A stretch of DNA of 64,000 nt from Burkholderiales bacterium Ga0077544 (GTDB lineage Bacteria; Pseudomonadota; Gammaproteobacteria; Burkholderiales; Burkholderiaceae_D). Position 1 is the first letter of the stretch. Each line of letters begins with the position of its first letter. The notes beneath the pieces were generated by a model that saw only the letters and a program-made list of their open reading frames with translations, was not told the origin of the DNA and ran no database searches. Below are positions 1 through 64,000 of this stretch, in pieces. The stretch is taken from assembly GCA_001464355.1 (NCBI GenBank), contig LNEU01000018.1, positions 62,001 to 126,000 of the forward strand, read 5' to 3'. A program made the position numbers and the translations under genes.

Positions 1-1
1 G

Positions 2-1279
2 TTCGCGACCTTGTGTGAAATGGCGTTCGCCGGTCACAGCGGTCTGTCTGTCAATCTGGATATTCTGACGCTCGAAGGCGAACACGCCAGTGATGGCGGA
101 GATGCGAAGAACTGGACCAGCCAGGTAGCTGAACGTCGCAACGATATGACCTTGCGCGCCTTGTTCAATGAAGAACTGGGCGCCGTGATTCAAGTGCGTG
201 ACACTGAAAAATCAGACGTCATGAACGTGCTGCGCGAATACAATCTCGGCGCATGCAGTCACATTATTGGCAAGCTCAGCGAAGATCAAACAATTGAATT
301 CACACGCGACGCAAAGGTGATCTACAGCCAATCGCGTATTGATCTCCATCGTTTCTGGAGCGAAACCAGCTGGCGCATTGCGCGCTTGCGCGACAATCCG
401 GATTGCGCCGATGCCGAATATAACCGCATTCTTGACAAGCTCGATCCAGGTATTACACCAGTAGTCACTTTCGATCCACAGGAAGATATCGCAGCACCAT
501 TTATCGCCAAGGGAGCGCGTCCACGCGTGGCGATTTTGCGTGAGCAGGGTGTTAACTCGCAAGTGGAAACAGCGTACGTGATGCACAAGTCAGGCTTCGA
601 GGCAGTCGACGTGCACATGAGCGATCTGATTTCCGGTCGTGCGTTTTTGAGTGATTTCAAAGGTCTGATCGCCGTCGGTGGTTTTTCTTACGGTGACGTA
701 TTGGGCGCAGGCGAAGGCTGGGCAAAAACCATTCTGTTCAATATGCAATTGGCAGAAGAGTTCGCAACCTACTTTGATCGCGCAGATACATTTGCCTTGG
801 GTATATGCAATGGTTGCCAGATGATGAGTAATCTGAAATCGATTATTCCTGGCGCACAAGCGTGGCCGAAGTTCACACGTAACAAGGCGGAGCAATTCCA
901 GGCGCGCTTCTCGATGGTTGAAGTGACGGATTCTCCATCCATCTTCTTCAATGACATGAGCGGTACGCAGGCACCGATCGCCATCGCACACGGTGAAGGT
1001 TATGCAGATTTCTCGCTGACCGGCGACATCGACGAGGCTCTTGTGGCGATGCGTTTTATCGATAACAAGGGGCATGCCAGCGAAACCTATCCGTACAACC
1101 CGAATGGCTCGCCAGAGGGTATTACATCGGTGACGACGCCGGATGGCCGCTTTACGGTATTGATGCCGCATGCAGAGCGTGTGTTCCGTAGTGTGCAGCA
1201 GTCATATCATCCTGATTCGTGGGGTGAGGATTCGCCTTGGATGCGGATGTTCCGGAATGCGCGTAAGTGGGTGGGGTGA
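2..1279 (+). CDS. purL: Phosphoribosylformylglycinamidine synthase, C-terminal part (5' truncated)
   Basis: PurL makes FGAM from FGAR, glutamine and ATP in purine synthesis. The window starts inside the gene; about 425 residues of a protein normally near 1300 remain. They cover the end of the synthetase part (MAFAGHSGL near the start) and the whole glutaminase domain. The glutaminase is shown by [30 protein letters not shown], the nucleophile motif GICNGCQMM and the C-terminal PHAERVFR with its His and Glu. It is the large single-chain type usual in proteobacteria. A hairpin with a T run follows the stop codon. The frame is open from base 2, so the true start lies upstream of the window. Confidence 0.97.
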
Positions 1280-1321
1280 TTTGGTAGTTTGCAGCTTGCT
1301 GTAGAAAATTTGCTCGATTGG

Positions 1322-1357
1322 AAATGCCGTTCGGTTTATGACTGGGCGGCATTTTTT
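1322..1357 (+). terminator. Rho-independent terminator after purL
   Basis: AAATGCCG at 1322-1329 pairs with CGGCATTT at 1347-1354, and the T run continues to 1357. It lies 43 bases after the purL stop codon, as expected for a terminator. Confidence 0.75.
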
Positions 1358-1371
1358 GTTTTGTGATTTGT

Positions 1372-2102
1372 TATTTCCGCTAAGGTGGGAATCTTTAGAG
1401 GGCTGTTGTTGCTGATGCTTTTCTCTCTTCGTGGTTAGTAGCCGGGGGTAGCCCGGCGGCTACTCACTTTCTTTGCTTCGCCAAAGAAAGTAAGCAAAGA
1501 AAGGCGACCGCGAAGCCGCTGCCCTTTGGGTTCCCGTCTGTGCAAATCAAAAAATGGGAAGCGAACGAAACTCACCTGCGGCTCAGACAGCGTTCACTTC
1601 TTTACCCATTTTCTGCTCCGCACAAACGGCAGCGTCACAGCGGGTGAAGTTCAACAGCTAGATCAACGTCAACGTCGCAATTCAACTGCCGCTACATAGT
1701 TGGAGAACAACTCAGAATGCATCTGTACTGAAACGCTAATTCTGTTTCGATGACCATTTTTTGTTCTGTTTTTTGGGGTTTTGGTTTGTCTTGGTTTGGT
1801 TGTTCGAATTAGCTCTTGACCTTAACCGCATGTGACGTTGCCAAGGCAAGCGGTCGTCAGGCGGATAAAGAGTGCAAACCTGTTTGAGCCGAAGGCGAGT
1901 TTGTTTGTGCTCCCGACTGATGATCGTTTGCCTTGGGTACCCGCGCAGCGGGCAACGGCTTCTGCGTCGCCTTCTTTTGCTTACTTTTCTTGGCGAAGCA
2001 AGAAAAGTGAGTGGTTGACGGGCCACCCCCGGCAACTAACCACGAAGAGAGAAAAGCATCAGCAACAAAAAACTTCTCTTGATTCCCACCCTCGCAGAAA
2101 TA
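1372..2102. repeat. Long imperfect inverted repeats with conserved hairpin cores (MITE- or REP-like element)
   Basis: The left arm (about 1372-1536) is closely repeated in reverse complement as the right arm (about 1938-2102). Each arm holds a perfect 9-bp hairpin with the same CTTCGC loop: CTTTCTTTG/CAAAGAAAG at 1467-1490, and CTTTTCTTG/CAAGAAAAG when the right arm is read on the minus strand (1984-2007). The stem bases differ between arms, but pairing is kept on both sides. A second hairpin, GTAGCCG/CGGCTAC at 1438-1463, sits beside the left core. The 400 bases between the arms hold no convincing gene. Similar GC-loop, CTTTCTTT-rich intergenic repeats are common in beta- and gammaproteobacteria; that match is from memory. 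Confidence 0.7.
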
Positions 2103-2143
2103 CAACCATCACCAACACCAAACCAAAAACAATCAACCAAATT

Positions 2144-2171
2144 AAAAAAGCGCCCCGAAGAGCGCTTTTTT
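2144..2171 (-). terminator. Terminator of the ppiC unit (works in both directions by sequence)
   Basis: AAAAAAGCGC at 2144-2153 and GCGCTTTTTT at 2162-2171 form a stem with an 8-base loop just after the stop codon of the peptidyl-prolyl isomerase gene on the minus strand. T runs occur on both strands. Confidence 0.8.
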
Positions 2172-2186
2172 TATCCCAGCAAAAGA

Positions 2187-2963
2187 TTACTGAATCTTCG
2201 CTTTGGTACGCAGTTGCTGTTGGAACGCTTGCAGCTTCTTCTGTTGCAGACCTTCCTTGATTTGCGGTGTCACTTCTTCCAGTGTCGGGATCTTCGCTGC
2301 ACGTACATCATCCAGACGGATCACGTGATAACCGAATTGGGTTTTAACCGGTGTGTCGTACAACTGGCCTTTTTGCAGGGAAATCATCGCATCCGAGAAA
2401 GGTTTGACGAATGCGGCTGGTGCTGCCCAATCCAGATCGCCGCCGTTGGCTGCCGAACCTGGATCTTTCGATTGCTTGGCCAGATCCTCAAACTTGGCGC
2501 CGGCTTTCAACTTGGTGATGATGGCTTTTGCATCTTCTTCTTTTTCAACCAGGATGTGGCGAGCGTGATATTCCTTATCGCTGGCTTGTGCCTTGAAGCG
2601 GTCGTATTCAGCTTTGACGTCGGCATCCTTGACTGGATTCTTTTTCAGGTAGTCGGCAACCAGCGCGCGGATCAGGATCGATTGACGCGCGATTTCGACT
2701 TGGCTTTTGACATCAGCTTGGCTACCGAGGCCAAGTTTGTCAGCTTCCTGAATCAGGATTTCGCGATTGATCAATTCATCCTTGATCATGGCGCGTAGTT
2801 CTGGGGTGTCTTGCTGGCCTTGGGAAACCATTTGTTTGACCATCACATCCGCACGGGAAGACGGTACCGGTTTGCCATTCACAACAGCCAGATTTTGTGC
2901 CATCGCAGGCAGTGCAGCAGAAACGAATAATGCGACCAGCAGATGAGCGGGTTTGAAAGTCAT
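2187..2963 (-). CDS. Periplasmic parvulin-type peptidyl-prolyl isomerase (PpiC/Par27-like)
   Basis: A 258-residue protein with a signal peptide (cleavage likely after PAMA). A helical SurA-N-like chaperone part spans about residues 25-125, and a parvulin domain about 130-225 (HARHILVE, GGDLDWAAPAAFVKPF, TPVKTQFGYHVIRL). The last 30 residues are a basic, glutamine-rich tail. Such proteins assist folding of outer-membrane proteins in the periplasm; Bordetella Par27 has the same size and layout. It is the last gene of the leftward selO-msrB-yciB-bolA unit, 74 bases after bolA, and is followed by a terminator. The prolyl isomerase assignment is firm; the exact clients are unknown. Confidence 0.93.
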   Translation of the reverse strand: MTFKPAHLLVALFVSAALPAMAQNLAVVNGKPVPSSRADVMVKQMVSQGQQDTPELRAMIKDELINREILIQEADKLGLGSQADVKSQVEIARQSILIRALVADYLKKNPVKDADVKAEYDRFKAQASDKEYHARHILVEKEEDAKAIITKLKAGAKFEDLAKQSKDPGSAANGGDLDWAAPAAFVKPFSDAMISLQKGQLYDTPVKTQFGYHVIRLDDVRAAKIPTLEEVTPQIKEGLQQKKLQAFQQQLRTKAKIQ

Positions 2964-3037
2964 ATAAATTCCTAATGGAAGTATTTTATTGAGGGTACGG
3001 CAATCGATCTAACTACAGCGCGCATCGGATTTCAACA

Positions 3038-3307
3038 TCAGATTTCTGAAGGCGCCAAAGCAGTAATGGCTAACGCATGTATTTCTTTTTGCATCATGTC
3101 ATCCAGACAATCATACACCAGCCTATGGCGTTGTATACGACCCTGCTTTTCAAATTTCACGGAAACAATGCGCAGTCGATAGTGACCGCCACCCGAGGCA
3201 GCGCCGGCATGACCTGCATGCAACGCTGACTCGTCTTCCAATTGACATTCCGATGGTGCAAAAGTTTCAACAAGCCGTTCACGAATACGGTCAATTCTGT
3301 TGCTCAT
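3038..3307 (-). CDS. bolA: BolA family protein
   Basis: An 89-residue BolA-fold protein. Family members partner with monothiol glutaredoxins around Fe-S clusters and affect cell shape and stress responses. The family pattern is visible: an N-terminal helix (RIDRIRERL), a conserved [25 protein letters not shown] strand-helix region, and the C-terminal [12 protein letters not shown] helix. The histidine-rich loop HAGHAG could hold cluster ligands. Its ATG overlaps the stop of yciB (ATGA), so translation is probably coupled. Whether it is nearer BolA or IbaG cannot be settled by eye. Confidence 0.9.
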
Positions 3308-3924
3308 TGCGGTTCTTTCAGGTGTTTGGATAGCAACAGGCTTTGAATAATGATGAAAGCAAACATCAATCCCATGCCGCCGAACAACTTGAAGTTTACC
3401 CAGGTAGCGGTGGAAAAACTAAACGCAACATACAGATTCAGCAAGCCCATCGTCATGAAAAATGCGACCCATGACAGATTGACGCGGTGCCACACGCCTT
3501 CCGGCAATGACATCTGTTTTTCCATCATCGTACGTATCAGATTTTTCTTCAGGAAAATCTGACTGAATAGCAGTGCCGCAGCAAAACACCAGTAAAGAAC
3601 GGTCGGCTTCCACTTGATGAAGGTCTCATTGTGAAAGTAAATCGTCGCGCCCCCAAAGAACACAATGATCGCCAGTGACAGCCACAAAGTCCCATCAACT
3701 TTTTTCTTGCGAGACAGTAGATAGCCGATTTGGAAAATGGTGGCGATGATGGCGATCGCGGTTGCCAGCAGGATAGGCGCTTGCGTGATCGTGACCTGGC
3801 CGCCGGAGACCAGTCCGGAAAGAAATTGCTGGCCGAATGACTGCGCCGCTTCTGCATTGCCTTCGCCCCACTTGAAGACGATAAAGAAAAGAATGACAGG
3901 GAAAAGGTCGAACAGGAATTTCAT
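3304..3924 (-). CDS. yciB: Inner-membrane protein YciB (septation protein A family)
   Basis: A 206-residue integral membrane protein with about five hydrophobic helices, starting with the family signature [12 protein letters not shown]. YciB acts in cell-envelope synthesis and division, and loss causes envelope stress in enterics. Genome annotations often call it septation protein A or IspZ. The start ATG overlaps the msrB stop (ATGA), and its own stop overlaps the bolA ATG in the same way. The association with bolA is frequent in betaproteobacteria. Length and topology are typical. Confidence 0.93.
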
Positions 3925-4343
3925 TTAGGCGCGCCTTCAGTCAGGTCGGGAGTTGCATCGAAGCGCAAGGATGCCGAGTTGATGCAATAGCGCAGGCCGG
4001 TGGGCGGCGGACCGTCATTGAAGACATGTCCCAGATGCGCGTCGCATACATTACAGATAACTTCGGTACGGATCATGCCGTAGGCTCTATCGACTTTTTC
4101 TTTCACGTTTTCTGGATTGAGCGCAGTGAAATAACTAGGCCAGCCGCAGCCGGAATCGAACTTGGTATCCGACGCAAATAAAGGTGTGTTACAGCACACG
4201 CAAGTGTAAATGCCGTGTTCGTGATGATCCCAATAGCGGCCGGAATACGGCGCTTCGGTCGCAGCGTGACGGGTAACGTCGTACTGCTCATCGTCCAGCA
4301 TTGCGCGCCATTCGGCGTCGGTCTTGATTACTTTTTCAGTCAT
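3921..4343 (-). CDS. msrB: Peptide-methionine (R)-S-oxide reductase MsrB
   Basis: A 140-residue enzyme that reduces methionine-R-sulfoxide in oxidised proteins. It shows the two zinc CxxC pairs (CVCC and CNVC), the GCGWPSY motif, GHVFNDGP, and the catalytic cysteine in [10 protein letters not shown] chose the ATG at 4343 because it overlaps the selO stop as ATGA; an in-frame ATG three codons upstream is also possible. It is translationally coupled to selO upstream and yciB downstream. No signal peptide is present, so it should act in the cytoplasm. Confidence 0.96.
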
Positions 4344-5845
4344 GATGAACAACTCACTTCCAGGTCGTTGGCCCAGTCGGGCGGTAAGGCTGCATATTTC
4401 TCGTTTTCAGGCTGCTCGTCAAACGGTTTTTCCAACACTTGCAATAATTTGGCTACTTCCGAAAAGTCTTTACTCTGCGCTTTTTCGATTGCGATTTGCG
4501 CCAGATAATTGCGTAAAACGTATTTGGGGTTGACTGCGTGCATTGCAAGTTTGCGTGGCGCATCTTCGCTGTTTTCTGCCCTCATGCGCGCAATATATTG
4601 CTGCGTCCAGCCGTCAAATGAGGCTCTATCTATAAAAAGATCGCGTACCGGTTCCCAACTCTCAGATTCATCGATCTTCACATTACCCAGACTACGGAAG
4701 AACAGCGTGAAGTCGGCGTGACTGCCGTGCAGTACTTCAAACAGAGCATCGAATAATTTTCCGTCATCCGGTTGGCTGGTTTGTAAGCCTAGTTTGGCGC
4801 GCATCAATTCCTGGAATTTTTCGGCAAACGCTGGTTTGTACATGCGCAGCGCGGCTTGCGTTTCCTCGACTTCGCCGATCAACGGTAACAATGCCTGGCC
4901 CAGCGCATAGCAATTCCATTCACCGATTTGCGGTTGGCGCGCATACGAGTAGCGGCCTTGCTGATCTGTGTGATTGCAGATATAGGTGGGGTCGAATGCT
5001 TCCATGAATCCGAAAGGGCCGTAGTCCAGTGTCAGGCCGAGTATCGACATATTGTCGGTATTCATCACGCCATGCATGAAGCCGACCGCCTGCCAGTGCG
5101 CAATCATGTGTGCGGTGCGCATGGTGACTTCAGTCAATAGCGCCTTATATGGGTTGTCTGCCGTCTTGAACTGCGGATAAAAATTGGTTAGGACGTAGTC
5201 GGCCAACGTTTTCAGTTCATCGTGTTTTTCATTGTAAAACCAGTGTTCGAAAGAGCCGAAGCGCACAAAGCTTTGCGCCATGCGGGTCGCCACGGCGGCG
5301 GTTTCACGTTGTTCGCGCATGACGATCTGGTCTGAACCGGTGACGCATAAAGAACGCGTGGTCGGGATGCCGAGAGCTGCCATCGCTTCCGAACACAGAA
5401 ATTCACGTATCGATGAACGCAGCACGGCACGGCCATCGCCCATGCGCGAGTAGGGTGTCAGGCCGGCACCTTTTAATTGCAGTTCCATGCGGCCGGATGG
5501 TTCTATCGTCGGCGCGGGCACATCGCCCAGCAAGATCGCGCGTCCATCACCCAGTTGTCCTGCCCATGTACCGAATTGATGGCCGGAATACACAGCCGAT
5601 AAAGGTTTGGCACCGGCGAGAATTTGATTGCCGGTAAAGATGTCGATGAAAGCCGCGTCATTGGCATTTGCAATATCCAGACCGATCAAGGCTGCTGCTG
5701 GCGCGCTCGCACACACCAGATAAGGCTTGGGCAAGGGCGTCGGCATCAGCGCCGTGTAATGCGCAGGCGGCAAATCGGCAAAGGAGTTGGCAAGCGGCAG
5801 CTGGTCGATGGCTTGACCAGCTTGCGGCAATAGTGGGGCGCTCAT
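4340..5845 (-). CDS. selO: Protein adenylyltransferase SelO (YdiU)
   Basis: A 501-residue pseudokinase-fold enzyme that moves AMP from ATP to hydroxyl side chains of target proteins; work on the E. coli and human proteins links it to redox control, with glutaredoxin among the targets. Family motifs are clear: [17 protein letters not shown], the lysine-bearing [34 protein letters not shown] and DYGPFGFME. The protein ends in SCSS; many bacterial members carry cysteine where eukaryotic ones have selenocysteine near the C-terminus. It is the first gene of the unit, and its stop overlaps the msrB start, joining AMPylation and methionine repair in one transcript. Confidence 0.96.
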
Positions 5846-6109
5846 ATCAATTCCTTGAATTTCTGGAAGCCTGCGGTCTATGGTGCATAAGCAAAGAAGG
5901 TGAGCAGACTAAAGACAATGTAAGTGCGTATGTCGAGTGGCCTTGAGTCTTTGCTCAGACCAATACTTCGGGACGAAAGCGCGTATTTTGCCAGAGAAGA
6001 TCAAATCAGATGCGGCATGCCTGAAATAGTTTCTTTGATGTATTTTCTGAAACAAAAATTCCCATATATATGGTATAAAAATGGCTACTATTGCTTACAA
6101 GAAAATACG

Positions 6110-7360
6110 ATGACTCTTCGCGCTTTCTCTTCGCCCTTGCTTTTGATTGTCGCTGCCGCTTTTTCCCTCGCATATGCGCCGCGTGCGCAGGCTGAGAACG
6201 TGAAGATCGCTTTCATCGATCCTTTGTCCGGTCCATTTGCACCGGTTGGTCTTAATCTCTTGCGTAGTTTTCAGACGATCGCCGAGTTGGCTAATCAGAA
6301 AAAATGGGGCGGCGACAATGCGATAGTAGTGGTGGGCTTCGACAACAAGGGCAGTCCGCAAGAATCGCTGATTCAATTGAAGTCTGCGATCGATCAGGGT
6401 TATCGCTACATCACGCAAGGCAATGGTTCCGGTGTCGCGATTGCGCTTCTCGATGCGGTGAACAAGCATAACGAGCGCAATCCTGGCAAGGAGCTCGTGT
6501 TCCTCAATCACTCTGCGGGTGATCCGGTATTGACGAACCAAAAATGCAGTTTCTGGCATTTCCGTTTCGATGCACATTCCGAAATGAAGATGGAATCGCT
6601 GACTACCTATATGGCGAAAGATCCGAACATCAAGAAGGTATATGTGATTGGGCAGAATTACGCATTGGGACAGGAAGTCTCGCGCACATCGCGTATTTAC
6701 CTGCAGCGCAAACGACCAGATATACAGATTGTCGGTGATGATTTGCATCCTATCGGCCAGGTAAAAGATTTTTCTCCTTATATTGCCAAGATCAAGGCAT
6801 CGGGCGCAGACACGATTATCACTGCCAACTGGGGTAGTGATCTGTCTTTGTTGATCAAGGCTGCGAAGGAGGCGGACCTTAATGCCAATTTCTATACGTA
6901 TTACGCAGCGACGACAGGCGTGCCCACGGCGATGGGTGCCGCCGGACTGAATAGGGTTCGCTACATCGCTAACTGGAATCTGAATAACGAAACCTACGCC
7001 GGCAAGGACATCATCGAACAATTCAAGAAAAAATATAATGATGACTATTACGCAATTGCGCCGTACACGATCATGGCAATGCTGGGCAAGGCATTCAGGG
7101 AAAGCGGCTCAACCGACCCGCTGAAGGTTGCGCTGGCGATGGAAGGCATGAAAGTAAGGAGTTTGAACGGTGAGGTCGAGATGCGCAAATCCGACCATCA
7201 GGCGCAACAACCTTTGTATATCGCTAGCTGGGTGAAGAAGAACAATACCGATGTTCAGTTCGATCAGGAAGACACCGGTTACGGCTGGCGCACCAACCAG
7301 AAAATCGATGCCTACGTCGCGGCTCAACCGACTTCTTGCCAGATGAAACGTCCCAATTAA
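6110..7360 (+). CDS. ABC transporter periplasmic substrate-binding protein (branched-chain amino acid/amide type)
   Basis: A 416-residue type I periplasmic binding protein. The signal peptide (MTLRAFSS onward, ending near RAQA) is followed by VKIAFIDPLSGPFAPVG, the usual first strand of LivJ-like proteins. I chose the ATG at 6110 because it starts the signal peptide; an in-frame ATG at 5924 would add 62 unrelated residues. A TATAAA preceded by TGG at 6072-6079 may be an extended -10 element. It is the first gene of a five-gene importer. The ligand cannot be read from the sequence; branched-chain amino acids, amides or urea are all possible. Confidence 0.92.
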   Translation: MTLRAFSSPLLLIVAAAFSLAYAPRAQAENVKIAFIDPLSGPFAPVGLNLLRSFQTIAELANQKKWGGDNAIVVVGFDNKGSPQESLIQLKSAIDQGYRYITQGNGSGVAIALLDAVNKHNERNPGKELVFLNHSAGDPVLTNQKCSFWHFRFDAHSEMKMESLTTYMAKDPNIKKVYVIGQNYALGQEVSRTSRIYLQRKRPDIQIVGDDLHPIGQVKDFSPYIAKIKASGADTIITANWGSDLSLLIKAAKEADLNANFYTYYAATTGVPTAMGAAGLNRVRYIANWNLNNETYAGKDIIEQFKKKYNDDYYAIAPYTIMAMLGKAFRESGSTDPLKVALAMEGMKVRSLNGEVEMRKSDHQAQQPLYIASWVKKNNTDVQFDQEDTGYGWRTNQKIDAYVAAQPTSCQMKRPN

Positions 7361-7491
7361 TTGCAGAGCAAGGGTAGTATTGCGAAGCTGCAGATTTTGT
7401 ATTGCAGACCTTGCGCAATCCCGGCCTAAGGCCACGCGCGTAAATAAGGATGCGCGCTCTATGCGCTGCAATCAAACAGGGAACCGGTTTC

Positions 7492-8439
7492 TTGGAATTT
7501 ACGCTGATCTCATTGCTGAACGGATTGAGCTACGGCTTGCTGCTGTTCATGCTGTCATCCGGACTGACGCTTATTTTCAGCATGATGGGCGTGCTGAATT
7601 TTGCGCATGCCAGCTTCTACATGATAGGTGCTTACTTCGCCTACAGCATCAGCACGGCGATCGGATTCTGGGCGGCGCTGGTGCTGGCACCGTTGGCGGT
7701 TGGTCTGCTTGGCGCGTTGATTGAACGCTACGGTTTGCGCAAGGTACACAAGTATGGCCAGATTCCCGAACTGCTGTTTACCTATGGCTTGTCCTACGTG
7801 ATCGTTGAGCTGGTGCAACTACTATGGGGCCGCGTTGCTGTGCCTTATGTCATTCCCGCTGAGCTACAAGGCTCGCTATTTACGCTCTACACTACCACCT
7901 TCCCGATTTATCGCGCTTTCATGATGTTGATTGCGATTCTGATGCTGGTCGCGATCTATTTCATGTTGACGCGCACCCGCATAGGCTTGGTGATCCAAGC
8001 TGCATTGACGCATCCGCAGATGGTCGAAGCACTGGGTCACAATGTGCCGCGTGTATTCATGTGGGTATTCGGCGGCGGCTGTGCGCTGGCCGGTTTGGCT
8101 GGCGTGATTGGGGGCAATGCCTTCGTCACTGAACCGAATATGGCGCACGCATTGGGCAGCATCATTTTTGTCATTGTCGTCGTCGGCGGCATGGGATCGC
8201 TGACCGGTGCTTTGCTGGCATCCTTGTTAATCGGCGTATTGCAGACCTTTGCGGTTGCGCTGGATTTCTCAATGTTGAGCATGCTAGCGACGCTGGGCTT
8301 CAATATCGATCAAAACACATTCGGCTATACCGCCATGCAGCTAACGATCTCGCAGCTTGCTCCGATCCTGCCTTATCTTTTGCTGGTCCTCATATTGATT
8401 TTCAGGCCAAAAGGTCTGATGGGATCGAGGGAAGGCTAG
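7492..8439 (+). CDS. ABC transporter permease, LivH type
   Basis: About 315 residues with eight hydrophobic segments. The N-terminus EFTLISLLNGLSYGLLLFML and the GVLNFAHASFYMIGAYFAY region are typical of LivH permeases. I set the start at the TTG at 7492, eight bases after an AGGGA ribosome site, because family members begin at this point; the in-frame ATG at 7450 would add 14 residues with no family match and no good ribosome site. It lies 131 bases after the binding-protein gene and two bases before livM. It forms half of the membrane channel. Confidence 0.9.
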   Translation: MEFTLISLLNGLSYGLLLFMLSSGLTLIFSMMGVLNFAHASFYMIGAYFAYSISTAIGFWAALVLAPLAVGLLGALIERYGLRKVHKYGQIPELLFTYGLSYVIVELVQLLWGRVAVPYVIPAELQGSLFTLYTTTFPIYRAFMMLIAILMLVAIYFMLTRTRIGLVIQAALTHPQMVEALGHNVPRVFMWVFGGGCALAGLAGVIGGNAFVTEPNMAHALGSIIFVIVVVGGMGSLTGALLASLLIGVLQTFAVALDFSMLSMLATLGFNIDQNTFGYTAMQLTISQLAPILPYLLLVLILIFRPKGLMGSREG

Positions 8440-8442
8440 CGC

Positions 8443-9711
8443 GTGCAAAACCTCAATTGTGGCCGCTGGATAGTGTGGGGTGGATTTGCCCTGACTTTGC
8501 TGCTTGCTCCGCTGATTTTCTACAAGGGTGCATCGCTGTCGCTGCTGTGTCAGATGGGCGCATTTATCATTCTCGCGCTCTCGTACAACATGTTGTTGGG
8601 GCAGGGCGGCATGCTGTCGTTCGGGCACGCGGTGTATTCGGGGCTGGGAGCATTCTGCGCGATCCACGTGCTCAATCTTGCAGCTGCCGGTAGTGTGACT
8701 ATCCCCGTTAGCTTGATTCCCTTGGTGGGTGGTTTTGCTGGCATGTTCTTCGGCGCACTGTTTGGTTATGTGACGACCAAAAAATCCGGTACGACGTTCG
8801 CGATGATCACACTCGGGATTGTGGAATTGGTGTTCGCATGTTCATTGATGTTTCCAAACTTTTTCGGTGGCGAAGGCGGCATTTCGACGGATCGCGTCAT
8901 CGATGAACCTTTCTTCGGCATCAGTTACGGGCCACAAATACAGGTGTATTACCTGATCGCATTCTGGCTTTTTGTGTGCACTGTCGCGATGTTTGCATTT
9001 ACGCAGACGCCGCTGGGTCGCATCATCAATGCAGTGCGCGATAATCCTGAACGTGCAGAATTCATAGGCTACGATCCGCAATGGGTGCGTTATCTGACCC
9101 TGATGTTATCCGCATTCTTTGCCGGTATTTCCGGCGGCTTGACCGCGATTAATTTTGAAATCGTCAGCGCCGAAAATGTCAGCGCCTTGCGCTCTGGTTC
9201 TATCTTGTTGTTTGCCGTGATCGGCGGCACTGGCTTTTTCTTCGGTCCGATGATCGGTGCCGTCATCGGCGTGTTCCTGACAGTCATGTTGTCGAGTTTT
9301 ACCAGCGCCTGGCAACTTTATTTCGGCGTGTTATTTGTGTTGATCGTCATGTATGCGCCTGGCGGTATTGCTGGTTTGATGATGCAAATTCCTGGTCTGA
9401 TTCGAAACGGAAAAATCAAGCATGTGTTGCCGCAGCTTGCGCTCGGATTGTTCGCAGCAATGTTGATGACGACCGGCTTTGTGATGATGGTCGAGATGCT
9501 GTATCACCTGACTTTGCATGCTGCGGATGACAGCAGCATGCAGCTATTTGGTTTTGTAGTTGATATTGCGCAGGCTTATGGCTGGGTAGTGGCAATAGCC
9601 ATGATTGTCGTGGGTTTGGCTGGCTGGATTGGTATGCGAAAAAGAGTTCGTCTTGTTTGGAATGACGTTGATCCAGTAAGTCCAGCTCGAGAAAAGCAGG
9701 TGCAGGTATGA
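8443..9711 (+). CDS. ABC transporter permease, LivM type
   Basis: A 422-residue multi-helix permease with LSYNMLLGQGGMLSFGHAVYSG, the LivM signature, and the EAA-like loop NAVRDNPERAEFIGYDP. It starts with GTG at 8443 behind GAGGGAAGG, just three bases after the livH stop codon. It is longer than E. coli-type core domains because two extra helices follow at about residues 325-400. The stop overlaps the start of the next gene (ATGA). It is the partner of the LivH-type subunit. Confidence 0.93.
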   Translation: MQNLNCGRWIVWGGFALTLLLAPLIFYKGASLSLLCQMGAFIILALSYNMLLGQGGMLSFGHAVYSGLGAFCAIHVLNLAAAGSVTIPVSLIPLVGGFAGMFFGALFGYVTTKKSGTTFAMITLGIVELVFACSLMFPNFFGGEGGISTDRVIDEPFFGISYGPQIQVYYLIAFWLFVCTVAMFAFTQTPLGRIINAVRDNPERAEFIGYDPQWVRYLTLMLSAFFAGISGGLTAINFEIVSAENVSALRSGSILLFAVIGGTGFFFGPMIGAVIGVFLTVMLSSFTSAWQLYFGVLFVLIVMYAPGGIAGLMMQIPGLIRNGKIKHVLPQLALGLFAAMLMTTGFVMMVEMLYHLTLHAADDSSMQLFGFVVDIAQAYGWVVAIAMIVVGLAGWIGMRKRVRLVWNDVDPVSPAREKQVQV

Positions 9712-10481
9712 GTACAAATGCGCCCGCAATCGAACTCATTGACGTACGGAAAAGTTTTGGCAAAACCGAAATTATCCGTGGTGCCAATTTACAGATAGCT
9801 CAGGGTCAACGCTATGCATTGATCGGCCCGAATGGTGCTGGAAAATCCACTTTATTCAATTTAATCTCAGGCCGTTTTCCGCTAAGCGGCGGCGATATTT
9901 TGTTGAATGGCAAGAGCATTGCCGACCGCAAGTCTTATCAGATCAATCGACTGGGGTTGTCACGCAGCTTTCAAATCACAAATATCTTCCATCGCTTAAG
10001 CGTATTTGAAAATTTACGCTGTGCAGTGCTATGGTCGCTGGGTTATCGCTATTCGTTTTGGCATCGTTTGAATGCTTTGAATGATGCGAATGAGCTGGCC
10101 GAAAAAGTCATGGAGGAAATCGGTTTGCGGGCGAGACGGAATATAGACGCAGGTTTGCTGACTTATGCCGAACAACGCGCGCTTGAGATAGGCATCACGA
10201 TCGCAGGCGGTGCTGAAGTCATTCTGCTCGATGAACCAACTGCCGGCATGAGCCGTTCGGAAGCCGAAGCCGCCGTTGAATTGATACGCAAGGTCACCGT
10301 AGGCAAAACGCTGTTGATGGTTGAGCACGATATGAGCGTAGTTTTCGATCTGGCAGATCGCGTGGCGGTGTTGGTCTATGGCGAGATCATCGCTTGCGAT
10401 GCGCCGACTGAAATTCGCAAGAACGAACATGTACAGCAAGCGTATCTCGGTAGCGCCGACCATGGCGAGGGTCTTTTATGA
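9708..10481 (+). CDS. ABC transporter ATP-binding protein, LivG type
   Basis: A 257-residue ATPase. Walker A is GPNGAGKST and Walker B is VILLDEPTAGM, with the switch histidine in MVEHDM. The signature motif is LTYAEQ rather than LSGGQ; LivG-type subunits often carry such a variant. The first half matches the LivG pattern with the SRSFQITNIF Q-loop. Start and stop both overlap neighbouring genes by four bases, so it is tightly coupled to livM and livF. Confidence 0.94.
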   Translation: MSTNAPAIELIDVRKSFGKTEIIRGANLQIAQGQRYALIGPNGAGKSTLFNLISGRFPLSGGDILLNGKSIADRKSYQINRLGLSRSFQITNIFHRLSVFENLRCAVLWSLGYRYSFWHRLNALNDANELAEKVMEEIGLRARRNIDAGLLTYAEQRALEIGITIAGGAEVILLDEPTAGMSRSEAEAAVELIRKVTVGKTLLMVEHDMSVVFDLADRVAVLVYGEIIACDAPTEIRKNEHVQQAYLGSADHGEGLL

Positions 10482-11179
10482 GTGCGCTACTCGAAATTAG
10501 AAACTTACACGCCTATTACGATAAAAGCCATGTGCTGCACGGCGTCGATCTGGTGGTGAAACGGGGTGAAATTGTCAGTCTCTTGGGGCGCAATGGCGTC
10601 GGACGTTCTACCACCGTCAAGGCTGCAATGGGCATGGTCGAAGCGACTGGTTCGATGATGTTCAAGGGGGAAGAGTGTCTGGGTTTGAAGACGTTTGAAC
10701 TTGCGCAGAAAGGGTTGGCGTACGTGGCAGAAAGTCGCGATGTTTTTCCCACGTTGACGGTTGCACAGAATTTATTATTGGGCGAAAAACGAAACGGTCC
10801 GTCGCGTTGGAACGCTGATGAGATGTATTGTTTGTTCCCACAACTGAAAGCCCGCCAGCATGTCGCGGCTGGCATGTTATCCGGTGGCGAGCAACAAATG
10901 CTGGCCTTGTGTCGCAGCCTGATGGGTGATCCGGATTTGATCATGATCGATGAGCCGACCGAAGGTCTGGCGCCACAGATCGTCGCGCTGGTGGCAGAAT
11001 TTTTAAAGGAATTGGTACAGCGTGGCGTATCGGTTTTGCTGATAGAACAAAAGCTCGATATCGCATTGAAAATTTCTCAACGCGTGTACGTGATGGGACA
11101 CGGGAAAATTGTATTTGAAGGGTTGCCGCAAGACTTGCATTCAGATGCCGCGATACGCAAAGAATGGCTGGCAGTCTGA
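10478..11179 (+). CDS. ABC transporter ATP-binding protein, LivF type, with arginine in Walker A
   Basis: A 233-residue ATPase with LSGGEQQMLALCRSL, Walker B LIMIDEPTEGL and the Q-loop region VAESRDVFP. The P-loop is GRNGVGRST, with arginine 43 (codon 10604-10606) where lysine normally binds the ATP phosphates. I recall this change in other LivF-like proteins of proteobacteria, so it may be a subfamily trait. The final switch region has IEQKLD in place of the usual EH. It ends the importer operon. The 273 bases after it contain no recognisable gene or terminator. Confidence 0.93.
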   Translation: MSALLEIRNLHAYYDKSHVLHGVDLVVKRGEIVSLLGRNGVGRSTTVKAAMGMVEATGSMMFKGEECLGLKTFELAQKGLAYVAESRDVFPTLTVAQNLLLGEKRNGPSRWNADEMYCLFPQLKARQHVAAGMLSGGEQQMLALCRSLMGDPDLIMIDEPTEGLAPQIVALVAEFLKELVQRGVSVLLIEQKLDIALKISQRVYVMGHGKIVFEGLPQDLHSDAAIRKEWLAV

Positions 11180-11452
11180 TAAAATTTGTTGAGGAAAAAA
11201 ATTCAAAGAACAGTTTGTCGTAGGCGATCAGCAGCGTTTGATGCATCGCACGGCCTTCCCTGTCTACACCCAATGTTTTCAGTTTGCACAGGCGTTCGCT
11301 GCCATCGAGCGACGCTTGACTCTGGCGTACTGCTTCTGCGTGATACCAAATTCAGACATACCCGCTACCAGGATGTGACCGCTTTATGCACCTAGTTAAC
11401 TACAGTCGGCGGCGTGAATATATTTAACGTGAAATGTGGAAATAGAGCGTAT

Positions 11453-13036
11453 CTAGTTTGGTCGTACATGCAGTTTGCTGTTGTCGCTGGCGCAAACTCG
11501 ATTGCGTCCACTTTCCTTGGCTTCGTATAGCGCCTGGTCAGCTAAAAGTATCAGATCAGCTGGTGAATTATACTTGCGAGATGGGACCATGGCGGCGACG
11601 CCAGCGCTGATAGTGACAACGCTTCCCGCATTTCCTGCATGTACTATCTGCATCGCTTGAATTGCCAAACGAACGCGTTCAGCAACCGCAGTGGCACCTC
11701 CCATATCAGTTCCTGGCAACAGAATCGCGAATTCCTCGCCACCGTATCGAGCAACAAGATCACCGGGGCGGGTCGAGGCAGTCTTCAAGCTCTTGCTTAT
11801 TTTTTTCAGACACTCATCGCCTTGTGGATGACCGTATTGATCATTGTATTTCTTGAAGTGATCCACATCCAGCATGACAAGCGCGAGCGAGGTTTGGTTG
11901 CGCATGGCACGTGCATATTCTTCATCGATTGCGGCATCGAAACGACGTCGATTCGCCAAGTCGGTCAAGCCGTCCTGCAGAGCCAAGGCTGCGAGTTCAC
12001 CATTGATTCTTTCGAGATCGTCCCTGGCAGCACGCAACTCGGATTGCGCATGTTCGCGGGTGGCAATTTGACGAATCAGGTGCAGACCCAGTATCCATAA
12101 AAGAGCGATGACAACCATGGTCACCAAACTAAAACGTATAGTTTCTTCGCGCCAGCCGGCGAGAACCTCATCTTTTGAGAACGCTACTGAAATCAAGGCT
12201 GCGTAACGATTCAGTTGACGATAACTATAAATACGTTCTACGTTATCGATTGCTGATGTGATGACTGTCGTACCCGCAGGACCGTTACGCAGATAGTATT
12301 GATAGACGGGCCCGTTTTGCAGATTGGTGCCAACTATCGCATCATCGAATGGACGACGTACCAGCATGGTTCCGCCATCAGTGAGTAATGCGATTGAACC
12401 TAGTTTGCCAATTTCAAAACTTTCATAAAAAGATCGAAAATTCTGTATGCTAATTGCGGCCAGTGCTACGCCTGCAAAGCTTCCATTGGCGTGTTCGACT
12501 CTGCGTGAAACGGTAATGATCCATACACCTGTGTAGCGACTGCGTACGGGCGGGCCGATATACGGGCCGCGGTCTGCGTGTTCGCGATGAAAAATAAAAT
12601 ATTCGCGATCACTTACATTGATCTTCTTTAATTCGGTTTCCCATGAATCGGCGACTGGCTCGCCTTGATTGTCGTAGATGGAAAGGCTGTTTAATACAGG
12701 AATATCTGCGATGCGATCCTGCATGTAAATATTCAGGCGGTTGAGGCGTTCGGTCTGCCCGGAATTTTGCTCCTGCATTTCGACCAATCCCACCAATACA
12801 TTGTCGATGCCGCCTATCGTATCTTCAGCGTGCTGCGCCAGTGCTTTTGCCATGTTGCTGGTACTGGTCTCCGCCTCGCGCAGCTTTGCCATGCGGGTGT
12901 TCCAGCTATTCCAGGCAACTATGCAAATGAAAATGAGAGTGACAACGAGAACAAAGGCGCAAAGTGCGCCTTGTATGGAAAGCTTCTTATTGTTTTTGCG
13001 GGAAGATGAGGGCGAAACAGCCAAAATTATTGCCAA
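11453..13036 (-). CDS. Membrane-bound diguanylate cyclase with periplasmic sensor domain
   Basis: A 527-residue protein. A transmembrane helix lies at about residues 20-42, then a periplasmic CACHE/PDC-like sensor at about 45-295, a second helix at about 300-322, a short coiled stretch and a GGDEF domain at about 350-515. The active site is RYGGEEF, and the inhibitory site RPGD stands five residues before it, so the enzyme should make cyclic-di-GMP under product inhibition. The only start I find is TTG at 13036 without a clear ribosome site, so the N-terminus is uncertain. It is a single gene. Confidence 0.9.
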   Translation of the reverse strand: MAIILAVSPSSSRKNNKKLSIQGALCAFVLVVTLIFICIVAWNSWNTRMAKLREAETSTSNMAKALAQHAEDTIGGIDNVLVGLVEMQEQNSGQTERLNRLNIYMQDRIADIPVLNSLSIYDNQGEPVADSWETELKKINVSDREYFIFHREHADRGPYIGPPVRSRYTGVWIITVSRRVEHANGSFAGVALAAISIQNFRSFYESFEIGKLGSIALLTDGGTMLVRRPFDDAIVGTNLQNGPVYQYYLRNGPAGTTVITSAIDNVERIYSYRQLNRYAALISVAFSKDEVLAGWREETIRFSLVTMVVIALLWILGLHLIRQIATREHAQSELRAARDDLERINGELAALALQDGLTDLANRRRFDAAIDEEYARAMRNQTSLALVMLDVDHFKKYNDQYGHPQGDECLKKISKSLKTASTRPGDLVARYGGEEFAILLPGTDMGGATAVAERVRLAIQAMQIVHAGNAGSVVTISAGVAAMVPSRKYNSPADLILLADQALYEAKESGRNRVCASDNSKLHVRPN

Positions 13037-13118
13037 GATTTAACGTGCCTTGATTATAACGTATCAAGGGCCGCCTTCTTCCGCCTGCGCCGCGTGTGCC
13101 TCGGTACTTGAGCGTCTG

Positions 13119-14507
13119 TTACAGCCAATATTCCAGACGACGTGCCATCCATTCCTGCATCCGATCCGAAGCAGGGCGCTGCTCCCATTTTTCAGGAGTG
13201 ATTTCCAGCGAGTTTTTCAAGTCTTCATTAAAAGCACTTTCCATCACCGTGCCAAAATCCTGATCAATTGCGATCAGATTAACTTCACTGTTATGCAAAA
13301 AGCTGCGCATATCCAGGTTTGTCGAGCCCACCGTGGACCAATAACCATCGATGACAGCCGTTTTTGCATGCAATACCGATGCCTGCAATTCAAAGATACG
13401 CACACCGCTGGCCATTAGCTGGCTATAGAAAGAGCGGCCGGCATGCCTTACCAGCCCGGCATCCGATACGCCGGGAAACACAATCTTTACATCAACGCCG
13501 CGTTGCGCTGCTTTGGTGAGCGCGTCTACCATTTGCGCGTCCGGAACGAAGTATGAATTAGTGATGTGTATCGATGTCTTGGCTTCTTGCATGGCCAGGA
13601 TGTATGCCTTGTATATCTCGTAGTCGCCGTCAGGTTCGCTGCCGATAACGCGGACAATCTTGTCGCCTACCGGTTTCAGTTGCGGGAAGTACTTTCTGGC
13701 AGCAATATCATCAACTTTTTGACTGACCCATGTTTGCATGAACAGCCACTGGAAGGATGCAACTGCCGGTCCTTCAACCTGAATGTGGGTGTCGCGCCAG
13801 CCTAGATTCGAGCGGTTTTTTGAGCGTGAGCGGAAGAGCGAGCTTGAAGAATAGTCATCTGTAATGTTGATGCCGCCAGTAAAGGCGATCATGCCGTCGA
13901 CTACCAGAATCTTGCGGTGATCGCGATTATTCAAACGCCAAGAAATCATGCGTTTGAATGGATTGACGGGATTGAATTCGACCACGCTGATGCCGGCGTC
14001 GCGCAGTTTTTGGAAAAATGCAGGAGGTGTGTTGAGCGAACCTATGCTGTCGTAAATGACATTGACCTGAACGCCTTCTCGCTGCTTTTGCATCAGCAAA
14101 TCGGCGAATTCTCCACCCAGGCCTTCCTCATCGAAAATATAGGTTTCCAGATTGATGTGGTCTTGTGCATTCTTGATCGCCGCTATCATCGCGGCCATCG
14201 TTTGCGGACCGTCATTCAGCAGTGTGAGCTTGTTTCCGGCAATCAGTGGCCGGCCGGTCGCGGCTTCTTCCAGAGCGGCGAGCTCCGGCAAATCCACTTT
14301 TGCATTGCGCAGTCTTTGCGCGAGTAGCGATTCGGTTTTTTGTTTTGATAATGAGCCGTTTGCAGTTTGAATCGTGGCGGAATCTTGAGGGTCCAGCGAT
14401 GTTTTCAAATAATGGACATCCGGCAGTGAAGCACAAGCGCCCATGGAAAGACAAAGTGTCACGAAAGGAAGGCATTTCAAGAAATGAACGCGAAATCGAT
14501 TATGCAT
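13119..14507 (-). CDS. Phospholipase D / cardiolipin synthase-like lipoprotein
   Basis: A 462-residue protein with two HKD active sites: DHRKILVVDG near the middle and HAKTAVIDG near the end, each followed by the usual glycine-asparagine stretch (GGINI, GSTNLD). The N-terminus is hydrophobic and ends in SMGAC, a likely lipobox, so it should sit in the envelope. The ATG at 14507 is preferred to an upstream TTG because it places the signal sequence at the very start. Such proteins join phosphatidylglycerol molecules into cardiolipin (ClsC-like) or cleave phospholipids; which applies here is not decided. Confidence 0.87.
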   Translation of the reverse strand: MHNRFRVHFLKCLPFVTLCLSMGACASLPDVHYLKTSLDPQDSATIQTANGSLSKQKTESLLAQRLRNAKVDLPELAALEEAATGRPLIAGNKLTLLNDGPQTMAAMIAAIKNAQDHINLETYIFDEEGLGGEFADLLMQKQREGVQVNVIYDSIGSLNTPPAFFQKLRDAGISVVEFNPVNPFKRMISWRLNNRDHRKILVVDGMIAFTGGINITDDYSSSSLFRSRSKNRSNLGWRDTHIQVEGPAVASFQWLFMQTWVSQKVDDIAARKYFPQLKPVGDKIVRVIGSEPDGDYEIYKAYILAMQEAKTSIHITNSYFVPDAQMVDALTKAAQRGVDVKIVFPGVSDAGLVRHAGRSFYSQLMASGVRIFELQASVLHAKTAVIDGYWSTVGSTNLDMRSFLHNSEVNLIAIDQDFGTVMESAFNEDLKNSLEITPEKWEQRPASDRMQEWMARRLEYWL

Positions 14508-14820
14508 GATGATTTTATATTTTAGATTGTTCAACAGAATCAATAGCGGCTGGATTTAAAACAGCGTCAGCCGGACCAGTACCCATACACTTTTTCTCTA
14601 CCCCTAAAGTGAATGCCACATTGCATGCAGACGATAATCGATATGACAGCGATAAATCCCGAAAGTTGGCTTCAAAGCAAACTTTCTTTTTGCTATGTAA
14701 TTGTTTGTGTGCACGCCTGTAATTTTTACACGCATACATTCATGTCTGGCTGGCCTAAAGTATTCAGATCAGTTGTCGATAAAAAGTAAGAAGCGCCATT
14801 TCAGGTGCATAGAGGCGAAT

Positions 14821-15009
14821 ATGGACGTAACTAATATTGCAAATTTGGCGACAAATCTGGCGCAACAGCGCAATGACATGGATATCTCGGTCGCAGTTTT
14901 CAAAAAGGCACTGGATGCACAAAGCTCTGCAGCGCTTTCCTTGATCAAAGCCATTCCGACCGTATCGCTTCCTCCTCACCTCGGTAACAACGTCAATACA
15001 AAAGCCTGA
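14821..15009 (+). CDS. YjfB family small protein (putative motility protein)
   Basis: A 62-residue protein starting MDVTNIANLATNLAQ, with an amphipathic helical N-terminal half and a VFKKALDAQSSAALSLIKAI core typical of the YjfB family. The ATG at 14821 follows GAGGCGAAT. The longer in-frame reading from 14701 is not supported because its extra residues have no family match. Family members are linked to motility by name and context only; no flagellar gene lies nearby. Confidence 0.75.
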   Translation: MDVTNIANLATNLAQQRNDMDISVAVFKKALDAQSSAALSLIKAIPTVSLPPHLGNNVNTKA

Positions 15010-15102
15010 TCAGTAAAGCGTGTTGATCAGTGCATGGTCGGGATTGCAAAATCGTTCTACGGCCGCATCTGTTTCTCTTTGAGAAAACAGTAAGGGATCG
15101 CA

Positions 15103-15702
15103 ATGGAAACTGCAGACGCGATACGCGAATTCTGGTTTGGCACGGACACTGATGATGTCAAGGTTGCCGAGCAAAAGAAAAAACTCTGGTGGTCCAAGGA
15201 TGTCACGGTTGATCACGTCATCCTGCGGCGGTTTGAAAAATTCACCATGGCTGCGGCGGAAGGAAGGCTGGATGACTGGCGGAGTGCGCCACAAGGATTG
15301 CTTGCGCTTATTCTGCTGACCGATCAATTCCCGCGCAATATGTACCGCAGCACTGCGAAATCGTTTGCATATGACCCGCTCGCATTGCATTTGAGTACGC
15401 AAATGCTGGAGCAGGGCATTGATCAATCCTTGCGACCGATTGAACGTGTGTTTGTCTATTTGCCACTAGAGCATTCCGAATCGATTGATGATCAGGAGCG
15501 CGCTGTGCAATTATTCGAGCAGCTTGCAAACGATGTGTCCGCTACACAGAAATTCATTTTCGACGGCTTTTTGCAATTTGCGATTCGCCATCGTGACATC
15601 ATTGCCCGCTTCGGGCGTTTCCCTCACCGCAATGAAATTTTGGGGCGTGCTTCGACTGATGAAGAAATCGCCTTCCTGAAAACGGCTGGCTCTTCATTCT
15701 GA
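15103..15702 (+). CDS. DUF924 family protein
   Basis: A 199-residue cytoplasmic, mostly helical protein. Family markers are IREFWFG at the N-terminus, LLTDQFPRNMYR in the first third, and VYLPLEHSES near the middle. The ATG follows AAGGGAT. The fold resembles tetratricopeptide-like helical repeats, and no enzymatic role is established. It stands alone, 94 bases after the YjfB-like gene on the same strand. Confidence 0.88.
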   Translation: METADAIREFWFGTDTDDVKVAEQKKKLWWSKDVTVDHVILRRFEKFTMAAAEGRLDDWRSAPQGLLALILLTDQFPRNMYRSTAKSFAYDPLALHLSTQMLEQGIDQSLRPIERVFVYLPLEHSESIDDQERAVQLFEQLANDVSATQKFIFDGFLQFAIRHRDIIARFGRFPHRNEILGRASTDEEIAFLKTAGSSF

Positions 15703-16065
15703 AGGCAAGCTCATGATCAAGCGCACTCCTAGCCATTCAAATAAACAGGCTCGCCACAGTAACGTGCTATGCCAAGTCTGTATGCAAATTGCATGACTGT
15801 TTTTGCCATCACATTTACGCAGGCAACGAAAATGGCTCTTACCTTCATCCAGGCAATCATAAAGATTGGCGGTACCGTGACTCAGCGGGATATGAAAGCC
15901 GACAATAAAGCTGTGCACGGTGCTGCATACGTTAAGTTCTGATATCCGCTGCATTACCGATGTGATCAAGCAACACAGCGACGATTGAAATTGCAAGGGA
16001 TAAGCTGCGTAGGTTAATATGAGAATAGTTCTCATTATTATTTATTTTCTGCGCAAATATTTTCC
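15703..16065. other. Intergenic region before the sigma factor gene
   Basis: Apart from the Fur-like palindrome at 16019-16035, I see no convincing feature. A leftward open frame across it (16035 to 15694) is cysteine-rich, lacks a ribosome site and overlaps the end of the DUF924 gene. Confidence 0.5.
16019..16035. promoter_or_regulatory. Fur-like iron box
   Basis: ATGAGAATAGTTCTCAT is a perfect 7-bp inverted repeat with a 3-base centre, followed by TATTATT. It stands 31 bases before the ECF sigma gene. FecI-type genes are normally repressed by Fur with iron, and the GAGAA/TTCTC arms fit part of the Fur consensus. Confidence 0.65.
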
Positions 16066-16596
16066 ATGTCTTCATTTGAACCCGCCTTGCAGCAGCAAAT
16101 GCATACGCTATACAGCAATCATCACGGTTGGCTGCACGGTTGGCTGCGCAAAAAGCTTGGCTGTGCGTTTCAGGCTGAGGATTTGGCGCATGACACTTTC
16201 CTGCGCTTGATCGTACGTCCGCGACAGCTGGATGCTGGCTACGATCCGCGTGCTTATCTCACTAAAATTGCGCAAGGCTTGGTGATTGATTTGTGGCGTC
16301 GCCAGGAAATTGAGCGCGCGTGGCTGGCTACGTTGGCTGCGCATCCCGAATCGGTCGTGCCATCGGCGGAACATCAAGCCATCATTATTGAAACACTGAT
16401 GGAAGTGGACCGCCTTCTCAGTCAGTTACCGGACAAGCCGCGACGTGCATTATTGCTGGCGCATCTGCATGATATGACGTATGCCGAGATTGCCAGCGAG
16501 TTGGCAGTGTCCGAACGGATGGTCAAAAAATACATGGCGCAAGCGATGTTGCATTGCCTGGTCAACGGCGCTGCATTTAAAACGGCGATGGCCTAA
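16066..16596 (+). CDS. FecI-type ECF RNA polymerase sigma factor
   Basis: A 176-residue extracytoplasmic-function sigma factor. Region 2 contains AEDLAHDTFLRLI and the -10 recognition stretch DPRAYLTKIAQGLVIDLWRR; region 4 contains LPDKPRRALLLAHLHDMTYAEIA with a helix-turn-helix. It directs transcription of the downstream TonB receptor gene when the matching siderophore is sensed. It is followed two bases later by the fecR-like regulator. A Fur-like box precedes it. The siderophore cannot be named. Confidence 0.92.
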   Translation: MSSFEPALQQQMHTLYSNHHGWLHGWLRKKLGCAFQAEDLAHDTFLRLIVRPRQLDAGYDPRAYLTKIAQGLVIDLWRRQEIERAWLATLAAHPESVVPSAEHQAIIIETLMEVDRLLSQLPDKPRRALLLAHLHDMTYAEIASELAVSERMVKKYMAQAMLHCLVNGAAFKTAMA

Positions 16597-16598
16597 AC

Positions 16599-17597
16599 AT
16601 GGCGTCGATACCTTTATCTGCGTCATCTGCGCAAGAATTCGAATTTGCCACATTGGAGCAGGCTGCGGAATGGTTTGCTGTATTACGTTCCGGTGTGGCA
16701 AGCGACGAAGAACGTCATCAGTGGTATGCATGGCTGGATCTGCGCGAAGAAAATCGTTTGGCCTGGCAGCGAGTAGAAGCGATCAGCAATGGCTTGGCGC
16801 TACCCAAAGCCACGCCAGAAGCTGCCAACGCTGCACTGGGCGCGGCAGTGCTGCAACGTCGCCGCAGCTTGAAGATGCTGTCATTGTTTGCCGTCACCGG
16901 ATTGCTTGGATGGGGTGCGAGTCGCAACACCGATATGCAAATGGTACTGGCAGATTTGAGCGCCGATCATCGCAGTGCCGTTGGCCAAATCAGCAATCTG
17001 ACTTTGCGCGACGGCACCCAACTCTGGCTCAATACAAACAGCTCGCTGGACGAGGTTTATAGCGAGCGCTTTCGAAGCGTCACACTGCGCAAAGGCGAAG
17101 TAATGATCGCGACCCAGCCAGACGATCGCTCACCCGCACGCCCTTTCATTGTGTATAGCGCGGAAGGCAGCCTGCGCGCATTGGGTACGCGCTTCAATGT
17201 GCGTCAACTGAACGGCAAGACCAGACTCAGCGTGTTCGAGGGCAGGGTAGAAATCGCGCCTATTGATGCGCATGCGACTGCAAAGATCATAGAGGCAGGC
17301 GAAGAAGTCGAGTTTAGCCGAACCGATATCGCTGCAGTAGTACCCGCCGATGCTGCCCGCCAGGCGTGGAGCAATCGCGTGCTGTTGGCAGATAACATGC
17401 CGCTCGGAGCTTTCATTGAAGAGTTGGCACGCTACCGCGCCGGTTATCTCGCTTGCGACCCCGCTATTGCGCATTTGCGTGTGGTGGGCGGTTTTCCGTT
17501 GAGCCAACCGGATCAGGTGCTTCTGATGCTGGAGGCGGCATTGCCGGTCGCAGCCCATGCGACCATGCCATGGTGGGTAACGGTACGCGCCCGCTAA
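16599..17597 (+). CDS. FecR-type anti-sigma/sigma regulator
   Basis: A 332-residue inner-membrane regulator. The cytoplasmic N-terminus has the DUF4880-like pattern (AAEWFAVLRSG, WYAWLDLREENRLAWQRVE). One membrane helix lies at about residues 88-107 (LKMLSLFAVTGLLGWGA). The periplasmic FecR domain follows at about 120-225 (RDGTQLWLNTNSSL, ALGTRFNVRQ, VFEGRVEIAP), and a C-terminal STN-like part ends it. It relays occupancy of the outer-membrane receptor to the sigma factor. It sits between the sigma and receptor genes, as usual. Confidence 0.92.
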   Translation: MASIPLSASSAQEFEFATLEQAAEWFAVLRSGVASDEERHQWYAWLDLREENRLAWQRVEAISNGLALPKATPEAANAALGAAVLQRRRSLKMLSLFAVTGLLGWGASRNTDMQMVLADLSADHRSAVGQISNLTLRDGTQLWLNTNSSLDEVYSERFRSVTLRKGEVMIATQPDDRSPARPFIVYSAEGSLRALGTRFNVRQLNGKTRLSVFEGRVEIAPIDAHATAKIIEAGEEVEFSRTDIAAVVPADAARQAWSNRVLLADNMPLGAFIEELARYRAGYLACDPAIAHLRVVGGFPLSQPDQVLLMLEAALPVAAHATMPWWVTVRAR

Positions 17598-17717
17598 TCC
17601 GCAACCCCTTACAAAAATAATTCTCAAATAATTCACTAGTCAGTTCCCCTTTTCAGATCTCGTTCGGAAAGCAAGGTGAAGGCCTGATGCCTGCCGTCAA
17701 TTTTTCCGAAAGATCCT

Positions 17718-20162
17718 ATGATGAAACATGACTTCTCCCATTGCGCTGGCGCGTCTCAAGCCGGTTTTTCAGTTAAACCTATCGTAGTTGCGATGCATGC
17801 GATGTTCGCTGGCGCAATGATCCTGAGTGTATTGCCTATATCGGCCGTGGCTGCGGAGCAGAGGTCAGCAGCCACGGCCACCGCACATACATTCAATATT
17901 CCGGCAGGATCTTTGAGTAGCGCGATTGCACGCTTTGTTGCTGAATCCGGAACCTATGTTTCTGCCAATGGCGCGCTGACCGATGGTAAAAATAGTCAGG
18001 GCGTGCAGGGGAATTTGTCGGCACCAGATGCGCTCGGCCGTTTGCTGGCAGGCACTGGCCTGGAAGCCGTGGTGCAAGCGAATGGAAGTTATGTACTGCG
18101 TCTTGCCCCCATCGTCGCTTCGACCTTGCCGACGGTAACTGTTACCAGTGCAGCAAGCTCGTCCGGTGACTTGCCCAAAGCTTTTGCGGGTGGACAAGTA
18201 GCGAAAGCCAGTCGCATGGGTGTGCTTGGCAATGTAGATATATTTGAAGCGCCATTCAGTACCCAAAGCTTTACCGAAGAATTTGTGCAAGACCAGCAGT
18301 CACGGCGTGTCGCCGATATTATTTCTGTTGACCCTTCAGTGCGCAGCGCGATGGCGGAATACGGCGATAGTGAAACCTACATCATTCGTGGCTTTCCGCT
18401 ATTTGTGAATCAGGTCGGCGTAAATGGTTTGTACGGGATGACGGAAGGGCGCCGCATTACACCAGAGTTTTACGAACGGGTTGATGTGCTCAAGGGACCT
18501 GCTTCCATGCTCAACGGCATTACCCCCTTTGGTGTTGTCGGCGGCAATATTAATCTGACCAGCAAAAGAGCAGGTGATGAACCGCTGACGCGTGTAACAG
18601 GCAGTTATATTTCAGACAGTCAATTCGGCGCGCATCTGGATCTGGCGCGTCGCTTTGGTGAGGATAAGGAATGGGGTGTACGTCTGAATGTCCTCAGGCG
18701 CGATGGCGACACACCGATAGAGCGGCAGGACGACCATATGAAAAACGGTGCATTAGCCGTGGATTACCGTGGTGACAAACTGAAAGCCAGTCTGGATGTC
18801 GCCCAGCAGGAGCGTCTGACCAACGGTTATTCGGCCAATATCACCTATAACCCGGGTTTTGCTCTCCCGAAGCCGCTGAATAACGAGAAAAACTTTGTCA
18901 ACGATTGGGAATATATAAAGACCAACGCGAAATACTGGATGGCGAAAACCGAGTATGAATTTGATCCGGCACTCACGGCGTACGCCAATTACGGCAATTC
19001 GGAAGGCGATGAAGAGTACTTTTATGCAGGCACACAAGGCCGTCGTTTTATAAATAGCGCAGGCGATTTCACTGCGCGCGTAGGTGGATTCAGGGGGTCG
19101 TATGAAGTCGAAACCTACGAGATAGGCCTGCGTGGCCGGATGATGCTTGGTAATATTTCCAATAGCTATGCGGTTAATTACAGCGACTTCGACCGCAAAT
19201 CATATGGCGCAACCGTTCATACAACAGCGCAATACACAGGCAACGTCTACACCACACCGAACCTGCCTAGACCGACAGTAAATTATGGTGTCATTCCACA
19301 AAATGGCGATTTGCAATTAAGCAGCGTGGGCTTGGTAAACACATTCGGCTTTGTCGACGACAAGGTGTTACTCACTCTTGGTGCTCGTCATCAAAATCTT
19401 TATAGCGGTATTTTTACCGCCGGCACAAAAACAAATGCTTATGACGAAAGCAAAGTGACACCTGCCGCTGCTTTATTGGTCAAACTAGGCAACTACTCTG
19501 TCTACACCAACTACAGCGAGGGCCTGGCGCAGGGCGCGACTGCACCTGGAGGCACCAACAATGCAGGCACCTTGTTACCACCGTCGGTTACCAAACAATA
19601 TGAAGGTGGGGTCAAATACAACGCCGGCACATTTGGCGCTACTGCAGCCGTGTTCCAAATTTCACAACCCAGCACGTTCACCAATGCAGCGAATTTCTTC
19701 GTAGCAGATGGCGAACAGCGCAACCGAGGACTGGAACTGGCCACGTTTGGAGAGCCATTGCGAGGCCTGCGCCTTTTAGGCGGCATCACCTTGATTGATG
19801 CCAAACAAACTAAAACACGCAATGGTATTAATGACGGCAAGGATGCAATCGGCGTACCGAAAATGAACATCGTCTTGAATGGTGAGTACGACCTTCTCGG
19901 AATTCCCGGCTTGACGCTCACAGGTCGGATCAACTCGTTTAGCAGTGCACAAGCAGATGTGGACAATACCCAAAGTATTCCCGGCTGGACCACGCTGGAT
20001 GCCGGTGCGCGCTATGCGATGCATGTTTCCGGCAAGGCCGTCACGCTACGCTTCAATCTGATTAACGTGGCTGACAAAAGTTACTGGAATTCGGTCTCGC
20101 GCAGCTTTATCACGATGGGCGCGCCACGTACTGCTTTGCTGTCAGCCACTATAGATTTTTAA
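17718..20162 (+). CDS. TonB-dependent siderophore receptor with N-terminal signalling domain
   Basis: An 814-residue outer-membrane receptor. A long signal peptide ends near residue 46; a secretin/TonB short N-terminal (STN) domain follows at about 55-130 (FNIPAGSLSSAIARF). The plug domain includes TYIIRGFPL and GVVGGNINL, and a 22-strand-type barrel ends in a terminal phenylalanine (ATIDF). The STN domain marks it as a transducer that signals through the FecR-type protein. The 120-base gap after fecR may hold the sigma-dependent promoter. The ligand is unknown; the layout resembles FpvA/FhuE/FecA-type receptors. Confidence 0.93.
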   Translation: MMKHDFSHCAGASQAGFSVKPIVVAMHAMFAGAMILSVLPISAVAAEQRSAATATAHTFNIPAGSLSSAIARFVAESGTYVSANGALTDGKNSQGVQGNLSAPDALGRLLAGTGLEAVVQANGSYVLRLAPIVASTLPTVTVTSAASSSGDLPKAFAGGQVAKASRMGVLGNVDIFEAPFSTQSFTEEFVQDQQSRRVADIISVDPSVRSAMAEYGDSETYIIRGFPLFVNQVGVNGLYGMTEGRRITPEFYERVDVLKGPASMLNGITPFGVVGGNINLTSKRAGDEPLTRVTGSYISDSQFGAHLDLARRFGEDKEWGVRLNVLRRDGDTPIERQDDHMKNGALAVDYRGDKLKASLDVAQQERLTNGYSANITYNPGFALPKPLNNEKNFVNDWEYIKTNAKYWMAKTEYEFDPALTAYANYGNSEGDEEYFYAGTQGRRFINSAGDFTARVGGFRGSYEVETYEIGLRGRMMLGNISNSYAVNYSDFDRKSYGATVHTTAQYTGNVYTTPNLPRPTVNYGVIPQNGDLQLSSVGLVNTFGFVDDKVLLTLGARHQNLYSGIFTAGTKTNAYDESKVTPAAALLVKLGNYSVYTNYSEGLAQGATAPGGTNNAGTLLPPSVTKQYEGGVKYNAGTFGATAAVFQISQPSTFTNAANFFVADGEQRNRGLELATFGEPLRGLRLLGGITLIDAKQTKTRNGINDGKDAIGVPKMNIVLNGEYDLLGIPGLTLTGRINSFSSAQADVDNTQSIPGWTTLDAGARYAMHVSGKAVTLRFNLINVADKSYWNSVSRSFITMGAPRTALLSATIDF

Positions 20163-20347
20163 GTGCATACGACGACACGATAAGGTCAGGCAGAGTGACA
20201 GGCCGAGGACGGTAATTCGCCGTCGGTTATCGGCTGCTAGTCACCATCTGCCAGATACTATTTGAATGTTGAGGTGCGCGTGTTGTGTTGGTTTGCGTAT
20301 TGCCAGCGCTGTGCATGCGATTAGTCAGACGTCGAGATGAGTTTAAG

Positions 20348-21265
20348 TTAAGCCGAATGCTCACTGCCGAATTCAGCTTTGGCAAAGAGCTCCGCAGTCC
20401 ATTCAGCAAAGGCGCGCACCTTTGCCGACAGATGCCGGTTAGGCGGATACAACATCCATACAGGAACCACCTCGGACATGTAGCCGTCCAGTACCGGCAC
20501 TAACTGACCCGATGCGGTGTATTCATTGGCGATAAAAGCCGGTAGTTGTATCAGGCCTATGCCGGAGCATGCGGCGACAGCGCATATATCGAAATCGTTG
20601 ATGGCGACGCGCGGCCGGCCCTGTATCGGTGTCTGGGTCTGACCCTGTTCATAAATAAACGGATAGATCTTGCCGGTTTTGGATGAGAAAAAACTGACGA
20701 CCTGATGGCGTTCCAGTTCTTCCAGATTCTTAGGCGCGCCATGTTTGGCCAGATAGGAGGGCGCAGCATACGTGACCATGCGGAAGTCGCCCAGGCGTCT
20801 GGCCACCAGCGATTCGTCATTGATATCGCCGCCGCGAATCACGCAATCGATACCTTCATGCACCAGATCGACAGGCCTGTCGGAACAACCCATTTCGAGA
20901 TCTATTTCAGGATAGCGATTGAAGAAGTCAGCCAGTGCCGGTGCAATGATGCGGCGTCCGACCGCGCCTGGAACGTCGACGCGCAACCGGCCTTTGGGCG
21001 ACATCGCGGCATGACTGACCGCTGCTTCGGTTTCCTCCAGTTCGCTTAATAAACGTATCGCGCGTTCGTAATAACCCGCGCCTTCCGGCGTCACGCTTAC
21101 GTGACGGGTGGTGCGATTCAATAATTTGACGCGCAAGCGTTTTTCCAATGCGATCACTTGCGCCGATACGGTGGCTTTTGGCAGATTCAATGAGACCGCA
21201 GCTTTGGTAAAGCTCGTCAGTTCAACCACGCGTGTGAATGCCAGCATTGTGTCAAAGCGATCCAT
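20348..21265 (-). CDS. LysR family transcriptional regulator
   Basis: A 305-residue LysR regulator. The winged helix at about residues 1-65 includes FTRVVELTSFTKAAVSLNLPKATVSAQV, and the effector domain follows. It is transcribed away from the glutathione transferase gene, with about 150 bases between the starts, so the transferase is the likely target. Family members of this subgroup (DNA part ending LLNRTTRHVSVT) often control oxidoreductase or detoxification genes. The effector is unknown. Confidence 0.92.
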   Translation of the reverse strand: MDRFDTMLAFTRVVELTSFTKAAVSLNLPKATVSAQVIALEKRLRVKLLNRTTRHVSVTPEGAGYYERAIRLLSELEETEAAVSHAAMSPKGRLRVDVPGAVGRRIIAPALADFFNRYPEIDLEMGCSDRPVDLVHEGIDCVIRGGDINDESLVARRLGDFRMVTYAAPSYLAKHGAPKNLEELERHQVVSFFSSKTGKIYPFIYEQGQTQTPIQGRPRVAINDFDICAVAACSGIGLIQLPAFIANEYTASGQLVPVLDGYMSEVVPVWMLYPPNRHLSAKVRAFAEWTAELFAKAEFGSEHSA

Positions 21266-21414
21266 CCCGTCATCCCGATATCGATTAAAGTTGTTGTGAT
21301 TCTAGTGTATTTGCACGGGCTGCTCGCTGAAAACCAGACAAGCGTTATGCTGCAGCAGGACACTATTGCATGTTTATATCAAGTGCAATCTCATTTCATC
21401 GAACAGGAAATCGC

Positions 21415-22050
21415 ATGATTACTCTCTATACGTGGACCACACCGAACGGGCGCAAGCCGGCCATCATGCTGGAAGAACTGGGTGTGCCTTATCAGATAAG
21501 CACGGTCGATATCGGCAAGGATGAACAGTTCGCGCCATCTTTTTTGGCGGTTTCGCCGAATAATAAAATTCCTGCGATTGTGGATGAAGACGCAGAAGGC
21601 GGACCACTGGCGATTTTTGAGAGCGGTGCGATCCTGACTTATCTGGCGGAAAAACACGGTCGCTTTCTGCATGCATCCGGCCCCACGCGTTATAAAACTT
21701 TGGAATGGTTGCATTGGCAGATTGCCGGGCTGGGACCTATGCTGGGGCAGCTCGGATTCTTCGGTGTGCGCTCCAAGGACAAGTCGCCATTGGCAATCGA
21801 TCGTTTTGTCGAAGAGTCTGATCGCTTGCTGTCAGTAATGGATAAGCAACTTGCCGGTAACACTTATCTGGCGGGCGATGAATATACGATTGCAGATATT
21901 GCGTGCTACCCATGGACGATTGCGGCGACGATTACTTTGAAAGACGTGCTGGCAGAAAGTCTGGCGACGAAGCCGGCCGTGCATCGGTGGTTAAAAACAG
22001 TAGGTGAACGGCCTGCGGTGCAAAGAGGTATGGCAGTCCCCAAGGTTTGA
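21415..22050 (+). CDS. Glutathione S-transferase family protein
   Basis: A 211-residue protein with an N-terminal thioredoxin-like domain (about residues 1-83; LYTWTTPNGRKPAIMLEELG, NNKIPAIVD, IFESGAILTYLAE) and a helical C-terminal domain (YTIADIACYPW). The TPNG motif and the PAI/ESGAIL glutathione site are typical of the YfcG/Nu-class group, which has thiol-disulfide reductase activity. The ATG at 21415 follows AGGAAA; an upstream ATG would add 15 residues. It is divergent from the LysR gene and ends in a strong terminator. Confidence 0.93.
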   Translation: MITLYTWTTPNGRKPAIMLEELGVPYQISTVDIGKDEQFAPSFLAVSPNNKIPAIVDEDAEGGPLAIFESGAILTYLAEKHGRFLHASGPTRYKTLEWLHWQIAGLGPMLGQLGFFGVRSKDKSPLAIDRFVEESDRLLSVMDKQLAGNTYLAGDEYTIADIACYPWTIAATITLKDVLAESLATKPAVHRWLKTVGERPAVQRGMAVPKV

Positions 22051-22063
22051 AAACGACCTGAAT

Positions 22064-22099
22064 AAAAAACCGCCTGATATTGCTATCGGGCGGTTTTTT
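22064..22099 (+). terminator. Rho-independent terminator after the glutathione transferase gene
   Basis: AAAAAACCGCC at 22064-22074 pairs with GGCGGTTTTTT at 22089-22099 around a 14-base loop that can itself pair in part. The T and A runs make it usable from both directions, including for the convergent tetR gene. Confidence 0.88.
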
Positions 22100-22151
22100 A
22101 TGTAATTCAATTTTTCTTCACTTGCGTGATGTTTGCAAGATATCTTGCTGA

Positions 22152-22793
22152 TTAGTCGGCTTGCTTGTAAATGGGCCACGCACGCATCGCAGTTGCAGCA
22201 ATGGCCAGCAACTTGTCCCGATTGCCACCACTATCTCTGGCTTGTGTTGACATGCCTTGAATCACGGTCATGTAGAAACTGGCAAGCTCTCCTGCGTCTG
22301 TATCAGGATGCAACTCACCGTTGGCAATTCCTTTTTCGATTCGTGTAGTGATCAGTGTTTCGACGTTGTCACGTCGTTCTGTCATTGCGCTCTGCACATG
22401 CTCAGCCGATGCTGAACAGTTGGTGGCTGCGGTCACAACCAGACAACCGGGTGGGTGGCTCGGGCAAGTGTTATCGACTGCGCTGCTTTGCAATAGGCGT
22501 TCAATTGCATCCCGGGCAGTGGGAGCCTGATTAAACAGGCACTGCAAAGCGTCACAACTCTTGGTCGAATAGCGTTCCACTGCTTCCAGAAACAGCTTTT
22601 CCTTGTCGCCAAATGCGGCATACAGACTAGGCGGAGTAATGCCCATCGCCGAAGTCAATTCACTCAAGGAAGCGGCTTCATAGCCGTAACGCCAAAAAAC
22701 CAGCATTGCACGTTCGAGCGCAACCTCGCGATCGAATGACAGCGGCCGGCCGGTCTTTTTACGCGGCTTTTCGGATTTATTTTCTATTTCCAT
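22152..22793 (-). CDS. TetR family repressor (likely controls the divergent efflux operon)
   Basis: A 213-residue TetR regulator. The helix-turn-helix lies at about residues 18-60 (FDREVALERAMLVFWRYGYEAASL, MGITPPSLYAAFGDKEKLF), and a ligand-binding C-terminal domain follows. The start is set at the ATG at 22793; a GTG 27 bases upstream is also in frame. An operator-like sequence overlaps the start, and two more lie toward the divergent efflux operon, which suggests autoregulation and control of the pump. Confidence 0.92.
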   Translation of the reverse strand: MEIENKSEKPRKKTGRPLSFDREVALERAMLVFWRYGYEAASLSELTSAMGITPPSLYAAFGDKEKLFLEAVERYSTKSCDALQCLFNQAPTARDAIERLLQSSAVDNTCPSHPPGCLVVTAATNCSASAEHVQSAMTERRDNVETLITTRIEKGIANGELHPDTDAGELASFYMTVIQGMSTQARDSGGNRDKLLAIAATAMRAWPIYKQAD

Positions 22794-22808
22794 AGTGATC
22801 GATAGTAA
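22793..22808. promoter_or_regulatory. Operator-like repeat 1 of the tetR/efflux region
   Basis: TAGTGATCGATAGTAA overlaps the tetR start codon. It matches repeat 2 at 13 of 16 positions. On the minus strand TTGTTT and TACTAT stand 17 bases apart just upstream and could be the tetR promoter, with the operator on its -10 region. Confidence 0.5.
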
Positions 22809-22857
22809 ACCTCTTGACACGCGAAAACAAGCGCTATAAAGTCACAAACTTAATTCG

Positions 22858-22873
22858 TAGTGATCGCTATTAA
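22858..22873. promoter_or_regulatory. Operator-like repeat 2 of the tetR/efflux region
   Basis: TAGTGATCGCTATTAA lies midway in the 277-base divergent region. Its partial dyad, TAGTGATCG with CGCTATTA, is shared with repeat 1 and, in the right half, with the palindrome at 22993-23010. Confidence 0.5.
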
Positions 22874-22992
22874 ATATGACTGCGGCATGACACGCTGTCT
22901 TTTGTGCCCGGCATTTCTTACAAAGATGATTAAAGATCATCAATTTTTTTATCAAATATGATCGACTGTCCAATATTTATAGATAGTTCTTC

Positions 22993-23010
22993 ATAAATAG
23001 CGCTATTTAT
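22993..23010. promoter_or_regulatory. Perfect 18-bp palindrome upstream of the efflux operon
   Basis: ATAAATAGCGCTATTTAT is a perfect palindrome 60 bases before the first gene of the efflux operon. Its GCTATT half is shared with repeat 2. It is the best candidate for the TetR operator at the pump promoter. Confidence 0.6.
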
Positions 23011-23070
23011 CTTTATTCGATGGATTCCTATACTCCATCCCATCGAATCAAGTTTTACGGGAGCAACAAA

Positions 23071-23265
23071 ATGAAAAATCAAATTTCGCGTCGTTTATAC
23101 CAAGCCACTGCCGTCGCCGCAAGCACATTAGTGATCTCTGCTGCGATGCACAATGGCACTTTCCAGGACGCAATTTATGACGGCGCTTTAACTGGCGGCG
23201 CGATGTGGGCTAGCGCCACTTCCGTCAACGCTTTTGCGCAATCGACACCGGTGGAGCAGCACTGA
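23071..23265 (+). CDS. Small exported peptide of unknown function, first gene of the efflux operon
   Basis: A 64-residue protein with a signal-peptide-like N-terminus (MKNQISRRLYQATAVAASTL) and a small, neutral remainder. The ATG at 23071 follows GGGAGC at a good distance; an earlier in-frame ATG at 23020 is less likely. Its stop is separated by one base from the next start, so it belongs to the operon. An ANAFAQ-type site near residues 53-58 could be a second processing point, since the hydrophobic stretch is long. I do not recognise a family. Confidence 0.6.
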   Translation: MKNQISRRLYQATAVAASTLVISAAMHNGTFQDAIYDGALTGGAMWASATSVNAFAQSTPVEQH

Positions 23266-23266
23266 G

Positions 23267-24106
23267 ATGATTTTGACCGGCACAGTTCAGCGCAGTTCAT
23301 CTTTTGGTCCTTGGACCACGTCGTTTAAAACGTCGACACAGTCGCGCGAAATCGGTTTGCGCGTGTTTGGCAAAAACGGCAGTAAAGACAGCGCGAAAAG
23401 TGGGCCGGCAGAATTATTGCCATTAGTAGTTTATTTCCACGGTGGCTTCTTCACTTGTGGTGCCGTGGAAGATGCCGATGGCATCGCCCACGCATTGTCG
23501 GAAAAAGCAGTCGTCGTCGCAGTGGACTATCCGCTGGCTGGCACCGATTCTTTTCTCGATATCACCGAAGTGGCATTCGAAGCCTTGCAATGGGCGTATG
23601 ACCACGCCGCAGGCTTGGGTGCAGATGGCATGCGCGTGATGGTGGCCGGTGATCAGGCTGGCGGCAATTTAGCCGCTGCGGTCGCGATGATCGCACGCGA
23701 TAGATTGACGCCAACCACACGTGGCATCTGCCTTAAAGGCCAGATCCTGATCACGCCGATGCTGGATCCTACTCAATCATCCAAGTCCATGAAGGCACTC
23801 GGCAAATGCGTTTGCCAGGAAGGTTGGGCGGCTTATCTGCCATCGACCAGCGACGCTTTACATCCGTATGCCGCTCCAGCGCAATCGCGCCGTCTTGGCG
23901 GTTTGGTGCCGGCATTAGTCATCACTGCGCAAAACGATGCATTGCGCGATGAAGCTGAACAGTACGCATCGAGTTTGATCGCTGCCGGTGTGCCGGTGCA
24001 AGTACGCCGCTTTGCTGCTGAAAGCGGGCAACTGGTCAATCCGACTCACGCAAGTTTTTCATCTGTCATTTCAACGATTAAGCAATTTATTCAGGATCCA
24101 GCCTGA
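23267..24106 (+). CDS. Alpha/beta hydrolase-fold protein (HSL-like) lacking the catalytic serine
   Basis: A 279-residue protein of the hormone-sensitive-lipase/esterase type. The oxyanion motif YFHGGFFTCG is at residues 57-65, the nucleophile elbow is AGDQAGGNLAAA, and VITAQNDALRDEAEQYA carries the acid residue. In esterases of this family the elbow is GDSAGG; here Gln130 replaces Ser, and the histidine expected near residue 255 is also absent (SGQLVN). It is therefore probably not a hydrolase by the classical mechanism. The ATG at 23267 lies one base after the upstream stop. It stands directly before the RND pump genes and presumably supports or senses the pump substrate. Confidence 0.8.
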   Translation: MILTGTVQRSSSFGPWTTSFKTSTQSREIGLRVFGKNGSKDSAKSGPAELLPLVVYFHGGFFTCGAVEDADGIAHALSEKAVVVAVDYPLAGTDSFLDITEVAFEALQWAYDHAAGLGADGMRVMVAGDQAGGNLAAAVAMIARDRLTPTTRGICLKGQILITPMLDPTQSSKSMKALGKCVCQEGWAAYLPSTSDALHPYAAPAQSRRLGGLVPALVITAQNDALRDEAEQYASSLIAAGVPVQVRRFAAESGQLVNPTHASFSSVISTIKQFIQDPA

Positions 24107-24204
24107 TCCAGCATTTTTGGGCAACAGCCATTTGATCTCATTTCATCTCATTTGATCTTTCACACAAACACACATCTTTACTTAATTCTTCAGGGGAATA
24201 AAAA

Positions 24205-25437
24205 ATGCAAAACTCCATCACATCACGTTTCTCATCACGTTTCTCACGCAGCACGATCGCGATTGCAATCGGTGTTCTTTTCGTCATTGGCGTTGCCACC
24301 GTATCGTTGACCGGCCATGCCGAAAAATCTGCGCCGACTGCGCCACCTGCAACACCAGTCACCGTTGCCAATGTGCTTGAGCGTTCGGTCACCGAGTGGG
24401 ACGATTTTTCCGGCAGGGTTGAAGCAGTAGAGCGTGTTGAAATTCGTCCGCGTATATCCGGCACCATCGACGCCGTGCATTTTCAAGATGGTCAGTTAGT
24501 GAAAAAAGGCGCATTGCTGTTCACGATTGATCCACGTCCTTACAAAGCTGAACTGGCGCGCGCCGATGCCGCACGTGCCGGCGCATCAGCCCGCTTGTCC
24601 TTGGCGAAAACAGAATTGGAACGCACCAAACGTTTGCTGGAAGATCGTGCAGTCGCACAACGTGAACTTGATCAACGTGAAAACGCATTACAAGAAGCCG
24701 ACGCGAATCTGAAATCTGCCGATGCTGCAGTACTGACGGCACGTTTGAATCTGCAATATACGGAGATCACCGCACCAGTCGCTGGTCGCGTCTCGCGCGC
24801 CGAAATCACAGTCGGTAATCTGGTCGCAACCGGTCCGACCGCACCGACACTGACGACACTGGTTTCTGTCTCGCCGGTCTATGTCAATTTTGAAATCGAC
24901 GAACCAACTTACATCCGTTACTCAAGCGCTGGAGCAGTTGGTAACACCGGCGTGAATCGCGTGCCGGTTGCGATGGGTCTGACCAGCGAAGACGGTTATC
25001 CACGTCAAGGCCATGTCAAATCTTTCGACAACCGCGTTGACACTGGCTCCGGCACGATTCGCGTACGCGCTGTATTCGATAACGAAAACGGCAGCTTGAC
25101 GCCAGGCATGTACGCACGCGTACGCACCGGTGATTCCAACGCCAAGAATGCCTTGTTGATTGATGACAAGGCAGTCGGTACCGATCAAGACAAAAAATAT
25201 GTAATGGTCGTTGGTGCCGATAACAAGGTCGTATATCGCCAAATCACATTGGGACCGATCGTAGAAGGCTTGCGTGTAGTACGTAGCGGCTTGAAAAAAG
25301 ATGAACGCATCGTCGTGAACGGTTTGCAACGCATCCGTCCGAATGACACCGTCACACCAGAAGTGGTTGCAATGGACGCCAAAGTTGCGAGCGCGAACAA
25401 GGCTGCAGGGAAGGGCACTGCGACAGCAGTGAACTAA
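24205..25437 (+). CDS. RND efflux periplasmic adaptor (MexE-like membrane fusion protein)
   Basis: A 410-residue adaptor linking the inner-membrane pump to the outer-membrane channel. After an N-terminal membrane anchor come the lipoyl halves (VEIRPRISGTIDAVHFQDGQ and LQYTEITAPVAGRVSRAEI), the alpha-hairpin between them (about residues 110-180), and the beta-barrel with RVRAVFDNENGSLTPGMYARV. No lipobox is present, so it is anchored by the helix. The start ATG follows GGGG. It shares the operon with the pump and channel genes. Confidence 0.94.
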   Translation: MQNSITSRFSSRFSRSTIAIAIGVLFVIGVATVSLTGHAEKSAPTAPPATPVTVANVLERSVTEWDDFSGRVEAVERVEIRPRISGTIDAVHFQDGQLVKKGALLFTIDPRPYKAELARADAARAGASARLSLAKTELERTKRLLEDRAVAQRELDQRENALQEADANLKSADAAVLTARLNLQYTEITAPVAGRVSRAEITVGNLVATGPTAPTLTTLVSVSPVYVNFEIDEPTYIRYSSAGAVGNTGVNRVPVAMGLTSEDGYPRQGHVKSFDNRVDTGSGTIRVRAVFDNENGSLTPGMYARVRTGDSNAKNALLIDDKAVGTDQDKKYVMVVGADNKVVYRQITLGPIVEGLRVVRSGLKKDERIVVNGLQRIRPNDTVTPEVVAMDAKVASANKAAGKGTATAVN

Positions 25438-25476
25438 GCCGCCTTTGTTCAGAACATTTAAAAAGAAGAAACTGAT

Positions 25477-28692
<3,216 letters not shown>

Positions 28693-28694
28693 TC

Positions 28695-30155
28695 ATGAAA
28701 AAATTTAATTTAACTCTGACAGCTCTAGTCGCAGCATTAGTACTCGCGGGTTGCTCTACAGCGAAACCGCCAGATCAGGTCAAACTCGATTTGCCTACGC
28801 AATATCGTGAAAAATCTGATCAGCTGGATGGCGCATGGAAAGTCGCAGCACCAGCCGACAACAAGGATCGTGGCGCATGGTGGACTGTGTATGGCGATAA
28901 CGATCTGGGCAACTTGATCGTCGAAGCGACGAACTCAAATCCTAATCTGGCCATGGCGCTGTCTCGGGTAAAAGATGCACGCGCTACTGCCGGTGTAGTG
29001 GATGCGGATCGAGGCGTGCAAGTTGATGTCGGGGTAGGTCCAACTCGCGTTGGCAATGCACAGACAACATCGACCACTTATCGTGCGCCTTTGTCGTTCT
29101 CGTACGAAGTCGATTTGTTCGGTCGCTTGTCTGATTCCAGCCGCGCTGCACGACTGGATGCAGAAGGGCAGGAAGCCGCTTATCGTTCCGTCTTGCTGGC
29201 ATTGCAGTCCGATGTCGCGCAACTGTATTTCACGATACGCTCGCTCGATTCGGAAATCGAAGTCCTGCAAAAAACCATCGCCTTGCGTCAGGAAGGACTG
29301 GGTCTGGCACAACATCGTTTTGATGCAGGTGACACTAGCGAACTCGATGTTGCTCAGGCAAAAACCGAATGGGCCACCACCAGTGCCGAGCTGGAAGGCG
29401 TCAATCGTGAACGTGCACGCAGCGATCACGCACTGGCAATTTTGCTAGGTAAAGCACCGGCCGAATTTACCCTGGTCGTCGCACCGTTCAATGCGCCTAT
29501 CGTTACAGTGCCAGCTGGTTTGCCATCCGATTTGCTGGAACGTCGCCCCGATATCGCACAGGCGCAGCGTCAACTTGCTGCATCCAGTGCGCGTATCGGT
29601 GCGGCCAAGGCAGCCTTCTTTCCAAAGTTGCTGTTGACGGGTTCCGCTGGTTACGAGTCTAACGAATTGCGTGACCTGTTTAAATGGTCTAGCCGTAGCT
29701 GGATGCTGGGACCAGTGGTTGGGACCATGTTGTCTATGCCCTTGTTTGACGGCGGACGCAATAGATCGAATCTCGCGCGTGCCGATGCAAATTACGAAGG
29801 CATGGTTGCCAACTATAGACAGCAAGTGCTGGTTGGTTTCCGCGACGTCGAAGATAATCTGAGTGCCTTGCGCACGCTGGACAGACAGATGGTGTTTGAA
29901 GAACAGGCGATCAAATCAGCGCAACTCGCCGCCCGCTTGGCAGACTCACGCTATCGCAATGGTTCAGCAAGTTACTTTGAAGTGATCGATGCTCAACGAT
30001 CGAGTTTGTCGTCGCAACGTTCGCGCGTGCGAAGTGCAGGGCAGCGTGCAGTGGCATCCGTAGGTTTGATCCGTGCATTGGGCGGTGGCTGGGAATCGCC
30101 CGTGGAGTCAGCGCAGAGCGATGTTCCGCCTTTGGCGCAACAGCAGCAAAAATAA
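28695..30155 (+). CDS. RND outer-membrane efflux lipoprotein (OprN/NodT type)
   Basis: A 486-residue TolC-like channel. The signal peptide ends in the lipobox LAGC, followed by two outer-membrane efflux repeats (SYEVDLFGRLSDSSRAARL and PLFDGGRNRSNLARADANYE). The ATG at 28695, just after the pump stop codon, is chosen over a TTG six bases upstream; GAAGG stands in front. It completes the tripartite pump and ends with a terminator. Length is normal for the family. Confidence 0.94.
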   Translation: MKKFNLTLTALVAALVLAGCSTAKPPDQVKLDLPTQYREKSDQLDGAWKVAAPADNKDRGAWWTVYGDNDLGNLIVEATNSNPNLAMALSRVKDARATAGVVDADRGVQVDVGVGPTRVGNAQTTSTTYRAPLSFSYEVDLFGRLSDSSRAARLDAEGQEAAYRSVLLALQSDVAQLYFTIRSLDSEIEVLQKTIALRQEGLGLAQHRFDAGDTSELDVAQAKTEWATTSAELEGVNRERARSDHALAILLGKAPAEFTLVVAPFNAPIVTVPAGLPSDLLERRPDIAQAQRQLAASSARIGAAKAAFFPKLLLTGSAGYESNELRDLFKWSSRSWMLGPVVGTMLSMPLFDGGRNRSNLARADANYEGMVANYRQQVLVGFRDVEDNLSALRTLDRQMVFEEQAIKSAQLAARLADSRYRNGSASYFEVIDAQRSSLSSQRSRVRSAGQRAVASVGLIRALGGGWESPVESAQSDVPPLAQQQQK

Positions 30156-30202
30156 CAAAGGTAGCAGGCAAGGAAAACTTCTGTACACCAGAAGTATCAA
30201 GC

Positions 30203-30245
30203 AAAAAGCGCAGCCGGAATTGAACATTTCCGGTTGCGCTTTTTT
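30203..30245 (+). terminator. Terminator of the efflux operon
   Basis: AAAAAGCGCA at 30203-30212 pairs with TGCGCTTTTT at 30235 onward, with an inner CCGGAA/TTCCGG stem. The T run ends at 30245. It is a strong stem of about 16 pairs. Confidence 0.88.
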
Positions 30246-30479
30246 ACGAGCTGCCCTGTAGTTTGATGTAGGCGGACCTCATTGAACCGTATGGCTTGGT
30301 CGGCAGAGGAACTGTTGCCTAGATGTTCTTTGATGTACTTCTTAAATTAAAATTAAACCAGTGTTTATTTTCACTCAATCAAGCCGCCCATAGTTTCAGG
30401 CGACTTGCAGCAGTATCGGTATGCCTGTCGAATACCACCTGATGTTACAAAAATGCGTTGCATGAATGAATGTCTGCAA

Positions 30480-31310
30480 TTAAACGATTGCGCGATCTGC
30501 TGATGAGATTCGTCTTTCCTTTAACTTGCGCACTTCCATGCCTTCGGGCTTTCTTTGTGACAGGTCCGAGGTCTCTGTGCCCAGTGCAACACTCCATACG
30601 GCTTCATCAGACTCAACGCGATTTCGGCCATTGTGCTTCGCTTTATACAAGGCTGCGTCTGCTCTTCCATAAGCGTCTTCAAAATCACAATTGGTGTCGC
30701 TCCAACTGACGCCGAAGCTTGCAGTGACGAGAGGACGAGGAAAGCAGGAGAAGGCTTCACCTGCAATCACCATACGCACGTGTTCTGCAATGTTGATGGC
30801 ATCTTTTAAATTGATATTTGGTAGCAGCACTGTGAATTCTTCACCTCCAACGCGGCCAATTTCGCCAATGCCATTAAGCGCGGAGGCCAATTTTTTGACA
30901 AGTTCACGTAGTACCGCATCTCCTGTTGGGTGTCCAAAATCATCATTGATTCGTTTGAAAAAATCAATATCCAGGACAATCAAGGAAAGCGTACTTGTTT
31001 TCAGGTAATGCTCTGCACAGGCAAACACCGCACCTCGATTGAGTACTCCCGTGAGATTATCGTGCCGAGCTTTATAGTCCAGCTCGGAGGTCAATTGTTG
31101 CAACTTGAAATTGAGGGTATTGAGTTCCAGCTCTTTACGGTCGCTACGTCCAATCAAGCGACGCGTTTCGCGCATCAATCGATGAAAATTCTTTGCAAGG
31201 TCATCCAAGGCAATTCTGCACTCTTCAGCAGATGCGCCATCCTTTGATATCACTTCGTAAGCTGAATTCAGTGCAGCCGTTTCAGCCTCAAACAGATCGT
31301 TATCATTCAT
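30480..31310 (-). CDS. siaD: SiaD-like diguanylate cyclase
   Basis: A 276-residue soluble protein. The N-terminal 85 residues are helical with a coiled stretch (FKLQQLTSELDYKARHDNLTGVLNRG at its end), and a GGDEF domain follows with RVGGEEFTVLL. No RxxD inhibitory site precedes it, so product inhibition is not expected. Its ATG shares one base with the siaC stop (TGATG). In Pseudomonas aeruginosa, SiaC binds SiaD and activates it to make cyclic-di-GMP for aggregation and biofilm; the gene order here supports the same role. Confidence 0.88.
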   Translation of the reverse strand: MNDNDLFEAETAALNSAYEVISKDGASAEECRIALDDLAKNFHRLMRETRRLIGRSDRKELELNTLNFKLQQLTSELDYKARHDNLTGVLNRGAVFACAEHYLKTSTLSLIVLDIDFFKRINDDFGHPTGDAVLRELVKKLASALNGIGEIGRVGGEEFTVLLPNINLKDAINIAEHVRMVIAGEAFSCFPRPLVTASFGVSWSDTNCDFEDAYGRADAALYKAKHNGRNRVESDEAVWSVALGTETSDLSQRKPEGMEVRKLKERRISSADRAIV

Positions 31311-31699
31311 CAGGTTCTCACTGCGTGATCGTTGAATGTCAATTCAGGAAAGTCTTCATGTAACTCTTGTCCAAACTCGAAGATCGTGTCGTCATCTTCA
31401 TCGTGATACCAGTCAAGAACAATGGTATTGCCGGCAAGTGCCTTGTCATTCAGTGCGCTAAACAAGGAAAAAAGCATCTTGGTACTTGAGCTATTGAAGT
31501 ATGAAAGCGCTACTTGTACAGTGATTTGTTGAGCAGCTCCAACATGTTTAAGGTAGGCGTTCAATGCTGCAATGATGTCACCCCAAAATATTGCTGCGTT
31601 TTCTGGGTAGGCTTCACCTTTCAACAACAACCGATGTTCGTCAAAGCGGAAATCAACTTCTGGAGAACTCGCGCTAGCAGGGATATAAAGATTGTTCAT
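31310..31699 (-). CDS. siaC: SiaC-like phosphoswitch protein (DUF1987)
   Basis: A 129-residue single-domain protein. Family features are MNNLYIPAS at the start, a GEAYPENAAIFW stretch, YFNSSSTKMLFSLF, and WYHDEDDDTIFEFGQEL. In P. aeruginosa the threonine in this YLNTSS region is phosphorylated by SiaB and dephosphorylated by SiaA; here serines occupy the loop. The ATG at 31699 is chosen because homologues begin there; an upstream in-frame ATG would add 15 residues. Unphosphorylated SiaC is the form that activates SiaD. Confidence 0.87.
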   Translation of the reverse strand: MNNLYIPASASSPEVDFRFDEHRLLLKGEAYPENAAIFWGDIIAALNAYLKHVGAAQQITVQVALSYFNSSSTKMLFSLFSALNDKALAGNTIVLDWYHDEDDDTIFEFGQELHEDFPELTFNDHAVRT

Positions 31700-31751
31700 A
31701 GTTGGTCTTTCTGTGAAGGTGCTATCCCTCGATATCATTTGCATACTGCAA

Positions 31752-32318
31752 TCAGATGGTCGCTTTGAGGCAGAACATCATGTTCCCGTCTGCCCCTTCG
31801 GGGATAAACTCAAAGTCTAGTGGTTCGCTAGCGTCTCTTGCCATCGTCAGAAAGCCCAACCCGGCACCTTTGCTTTCCTGAGGCGTTTCAGCACGTAATG
31901 TTTCCTTGTATTCCAAACGGATTTCTTCGTTTGTCAGTGTGCGCAAATGCTCTAATTTTTCGCGCAAATGATCGGCAATGTCTGCGTGAACCAGGTTGGA
32001 ACACTTGAGGAAATAGCGGTCATTTTCCACCGAAATACATACTGAGCCGCGGCGCATTTCAGCATCCGTTTTGCCGCTTGTTTCAATTGATTCGGCTGAG
32101 TAATGAATAATGTTTTGTGCCATTTCAATAAATGATGAAAACAGCTTGCGACGGGTAGGGCTCGCCGCGCCGATGTATTCAACGCGTGTTTTTACTGCAT
32201 CCGCCATTGCCGCAATGATGTTTTGCGAGAAGTACCCCATGTAGTAAAAAATGACATGGTTATGGCCTGCGCATTCGCAAGTCATATGCAACTTGGCAAT
32301 CACTGTTCTATTTTCCAT
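31752..32318 (-). CDS. siaB: SiaB-like protein kinase
   Basis: A 188-residue GHKL-like ATPase. FSSFIEMAQNIIHYS resembles the N-box of anti-sigma kinases, with Glu and Asn placed for metal and ATP binding, and GAGLGFLTMARDASEPLDFEF resembles the G-box. Family members phosphorylate SiaC. It starts 29 bases after the phosphatase stop and ends 52 bases before siaC. Sequence and position agree on the assignment. Confidence 0.85.
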   Translation of the reverse strand: MENRTVIAKLHMTCECAGHNHVIFYYMGYFSQNIIAAMADAVKTRVEYIGAASPTRRKLFSSFIEMAQNIIHYSAESIETSGKTDAEMRRGSVCISVENDRYFLKCSNLVHADIADHLREKLEHLRTLTNEEIRLEYKETLRAETPQESKGAGLGFLTMARDASEPLDFEFIPEGADGNMMFCLKATI

Positions 32319-32347
32319 CTTGATTCGACTTCCCTTATGGCGATTAC

Positions 32348-33589
32348 TTACAGTGCTGATTGCTGCTGATTTGATGCACTGAGGCGGAATCCAAAGACCG
32401 TTAAATCGTCACGACGACGATGCAAACCTTGGTAAGCCTTCTGCTCTAACATTAATAGTTGTCCAAATTGCGGCATCGGCGTGTCCCGATGCCGCATCAA
32501 GTAGTCACGAAGACGTTGCTTGCCAAATGCAATATTCTTCATGCCACCAATCTGATCGATGATGCCGTCTGTCGCGCTGAGCAGAATGGCATCATTTTTC
32601 AGCGAAAATATTTTGTTATCCCAGCACATCTCGTTCGGCGTGTCGACGTAGCCAATTCCAACGCGTTTTCCTTCTATTGTCTGGATTTCATCTTGATCCG
32701 GCATAAGAATGAACAAAGGCGCTTTTGCATTAGCACAGGTCAGTTCGGATGTCGCGTCGTTGAACCAAAAGAATGCTGCATCCATGCCATCATCCGATTC
32801 GGACAAACGATTTTGGTCTGCATATTGCCCAAGTGCCTGCTTCATCCCGCGATTGACTTCACTCATCAGCATGGCAGGATCTCTAGGCCCCAGTTTGCTC
32901 AAGCCTTGTGACAACAAGGATGATGCAATTAATGTCAGGAAGGCTCCAGGAACACCATGTCCGGTGCAATCTGCAACAGCAGCAAACCATCCATCATTGA
33001 AACGTTCAAAATGATAAAAATCACCGCCAACCACATCGCGCGGCTCCCAAATCAGACATGCGTCACTCAGCGTTGCGCTCATCGCCTTGCGTGACGTGCT
33101 CATCATTGCGCGCTGAATCGTGCTCGCGTAGTCGATGCTTTGCATGACTTGCAGGTTTTTCTCGGTTTGAAGATCGACCATCATGCGCATAAGATCCAGG
33201 CCCGATCCAAGGCCAAGGAATTCATCGTTTTCAACGATCAAAAAGCCTTCTGCCAACGTTTTGTCGCCTGATTCAACTGCAAGTGCAGCCAGAGTTTCTA
33301 TATGCGTACTGGCATCTACTATCAGCGGATTTTTATCCATGAACGCAATACATGTCTTTTTTTCATACAGCTCTCTAAAGTAGGGCTTGGACATTTGCGA
33401 CATGAATATATTGCGACTGATCAAACCAATCGGACTCTGCCCCTCGAGAACCGGCAAGCTGATCAATTCGCGATTTTGGCTAAATAAATCCAGCACCTGT
33501 GCATTGGATTGATCGAACGAAATAGTAGGTACAACTATGGCCAGTGCTCTAGCTGACGCATTCGAATGCGCAGGATTAATCACAGACAT
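32348..33589 (-). CDS. CBS-PP2C phosphatase (SpoIIE-like), SiaA counterpart
   Basis: About 413 residues in two parts. Residues 15-140 look like a pair of CBS-like domains (VLDLFSQNRELISLPVLEGQ, PIGLISRNIFMSQM, NPLIVDASTHIETLAALA). After a linker, about 190-405 form a PP2C domain with metal-site segments EPRDVVGGDFYHF, VADCTGHGVPGAFLTL, ATDGIIDQIGG and RRDDLTVFGF. The Pseudomonas SiaA has a membrane sensor with a HAMP domain instead. No membrane helix is seen here. The ATG at 33589 is preferred to an upstream TTG. It heads the siaB-siaC-siaD operon, so it should dephosphorylate SiaC. Confidence 0.85.
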   Translation of the reverse strand: MSVINPAHSNASARALAIVVPTISFDQSNAQVLDLFSQNRELISLPVLEGQSPIGLISRNIFMSQMSKPYFRELYEKKTCIAFMDKNPLIVDASTHIETLAALAVESGDKTLAEGFLIVENDEFLGLGSGLDLMRMMVDLQTEKNLQVMQSIDYASTIQRAMMSTSRKAMSATLSDACLIWEPRDVVGGDFYHFERFNDGWFAAVADCTGHGVPGAFLTLIASSLLSQGLSKLGPRDPAMLMSEVNRGMKQALGQYADQNRLSESDDGMDAAFFWFNDATSELTCANAKAPLFILMPDQDEIQTIEGKRVGIGYVDTPNEMCWDNKIFSLKNDAILLSATDGIIDQIGGMKNIAFGKQRLRDYLMRHRDTPMPQFGQLLMLEQKAYQGLHRRRDDLTVFGFRLSASNQQQSAL

Positions 33590-34174
33590 GATGTTGAAAT
33601 CAATTTTCAATTTTTCTTTCTTGCAGGTTTGCAACGCAGGGAGCCTATTTTTTTTGACGTTGTCGACGGTTAATTAGCCAGGCTAAGAACACCTGAACTG
33701 TTTTAAGCAATGACGCTGAAAGACATATTTTGTGTATCCAAGAAGCTGGAATTCTAGTTGCGTCGTATGACAGGGAAATGACTTGTGGAAACATTTCAAA
33801 CTTATCGAACTGCGGGAATTGCACCAAGCGACGAGATTGAATGTTCTTTTGAAAAACTCGCCAATCGGTTGCACTGGTTTTATCAACATCTTTTTCCGTA
33901 AATTCTGTTCGTGAACTCAATCGTGTCAGTGCTTGCCTTGTGCATATGGCGTTAGCTTCTACTGCTACGCGTCTTGCATTGTCTTTTACTTCAGTTCAAA
34001 TAAAAGGCAGGGCCGATGTATAGGCGTAATTTGAAAATGGACGGGGTTAGGTATTTTTTTGCTGAATTGTTTGTATGAGTACGCTCTAAAAGCGCAGATA
34101 GCTATTTGAAGCGAAATGCTTCTGTCTAATAAATATGTCTTCGTAACAATGCCGTCATATTGAAAATCTAGAGT

Positions 34175-34196
34175 CAATTCAATAATCATTGAATTG
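34175..34196. promoter_or_regulatory. ArsR-like operator palindrome (copy 1)
   Basis: CAATTCAAT at 34175-34183 is the exact reverse complement of ATTGAATTG at 34188-34196, with a 4-base centre AATC. The core TTCAATAATCATTGAA differs by one base from the one before arsR (TTCAATAATAATTGAA). It stands 37 bases before the frameshifted sensor-like gene, which is followed by pstS. Confidence 0.65.
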
Positions 34197-34197
34197 C

Positions 34198-34217
34198 AAG
34201 AATATTGAAATATTCTT
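34198..34217. promoter_or_regulatory. Second palindrome beside the ArsR-like operator
   Basis: AAGAATATT and AATATTCTT form a perfect 9-bp inverted repeat around GA, immediately after copy 1 and just before an AGGAA ribosome site. It may be an additional operator half of the same system. Confidence 0.45.
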
Positions 34218-34232
34218 CTACTAGGAATTCAT

Positions 34233-34707
34233 ATGTCACAACTCGGCACTCGCGCTCACTTCGTGGCCGCCTTCATCACGCTGTTTTTGTTAGCAGCAAG
34301 CGTCAGATACCAACGATAACAGTTCACGTGTCGTCGCACTCGCATTACGACAAGCCTCACTTGCGCAACGGATGGCAAAAATCGTTCTCTTGCGATCCCT
34401 GGACACGTCGAGGGCTTCCAAGCAAGGGCTGCAAGTCGATCTGACCCAATCCAAAATTGAGTTTCAAAATGGTTTAAATCTGCTGGCCGATGAAGCGGGT
34501 TCAGATCGGCTATTAAGTTCTCGTGTTGAGCTGGCACGTCAGCAATGGATTTTCTACCAAGCCGCGCTTGCATCAGCGGGCACCAATCAAACCGAACTTC
34601 GCAATATTGCAACCACAAGCGACCGGATTGCGGAGCAAATGATTGAAATTGTTCACATCAGTTATGCACTACCGCTTGATAGTTTGACGTCTGCCCGCTG
34701 GAAATGA
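34233..34707 (+). pseudogene. Frameshifted exported protein with PilJ N-terminal-like domain
   Basis: The ATG at 34233, seven bases after AGGAA, opens a signal peptide (MSQLGTRAHFVAAFITLFLL) that hits a stop 28 codons on. A shift at about 34298, where one extra A appears in GCAGCAAGCG, restores a frame that runs to 34707 and would give a 157-residue periplasmic protein. Removing that A also creates a normal signal-peptidase site (LLAAASD). The mature part is helical (ALALRQASLAQRMAKI, VELARQQWIFYQAAL), like the N-terminal ligand-binding helices of PilJ/NarX-type receptors. It may be a recent pseudogene, a programmed shift or a sequence error. Confidence 0.6.
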
Positions 34708-34763
34708 TTTAAAAGCATTCCACCTCAGTATTTATTGACATATTTAACTACAAAGGATTTGCC

Positions 34764-35765
34764 ATGAAACTTGGTTTTCAAACGCTATCGCCTCTTTTTT
34801 TACTGACAACCGCTTTGTTTGTCGCGCCTGCAAAGGCACAAACATTCATCAAAATTGATGGTTCCAGCACGGTGTTTCCGATCACTGAAGCTGTAGCCGA
34901 TAATTTTCAAGACTTGAAAAGTGGCGCTGTCAAAGTGACGACCGGTATTGCGGGCACCGGTGGTGGATTCAAAAAATTCTGCAAAGGCGAAACTGATATT
35001 TCAAATGCCTCGCGTCCAATACTGAAGAAAGAAATGGATGAGTGTGCAAAGAACGGTATCAAATATGTAGAGTTGCCAATTGCATTCGATGCGCTGACGG
35101 TTGTTGTTAATCCAAAGAACAAATTCTTGAACAAAATTACAGCAGAAGAACTGAAGAAGATGTGGGAGCCGGCAGCGCAAGGAACAATCACCAAGTGGAA
35201 TCAGGTCAATCCTGCTTGGCCTGATGCGCCGATCAAATTGTTTGGCGCAGGTGCGGACTCCGGCACTTTCGATTATTTTACCGAAGCGATCATGGGTAAG
35301 AGTAAATCCAGTCGCACTGATTACACATCGTCAGAAGATGACAATGTCGTCGTACAAGGTGTTGCGCGTGACGTCAATGCGATCGGATATTTTGGTTATG
35401 CATATTACGTCGAGAACAGCAAGCGTCTCAAAGTTGTTCCAGTCGTTCATAAGGCAGGCAAGCCGGCAATAGCCCCTTCGATCAAGTCCGTAATGGATGG
35501 CACTTACCAACCGCTGGCACGCCCTTTGTTTATCTATGTAAGTGTGAAAGCCGTTGAAAGAAGTGAAGTCAAAGAGTTCGTCCAGTTCTACTTGAAGAAC
35601 GCACAGAAGTTGGTGAGGGAAGTGAAGTACATTCCTTTGACTGACAAGGATTACAAACATGCATTGACCAACTTCACCAACAAGAAAACTGGTACAGCTT
35701 TCGGTGGTGATGCTGAAATCGGCGTCACCGTAGCAGAGTTATTACGTCGTGATCCGAAAGAATAA
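34764..35765 (+). CDS. PstS family phosphate-binding protein, orphan
   Basis: A 333-residue periplasmic protein with a signal peptide (ending PAKAQ). [44 protein letters not shown] and [13 protein letters not shown] carry the oxyanion-binding loops of the PstS/SphX group. It follows the frameshifted gene by 57 bases and has no pstC, pstA or pstB beside it. It lies next to the arsenic operon behind an ArsR-like palindrome. Arsenate and phosphate have the same shape, so it may capture either one; which is bound is not visible. Ribosome site AAAGGA. Confidence 0.88.
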
Positions 35766-35871
35766 ATCGTTGTAACTTGTGTCAATTCCCTGGATTGCTT
35801 AAATAAAAAGTAATCCGGGGAAGTCGCCGTACAGATGAAAAATAATGAGAGGGACTTGTTTTTATTCATTA

Positions 35872-35890
35872 ATTCAATAATAATTGAAAT
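35872..35890. promoter_or_regulatory. ArsR-like operator palindrome before arsR (copy 2)
   Basis: TTCAAT and ATTGAA (35873-35888) form a 6-bp dyad around AATA, and a further TATTGAAT follows at 35890-35897. The site ends just before the AAAGGAGG ribosome site of arsR, as expected for an autoregulated repressor. Confidence 0.7.
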
Positions 35891-35909
35891 ATTGAATAAA
35901 GGAGGCACC

Positions 35910-36245
35910 ATGGACACCAAAGCTACTCTTGCAGCCTTATCCGCACTTGCTCAGGAATCTCGCCTGTCAGTATTTCGCTTGCTGGTTCAGGTAGGGCCGC
36001 ATGGAATGGCTGCAACAAAGATTGGTGAGGAGTTAGGTATTTCGCCATCGTCCATGTCTTTCCATTTGAAAGAGCTGGCACATGCCGAACTCGTGACCGC
36101 AAGGCATGAAGGTCGCTTTGTCATCTATTCAGCAAATTTTGCAGTCATGAATGCGCTGGTAGGCTTTTTGACGGAGAACTGCTGCGGCGGCAATGTTTGC
36201 TCACCGAATGGTGTTTGTATTACCACTGAAGACGCACAGTCTTAA
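35910..36245 (+). CDS. arsR: ArsR family arsenic-responsive repressor
   Basis: A 111-residue winged-helix repressor. ALSALAQESRLSVFRLLVQVG and GISPSSMSFHLKELAHAELV form the DNA-binding part. The arsenite site is at the C-terminus, NCCGGNVC, the three-cysteine layout described for Acidithiobacillus ferrooxidans ArsR and unlike the E. coli type. The ATG at 35910 behind AAAGGAGG is preferred to an upstream ATG at 35835. It opens the ars operon and should release the palindrome when arsenite or antimonite binds. Confidence 0.95.
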   Translation: MDTKATLAALSALAQESRLSVFRLLVQVGPHGMAATKIGEELGISPSSMSFHLKELAHAELVTARHEGRFVIYSANFAVMNALVGFLTENCCGGNVCSPNGVCITTEDAQS

Positions 36246-36287
36246 TTCCACGCTGTTTTACCCAACCCTCCCCACAAAGGATTCAAC

Positions 36288-36803
36288 ATGACCACACAAC
36301 AGAACGACAAGACGTACAACGTCCTTTTCCTCTGCACCGGCAATTCCGCGCGCAGCATCATGGCAGAAGCAATGCTTAACACTATGGGTAAAGGTCGCTT
36401 TGTCGCATACAGCGCAGGTAGCCAACCAGGCGGCACCGTCAATCCATTTGCGATTGAACAAATCAAAAGTACTGGCTATGCGCTCGAAAACTTGCGCAGC
36501 AAAAGCTGGGATGAGTTTGCGTTGCCGGATGCGCCCCACATGGACATCGTTATTACGGTCTGCGACAGCGCAGCAGGTGAAGTTTGTCCATTTTGGCCGG
36601 GGCAACCCATTTCTGCACATTGGGGATTTGAAGATCCGGCGGCAGCCACGGGAGCCGATGAGGAAAAGCGTGCGGTCTTTTCCAAGGTAGCCAAGCAGAT
36701 CCATACGCGCATCAGCTTGCTGAACAGCCTGCCGATCGCAAAACTTGAAAAAACAGCGATCAAGCGTGAGATGGACGCGATCGGTGCGAGCAAAAACGTT
36801 TAA
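36288..36803 (+). CDS. arsC: Arsenate reductase, low-molecular-weight phosphatase type
   Basis: A 171-residue enzyme that reduces arsenate to arsenite. The phosphatase loop is [11 protein letters not shown], and a cysteine pair CDSAAGEVC lies where thioredoxin-linked ArsC proteins have their redox pair. [20 protein letters not shown] belongs to a widely distributed ArsC subgroup. It lies 42 bases after arsR. A second, unrelated arsenate reductase follows arsB. Confidence 0.92.
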
Positions 36804-36883
36804 CCACATCTCTTCATCGCAGTTCCGATCACTCTGGCGCGCAAGCGCCATCGAGTGATCACTTCCCTCTAAGAAAGCCGATC

Positions 36884-38167
36884 TTGTTCACCGCATTTAT
36901 CATTTTTTTACTGACGCTTACCCTGGTCATTTGGCAGCCGCGCGGACTCGGCATAGGTTGGAGCGCAAGCCTGGGCGCGCTACTCGCCCTGCTATTCGGC
37001 GTAATCAGTTTTGCAGATATTCCGGTGGTCTGGCAGATCGTATGGAATGCAACCGGCGCGTTCATAGCGATCATCATCATTAGCCTGCTGCTGGATCAAG
37101 CCGGCTTTTTTGAATGGGCGGCACTGCACGTTGCCCGATGGGGTGGCGGCAAGGGGCGCAAATTGTTTGTTTTACTGGTGCTGCTCGGTGCGGCAGTATC
37201 GGCCTTGTTCGCCAACGATGGCGCAGCCTTGATCCTCACGCCGATTGTCATCGCGATGCTGCTGGGATTGAAGTTCTCGCCACAGGCGACACTAGCCTTT
37301 GTGATGGCGGCTGGCTTTATTGCTGACACGGCCAGTCTGCCGCTGATCGTTTCCAATCTGGTCAATATCGTTTCGGCAGATTATTTCAATATCGGTTTTA
37401 CACGCTATGCATCGGTGATGATGCCGGTGAATGTCGTCTCTGTGGCCATGACTCTGTTGGTTCTGATCTGGTATTTCAAGCGCGACATCCCCAAGGATTA
37501 CGACGTAGCCCAATTGAAAAATCCTTCCGACGCTATCCGTGATCGCGCTACTTTCATCGCAGGCTGGTGGGTTCTGGGTTTGTTGCTGGTCGGATTTTTC
37601 TGGCTGGAAGAACAGGGCGTACCCATCAGTGCGGTGGCCGCCGTCGGCGCCATCGTTCTGTTGGCAATTGCGGCAAGAGGGCATGTGATCTCGACACGCG
37701 ATGTCATCAAGCATGCGCCTTGGCAAGTCGTGTTTTTTTCACTCGGCATGTATCTGGTTGTCTACGGTTTGCGTAACGCCGGGCTGACCGGATACCTGAC
37801 CAGTTTGCTGAATGAATTTGCTGTCCACGGCATCTGGGGTGCAGCGATAGGCACGGGGCTAATGACGGCCTTGTTGTCTTCAATCATGAACAACATGCCT
37901 ACGGTCTTGATAGGCGCGCTGTCCATTGATGCAACAACAGCGCAGGGTGCAGTGCGTGAAGCAATGATTTATGCGAATGTAATCGGCAGCGATCTGGGTC
38001 CAAAAATCACACCAATCGGCAGCCTCGCCACACTGCTCTGGCTGCATGTATTGGCAGGCAAAGGCATCCGCATTTCCTGGGGCTACTACTTCCGCGTCGG
38101 CGCTTTACTGACGCTGCCTGTGCTACTGGCGACGCTCGCTGCGCTGGCGATCAGGCTCAGTATTTAA
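36884..38167 (+). CDS. arsB: Arsenite efflux pump ArsB
   Basis: A 427-residue transporter with about 12 membrane helices that expels arsenite and antimonite. Its start aligns with E. coli ArsB from the TTG at 36884 ([20 protein letters not shown]), preceded by AAGAAAG. The conserved stretch [20 protein letters not shown] and the C-terminal [14 protein letters not shown] agree. It lies third in the operon. A TTG start suggests modest translation. Confidence 0.95.
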
Positions 38168-38197
38168 GTATTATCCAGCAACACACATGGAGAACAA

Positions 38198-38626
38198 ATG
38201 ACAACGATTTATCATAATCCTGCATGCGGCACATCACGCAACACACTCGCGTTGATCCGCAATACCGGTGAAGAACCAACGATTATCGACTATCTGAAAA
38301 CGCCGCCGTCGAAAGCGGAGTTGATTGAAATGATCAATGCGGCCGGCTTATCGGTGCGCGATGCCATCCGTCAAAAAGGCACGCCGTATTCCGAGCTGGG
38401 CTTGGACAATCCTCAACTGAGCGACGATGCATTGATAGCTGCCATGCTGGCAAATCCGATCCTGATCAACCGCCCCTTTGTTATCGCCGACAAAGGGACG
38501 TGCCTGTGCCGCCCTTCTGAACTGGTACTGGATATCCTGGGCAGACCGCAGCAAGGCGCATTCGTCAAGGAAGATGGTGAAGCCATCATCAATGCAGAGG
38601 GAAAACGTGTTGCGCAAACTGACTGA
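38198..38626 (+). CDS. arsC: Arsenate reductase, glutaredoxin-dependent (ArsC, thioredoxin fold)
   Basis: A 142-residue enzyme of the E. coli plasmid ArsC type. It starts [19 protein letters not shown], with the catalytic cysteine in PACGTSR, and has the arginines of the active site in [18 protein letters not shown]. It uses glutathione and glutaredoxin, unlike the phosphatase-type ArsC upstream, so the operon holds two enzymes of different origin for the same reaction. Its 3' end overlaps arsH by 20 bases. Confidence 0.95.
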
Positions 38627-39329
38627 TTTACCCAACATCGATACCGCCGTGTTCAACATCCCGATCGCAGAGGATTTGAAAACGACAACACCGTCTACGC
38701 ATGCGCCCCGTTTCCTGCTGCTGTATGGTTCCCTACGTGAAAAATCCTACAGCCGCCTGTTGACATTTGAAGCAGCGCGCTTGCTGCAAGCAATGGGAGG
38801 TGATGTGAAAATTTTTGATCCGCGCGATCTGCCCTTGCCGGACGGCGCACCCGACGATCACCCTAAAGTCAAAGAGTTACGTGATCTGGCTGCATGGGCA
38901 GAAGGCATGGTCTGGTGTTCTCCCGAACGTCATGGCGCAATGACAGGGATCATGAAGGCGCAGATAGACTGGATTCCCTTATCGATAGGTGCAGTGCGTC
39001 CGACCCAGGGCAAGACACTGGCAGTGATGGAAGTCTCCGGTGGTTCTCAGTCATTCAATGCCGTCAATCAGATGCGTATTTTGGGACGCTGGATGCGCAT
39101 GATCACCATTCCAAATCAGTCATCTGTTGCCAAAGCGTTTTTAGAGTTTGATGAATCAGGACGTATGAAGCCGTCTTCTTATTACGAACGTGTTGTAGAT
39201 GTGATGGAAGAACTGTTCAAGTTCACAATGCTGACGCGTGATGTTTCATCGTATTTGGTAGATCGATATAGCGAACGCAAAGAATCTGCAGAAGAATTAA
39301 GCAAGCGTGTCAATCAGCGCTCAATTTAA
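38607..39329 (+). CDS. arsH: ArsH flavoprotein
   Basis: A 240-residue NADPH-dependent FMN reductase of the ArsH type. The start is GTG at 38607 (or TTG at 38610) behind GAGGG, matching the family N-terminus [20 protein letters not shown]-binding loops are [36 protein letters not shown] and [18 protein letters not shown]. ArsH is known to oxidise trivalent organoarsenicals and to reduce quinones or azo compounds. It closes the operon and overlaps arsC. Confidence 0.94.
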
Positions 39330-39722
39330 ATTTTCGAAGTACTGCATCATGCGTGCGTAATCCTCCTTCAACGCGCCTCCTGGCAGCCTGCATGCAGTGT
39401 TGGCATAGATGGGATTAATCCTGACGAGGCGACGAGAGTACTTATAGATATGATTTTCACGCCAGGATTGCTGCCAATGACATTAGCGTAGATCAGCGCT
39501 TGGGCAATTCAGCTTGAGCATTGCTTGCGTCTATCGACAGCGCAGCGACCAGCACGGTAGGCATGTTGTTCATGCCCGAAGAAAGACAGGCAGTCATCAG
39601 GCCGGTCATCGTGTGTATATGGGATGGTGATGGCTTGCCATCCACGTATGATGAAACGCGATAAAACGTAGCCGACGCGGCGTCCCTTCATCCATCGTAT
39701 GAGCAATCCAGCGGAGCGATCA
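39330..39722. other. Intergenic region with no recognised feature
   Basis: No terminator with a T run and no supported gene. A leftward open frame across 39509-39850 conflicts with the ligase gene and has no family match. Confidence 0.5.
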
Positions 39723-40607
39723 ATGCGTACTGAAAAACTGTTTCCCATGCATATGAGTCGATGGTTTTTGATTGCGCTTCTTGCATCTTGCTGCATACAG
39801 AAAACCGCATTTGCTCTTGACGATCCTGCTTCCAAACGTGCTCCCGTCATGCTGGCAAACGTGTATCACGCCGGCATCGATTTGCGTGAATATTGGGTAA
39901 GCGAAAAATACGATGGCATTCGCGCCTATTGGGATGGCAAGAAATTGTGGACGCGTGGCGGAGAAGCGATTGCGCCACCTGCATGGTTCGTTGCCGGCTG
40001 GCCGGAGATTGCACTGGACGGTGAATTATGGGCCGGTCGCGGACGTTTTGCGGCTGCCCTGTCAACTGCGCGCCGGCAAATGCCCGATGACATCGCGTGG
40101 CGCAACATGCGCTTCATGGTATTTGATTTGCCTGCGCATGCAGGTACTTTTGATCAGCGATTGCCAATGCTGAGATCCAGTATTGCGGCAATAGGCTTGC
40201 CATGGGTGCAAGCGGTAAAGCAAAGCAAGGTGAGCGATCATCACAGCTTGCAGAAAATGTTAAGCGCGATTACAAAGGACGGCGGCGAAGGCTTGATGCT
40301 GCATCGTGGCGCATCGCACTATCGTGCCGAGCGCAATGACGATTTGTTAAAACTCAAGTTGCATGACGATGCCGAAGCACGCGTGATCGCCTATATTGCC
40401 GGTAAGGGAAAATACGCCGGTCAACTCGGTGCCTTGCTGGTGGAGATGCCGGGCGGACAGCGATTCAAGATAGGCAGCGGATTCAGTGATGCGCAACGTG
40501 CTGATCCGCCGCCGATGGGCAGTCTGGTAACGTATCGCTTTCGCGGTGTGCATGACAGCGGCATCCCACGTTTTGCCAGTTTTTTAAGAGTGCGCGAAGA
40601 TCAATAG
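39723..40607 (+). CDS. ATP-dependent DNA ligase with signal peptide (LigE type)
   Basis: A 294-residue minimal ligase. A signal peptide is present (FLIALLASCCIQKTAFA). The nucleotidyltransferase motif I EKYDGIRAYWDG carries the adenylated lysine; LDGELWAG, FMVFDLP, GGEGLMLH and KLKLHDDAEARVI are motifs III to V, followed by a small OB-fold. LigE enzymes of Neisseria and Haemophilus act outside the cytoplasm, in DNA uptake or biofilm DNA repair. The ATG at 39723 follows GGAG; ATGs at 39750 and 39756 are alternatives. It stands alone, so the role is inference. Confidence 0.9.
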   Translation: MRTEKLFPMHMSRWFLIALLASCCIQKTAFALDDPASKRAPVMLANVYHAGIDLREYWVSEKYDGIRAYWDGKKLWTRGGEAIAPPAWFVAGWPEIALDGELWAGRGRFAAALSTARRQMPDDIAWRNMRFMVFDLPAHAGTFDQRLPMLRSSIAAIGLPWVQAVKQSKVSDHHSLQKMLSAITKDGGEGLMLHRGASHYRAERNDDLLKLKLHDDAEARVIAYIAGKGKYAGQLGALLVEMPGGQRFKIGSGFSDAQRADPPPMGSLVTYRFRGVHDSGIPRFASFLRVREDQ

Positions 40608-40703
40608 AATGCGCGCATTGATGATGTTGGCGTTATTATTCTGCATTAATCAATGTTGCATTATTCAATTGCGTTATCCATCCTGCTCAGTCAAGGAGTC
40701 ATC

Positions 40704-41399
40704 ATGTTTATTTCCCCCATTTCAAAAACACTCATTGCCGGCTCGTTGATGTGTGCCGCATCGCTCGCATGGGCATTGTCTTTGGCAGATATCAGCAACA
40801 AGGATGCAAGCAGCGGGGTCAAGGCAGCGCTGGAAAAAGGAGCGACCATTGCCGTCGCCAAACTGGGTGTGGAAAACGGTTTTCTGAATAACGAAAAAGT
40901 GAAGATCGGTTTGCCTTCCGCAGTGGAAAAGGCCATGCCGCTATTGCGCATGACAGGTCAGGGCAAGAAACTCGATGAGTTGCAGGTATCCATGAATCAC
41001 GCGGCCGAGTCGGCGGTCGCGCTCGCCAAGCCTTTGTTGCTGAATGCGGTGAAGTCGATGTCTGTAACGGATGCAAAAAATATTCTGACCGGTGGCGAAA
41101 CTTCGGTGACGGATTTTTTCCGCGAAAAGACGGCGACGCCTTTAAGTGCAAAGTTCTTGCCCGTCGTCAAAAAAATTACGGACGGTAACGGCTTGTCTGC
41201 TCAATACAATGCGGTGATGGGCAAGGCCAGCGCCAGCGGTTTGGTATCGAAAGAAGAAGCGAGCGTGGAAACCTATGTCACGCAGCGCGCACTGGACGGT
41301 CTCTACACCATCATTGCCGATGAAGAAAAAGCGATACGTGCCGATCCGGTCGGTACTGGCAGTGCAATTCTGGGTAAGGTGTTCGGCGCAATCAAGTAA
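40704..41399 (+). CDS. DUF4197 exported protein
   Basis: A 231-residue helical protein with a signal peptide (SKTLIAGSLMCAASLAWA). Family features are GVKAALEKGATIAVAKLG near the N-terminus, the middle AKNILTGGETSVTDFFREKT and the C-terminal VTQRALDGLYTIIADEEKAIR. The ATG follows AAGGAG. The function of the family is not known. It ends with a strong terminator that also faces the convergent dehydrogenase gene. Confidence 0.9.
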   Translation: MFISPISKTLIAGSLMCAASLAWALSLADISNKDASSGVKAALEKGATIAVAKLGVENGFLNNEKVKIGLPSAVEKAMPLLRMTGQGKKLDELQVSMNHAAESAVALAKPLLLNAVKSMSVTDAKNILTGGETSVTDFFREKTATPLSAKFLPVVKKITDGNGLSAQYNAVMGKASASGLVSKEEASVETYVTQRALDGLYTIIADEEKAIRADPVGTGSAILGKVFGAIK

Positions 41400-41424
41400 A
41401 AAATCGCTTGGATTTACCTTCATG

Positions 41425-41453
41425 AAAAAACGGCGCAGGATGCGCCGTTTTTT
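41425..41453. terminator. Bidirectional terminator
   Basis: AAAAAACGGCGCA and TGCGCCGTTTTTT form a 13-bp stem with a 3-base loop, between the DUF4197 gene and the convergent quinone reductase-like gene. A and T runs flank both sides. Confidence 0.9.
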
Positions 41454-41486
41454 ATAGATGTTGCCAAAGCCTTTTCATCCTTCTGC

Positions 41487-42491
41487 TTAAAAACCTTCCA
41501 GCACAATCTTTCCCTTGGAAGTATTGCTCTCAAGCAGTGCATGCGCGCGGCGCAGGTTGGCGGCATTGATGGTGCCGAAGTTTTCCGCGATCGTGGTCTT
41601 GATCGTACCGGCATCAATCAGACGGGCGATTTCATTGAGCAAATCATGCTGCTTCTGCATATCGGGTGTCTCGAACATCGAACGGGTAAACATGAGTTCC
41701 CAATGCAGCGACACGCTCTTACGTTTCAACTTCATGACGTCCAGCGATGTCGGGTCGTCGATCAGGGCAAATTTTCCTTGAGGTGTAATGGATGCAACGA
41801 TTTCGTCCATATGGTGACCTGTCTGGTTCAGACTGGCGACATAGGGGACGCTATCGAAGCCTATCTTTTTCAACTCTTGGGATAAGGGTTTGCTATGGTC
41901 GATCACGTGATGCGCGCCCAGGTCGCGTACCCATTGTTGCGTTTCCGGACGTGATGCGGTACCGATGACGGTCAGGCTGGTTAACTGACGTGCCAGTTGG
42001 ATGAGGATGGAGCCGACGCCACCTGCAGCGCCGATGACGAGCAGGGCGCCGGTTGTCTGGGCATTGATGCCCAGGCGGTCAAACAGCAATTCCCATGCAG
42101 TGATCGACGTCAATGGTAACGCAGCAGCTTGTGCATAGGTGAGGGAGCCGGGCATATGGCCGACGATGCGTTCATCGACCAGATGCAATTCGCTGTTGGT
42201 GCCGCAACGCGTCAGTGAGCCTGCATAAAAAACGCGATCACCCGGCTTGAACAGGCGGACCTGATCACCGACTGCGCGCACGATGCCGGCGGCATCCCAG
42301 CCAATCACCTTGTATTCGCCATCAGGTGGAGTCGCACTTGAGCGCACTTTGACGTCAATCGGGTTGACCGAAATCGCCTTCACCTCGACCAGCAAGTCGC
42401 GACCGTGCGCGATCGGCTCGGGCAATGTGATGTCGAGCAGCGCCTTGTCATCAGTAATTGGCAAGGCCTTCTGGTATCCAACAGCTTTCAT
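41487..42491 (-). CDS. Zinc-type alcohol dehydrogenase-like / quinone oxidoreductase (MDR superfamily)
   Basis: A 334-residue MDR-family enzyme. VEVKAISVNPIDVKVR marks the catalytic-domain start, and IGAAGGVGSILIQLARQL is the Rossmann nucleotide site. It lacks the cysteine-rich structural zinc loop and probably acts as an NADPH quinone or enone reductase. It is divergent from a LysR gene with 139 bases between the starts. Annotations usually call it zinc-binding alcohol dehydrogenase family protein (ZADH). The substrate is unknown. Confidence 0.92.
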   Translation of the reverse strand: MKAVGYQKALPITDDKALLDITLPEPIAHGRDLLVEVKAISVNPIDVKVRSSATPPDGEYKVIGWDAAGIVRAVGDQVRLFKPGDRVFYAGSLTRCGTNSELHLVDERIVGHMPGSLTYAQAAALPLTSITAWELLFDRLGINAQTTGALLVIGAAGGVGSILIQLARQLTSLTVIGTASRPETQQWVRDLGAHHVIDHSKPLSQELKKIGFDSVPYVASLNQTGHHMDEIVASITPQGKFALIDDPTSLDVMKLKRKSVSLHWELMFTRSMFETPDMQKQHDLLNEIARLIDAGTIKTTIAENFGTINAANLRRAHALLESNTSKGKIVLEGF

Positions 42492-42630
42492 TTGAGTACT
42501 CCTTTTTTGAATATGCGTGAGCGATCTGTAGATCGCATCAGAAAATAAGTGCAGCAGCCATGCTGTGCAGTTTCCGCTATATTCTGTTTATTGAAAATAC
42601 GCTGAATTAACTATCACTTTCAAAAATAAA

Positions 42631-43536
42631 ATGAAAATACCCAGACTGGAAGACTTGATGTTATTCGTCCGCGCCGCCGATTGCGGCGGTTTGTCAGCTG
42701 CCGCACGTGAACTGGATATGGAGCCTGCTGCTGCCAGCGCCGGATTGAAGCGTCTGGAAGCCGCATTGGCCGTGCGTCTGTTCGTGCGCTCGACGCGCAG
42801 CCTGCGTTTGACGCCGGATGGCGAACAATATCTGCTGCATGCACGCAATGTGTTGCTGGCACTGGACGAGGGAGCGGCCAGTCTGGTGCGTAACAAGGAA
42901 ACCATCTCCGGCGAACTGAATATTTCAATTCCCTCGGATCTCGGGCGCAATGTGCTGCTGCCGTGGCTGGATGAGTTTCAGCTGCTGCATCCGGACATTC
43001 AATTCAGGATACGCGTCAGCGATCGCCTGGCTGATTTGTACAGGCAGACGGTAGATGTCGCGATTCGCTATGGCGCACCGGAAGATTCCAATATGGTGGC
43101 CTTGCCTTTGCTCCCTGACAATCGCCGCGTGCTTTGTGCGTCGCCAGACTATTTCAAACGTCATGGGACGCCGAAAGTCGTGGCCGATTTATCCAGTCAT
43201 AACTGCCTGCGATTTGTCCTCGGCGAGACGGTTCATGAACGATGGACATTCCATAAAGGTAAAAAAGTCGAGGCGCTGACCGTTGATGGTGATCGCGTGA
43301 GCGACGATGCCGATCTGGTGCGGCGCTGGGCAATAGCAGGGAAAGGACTGGCATATAAATCGCGCGTGGATGTCAGCTGCGATTTAAACGAAGGAAGACT
43401 GGTTGCTGCATTGAAAGGCTATCAGGGCGAAGCTGCGCCCTTGAATCTGGTGTGTGCACATCGCTTGATGCTGTCGCCTGCAATCGTCGGCTTGCGGGAT
43501 TTCCTGCGGCCACGATTGGCGGATTTGTCTGCATAA
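42631..43536 (+). CDS. LysR family transcriptional regulator
   Basis: A 301-residue regulator. The DNA-binding part includes LMLFVRAADCGGLSAAARELDMEPAAASAGLKRLE, and RSTRSLRLTPDGE ends the wing. The effector domain follows. It is divergent from the quinone reductase-like gene, which it likely controls. The subgroup often controls oxidoreductases in response to reactive small molecules; nothing in the sequence names the effector. Confidence 0.92.
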   Translation: MKIPRLEDLMLFVRAADCGGLSAAARELDMEPAAASAGLKRLEAALAVRLFVRSTRSLRLTPDGEQYLLHARNVLLALDEGAASLVRNKETISGELNISIPSDLGRNVLLPWLDEFQLLHPDIQFRIRVSDRLADLYRQTVDVAIRYGAPEDSNMVALPLLPDNRRVLCASPDYFKRHGTPKVVADLSSHNCLRFVLGETVHERWTFHKGKKVEALTVDGDRVSDDADLVRRWAIAGKGLAYKSRVDVSCDLNEGRLVAALKGYQGEAAPLNLVCAHRLMLSPAIVGLRDFLRPRLADLSA

Positions 43537-43909
43537 GGTGTCAGCCGCAAACAGTGGTAGAGCAAAGGGAGCGAGACGAAGCTAAGTCCGTAGCCATGCA
43601 GTATCAGTGACTTGACAGGTAATGTTTCAATGCGCGGAATCGGATGATAGGGAGAGCGAGCCGGATTGTACTTTAGCGACACAAGAGCTTGCACATTTTT
43701 TCCGGATTCCCGTTTGCAGTGTTGCGCTTCTCCAGCGTAGACGGCAAGGGCAGATCCCGTGCGCAAAGCTGGCAGACTTTGACAGCCGGCTCAACAGTGT
43801 CGCAGACAGACCTGTCAGTCTTTTGCGGCGCGCGCAGTATCAGATAAGACATGGGAGGCGAGTAACAAGTAGAGTTTCGTTTTTTTCGGATGAAGATCAC
43901 GAGAAAAAT
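43537..43909. other. Intergenic region with no recognised feature
   Basis: Lies between the convergent LysR and GlxA-type genes. I see no terminator with a T run and no supported gene. A rightward frame (43622-43951) is compositionally unlike neighbouring genes and overlaps the GlxA-type gene. Confidence 0.5.
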
Positions 43910-45007
43910 TCAATGCCCCATTTCGTTGTTGAACGGTTTGTAGGCATGTGACGGCAGTGGAACGACAGGGAGCAGCGACATTTGTTTTGACGTGCGTTCG
44001 TTTTTGCGGTATTCGCATGGTGACATCGATAGATGTTTTCGAAATAATTTTGCGACATGTTCGCCATTCAAAAAACCACAGCGCCTTGCAATTTTATCGA
44101 CAGGTAAATCAGTTTCGGTTAATTGCTGTCGTACTGCTTCCAGCCGAATATGCAGCAGATATTCGCTGGGCGTCCAGCCGGTGCTTAATTTGAATTGGCG
44201 CTGAAAATTGCGTTCACTCATGGACACGTAATTGGCAGCGCTCAACATATCGATGCGTTCAGCCATGTGTTCGACAAACCAGCGCGATGCTTGATCGATC
44301 TTATTCGAAGTCTGCGTTTCGTTTATTTTAAAGGGCTTGATCGAAAGCGGATTTTCGCGGCGGCGCTGGCAACCGACGACGCTTTCGGCGACGCGTTTTG
44401 CTACTGCCGGGCCGAGGTCGGACTCGAGAAAGGAAAGTGCAATATCTGATGCCATGCCGATATCGCTCGCGGTAAACATGCCACGGTCTTCCGTAATTTT
44501 TGCATCACGCTCGAGCAGAATCAGGGGGAATTCTTTACTCAACTTGTCTTGTAGTGCCCAGTGTGTCGTGGCGCGACGATTGTTCAGCAAGCCGGCAGCA
44601 CCCATGACAAACACGCCTGTGCATATCGCTGCAATTCGACGTACGCTTCCATTGATATTTTGCAGCCAGCTAATCAGACGAGGATCGCTGTAAGCGTCGA
44701 AATTTCCTGTCCCGCTGATGATCAATAGCGTATCGAAAGAATGATTGTCGTGAGGCGGAAGAGGTGAAGTCATTATTTGTACCGAGGCTGATGATCGGAT
44801 GGCCCCCCCGTCTATCGAAAGCAAAGAGATGGCATAGCCTATCGCTCCTGGAAATACGGAGGAAATCAATTTATCACCAACTGAAAATACGTCTGCGGCA
44901 CCGATGACATCTGCCAATATGACGCCATCAAATACGATGATGCCTATGTGCTTGATGGATTTTGCATCGCTATCGGGGGCGAGGGTCTTGAAAGACAGCA
45001 ATTCCAT
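43910..45007 (-). CDS. GlxA-type transcriptional regulator (DJ-1/PfpI domain plus AraC HTH)
   Basis: A 365-residue protein. An N-terminal DJ-1/PfpI-like domain spans about residues 20-190 (IGIIVFDGVILADVIGAADVF, RRIAAICTGVFVMGAAGLLNNRRATTHW with the nucleophile-elbow cysteine), and an AraC DNA-binding domain about 245-340 (AANYVSMSERNFQRQFKLSTG, IARRCGFLNGEHVAKLFRKH). Such proteins sense small molecules, often quaternary amines, and activate nearby genes; no obvious target lies here. It is a single gene. Confidence 0.9.
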   Translation of the reverse strand: MELLSFKTLAPDSDAKSIKHIGIIVFDGVILADVIGAADVFSVGDKLISSVFPGAIGYAISLLSIDGGAIRSSASVQIMTSPLPPHDNHSFDTLLIISGTGNFDAYSDPRLISWLQNINGSVRRIAAICTGVFVMGAAGLLNNRRATTHWALQDKLSKEFPLILLERDAKITEDRGMFTASDIGMASDIALSFLESDLGPAVAKRVAESVVGCQRRRENPLSIKPFKINETQTSNKIDQASRWFVEHMAERIDMLSAANYVSMSERNFQRQFKLSTGWTPSEYLLHIRLEAVRQQLTETDLPVDKIARRCGFLNGEHVAKLFRKHLSMSPCEYRKNERTSKQMSLLPVVPLPSHAYKPFNNEMGH

Positions 45008-45230
45008 GATTTTTCCTCATCTGTGTTTTGATTTTTTTCTATCTGCTTCGTTGTTCTACGTTTTTCTTGATTCCCTAAAGAGGAATTAATGCTGAACTTG
45101 CCGCTAATACTGCTAATACTGCTAATACAAGTTGCATGGTATGGAACACACACGTTCGCAGGTTTGATATAAGTCATGTTGCATGCAATTCGCGATGTCT
45201 AAAAAAGTTGATGCCCGTAATGTTTCCTTT

Positions 45231-45488
45231 TCATTTGGTATCCAGCTGATCGTTCAGCCTCGCATTTTCCAACGTGAGTTCTGCAACGATTTGCTTGAGC
45301 TTGTGATTTTCTTGCAGCAGAGATTTCAAATCCTGCGGGAAAGAGGGCATCATGCTGTACCGTTTTTTCCAGCTTAGAAATGTTTGCTCTGAGACACCGG
45401 CTTCCCGGATCACATCTTCCAGAGGTAATCCCAACTCTTCCTGTTTCAAGGCTGAGGCGATTTGTTCACTGGTGGTTGGCGGCTTCAT
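45231..45488 (-). CDS. Solitary IS3-type OrfA-like helix-turn-helix protein
   Basis: An 85-residue Transposase_8-like protein. SEQIASALKQEELGLPLEDVIREAGVSEQTFLSWKKRY is the helix-turn-helix, and LLQENHKLKQIVAELTLENARLND is the leucine-zipper-like part of IS3 OrfA proteins. No orfB and no terminal inverted repeat is visible beside it. The ATG at 45488 behind AAAGG is preferred to one 15 bases upstream. It follows the glycine-rich genes with 39 bases between, so it may be their co-transcribed regulator or a remnant. Confidence 0.75.
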   Translation of the reverse strand: MKPPTTSEQIASALKQEELGLPLEDVIREAGVSEQTFLSWKKRYSMMPSFPQDLKSLLQENHKLKQIVAELTLENARLNDQLDTK

Positions 45489-45527
45489 CGCATGACCTTT
45501 CATTCAAGACAGAGAATTGGTTAACTA

Positions 45528-46277
45528 TTATTTGGATTCTGCGACTTCCAGCGGTGCAAGTCCCATACGTTGACGAACGATAGGGTCTGTGTATTCGTAA
45601 GAAGATGACGCTGTCGCAGTGCCGTTTGCGCTATTGGGATTGGTATTTGATTTAGTCTGTTTTGGCGAGACAGGGCACTCACGTCCGGTATCTTCGATTG
45701 CTCTGCGATTAGCCTCGCTCTGACATAACAAGGCAAGCGCCACATCGTTCAATCCCATCGCCCGAAATTCGCGCGAATCAAGACGCCGTACGCATGCTTC
45801 ATCGACCATCGTGATACCGCCGCTTGCACCGACGCCGACCACGGACAAGCCGAAGGATGCCGATCCCATGCAGGTATCAGACAGGGTAGCCGTCAAAGAG
45901 GGAGCGAGCACGCTAGGTACTGATTTGACCTTATAGCTACCACCATAATCAACCGTGGCTTTGGTGTTGTATGCACTGCTGCCGGCTTCGCCGACGTCGC
46001 CCAACTCTGCCGCGCTGATATTGCCATTACCGTTTGTGCCGGAACCCGAGCCACCAGTTGGAACAGAAACCGATACGCTGACAGTGGATGTGCCGCCAGA
46101 TGCGTTACCGCCTGTCGCGCTACCGCCAGATGCCGCGCCGCCAGCACCGCCAGCACCGCCTGTTGCTGTCGAAGATGCGCTGGTAGATGGGGCCGAACCT
46201 GAGCCGCCATTTTCTCCTGCAAATACTGGTAAGGTAATTATTGAGGCTACCAGCATGCCCGCTATTTTGCTTTTCAT
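45528..46277 (-). CDS. Secreted glycine/serine/threonine-rich protein with conserved C-terminal domain
   Basis: A 249-residue protein with a signal peptide (MKSKIAGMLVASIITLPVFA). Residues 22-90 are low-complexity Gly/Ala/Ser/Thr. Residues 110-200 form a non-repetitive part (LAPSLTATLSDTCMGSAS, VDEACVRRLDSREFRAMGL, DVALALLCQSEANRRAI) with four cysteines that could form two disulfides. I have a faint memory of this part in other burkholderial proteins and cannot name a function. The ATG follows GGAG. It is the second gene of a leftward three-gene unit. Confidence 0.75.
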   Translation of the reverse strand: MKSKIAGMLVASIITLPVFAGENGGSGSAPSTSASSTATGGAGGAGGAASGGSATGGNASGGTSTVSVSVSVPTGGSGSGTNGNGNISAAELGDVGEAGSSAYNTKATVDYGGSYKVKSVPSVLAPSLTATLSDTCMGSASFGLSVVGVGASGGITMVDEACVRRLDSREFRAMGLNDVALALLCQSEANRRAIEDTGRECPVSPKQTKSNTNPNSANGTATASSSYEYTDPIVRQRMGLAPLEVAESK

Positions 46278-46367
46278 GGCTGCTCCATCCTGTTGTTTGT
46301 TATTTGAAATGGACCGGAGGAGAGGTCGTTCTCCTCCGGTCGCCCGGCATGCCGGATATTTCAGGTA

Positions 46368-47039
46368 TTAATTATCTGCATTCGACCATGCATTGCCACC
46401 GTTACCGCCGAACCCGCCGAAAGCTGGGCCACTGAATGCTGGCGAACCTACGGTTACTGATGTTGCATCGCCTGCGATATTTTTGTTATCGCTGACAGAT
46501 GCATCTGCTTTTCCGGTAGCGGACAAAGTTGTTCCTCCAACCGCCACGGAGTTGCCGTTAAGTTTTTGTTCCGAACCTGTCGTGTTGCCGGCTCTGACGG
46601 TACCGCTGCCACAGCAAGCTGGGTTTTGGCCGTTGTTGCCACCGAACCGGCTGGCTTGACTAGTTTGGCCGTTTGGCGCACCCATAGATGCTCTGCTTGT
46701 TGTGTTGCCTGCCGTGGTTGCGCCGCCTGTCGACGTAGCACCGCCAGTGCCAGTCCAGTTTCCACCGCTATTGGCGTTGCCAGCGTAGTTGCCTTGGTTG
46801 GCGCTGCCAGCATTGGCTGTGCCGCCAGTAGTTGCGCCGCTAGTGGCATTGCCTGAGGTTGCGCCGCCACCAGCACCACCGGCGCCACCCGTGGAAATTG
46901 CAGTAACGGCCGTGAATGCAGAGCTTGGGGTGTTGCCGTTGTTGCCGTGGTTATTGCCGTTGCCTGGGCGAGGGCCGTTTGCCATTGCTGACATTGCAAA
47001 CAATGAGCCGATGATTGCTACAAGCATAGTTTGTTTCAT
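46368..47039 (-). CDS. Secreted low-complexity glycine-rich protein
   Basis: A 223-residue protein with a signal peptide (MKQTMLVAIIGSLFAMSAMA). Most of the mature chain is Gly, Asn, Ala, Ser and Thr in irregular GG-A-T-SG-like runs, with one CC pair near the middle (NPACCGSG). There are no membrane helices or known domains. Such composition suits a surface, matrix or ice- or metal-binding role, but none is shown by sequence. It starts behind AGGAG, heads the unit, and has a leader full of hairpins. Confidence 0.7.
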   Translation of the reverse strand: MKQTMLVAIIGSLFAMSAMANGPRPGNGNNHGNNGNTPSSAFTAVTAISTGGAGGAGGGATSGNATSGATTGGTANAGSANQGNYAGNANSGGNWTGTGGATSTGGATTAGNTTSRASMGAPNGQTSQASRFGGNNGQNPACCGSGTVRAGNTTGSEQKLNGNSVAVGGTTLSATGKADASVSDNKNIAGDATSVTVGSPAFSGPAFGGFGGNGGNAWSNADN

Positions 47040-47080
47040 TTTCTATTCTCCTGAATAAGGGGCGGAATGAGTTTTGCTGC

Positions 47081-47188
47081 CTTGTTCGTATGCCCCGTCT
47101 GACGAACAAGATGTGTCAAGAAAAGTGACTTTCAAAGTCACCTCGAATCAATCCGCCTTTGACCAGTGCTCTGGTCCGTTTGGATTGA
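47081..47188 (-). promoter_or_regulatory. Three hairpins in the leader of the glycine-rich gene
   Basis: CTTGTTCGT/ACGAACAAG (47081-47089 with 47102-47110) is a 9-bp stem. GTGACT/AGTCAC (47125-47141) is a short stem with a 5-base loop. TCAATCC/GGATTGA (47148-47188) encloses an inner GACCAG/CTGGTC stem. They lie 42-150 bases ahead of the start codon, and no uracil-run terminator is visible. They could be a structured untranslated leader or operator sites. Confidence 0.5.
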
Positions 47189-47530
47189 CTTGATCTTAGG
47201 ATGAGAAATAAATTTATTTACGACGAAACCTTGTCAGCATCAGACAGATGAAGATGCCGGATTTAGCAGGGTTTCTATGCGGTAAGCAGAAGAGGAATGC
47301 GGACTTGCGATTAGGCGTTGTGAAAATAAATGATCGCAATGAGGTGCTTGTATTTCTCTTTGTGAGTCGAGATATGCAGCGCCTCGCAGTGACGTAGAAA
47401 ATTGAAATGCATCTTCAATCTCACGCTGTCAGCATAGAGAAATGCAGTCATCAAGAGCAGCCATTGGAATAGAAAAATACGATTGCATTGTGTTGAGAGC
47501 GTACAGATGGAAATTTTTATTTTTGAGTAG

Positions 47531-47563
47531 CGTTTGTCACTGCTGCACCAGCAGTGACAAACG
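47531..47563. repeat. Perfect 15-bp inverted repeat with 3-base loop
   Basis: CGTTTGTCACTGCTG at 47531-47545 and its exact reverse complement at 47549-47563 flank CAC. No T run follows on the strand that would need it, so it is not a standard terminator. It stands alone in a gene-free stretch and may be a regulator site or a protein-free hairpin. Confidence 0.6.
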
Positions 47564-47788
47564 ATGTGACGTGATCGATGTGCAAAGTCAGGCTGGAAGT
47601 ACGTGCGGTGAACAGACAATGCACGACCCTCGTGAATCGTGCGGTGTAATGGCAGGGGACGGTCTATGCGATGTATGTCGCGACAGCCATTCATCTGATT
47701 TGGTTCGGTGAATAGAACCAGTATTGAATCAGTGCATTGACTCAGTGAACGGCTGCAGCGTTTTGTACAGGACGACTGTGGTGAATGA

Positions 47789-48709
47789 CTATGAATGAAT
47801 AGCGCCGGTTTTTACTTTCATATCGTTTTCTATCCATTCAAAGACGGATGTGTACTGTGGCTGCCAGGCTAGTTCCTTGCGTGCTTTTTCTGCTGTCACG
47901 CGGCTATTCGAGCCGAAGGAATAGACCGCATGGCCGAATCCCCACTCCTTGATCGCTTCGTCGACTGGCCATGATTGCGGTGCGCCCAGTTTCAACCGCT
48001 TGGCGATGGCTGCCACAATTTCGGCATACGATGCTTCGCCGTTTTCCACGAAATAAAAAGAGCTGGCTACTGCGTTTTTCAGCGCAAGCAAATACAGTTC
48101 GACGACATCCTTGATATGGACATTGGACCAAACGTTGACGCCTAGACCTACGTAACGTGCGATGCCGCTTTTTTGTGCTTGCGCTACCAGTGGCGGGATT
48201 TGCACACTGTCCTGGCTGGCACCGAGGCCGGTACCGTAGATCATCGTGTTGCACAGGATGACCGAACGCACGCCACGTTGAGCCGCATCGATGATTAGTT
48301 TGTCGAGGGCTGCACGTGCGGCTTTCTCCGGCACGATGGTGACAGGTGTGTCTTCGGCAAACACTTTGTCAGACTTCCATTCTCCGCGCGCATCGTCGCC
48401 GATCACGCTGGAGCCGCTCGTATGAATGAAGGCCTTGTGCGAACCTTCCAGTGCATTCAGCATGGTTATGACCGAGGCCAGATGATCCGAACTGGCGGCA
48501 TTGATGACGGCATCTGCCTGTTTCGCTTCACGCGTCAGGATGTCTTGATCTTCCAGTGTGCCGATCACTGGAGTGATGCCGAGTCGCTTGATGCGGTCGG
48601 CTTGTTCTTGCGTGCGTACCAAGCCACGGACTTGATAACCTGCTTCAAGCAGACGTGTTGCAACCGATCCGCCGATATAACCTGCTGCGCCAGTGATGAA
48701 TATGTTCAT
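47789..48709 (-). CDS. NAD-dependent epimerase/dehydratase family protein (extended SDR)
   Basis: A 306-residue SDR. GAAGYIGGSVATRLLEAG is the Rossmann motif, TPVIGTLEDQD and AVINAASSDH follow, and the catalytic pair is expected around CNTMIYGTG. The first half resembles atypical or NAD(P)-binding SDRs used in detoxification. It is divergent from a LysR gene (164 bases between starts), which is probably its regulator. The substrate is unknown. Confidence 0.9.
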   Translation of the reverse strand: MNIFITGAAGYIGGSVATRLLEAGYQVRGLVRTQEQADRIKRLGITPVIGTLEDQDILTREAKQADAVINAASSDHLASVITMLNALEGSHKAFIHTSGSSVIGDDARGEWKSDKVFAEDTPVTIVPEKAARAALDKLIIDAAQRGVRSVILCNTMIYGTGLGASQDSVQIPPLVAQAQKSGIARYVGLGVNVWSNVHIKDVVELYLLALKNAVASSFYFVENGEASYAEIVAAIAKRLKLGAPQSWPVDEAIKEWGFGHAVYSFGSNSRVTAEKARKELAWQPQYTSVFEWIENDMKVKTGAIHS

Positions 48710-48873
48710 GCTTTATCCTTTTATAGATTGATCCAGGTGGTGGGCTTGCTCTGCGATCGAGAGTTTCCGCTACGGAGCAAGCGCATGGACGTACTATGCC
48801 GACATTTATTGTTGAGAAAAATAGCGGTATTATCAAAAGATATTTTCTTGAAAATCAACAATGAGCCGGGGTT

Positions 48874-49755
48874 ATGGATATCAATTCAGACGATTTGAAG
48901 ACCTTTGTGACTGTTATCGATAGCGGAACTTTAGGTGCAGCAGCGAGCAATCTTGGTCAAACCACATCGGCAATCAGTCGCGCCTTGTCGCGACTGGAAG
49001 AGAAGCTGGCGACATCTTTGCTGACACGCACCACGCGCCGCATGGAGTTGACCGACGAAGGGCAGCTGCTGCTAAAGAAAGCGCGTCTTATCCTCGCTGC
49101 AATGGACGAAGCGGAAGAAGCCATCCGCGTGCGGCGTCAGCGACCGAGCGGCAGATTGCGAGTGGACGCGGCAACTCCCTTTGTCCTGCATGCAATCGTG
49201 CCGCATGTGGCCGAATTTCGCGCGCTGTATCCAGAGATTACATTGGAGTTGACCAGCAACGATCAGGTGGCAGACTTGCTTGAACATCGTACTGACATCG
49301 CGATTCGTATCGGGACCTTGCAGGATTCGACCCTGCATGCGCGTGCCTTGAATGCCAATCCTCTTTATTTATTGGCGAGTCCCGAGTATTTGCGACGACA
49401 CGGCACCCCGAGCACACCGGAGGAACTGGCGCAGCATCAACTGCTGGGTTTTTTGCAGTTTGAAACCGGCAATGCGTGGCCGATACGACATAGCGGAGGC
49501 GACACGCTGATCGTGACGCCCGCTATTTTTGCATCCAGTGGTGAAACCCTGCGCGCACTGGCTTTGCATGGGCAGGGTATTGCGAGTCTGGCTGACTTCA
49601 TGACAAGGGAAGATATTGCAGCGGGGCGACTGGTCAAGATACTGGAGGCTTACTACACCGGATATCGGCAACCTATCCATGCCGTGTATTACCGGAATAC
49701 GCAATTATCACGGCGCATCAGTTGCTTCCTCGAATTTTTGCAGCAGAAGCTTTAG
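48874..49755 (+). CDS. LysR family transcriptional regulator
   Basis: A 293-residue LysR protein. The DNA-binding part includes LKTFVTVIDSGTLGAAASNLGQTTSAISRALSRLEEKL and RTTRRMELTDEGQ; the effector domain follows. It is divergent from the SDR gene. The stop is 22 bases before the convergent M15 peptidase stop. The effector is unknown. Confidence 0.92.
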   Translation: MDINSDDLKTFVTVIDSGTLGAAASNLGQTTSAISRALSRLEEKLATSLLTRTTRRMELTDEGQLLLKKARLILAAMDEAEEAIRVRRQRPSGRLRVDAATPFVLHAIVPHVAEFRALYPEITLELTSNDQVADLLEHRTDIAIRIGTLQDSTLHARALNANPLYLLASPEYLRRHGTPSTPEELAQHQLLGFLQFETGNAWPIRHSGGDTLIVTPAIFASSGETLRALALHGQGIASLADFMTREDIAAGRLVKILEAYYTGYRQPIHAVYYRNTQLSRRISCFLEFLQQKL

Positions 49756-49777
49756 CGACAAAAAAATATGGTGGCGA

Positions 49778-50362
49778 TCAATCGTTAATATTGACAGGGA
49801 TATTTATTTCAATGTTTGCTTGCGTTTGAAAGCACCAGTGCCAGGGCTCGTAAATGAATCCCAGCGCATTGTCGCGTGGGTAGGACATTGCAAATCCAAA
49901 ACGTCCGGCATGTTCATTCAGCCAGCGATATGCAGCCGTGTTTTCAAACTCTTCTTCTGTCGCTATACAACCCGGCGTATTGATATCGATTGCGCAACCC
50001 GTGTGATGTTCGCTGTAGCCGGGCGGCGCGCTCAGAGTGAGGATCTGTTCGATAGGCATGCGGCGATCCAGCTTGTTCTGGATGATTTCGATTTGTCTAT
50101 CGATGGAACGGAAGGCAGAGACGACTTCGAGGATCACATCATCCTGTAATGCCGCAGCTTTCATCCCGGCCCATGCTGCAGCAGTTGCCGGCGTCATCAT
50201 GTACTCGCGACCGTCGGCATCGGTGTCACCTAGTGCGAGTTCCTGTGCTTCCAGATAAAACGGCAATTTCTTCTGTGCGATCAACTCCAGCGCAATCCCC
50301 AGCTTTGCCAGTTCGCGATGGATGCGGTTTTCGTATTCGTGATTTCTGATTTCGTTTTTCAT
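49778..50362 (-). CDS. M15 family D-alanyl-D-alanine carboxypeptidase/dipeptidase (VanY-like)
   Basis: A 194-residue zinc peptidase. The VanY signature SEHHTGCAIDI gives the two zinc ligands (His, Asp) and EPWHW gives the catalytic Glu and final His. MMTPATAAAWAGMKAAALQ and SAFRSIDRQIEIIQ are family stretches. There is no signal peptide, so it may act inside the cell or be released on lysis. Likely substrates are D-Ala-D-Ala peptides of peptidoglycan. It is a single gene. Confidence 0.9.
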   Translation of the reverse strand: MKNEIRNHEYENRIHRELAKLGIALELIAQKKLPFYLEAQELALGDTDADGREYMMTPATAAAWAGMKAAALQDDVILEVVSAFRSIDRQIEIIQNKLDRRMPIEQILTLSAPPGYSEHHTGCAIDINTPGCIATEEEFENTAAYRWLNEHAGRFGFAMSYPRDNALGFIYEPWHWCFQTQANIEINIPVNIND

Positions 50363-50513
50363 GCAATTTTTGATACGTCTGGTGATGACGGATCAGCTTA
50401 CGTCGGAATCTGAATGTCTGCAATCCGTGCCGCGTCTGGATTTGCTTGCGGACTGTCTCTACAGCTGTAGAACTGCGCTATCATGCCAGCCAAGCAAAAC
50501 CATGAGGTGACAA

Positions 50514-51104
50514 GTGAACTTGAAAATGAGAAAAAATTCTATTTTTAGCTTATTGCTGCGCGCGCAGTGGTGGGTGAGCGGCATTATTGCAGTGCTTATT
50601 GCGATTATCGCCTGGGCCTTGCTGCCAAGACAATATGCCATGTACGGTGTGTTCACAGGCATGCCGTTCATGGTCATCTGCATCATGGTGCTATGGCGCA
50701 AACGCGGTGAGCCAAGCGCTGCACGCGTAGCCGAAATTTTGCAGGCAACGCGCGCGATGTCCTGGAAGGATTTTTCAATCGAAGTAGAACGCGCATTAGT
50801 ACTTGATGGTTTTGAAGTGCAGCGCATTGACCAGCCGTACGCAGATTTTTCCATTAGCAGTTCAGGTCGCAAGGCTCTCGTCAGTTGCAAACGCTGGAAA
50901 GCGGCGAGCAATGGCATCGAACCTTTGCGCGATTTGCATCATGCGGTGGAGGCGAGCGGTGCCGATTATTCCTTCTATATTACTGCCGGCGAATTGACGC
51001 CGAATGCAATGCAGTTTGCCGTCGATCACAAGATGCGACTGGTGCATGGAGCGGGCCTGGCCAAGTTGTTGCGCGAAATGAAGGTAGCCAAGAGCAAAAT
51101 CTAG
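50514..51104 (+). CDS. Membrane-anchored Mrr-like restriction endonuclease-fold protein
   Basis: A 196-residue protein. Two membrane helices lie at about residues 18-38 and 43-60, and an Mrr_cat-like nuclease domain follows (ARAMSWKDFSIEVERALVLDGF, then the metal site YADFSISSSGRKALVSCKRWK). In Mrr enzymes the last motif is Q/ExK; here it reads SCK, so nuclease activity is uncertain. GTG at 50514 follows GAGGTGA; an ATG 15 bases later is the alternative. Neighbours do not suggest a restriction system. It may cut or bind nucleic acid at the membrane. Confidence 0.75.
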   Translation: MNLKMRKNSIFSLLLRAQWWVSGIIAVLIAIIAWALLPRQYAMYGVFTGMPFMVICIMVLWRKRGEPSAARVAEILQATRAMSWKDFSIEVERALVLDGFEVQRIDQPYADFSISSSGRKALVSCKRWKAASNGIEPLRDLHHAVEASGADYSFYITAGELTPNAMQFAVDHKMRLVHGAGLAKLLREMKVAKSKI

Positions 51105-51145
51105 TTCGCCGATGACGGCCACTTGTGGCGATCAGTGCAGATAAC

Positions 51146-51180
51146 AAAGCGGCAGCAAGATTCGATCTTGCTGCCGCTTT
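51146..51180. terminator. Strong bidirectional terminator
   Basis: AAAGCGGCAGCAAGAT and ATCTTGCTGCCGCTTT form a 16-bp stem with a 3-base TCG loop between the convergent Mrr-like and PAS genes; TTTGTTTTG follows on the plus strand. Confidence 0.88.
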
Positions 51181-51206
51181 GTTTTGTGTTGCGATTTTCG
51201 CCTGCG

Positions 51207-51677
51207 TTAGCTTGTCGCGCTACCGGATTTTTCGGCTAGCGCTTTTTCCAGTTCGGTGATACGCACGCGTTGTGCCTTGTCGTTGGTGAAACGTTCGGTG
51301 ATATCTCTGGCGACTGCCAGTGCACCGAGAATTTTTCCTGATTCATCACGCACCATGCCGAAACTCATGTCTATGTAAATCTGGCTACCGTCTTTATGCA
51401 TGGAGCGGGTGGTCAGTACTTTGTCGACGTATTTCATTTCGCCCGTGGCAACAGCATGATCGAAGCCTTTGTTATGCGCCTGCAGCATGCGTTCGGGGAT
51501 GATGATGTCGAGCGGGCCGCCAATCACGTCAACTGCAGCATGACCGAAAATTCTTTCTGCTCCGCTATTCCATACCTGGATCAAACCGGCAGGATCTGCA
51601 AAAATAATTGCATCCGGTGCCTGCTCGACGATTGCCTTGGATAAAGCCAGATCCAGAGTGCTGGTGTTATTGCTCAT
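51207..51677 (-). CDS. Stand-alone PAS domain protein
   Basis: A 156-residue soluble protein with one PAS domain (about residues 14-130: QAPDAIIFADPAGLIQVWNSGAERIFG, GRKIFG-like PERMLQAHNKGF, then TTRSMHKDGSQIYIDMSFGMV, and a PAC segment ALAVARDITERF), plus a helical tail (ITELEKALAEK). No output domain is fused, so it must act through a partner. It is likely a heme, flavin or small-ligand sensor. It lies 80 bases ahead of the HPP-CBS gene on the same strand. Confidence 0.88.
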   Translation of the reverse strand: MSNNTSTLDLALSKAIVEQAPDAIIFADPAGLIQVWNSGAERIFGHAAVDVIGGPLDIIIPERMLQAHNKGFDHAVATGEMKYVDKVLTTRSMHKDGSQIYIDMSFGMVRDESGKILGALAVARDITERFTNDKAQRVRITELEKALAEKSGSATS

Positions 51678-51757
51678 GTTTTATTCTCCTGTAGTTCATT
51701 CTGATATTCATTTCGATCATGCGTTGCGGTAGTGCATTTGCACAAAATATGAACGGT

Positions 51758-52930
51758 TTAACTGCCTTCGGCAAGGCCGTGTTCGAAAAGTGCTGCAATC
51801 ATGTCGCTCTGTGAAATCATTCCAAGCAATCTTCCCTGCTCATCGATTACCGGCATCTGGTGCACTTCAGCATCTGACATCAGCGGTACCAGATCGACAA
51901 TAGACTGATTGGCGTCGGCCGTGTACACCTCTTTCGTCATGATCTGGCCGACGACTTCGTGTTTTTCCGTATGTGTCAGTTGCGAAGGGCGCAGCAAATT
52001 GCTCAGCCTTTGTCCCAGTCCTTCATGTAATTCGATTTCTGCATGATGCAAGAAGTCTGCCTTGGTCACGATACCGATCACACGGCGTCCTCTATCGATC
52101 ACTGGCAATGCCGTTAAATCGTGCGACTGCAACTTGGCCCAGGCTTCTGCCAGCTCGGTACCGAATTCGACACTGACGACATCTTTGGACATGATGCCGG
52201 AACACTTTACCTCACCCATGCGACGGCGGTAGGCCTGCATTTCGGTCTGCAGCATGATCGATTCAAGATCGGCGCGGCTAATATCGAGTATCTGGTTGTA
52301 GCGCGTCAACACGGTATCCAGATCGCTGGGCGTGATGCCGATACGCTCGGTCGGTGCGACGTCGGTCGTGTTGTGTTTGCTGCTGCGGTCCGGTTGCGCC
52401 ACATGCGGATAGCGACGTCCGGTTGCGTTATTGAAGAATAATGCAGTCAATAATAGCAACAGGGAGTTGAGTGCAACCGGTATCAGGACAAAGCTGTAAC
52501 CCATTGCTTCTACCGCCGGTCCGCCGAGTACGGCGGTCAATGCCACGGCACCGCTGGGAGGATGAATGCAGCGAAAGGCAAACATGCCGGCGATCGCCAG
52601 GGCGGCGGCGAGGCCGGCGGCCAGGATAGGTTCGCCGACCATTTTGGCGCACGTCACACCGATGATTGCCGCGAGTATATTGCCGCCCATGATCGACCAC
52701 GGTTGTGCCAAAGGGCTGGCGGGTACTGCAAACAACAATACAGAAGACGCACCCATGGGGGCGATCAGCCACATCGCATGCACGTCTTTGCCGAGAATAA
52801 GATAAGTGGTGAGGCCGGTCAGAACCAGGCCGAATAATGCGCCTGAGCAGGCACGCATTTTTTCATAGCGATCGACGGAGCCCGGCGCCGGGAAAATGCG
52901 GAGTAGCCACTGCCATTTCGATTGAACCAT
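51758..52930 (-). CDS. HPP family membrane protein with two C-terminal CBS domains
   Basis: A 390-residue protein. About residues 25-165 are the HPP domain with four to five membrane helices (GASSVLLFAVPASPLAQPW, CIHPPSGAVALTAVLGGP holds the HPPSGA signature). After a linker, two CBS domains span about 245-385 (GIMSKDVVSVEFGTELAEAW, ALPVIDRGRRVIGIVTKADF; QIMTKEVYTADANQSIVDLVP, QMPVIDEQGRLLGMISQSD). HPP proteins are linked to nitrite transport in plants and algae; the bacterial CBS form is thought to be controlled by adenine nucleotides. The substrate here is open. Confidence 0.88.
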   Translation of the reverse strand: MVQSKWQWLLRIFPAPGSVDRYEKMRACSGALFGLVLTGLTTYLILGKDVHAMWLIAPMGASSVLLFAVPASPLAQPWSIMGGNILAAIIGVTCAKMVGEPILAAGLAAALAIAGMFAFRCIHPPSGAVALTAVLGGPAVEAMGYSFVLIPVALNSLLLLLTALFFNNATGRRYPHVAQPDRSSKHNTTDVAPTERIGITPSDLDTVLTRYNQILDISRADLESIMLQTEMQAYRRRMGEVKCSGIMSKDVVSVEFGTELAEAWAKLQSHDLTALPVIDRGRRVIGIVTKADFLHHAEIELHEGLGQRLSNLLRPSQLTHTEKHEVVGQIMTKEVYTADANQSIVDLVPLMSDAEVHQMPVIDEQGRLLGMISQSDMIAALFEHGLAEGS

Positions 52931-53469
52931 GCTGCTCCTAACAAAATACCTGATGTGCTCTTATGCGCTATTCCGTGCTCTTGCAGCGCAACCAAATGCC
53001 GGTCTACGTTGTAGCCCTATGCAGCATGGTTGATGCGCATGCTGCGATGGTCAGGTGAAATCACCATGATGATTTCGTTGATCCGGACAGGTAAGGATTT
53101 GTGTTTCAAGGGTGGAAGTTTAAATATGTTGCATTTTAAATGCAAGTATATTTGGCATGTCTGACTGCAAGCGGGAATGCCTCAGAATTTATTTGGTTAT
53201 GACAGGCACTATGTCATTGCAAGCGTGGTCACGGGCGTTGCAAAATATCATAACAAAAAAGCAGGGCAGCTGAATTGATCGGCCTGATTATCCAGGCGCA
53301 TCCAGCCCGGCGGCTATCCTCAACGTTCCGTTTAATGCCACAGGTTAAAAACATTCATCTCAGGAATGAAGCCGAAGAAATAAAATGGCGCATCGAACAA
53401 TAAAGACCTGCATGATTGCATGCAGCCAGCGTATCAATCCGAATTGAGCGTTTAAAAGGAAGCCATCCC
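52931..53469. other. Intergenic region before the lactate dehydrogenase-like gene
   Basis: No gene is supported. It contains a perfect dyad TTGCATTT-T-AAATGCAA at 53129-53145 and CTGCATG-ATTG-CATGCAG at 53408-53425, the second just upstream of the oxidase start. They may be regulator sites. Confidence 0.5.
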
Positions 53470-54615
53470 ATGCCCATCATCACCAATATCGAAGATTTGC
53501 GCGTATTGGCGCAACAGCGCGTGCCCCGCATGTTCTACGATTACGCCGACTCCGGTTCATGGACCGAATCGACGTATCGCGCCAATAGCAGCGACTTCGC
53601 CAAAATGAAGTTCCGCCAGCGGGTCGCGGTAAACATGGCCAACCGCACGCTGAAAACCACGATGATCGGACAGGACGTGCACATGCCGGTGGCAATTGCA
53701 CCGACCGGATTGACAGGCATGCAGCATGCTGATGGCGAGATACTCGCAGCCAAAGCGGCGGAAAAATTCGGCATTCCCTTTACGCTGTCGACGATGAGCA
53801 TATGCTCGATCGAGGATATTGCCGCGCATACCAGCAAGCCGTTCTGGTTCCAGCTGTATGTGATGAAGGATCGCGCGTTTATTGAAAGACTGATAGAGCG
53901 CGCCAGAGTTGCAGGTTGTTCGGCACTGGTCTTGACGCTGGATTTGCAGATTCTGGGTCAGCGCCACAAGGATTTGAAGAACGGCTTGTCCGCTCCGCCA
54001 AAACTGACGTTGGCGAATATCATCAACATGATGAGCAAGCCGCGCTGGTGCATGGGCATGCTGGGCACCAAGCGTCGCGGCTTCGGCAATATTGTCGGGC
54101 ACGCGAGCGACGTATCGGACATGTCATCGCTGTCGTCATGGACTTCGCAGCAGTTCGATCCGCTGCTGTCATGGAAAGACGTCGAATGGATCAAGAAGTG
54201 CTGGGGCGGCAAGTTGATCATCAAGGGCATCATGGATGCAGAAGATGCAAAACTGGCAGTTGCCAGCGGTGCCGATGCCTTGATCGTATCGAATCACGGT
54301 GGCCGTCAGCTGGATGGCGCCTTGTCCAGCATTGCCGCATTGCCTAGCATCGTCGATGCGGTCGGTGACCAGATAGAGGTACATATGGATGGCGGCATCC
54401 GCTCCGGTCAGGATGTGATCAAGGCGCTTGCGCTCGGTGCAAAGGGCACGTATATCGGCCGTTCCTTCTTGTATGGTTTGGGTGCAATGGGTGAAGAGGG
54501 TGTGACCAAATGCCTGGAAATCATTGAGCGCGAACTGGACTTGACGATGGCATTTTGCGGTGTCACCGATGTGAAGAATGTGGACAAGAAAATCCTGATT
54601 CCCGGAACTTACTGA
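53470..54615 (+). CDS. FMN-dependent alpha-hydroxy-acid dehydrogenase (LldD type)
   Basis: A 381-residue FMN-dependent alpha-hydroxy acid oxidase or dehydrogenase, probably L-lactate dehydrogenase. MFYDYADSGSWTE, IAPTGLTGMQHADGEI, FQLYVMKDR and the catalytic SNHGGRQLDGALSSIAALP with its active histidine are clear, as is the phosphate-binding DGGIRSGQDVIKALALGAKG. The start is the ATG at 53470 behind AAAGGA; the in-frame reading from 53416 adds 18 residues without family match. The exact acid (lactate, glycolate, mandelate) is not read from the sequence. It is a single gene. Confidence 0.92.
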   Translation: MPIITNIEDLRVLAQQRVPRMFYDYADSGSWTESTYRANSSDFAKMKFRQRVAVNMANRTLKTTMIGQDVHMPVAIAPTGLTGMQHADGEILAAKAAEKFGIPFTLSTMSICSIEDIAAHTSKPFWFQLYVMKDRAFIERLIERARVAGCSALVLTLDLQILGQRHKDLKNGLSAPPKLTLANIINMMSKPRWCMGMLGTKRRGFGNIVGHASDVSDMSSLSSWTSQQFDPLLSWKDVEWIKKCWGGKLIIKGIMDAEDAKLAVASGADALIVSNHGGRQLDGALSSIAALPSIVDAVGDQIEVHMDGGIRSGQDVIKALALGAKGTYIGRSFLYGLGAMGEEGVTKCLEIIERELDLTMAFCGVTDVKNVDKKILIPGTY

Positions 54616-54654
54616 TCGCAGATTCAATAGCAGCCGTGGATAGACGCACCAGTC

Positions 54655-57600
54655 TCACTGGAAGTCGCGGCTGCTGATCGCGAGTTCGCCCAACAAGTGT
54701 GAGTGATCGACGATGCGTTTTGCCACCAGATGGTGAACACCCTCCCTGGTTTGCCAGATGCCGTACACGGTCATCAATTGCGCATTCAATATTTCCTTGC
54801 GCTGTTTTTCCACCAGCGCTGGCCAGATGATGACGTTGGTGATGCCGCTTTCATCTTCCAGCGTGACAAACATGGTGCCCTTGGCGGTTGGCGGCCGCTG
54901 CCGCATCGTGACAATGCCGGTGGTGCGCGCAATCTTGCGGTCGGCGAAGCCCCTCAATTCGAGTGACGTGGACAGGTTCATTTGCTTCAGGCGCGGTCGC
55001 AGCAAGGCAAGCGGGTGACGGTTCAGCGTTAATCCGAGACTGGCGTAATCGGCGACGATTTCCTGCCCTTCGCTGGCTTGCGGCAAGATCAAGGGCGCTT
55101 CCGCAATAGGTGCATTACGCAATAATGCGGAGGCTGGTCGCATTCCCGCCACTTCCCATTTGGCCTGGCGTCTATGTCCGCTTAGCGGCAGCAAGACATT
55201 AGCGCGGGCGAGGGCGCCCAGTTCATTTTGATCGAGTGCGGCACGACGCGCGAGATCGTCCACGCTGGCAAAAACGTAATGCGTACGCGCTGCCACTATT
55301 CTTGTCGCGGCAGCTATCGATAATCCTTTGACCATGTGCAAGCCGAGACGTACCGGCGGCATGGCGGATGTCATGTTTTCCAGTGTGGATTCGATATCGC
55401 TGATAGTGATGTCGACCGGATGCACGATGACGCCGTGCCGCCGCGCATCCTGCACTAGTTGCGACGCGGAATAAAAGCCCATCGGTTGCGAGTTGAGCAA
55501 GGCCGCAAGAAAAGCGGAAGGGTAATGGCATTTGATCCATGCCGAGACATACACCAGCAAGGCAAAGCTGGCGGCATGCGATTCGGGGAAGCCGTATTCG
55601 CCAAAGCCCTTGATCTGTTCGAACAGGCGGTCGGCAAATTCCGCCGCGTAGCCATTTTTGATGAGGCCTTTTTTTAATTTTTCACCATGCTTTTCAAGAT
55701 TGCCTTTGCGCTTCCATGCCGCCATCGAGCGTCTGAGCTCATCGGCTTCGCCGGGAGAAAAGTCTGCCGCCAGCACCGCGATCTGCATCACCTGTTCCTG
55801 AAAGATAGGTACGCCGCAGGTACGTTCCAGGGCTTTTTGGATGGCCGGCCCCGGATAGCTGATTTGATTTTTTGGCATATGCCGCTGCTTCAGATACGGA
55901 TGCACCATGCCACCCTGTATCGGGCCTGGCCGCACTATCGCGACTTGTACCACCAGATCGTAATATTGCTGCGGACGCAGACGCGGTAGCATGGACATTT
56001 GCGCCCGCGATTCGATCTGAAACACGCCTATGGTGTCTGCCAGGCAAATCATCTCGTAGGTTTTGCTGTCCTTGTCGTGAATATCCTGCATCTCGAAAGG
56101 GGCGCCGCGTTGCACGCTGATCATGTCCAGCGCACGCCGGATGGCCGACAGCATGCCCAGGGCCAGTACATCGACTTTCAGCAAGCCGAGCGCATCCAGA
56201 TCGTCCTTGTCCCATTCGATGACGCTGCGATCCTTCATGGCTGCGTTTTCTATCGGCACCAGTCGCGCCAGGCTGTCCTGGGCAATCACGAAGCCACCTG
56301 TGTGTTGCGACAGATGGCGCGGAAAACCGATCAGGGTTTGCGTCAATTCCACCAGTTTTTGCACGATGGACGATTGCGGATCGAAACCGCTTTCGCGCAG
56401 CCGTTGTTCGTTGACTTCGCGCCCATCCCACCATTTGTGCGAACTGGACAGACGGTTGACTTGTTCAAAGTCGAGACCAAGTGCCTTGCCGACATCCTTC
56501 ATCGCCGAGCGCGGTCGGTAGGTGATCAGCGCGGCGGTCAGTGCCGCCCGATGGCGGCCGTATTTTTGGTAAATGTATTGCATCACTTCTTCGCGCCGTT
56601 GATGCTCGAAGTCGACGTCTATGTCCGGCGGTTCATTGCGCTCACGCGAGATGAAGCGCTCGAACAATACGCTGCTGCGTTGTGGGTCGACTTCGGTAAT
56701 GCCCAGGCAATAGCAAACGATGGAGTTGGCGGCCGAGCCGCGCCCCTGGCACAGGATGTTCTTGCTGCGGGCGAATTTGACGATGTCGTACACGGTAAGG
56801 AAATACGGCTCGTAATGGAGCTCGCTGATCAGCGTCAGTTCATGCTCGATTTGCAGGCGAAATTTTTCGGGAAAATTATTCTTGAAACGCCATTGTGTCG
56901 CCCCTTCGAATGTCAGGCGGCGTAAATAACCGGACAGGGTTTCGCCGACCGGCACGATTTCTTGCGGGTATTCATAGCGCAATTCATCCAGCGAAAAAGT
57001 GCAGAGGCTGGCCAACCGGATGGTTTCTTCCAGTAAGGGCTGCGGGTAAATTTGCGCCAGACGCAGGCGTGAGCGCAAATGCTGTTCGGCATTTGGCTGC
57101 AACTCCAGCCCGCATTCGGCTACCGATTTACCCAAACGCACCGCGGTTAGCGTGTCTTGCAATGGTTTGCGCGAGCGTACATGCATCAGTACATCGCCGC
57201 TCGCGAGCAAGGGTACGGCGGTTTTCTCCGAGATGGCTGTTAGCTGATCCAGCCAGTATTCATCGTCGCAGTGATGCAGCAATTCGACGGCCATCCATGC
57301 GCGGGCAGGGAAGGTGTGCATCAGCCATGCGGCTTGTTCTTCGATTTCTGTTCGTGTGCAGTGGTGTTGCGGGATCAAAATGGCCAGGCAATCCGGCAAG
57401 AATGCCAGATGAGCGGCGCTGCTTTTCGGCTCGAGGCGCTCATCGAAATCTTTGCGATACAGCGTATAGCAACCTTTGGCGGCACGCCGTCGCCCCAGCG
57501 TGATCAGCTCGGATAGATTGCCGTAGCCGTTACGGTTACAGGCTAGCAAGACCAGTTTGGTACCACAGGCTAGCTTGATTTCGCTGCCTATGATCAGATG

Positions 57601-57792
57601 CAGCTTCTGTTTCTTGGCCTCCACGTGCGCGCGCACGACGCCGGCCAGCGAGCATTCATCGGTGAGCGCCAGGCTGCGGTAACCCAGATCGCAAGCGCGT
57701 TGCACCAATTCTTCCGGATGTGATGCTCCTTGCAGGAAACTGAAATTCGAACGGCAGTGCAGTTCGGCGTAGGAAGGTAGAAGCGCTGACAT
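54655..57792 (-). CDS. dnaE2: Error-prone DNA polymerase III alpha subunit DnaE2
   Basis: A 1045-residue C-family polymerase for translesion synthesis. The PHP domain begins YAELHCRSNFSFLQGASHPEE, the catalytic aspartates lie in PPDIDVDFEHQRREEVMQY, and the finger/thumb parts are complete. An OB-fold follows near the C-terminus (RKIARTTGIVTMRQRPPTAK). It is the third gene of the SOS cassette and acts with ImuA and ImuB to bypass lesions and raise mutation. Length is typical of DnaE2 (about 1050). Confidence 0.95.
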   Translation of the reverse strand: MSALLPSYAELHCRSNFSFLQGASHPEELVQRACDLGYRSLALTDECSLAGVVRAHVEAKKQKLHLIIGSEIKLACGTKLVLLACNRNGYGNLSELITLGRRRAAKGCYTLYRKDFDERLEPKSSAAHLAFLPDCLAILIPQHHCTRTEIEEQAAWLMHTFPARAWMAVELLHHCDDEYWLDQLTAISEKTAVPLLASGDVLMHVRSRKPLQDTLTAVRLGKSVAECGLELQPNAEQHLRSRLRLAQIYPQPLLEETIRLASLCTFSLDELRYEYPQEIVPVGETLSGYLRRLTFEGATQWRFKNNFPEKFRLQIEHELTLISELHYEPYFLTVYDIVKFARSKNILCQGRGSAANSIVCYCLGITEVDPQRSSVLFERFISRERNEPPDIDVDFEHQRREEVMQYIYQKYGRHRAALTAALITYRPRSAMKDVGKALGLDFEQVNRLSSSHKWWDGREVNEQRLRESGFDPQSSIVQKLVELTQTLIGFPRHLSQHTGGFVIAQDSLARLVPIENAAMKDRSVIEWDKDDLDALGLLKVDVLALGMLSAIRRALDMISVQRGAPFEMQDIHDKDSKTYEMICLADTIGVFQIESRAQMSMLPRLRPQQYYDLVVQVAIVRPGPIQGGMVHPYLKQRHMPKNQISYPGPAIQKALERTCGVPIFQEQVMQIAVLAADFSPGEADELRRSMAAWKRKGNLEKHGEKLKKGLIKNGYAAEFADRLFEQIKGFGEYGFPESHAASFALLVYVSAWIKCHYPSAFLAALLNSQPMGFYSASQLVQDARRHGVIVHPVDITISDIESTLENMTSAMPPVRLGLHMVKGLSIAAATRIVAARTHYVFASVDDLARRAALDQNELGALARANVLLPLSGHRRQAKWEVAGMRPASALLRNAPIAEAPLILPQASEGQEIVADYASLGLTLNRHPLALLRPRLKQMNLSTSLELRGFADRKIARTTGIVTMRQRPPTAKGTMFVTLEDESGITNVIIWPALVEKQRKEILNAQLMTVYGIWQTREGVHHLVAKRIVDHSHLLGELAISSRDFQ

Positions 57793-57919
57793 ACGTAAAA
57801 TTTGGCATTCATTTTCAATAAATCTGAATGTTCGCTCACGCTGATAATTAGCATTTGCCTATGAAATTTAAATAAATAATGAAAATATGATTTTTAAATT
57901 GCGAGCGATCGTTCAATTT

Positions 57920-59467
57920 TTATGCAAAGAATCCATGTAAAAACCAGCCAGACCCTGTCGTGTCGTTCATCATCCGTAGACGGAATATCCAGAGTAATAA
58001 ATGCCTGTCGTTTTGTGCGATGAAGTAATCGCGCGTCGCCAGGCCATCGTCCCACCAGCCGGACTCGATGCGTTCTGGCCCGATCAGCAAAGTCAGCGGA
58101 CTTTGATAAAACGGTTTGTGTTGACGCGTGATCAAGGCCATTGGCTTTTGCAGCAGCCAGGTGGGCCGAGCACCTGCGCTATGTGCCAGTTGCCTGTCTT
58201 GCCGGTTGTTGCGGCGTGTATTGTGAATGCCGCTGATTGCTGTGGTCGCAGTACTCTTTTCCGGCCGGTGATCGGCACATATTGAAAGCTGGCGTACAGC
58301 GTCATTTCCAAGACGGCTCTGCAAGCGTTCAATCAGGCGTCCTGTGTTTTCCGCATCCGATGCCGGGGCCGGGAATAACTCGGTATTCGGTGCTGCCTGT
58401 TCTGCAATCTGATTGGCCTTCAATTCAATTTCAATCACCGGTGCGATCAGATCGAGTTGCGCCAGCCGCTCACGCAGCAGCAGTGTCAAATGATCGATAT
58501 CGCGGCTGGGCATACCAAGCACTATCGTTAGCGGCGTACTGCGATGATCGCGCTGCCGTGTCGATTCATGATGCAGGAAGAGCGTGATACTGGCGACTGC
58601 CGCATGGCGGGCTGCCAGCCAGCCGCTTAATTGCAATATCAGGCGACGTGCAGCGAACAACAGCGCTTCGGTACTTTCCACGCGTGCCGGTAATTCGAGC
58701 CTGACATCGAAAGCAATCGGTGCTTCAAACCACTGGTGCGCTTCGGTTTCATCGCCATAGGCCCGGTCCAGTTCACGCAGCACTTCCTTGCCAAAGCGTC
58801 GCGCCAGCCCAGCGCGCGGCAATCGTCTTAGCTGGCCAAGGGTGCGGCAACCGATGCCGCTCAGTGTTTCCAGATGGGGCTGAGCGGATTGCAATACCTG
58901 CAGCGGCAGTTCATCAAGTGCCGCAGCGGCCTGGTCCGGCGCTACGAATACCTTGCTGATTTGATCGGATTGCGCGCGTAACCAGGCGCCGCACGCGGTA
59001 GGTGCACTTGCCAGGCGTGCATGCAAACCCAGTTCCATCAAGCCGGACAGCAAAGCCGATGCGATGTTCTGTGCTCCCTTGAACAGGCGCAGGCTGGCAG
59101 CGACTTCGATCAACAGCCCGGCGGGACGCAGCACCACATGCGGCGTGAAGTGCAGGCTCCACAACGCGGCTTCCTGCAGTGCTTGCACCTCCTGCTCCAG
59201 ATCGCGCGGAAACGCGTGCAATTCCGCCGTTAATGCTCGCGCACTGGTTTCCGACATGCCTGGCTGTATGCCTGCTTCTTCCGCACGCTGATTGCACCAG
59301 CCAACCAGCTTGCGTTCGCATATGACGACCGGTTTGTCCGGCAAGCCATCCTGCGCGTCGGCAGACGCCAAAGCGGATGCATCAGCATGATCGGATGAAA
59401 GTCTAAGCCGGCAGCGCAGCGCGGTGTCGAGCGGCAGTTGCGGCAAGTGCAGAGCGATCCACAGCAT
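57920..59467 (-). CDS. imuB: ImuB, Y-family polymerase-like mutasome protein
   Basis: A 515-residue catalytically inactive Y-family polymerase-like protein. The N-terminus is MLWIALHLPQLPLDTALR, the place where true Y-family enzymes carry an acidic metal ligand; that acid is missing, as is known for ImuB. The little-finger part and the C-terminal ImuB tail follow. It bridges ImuA, DnaE2 and the beta clamp. The start at 59467 (and not a longer reading upstream) fits homologues; it overlaps the imuA 3' end by 65 bases. It ends 127 bases before dnaE2. Confidence 0.92.
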   Translation of the reverse strand: MLWIALHLPQLPLDTALRCRLRLSSDHADASALASADAQDGLPDKPVVICERKLVGWCNQRAEEAGIQPGMSETSARALTAELHAFPRDLEQEVQALQEAALWSLHFTPHVVLRPAGLLIEVAASLRLFKGAQNIASALLSGLMELGLHARLASAPTACGAWLRAQSDQISKVFVAPDQAAAALDELPLQVLQSAQPHLETLSGIGCRTLGQLRRLPRAGLARRFGKEVLRELDRAYGDETEAHQWFEAPIAFDVRLELPARVESTEALLFAARRLILQLSGWLAARHAAVASITLFLHHESTRQRDHRSTPLTIVLGMPSRDIDHLTLLLRERLAQLDLIAPVIEIELKANQIAEQAAPNTELFPAPASDAENTGRLIERLQSRLGNDAVRQLSICADHRPEKSTATTAISGIHNTRRNNRQDRQLAHSAGARPTWLLQKPMALITRQHKPFYQSPLTLLIGPERIESGWWDDGLATRDYFIAQNDRHLLLWIFRLRMMNDTTGSGWFLHGFFA

Positions 59468-60182
59468 AGGAAGATGTATTGAAAACGGGTTTGCTGAGAA
59501 CACGGGTCGCGAGTGGCTTGACCAGTATTTCCGGAATCGAAAGCGGCAGCACGATAGGATCGACATGCACCGGACCACGGCGCTTGATGATTTCTACCGA
59601 CATGCGCCCGGCAGCGGACGCTTGGCAAACGAGACGCAGCGGTGCCGGCGACGATTGGTCCCGGGCCGACAGCGGACGGAATATGAAAGTCAAGCCTTCG
59701 CATCCCGCCGCAGCCAATTGCAAGCGACGCAAATGATCGGCCCGCGCCTGCGGCAACCAGCACAGCAATGCGCCAAAGCTGGCACTTTTCAACGCCTGTT
59801 CTACCGCCCAGATGCGATCAACCGGTTTGTCGGCTTCTATCAGGATGACGTGCGTCAAATCGATGCCGAGTTCGGCCAAGGCTGCAGCAAACGGAATATG
59901 CGGCGGCGCCAGCAACACCACGGTTTTGCCGGCTTGCGTGATCCGCGCGAGAGTGGGAGCGAGCAGGCGTAATTCGCCTACGCCAGGATTGGCAAGCAGT
60001 AACTCAGTCAATACGGAAGGAGGCCAGCCGCCATTCGGCAACTGCTGATCAAGCTCGCGGTAGCCTGAAGCGATGGGCTTGGATCGATATGAGCCCATCT
60101 GATCGCCCAGCCAGATTGAGTCTGCATGCGACGCAAGAATAGACGATGTGGAAAAGGGAAGAGCAGAAGCCAGTGCAGCCAT
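59403..60182 (-). CDS. imuA: ImuA, RecA/SulA-like mutasome protein
   Basis: A 259-residue RecA-like protein. IASGYRELDQQLPNGGWPPSVLTELLLANPGVGELRLLAP is the conserved ImuA start, and the core ends near RHRAALPA. The start is the ATG at 60182, seven bases after GGAGG; a longer reading from 60254 would begin inside the LexA box and is rejected. It is the first SOS gene; the start codon stands about 60 bases after the LexA box. ImuA is required for DnaE2-dependent mutagenesis. Confidence 0.93.
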   Translation of the reverse strand: MAALASALPFSTSSILASHADSIWLGDQMGSYRSKPIASGYRELDQQLPNGGWPPSVLTELLLANPGVGELRLLAPTLARITQAGKTVVLLAPPHIPFAAALAELGIDLTHVILIEADKPVDRIWAVEQALKSASFGALLCWLPQARADHLRRLQLAAAGCEGLTFIFRPLSARDQSSPAPLRLVCQASAAGRMSVEIIKRRGPVHVDPIVLPLSIPEILVKPLATRVLSKPVFNTSSYAVDRSALAATAARHRAALPA

Positions 60183-60240
60183 AAAACCTCCAAAAGTACT
60201 GTTTGCGACAAAACGCCATTGTTCGGGCGAGTGATCAATA

Positions 60241-60260
60241 TACTGTATATGCATACAGTA
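60241..60260. promoter_or_regulatory. LexA (SOS) box of the imuA-imuB-dnaE2 operon
   Basis: TACTGTATATGCATACAGTA is a perfect 20-bp palindrome, matching the LexA consensus TACTGTATATATATACAGTA at all but two positions, with CTG-N10-CAG. It is placed just before the imuA start. Confidence 0.92.
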
Positions 60261-60662
60261 TAAAAGTCTTAAATGAAGTTTTTTGTAGTTTTACAGGATG
60301 GCTTGCTACGGATGGGTGCTTCATTTTTAGCTGAATGGCAGGAATGCAACATCGCTATTGATAAAAAACAGTCAAATAGTTACTCTATGGAAATATTTAA
60401 ATTTGTGAACATTTGCAAACGCAGCTATCTCGATTCTGTTGCTCAAAGACTACTGTCATTCCCCCGCTTGGAGAGATAAGTCAATTCATTGGCTAGCCAA
60501 TACACGTTTTTGAGTGCGAGCAAGACCGCGTTCCTTGCTGTGATGAATATGCGCTATCGATTGGACAAATGTACGAGCGCCTCACTTCGCCTCAGCATAG
60601 CTGGCGAAAGCTGAATTTAGCGGAGTTTTTCAGATTATGTTTTGCATTCAAATGAAGAGAAA
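60261..60662. other. Intergenic region between the SOS operon and the EAL gene
   Basis: AT-rich with no supported gene. A rightward frame (60273-60479) has no ribosome site or family match. I see no clear promoter pair. Confidence 0.5.
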
Positions 60663-62786
60663 ATGAACGCTCCCATTGCAACGCTGTATTACATCTCGGT
60701 GGGAGTGTTGCTCATGGCGGCATTTCATGCCGCGCTACTGGCGCGCAGCAGCGCCTATACAAGAGCATATTGGACCTTCGCTAGCATCTGCCTGTCTTTT
60801 TCCTTATTTCAGTACTTCTGTGTGATGCAGTATTTGGCGACCGACCAGCAAGCGGCCATGTCCGCGCATAAATGGGTCAATTTTTTCTCGATTGTGATCG
60901 TTGCTCTTATCGGATATCTGGTCGCCGCCCTTGAAAATAAATCCAGCTCATTCAGAACCGCATACATTGTCGCCAGCCTTGCTGCATTGGTGATCGTAGC
61001 CAACTTCCTTAATCCCCTCGGCTACCGTTTTGATAGCCTGCAGCACGATGGTTTGACTGTATTTCCATGGGGAGAACAGATCAATATTTTTTCCGGTGAA
61101 CCATCGGTGGTCTATCGCCTGATGCGTCTGGTGTCCTTGGCGGTGCTGATTTACACCATCGTCTTTTCAATCAGGATACGCAAGTTAGGTGGACGGCTCG
61201 CCAACCGCTTGATCTGGATTTCGATCGCCCTCATGCTGTTCACTGCCAGCTTTGCCGGCCTATCTGATTCTGGTGTCCTGAAAATGCCGTATTTCGGCGG
61301 CTTCGGCTTTTTGTTTCTGGTCGCCGGTTTTTCCGTGTTGGTCAGGGCCGATGTCTCAAATAGGAAAATCGAGGAAATTCGGATCAATGAAGCGCTGGAG
61401 CGCGAAGTTAAAAGCCATAAAATCGCCAACCAGCGGTTTGAGCATGCGTTACACAATGACCCGCTGACAGGTTTGCCGAATCGTGCCGGCGCCCTGATCA
61501 GGTTGAATAATCTTCTTAATATCAACAAGCTGCATCAAACCAAGTTGGCGGTTTTTTTATTTGATCTTGACCAGCTTGGGATCATTAACGGCACGCGCGG
61601 ACATAAGGCGGGAGACCAATTGCTGAGAGAAGTTGCGCAACGTCTGCAAGGCAATGTCAGGGATAGCGACCTCGTTGCAAGACTGGATAGTGGCGGCTTT
61701 GTGATTGGTGCAAGCGGCTTGAAAGGCGAGGGCTGTGTGGCCTTGCTCCATGAAAAGCTGTGTGATGCCTTGGAGCCGCCCTTCGATGTTGCCGGCAGCG
61801 TGCTGAAGATGACATGCAGCGTCGGGGTGGCGGTGTTCCCGGATGATGCAGGAATGGCTGAAGATATTCTTGCTGCAGCTGAACTCGCTTTGCATGATGC
61901 CAAGAGTAGTGGTCCCGGTAACCTGCGGTTTTTCCATCCATCACTAAAAGAAAGCATTCAATCAAGAATTGACTTTGAAAATGCATTGAAAGAAGCGCTG
62001 GAGAAAAAGCAGTTTTTCCTTTGTTATCAACCGCAAGTGCTGGCATCGGATGGACGCACGGTGTGCCTGGAAGCGCTCATTCGCTGGCAGCATCCGACTT
62101 ACGGCCTGGTGATGCCTGACCGGTTTATTCAGCTGGCAGAATCTATGGGGCTGATCGCTTCAATCGGCGCATGGGTCATCGACTCTGCATGCGAGCAGCT
62201 GGCATGCTGGCGCGTCATGGGCTTTGAAGAAATCAGGGTCGCGGTCAATCTTTCGGCGCAGCAGTTGCTGGATCCCGATCTTGAAGAGACCGTCACCCGG
62301 GCGCTAGAGCGCTCCAGCCTGTCGGGCAGTGATCTTGAACTGGAGATTACGGAATCCGTCCTGATGCAAGATCCCGAGAGATCCATAGAGCGGCTCGCCG
62401 CGCTGCGCAAACTCGGTGTGCGATTGTCGATTGATGATTTCGGTACAGGATATTCTTCATTGGGTTATCTGAGGGTGCTCCCCGTACATGCATTCAAGCT
62501 GGATCGCAGCTTTGTGCGGGATATCGGCAACGGCGGAAAAGATCTGGAAATTTGCGCGACGTCGATTGGACTCGCGAAAAATCTGGGGCTGGAAATTGTC
62601 GCCGAGGGAGTGGAAACCGAAGCGCAAATGCAGCAACTGCGCACATTGGGTTGCCATCTGCTGCAAGGCTACTTTTTTGCTAAACCGCTCATTGTGGAAG
62701 CGGCCAGCCACTTCCTCACATCCTGCTCACATAAAGTGCTAATGCCGCCAGAAGAGATACAGATGACATTGGGCCTGGCAGGCTGA
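60663..62786 (+). CDS. Membrane GGDEF-EAL protein, degenerate GGDEF and intact EAL (likely phosphodiesterase)
   Basis: A 707-residue protein. About seven membrane helices occupy residues 1-235. A GGDEF domain spans about 270-430, but the active site reads RLDSGGF instead of GGDEF, so it should not make cyclic-di-GMP. The EAL domain (about 450-700) keeps EALIRW, AVNLS, ELEITES, DDFGTGYSSLGYL and EGVET, which are needed to cleave cyclic-di-GMP. The ATG at 60663 is behind GAAGAG; a TTG 21 bases earlier is the alternative. It opposes the two diguanylate cyclases in the window. Confidence 0.92.
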   Translation: MNAPIATLYYISVGVLLMAAFHAALLARSSAYTRAYWTFASICLSFSLFQYFCVMQYLATDQQAAMSAHKWVNFFSIVIVALIGYLVAALENKSSSFRTAYIVASLAALVIVANFLNPLGYRFDSLQHDGLTVFPWGEQINIFSGEPSVVYRLMRLVSLAVLIYTIVFSIRIRKLGGRLANRLIWISIALMLFTASFAGLSDSGVLKMPYFGGFGFLFLVAGFSVLVRADVSNRKIEEIRINEALEREVKSHKIANQRFEHALHNDPLTGLPNRAGALIRLNNLLNINKLHQTKLAVFLFDLDQLGIINGTRGHKAGDQLLREVAQRLQGNVRDSDLVARLDSGGFVIGASGLKGEGCVALLHEKLCDALEPPFDVAGSVLKMTCSVGVAVFPDDAGMAEDILAAAELALHDAKSSGPGNLRFFHPSLKESIQSRIDFENALKEALEKKQFFLCYQPQVLASDGRTVCLEALIRWQHPTYGLVMPDRFIQLAESMGLIASIGAWVIDSACEQLACWRVMGFEEIRVAVNLSAQQLLDPDLEETVTRALERSSLSGSDLELEITESVLMQDPERSIERLAALRKLGVRLSIDDFGTGYSSLGYLRVLPVHAFKLDRSFVRDIGNGGKDLEICATSIGLAKNLGLEIVAEGVETEAQMQQLRTLGCHLLQGYFFAKPLIVEAASHFLTSCSHKVLMPPEEIQMTLGLAG

Positions 62787-62865
62787 TCTTCGGTCGATTT
62801 GCCTGCTTGTAGAAGCTTGTGTATCGACTGCCTGCAGCGCGCTAATGCGCAATATCACCCGCGCG

Positions 62866-63174
62866 TCACCACAGCGTATAAGTCATGATGAACCCGGCCG
62901 ACACCATCGCGGTCAGTGCCACGGCGAACAAGCCTTCGGCGATGCGCGTCAGTAATTGAACCGTGCGCTGGTGTTTGGTGCGTAGCGCCCAGAACACGCA
63001 ATAGGTGCACAGCAGGAAAAACAGCGCGCTCAGGGCAAATATGTCGTCGACAACGGTGGCACCTGTCGTTCGGCGCATCGTTGAGAACAGGGTGATGCCG
63101 GTAATGCATAAACCGGCCATGGTGCCGGAGCTTGATAGCAGATGACGCAGTTCATCTCTCGTGTTGTTGTCCAT
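62866..63174 (-). CDS. Small membrane protein of unknown function
   Basis: A 102-residue protein with three hydrophobic segments (GTMAGLCITGITLFSTM, DIFALSALFFLLCTYCVFWAL, GLFAVALTAMVSAGFIM). The start at 63174 (MDNNTRDELRHLL) follows a G-rich stretch; an in-frame start 96 bases upstream would add a polar, low-complexity leader and is less likely. I do not recognise a family. Confidence 0.6.
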   Translation of the reverse strand: MDNNTRDELRHLLSSSGTMAGLCITGITLFSTMRRTTGATVVDDIFALSALFFLLCTYCVFWALRTKHQRTVQLLTRIAEGLFAVALTAMVSAGFIMTYTLW

Positions 63175-63362
63175 AGTCGGCCCCCGTGATAGCTCTGCTA
63201 ATAACTCTGGCGGCGGGTTTATGGTTGACGAGGACCTCGCAGAAGTAGCGATGTTGGCGATGAGATTCATCGCGAAACGCCAAACACCACCCTGAAAATA
63301 CCTCCTTGTGTTCTCAGGCTGATGTTTCTTGTATCTGCAACATGGTAAATGACAAGTTACCG

Positions 63363-64000
63363 CTATTTCATCAGGCCTTGAATTAATGCCGCATGAAAAC
63401 GCTCAGGCTGCTGAATTTGCGGTGAATGGCCCAGATCTTCGAATTCAACCAGGGTGGCATTCGGTATCGCGTTCGCGGCTACCTTGCCCAACACTGCATA
63501 ATTACCCAAATTCTTGCGCTGCTCTGGCGGCGCAAAATTTTTGCCGATTGCGGTGTTGTCACGTGTTCCTATCAATAACAGAGTCGGTACCTTCAATGTC
63601 GGGAATTCATACACGACCGGCTGCGTGTACACCATCTCGTAGGTCAGGGCTGAATTCCACGCCACGATGTTTTTACCTTCGCCTGAATACATGCCAGCCT
63701 GCATATCTACCCAACGGTCGAACTCCGGTTTCCACTGGCCGACGTAATAGGTATTTTGCTGATAGTTACGTATGCCCTTGGCATTTGTCTTCAGTTCATT
63801 GGCATACCATTGATCAACCGTCAGATAAGGTACACCCAGTGTTTTCCAGTCTTCCAGACCAATCGGATTGACCATCACAAGCTGATCGGTCTGCTGTGGA
63901 TACAGCAAGGCATAGCGTGTGGCCAGCATGCCACCCATCGAATGACCCATGACCGTGACCCGTGCTATGCCCAGACTGTTCAGCAGAGCGTGCGTATTGG
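63363..64000 (-). CDS. Alpha/beta hydrolase, C-terminal part (5' end outside the window)
   Basis: About 212 residues of an alpha/beta hydrolase running off the right edge. The nucleophile elbow is VMGHSMGGMLATRY, the acid is in LLLIGTRDNTAIG, and the histidine is in EDLGHSPQIQQPERF, so the triad is complete. The frame stays open across the last 50 bases, so the true start is outside. This is a serine hydrolase; the substrate is unknown. An in-frame ATG at 63950 is internal to the elbow motif and is not the start. Confidence 0.88.
   Translation of the reverse strand, partial: NTHALLNSLGIARVTVMGHSMGGMLATRYALLYPQQTDQLVMVNPIGLEDWKTLGVPYLTVDQWYANELKTNAKGIRNYQQNTYYVGQWKPEFDRWVDMQAGMYSGEGKNIVAWNSALTYEMVYTQPVVYEFPTLKVPTLLLIGTRDNTAIGKNFAPPEQRKNLGNYAVLGKVAANAIPNATLVEFEDLGHSPQIQQPERFHAALIQGLMK

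Follow-up and report, generated by a model that had tools for sequence, protein, structure and literature searches.

The locus analysed here raises the question of what an alpha/beta hydrolase that lacks its nucleophile does at the head of an RND efflux operon, and which of the neighbouring genes is its functional partner. The window, a stretch of 64,000 nucleotides, belongs to a genome near Herminiimonas fonticola (the hydrolases are 91% identical). On the plus strand, a gene for a putatively exported peptide of Herminiimonas type (23071..23265; 64 amino acids, ATG at 23071, stop codon at 23263-23265) is followed by the hydrolase gene (23267..24106; 279 amino acids, ATG at 23267, stop codon ending at 24106) and by the genes for a MexE-like periplasmic adaptor (24205..25437), a MexF/OqxB-like permease (25477..28692) and an OprN/NodT-like outer-membrane factor, a lipoprotein (28689..30155). 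The adaptor scored 412.5 bits with the MexE model NF045904, which is under the cut-off of 714, and passed the cut-off of TIGR01730; the permease (ACR_tran; 1464.7 bits with NF000282) and the outer-membrane factor (OEP; 368.6 bits with TIGR01845) were both over the respective cut-offs. A TetR-family regulator gene (22152..22820, minus strand; TetR_N and TetR_C_13 domains) diverges from the peptide gene, and beyond it lie a glutathione S-transferase (GST) gene (21370..22050, plus strand) and a LysR regulator gene (20348..21265, minus strand). The GST gene is a variable element, with no match at two relatives of the locus (L034 and L035). The LysR gene behind TetR had been absent from the initial annotation, yet it turned out to be informative. 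As had been noted, a single base separates the peptide stop from the hydrolase start, and by eye the 64-residue protein looks like one with a signal peptide, having a basic N-terminus and a run of hydrophobic residues.

Two further features were seen in the window. Between 30480 and 33634 four genes stand in a row on the minus strand, encoding a PP2C-like phosphatase, a small kinase-like protein, a small protein and a diguanylate cyclase, which presumably resemble the siaABCD signalling operon. At 17718-20162 a TonB-dependent receptor-like protein is encoded that, by eye, carries at its N-terminus an extension like that of FecA-type signalling receptors.

The elbow of the hydrolase reads G128-D129-Q130-A131-G132-G133, and Gln130 (CAG, 23654..23656, plus strand) is aligned with the nucleophilic Ser of relatives having GDSAGG. 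The HGG oxyanion loop (residues 58-60, 23438..23446, plus strand) and the triad acid Asp224 within NDALRDE (23936..23938, plus strand) are kept; among the 67 Ser-less rows of the alignment described below, HGG is found in 61 and the acid is Asp in 66 and Glu in one. At the place of the catalytic His the alignment has Gly. The replacement of Ser by Gln, the changed His region and the conserved HGG loop and acid, all of which had been proposed from the letters, are thereby confirmed. The protein matches Pfam Abhydrolase_3 with an E value of 4.5e-47, and the fold is predicted with confidence by an AlphaFold model built from 42 sequences (pLDDT 91.2, pTM 0.90). In a Foldseek search the nearest solved structures were esterases of the hormone-sensitive-lipase type, including the chloramphenicol hydrolase EstDL136, with TM values of about 0.7-0.8 at about 30% identity. 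The window protein shares the fold, the HGG loop and the acid with members of this group (bacterial family IV) such as EST2, EstE1, EstDL136 and LipP1, but differs from them by lacking both the nucleophilic Ser in GxSxG and the canonical His; for the latter, the nearby His261 leaves a small doubt. It scored 172.6 bits with the LipP1 model (NF058653), below the cut-off of 350 bits, and lacks the combination of elbow Asp and His that marks Asp-nucleophile hydrolases. No signal peptide was recognised by eye. With Gln130 and without the canonical His, the window protein is probably catalytically dead.

The gene context identifies the hydrolase as an orthologue of Burkholderia LlpE, and we refer to the gene as llpE. 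The published arrangements are ceoR-llpE-ceoAB-opcM and bpeT-llpE-bpeEF-oprC (PMC1557404, PMC5587915). In the window the hydrolase gene likewise lies between a CeoR/BpeT-type LysR gene, whose product is 42-67% identical to the llpE-adjacent LysR proteins of other genera, and mexE-mexF-oprN; the genes for GST, TetR and peptide separate it from the LysR gene. LysR, hydrolase, mexE, mexF and oprN occur together in 19 of 20 longer stretches with homologues from the same family. The same set is present in B. cenocepacia (L107), where the neighbours were predicted as ceoA and ceoB, and in Cupriavidus; in Azospirillum the hydrolase set is located on a plasmid, where LysR is read co-directionally and a match to oprN was not found. 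Window and Burkholderia LlpE are alike in fold, in the place between LysR and adaptor genes and in the type of pump, and B. cenocepacia LlpE also lacks the Ser (GHDAGG). They differ in that Burkholderia has Asp and His where the window has Gln and no canonical His, and in that the window adds the TetR and peptide genes and has its LysR gene beyond the TetR gene. To our knowledge there is no llpE gene in the MexT-MexEF-OprN operon of Pseudomonas. What it shares with the locus is a LysR regulator that neighbours a pump of this type (PMC5587915).

Citations of LlpE as the lipase-like component of an efflux operon with clinical relevance go back to 2004. A review from 2015 regards it as a probable enzyme that warrants further study, and states that LlpE orthologues are present in all annotated bpeEF-oprC-type operons and that deletion of llpE in Burkholderia affected neither function nor specificity of the pump (PMC4396416).

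In order to see how far the loss of Ser extends, homologues were aligned after removal of near-identical copies, which left 92 non-redundant rows; those whose stretch also contains mexE or mexF were regarded as pump-linked. All 63 pump-linked homologues, window included, lack the Ser (Asp 36, Glu 20, Gln 7). Among the 29 others, 25 have the Ser together with a His in the canonical place, three have Glu and stand beside a LysR gene, and one (L039) has Gln; for most of the Ser rows the absence of a link to a pump rests on short flanks. Since the 92 rows came from searches with LlpE proteins, we added a sample drawn from the side of the pump. Of 300 genomes of the order, 53 provided 59 mexE places, which were followed in the upstream direction. 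A hydrolase was present in 22 of these mexE operons, with Asp in 12, Glu in eight, Gln in two and Ser in none. A Ser-bearing homologue in the same operon context was thus sought in both sets and found in neither (0/22 mexE-drawn operons, 0/63 pump-linked homologues). This supports the earlier view that the protein differs from ordinary serine esterases, and it shows that the loss of Ser is conserved (63/63 and 22/22). Conservation of Gln as such, which the initial annotation had expected, was not seen: Gln marks one clade, and the others have Asp or Glu. From these alignments, serine-esterase chemistry has probably been lost across the LlpE clade.

In a quick tree of 81 rows, calculated without the trait columns, 58 Ser-less rows including the window hydrolase fall on one side of a branch with an SH-aLRT value of 98. 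Asp forms one group (100), Gln one group (99) and Glu two; several branches are long, so that single placements are unsure. The tree omitted 11 of the 92 rows, nine known only from short loci and the distant L002 and L036. Residues that distinguish the clade from its Ser relatives are R146, L166, P168, P192, H199, Y201, R209, E231, R248 and F274. Gln recurs in the four other members of the genus that carry the gene (L033-L035, L037), in two other genera (L038 and L102) and in the unlinked L039. Because of this recurrence and of dN/dS values of 0.04-0.20 in all ten pairs of five genus species, Gln130 is not an isolated error. The hydrolase of L039 (L039:7917-8726; GEQAGG) sits on a long branch of the Gln clade and adjoins a gene that looks by eye like a Crp/Fnr-like regulator; neither a pump nor a LysR match was found within its 17.6-kb stretch, and its genome has a mexE match elsewhere.

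A scan of genome contigs with the window protein returned four loci, three of them from close kin. A class-wide search gave matches at E ≤ 1e-35 in 10 of 369 genomes, the genome of the window included; the nine others have the Ser, with no pump match within flanks of about 1.5 kb or less. An apparent fusion of hydrolase and adaptor in one genus (g26; frames of 740-915 residues) was rejected, as the extra part is an upstream stop-to-stop frame and the adaptor a separate downstream gene.

Could LlpE still hydrolyse esters by means of an unusual nucleophile or of a His that has moved elsewhere? His261, seven residues past the canonical His place, is common to six of the seven pump-linked Gln members (L102 is without it), so that a relocated His is possible in the Gln group, and the predicted fold and the acid are intact. 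However, all 67 Ser-less rows have Asp, Glu or Gln at the elbow and never Cys or Thr, and we know of no mechanism in which Gln acts as nucleophile. We regard this explanation as very unlikely.

The elbow residue is coupled to the canonical His, which accompanies Asp in 36 of 36 rows and Glu or Gln in 0 of 31. The combination of elbow Asp and His is thus restricted to LlpE clades other than that of the window. In haloalkane dehalogenases and epoxide hydrolases an elbow Asp serves as nucleophile. Applied to LlpE, this scheme would have the elbow Asp attack an electrophile, with the His activating water and with release of the ester intermediate. Catalysis would then be a property of the Asp clade, to which Burkholderia LlpE belongs, while the Glu and Gln lineages, the window among them, would have lost this activity or never had it. 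The retained HGG loop and acid agree with catalysis in the Asp clade, and the GST, LysR and flavoenzyme neighbours (see below) fit electrophile stress; MexEF-OprN of Pseudomonas has been reported to belong to a response to electrophiles (PMC8287888). Nevertheless, the scheme leaves the window protein itself unexplained, the oxyanion loop is of the esterase type, and the tree does not settle the ancestral elbow residue of the clade. We consider it rather unlikely as an account of LlpE, though for the clades other than that of the window it is the main competing explanation.

The evidence on inheritance separates the accessory genes of the locus from each other. Each of the 12 Herminiimonas operons that encode this pump also has the peptide and TetR genes beside it, whether or not the hydrolase is present. 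The peptide has eleven invariant positions and was found in 9 of 145 family genomes, eight of them Herminiimonas and one (G071) from another genus, with weak partial matches at L149 and L150. The peptide therefore belongs to the TetR-pump block of Herminiimonas, as an accessory separate from LlpE. The sequence TAGTGATCGMTA occurs twice between TetR and peptide (22793-22804 and 22858-22869; span 22793..22869) and is operator-like. A search with up to one mismatch gave three matches, with 0.31 expected and as many in 2 of 100 shuffles, a count that leans upward since the pattern was read off those two copies. AGTGATC-NN-TA is present in 10 of 12 intergenic stretches, window included, and it is plausible that the copies are a TetR operator, for which they are candidates by sequence.

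The pump is present in 12 of 13 genomes of the genus, and in one (G140) mexF is broken: in L127 (7307-10430) it is split into two frames with stop codons, while the TetR, peptide and mexE matches look whole. Only five of the 13 genomes have LlpE, and it is these same five that possess an orthologous LysR (82-100% identity). None of the eight genomes without LlpE has this LysR, the best match there reaching 45%. Seven LlpE-free pumps of the genus keep TetR, peptide, mexE and mexF. Because LysR and llpE flank the TetR-peptide part on opposite sides, one contiguous deletion that spares this part cannot remove both. On a MexEF tree built from 16 loci, one of which (L206) covered just 26% of the columns, the LysR-llpE pair changes its state three times while the pump stays, most simply by three losses. 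The third change is in G028, where the closest LysR of the whole genome is 43% identical, compared with 67% and 60% in the relatives G014 and G406.

These changes of state, together with reports that llpE is frameshifted in one clinical Burkholderia isolate (PMC3352902) and PCR-negative in two sequence types (PMC5461758), could indicate that LlpE is the remnant of a former esterase that is in decay and persists by hitch-hiking with the operon. By these reports llpE is dispensable, at least in those Burkholderia strains. Against a relic speak the dN/dS values of the hydrolase, which are like those of mexE (0.05-0.08 in three comparisons), and the invariance of H199, P200, Y201 and R209 in all 67 Ser-less rows. 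LlpE is maintained by purifying selection, and we disfavour the relic as highly improbable.

The association of hydrolase and LysR was also seen in the sample drawn from mexE. A LysR of at least 40% identity is present in all 22 mexE operons with hydrolase and in 7 of the 37 without (Fisher p 2e-10 over the 59 places, which is not a true probability because the rows are related and the stretches of unequal length). The fetched stretches were longer around many of the hydrolase-bearing operons; within 4 kb of mexE the LysR was found in 21 of 22. LysR does not require the hydrolase, since 7 of the 59 mexE operons have LysR alone. Conversely, LysR and LlpE occur by themselves at L132, L137 and L138, and no mexE match at E ≤ 1e-60 was found in any of these three genomes (one of which, G044, is only 68% complete). 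At L132 (1469-3541) and L137 (4005-5947), from two genera, LysR-LlpE is followed by a gene for an old-yellow-enzyme-type flavoenzyme, which at L132 passes the N-ethylmaleimide reductase cut-off. This arrangement is a pump-free version of the LysR-LlpE module. In Mycetohabitans rhizoxinica (L109, 8011-9892) both LysR and LlpE have annotated genes, but the adaptor is matched over a short piece only, and the permease annotation covers about half the length; LlpE may thus outlast the pump.

These data bear directly on the claim that close gene spacing links the hydrolase to the pump. The claim is not supported, given the seven genus species that keep TetR, peptide and pump without hydrolase, the three genomes with LysR and hydrolase and no mexE match at the above threshold, and the pump function reported as unchanged after deletion in Burkholderia (PMC4396416). 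It is the CeoR/BpeT-type LysR regulator, and not the pump, with which LlpE is co-inherited. The same observations weigh on the idea that LlpE is a pump accessory that binds pump substrates and passes them to the pump or buffers them. The hydrolase adjoins mexE in 22 of 59 mexE operons, the fold neighbour EstDL136 acts on chloramphenicol, a cited inducer of the ceo pump (PMC1557404), and the reported presence of LlpE in all annotated operons of the bpeEF-oprC type would also agree with such a role. Since deletion leaves the pump intact, and since pumps without LlpE and LlpE without a mexE match both exist, we judge it unlikely. The evidence moves the partner of the hydrolase from the pump to the LysR regulator.

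Our preferred reading, to which we assign a probability of about 0.45, is that the hydrolase fold of LlpE has ceased to cleave esters and instead works for the LysR branch, as the binder of a small molecule. The role in sensing or binding is inferred. LlpE would be cytosolic, and its retained pocket, formed by HGG loop, acid and cap, would bind a small organic molecule. Ligand binding might then help to set the level or the presentation of the co-inducer of the LysR regulator, and LlpE would have no part in transport but would tune how the pump and related stress genes are induced. Aromatic inducers are suggested because llpE is among the strongly root-induced genes tabulated in one study (log2FC 15.2, PMC10719396) and because salicylate and chloramphenicol are cited as inducers of the ceo pump (PMC1557404). 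However, the authors of the latter study did not observe induction of ceoB by salicylate in their own hands (PMC1557404).

Several observations count against this reading. Induction of bpeEF-oprC was reported to be near wild-type in the absence of BpeT and BpeS (PMC5587915). The seven mexE operons with LysR alone and the Burkholderia strains that dispense with llpE also weigh against it. LlpE has been called putatively periplasmic (PMC1557404), and if this is right, a direct role together with LysR is weakened. The complete Asp-His-Asp set of the Asp clade hints at catalysis there. Finally, L039 has Gln in a stretch without pump or LysR match.

A precedent for a receptor with this fold exists in plants. 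The gibberellin receptor GID1, which keeps its Ser, acts through DELLA proteins, and the likeness is an analogy only. GID1 is a hormone-sensitive-lipase-like protein serving as a receptor (PMC4622167), and its structure in the PDB was matched by the family profile of the hydrolase. By this analogy, LlpE might be a widespread hydrolase-fold receptor or ligand-handling partner of LysR regulators of the CeoR/BpeT/MexT type, a prokaryotic counterpart of GID1, in which an acidic or amide side chain took the place of the nucleophile so as to hold a small molecule; the Asp clade might then consist of Asp-nucleophile enzymes that have escaped recognition and use up this inducer. We regard this wider proposal as possible but doubtful.

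The family itself was already known. New are the loss of Ser throughout the pump-linked members, the Asp-His coupling and the co-inheritance with LysR, none of which is mentioned in the consulted parts of the llpE literature (PMC1557404, PMC5587915, PMC2891726, PMC4396416, PMC3352902, PMC5461758, PMC12844865 and PMC10719396); the 2004 paper (PMC324543) might hold an earlier remark. Together these three findings turn the open question of LlpE function into specific tests. They offer a reason why the search for effects of LlpE on drug export could fail. They are also a warning that proteins of the LlpE type should not be annotated as lipases or esterases.
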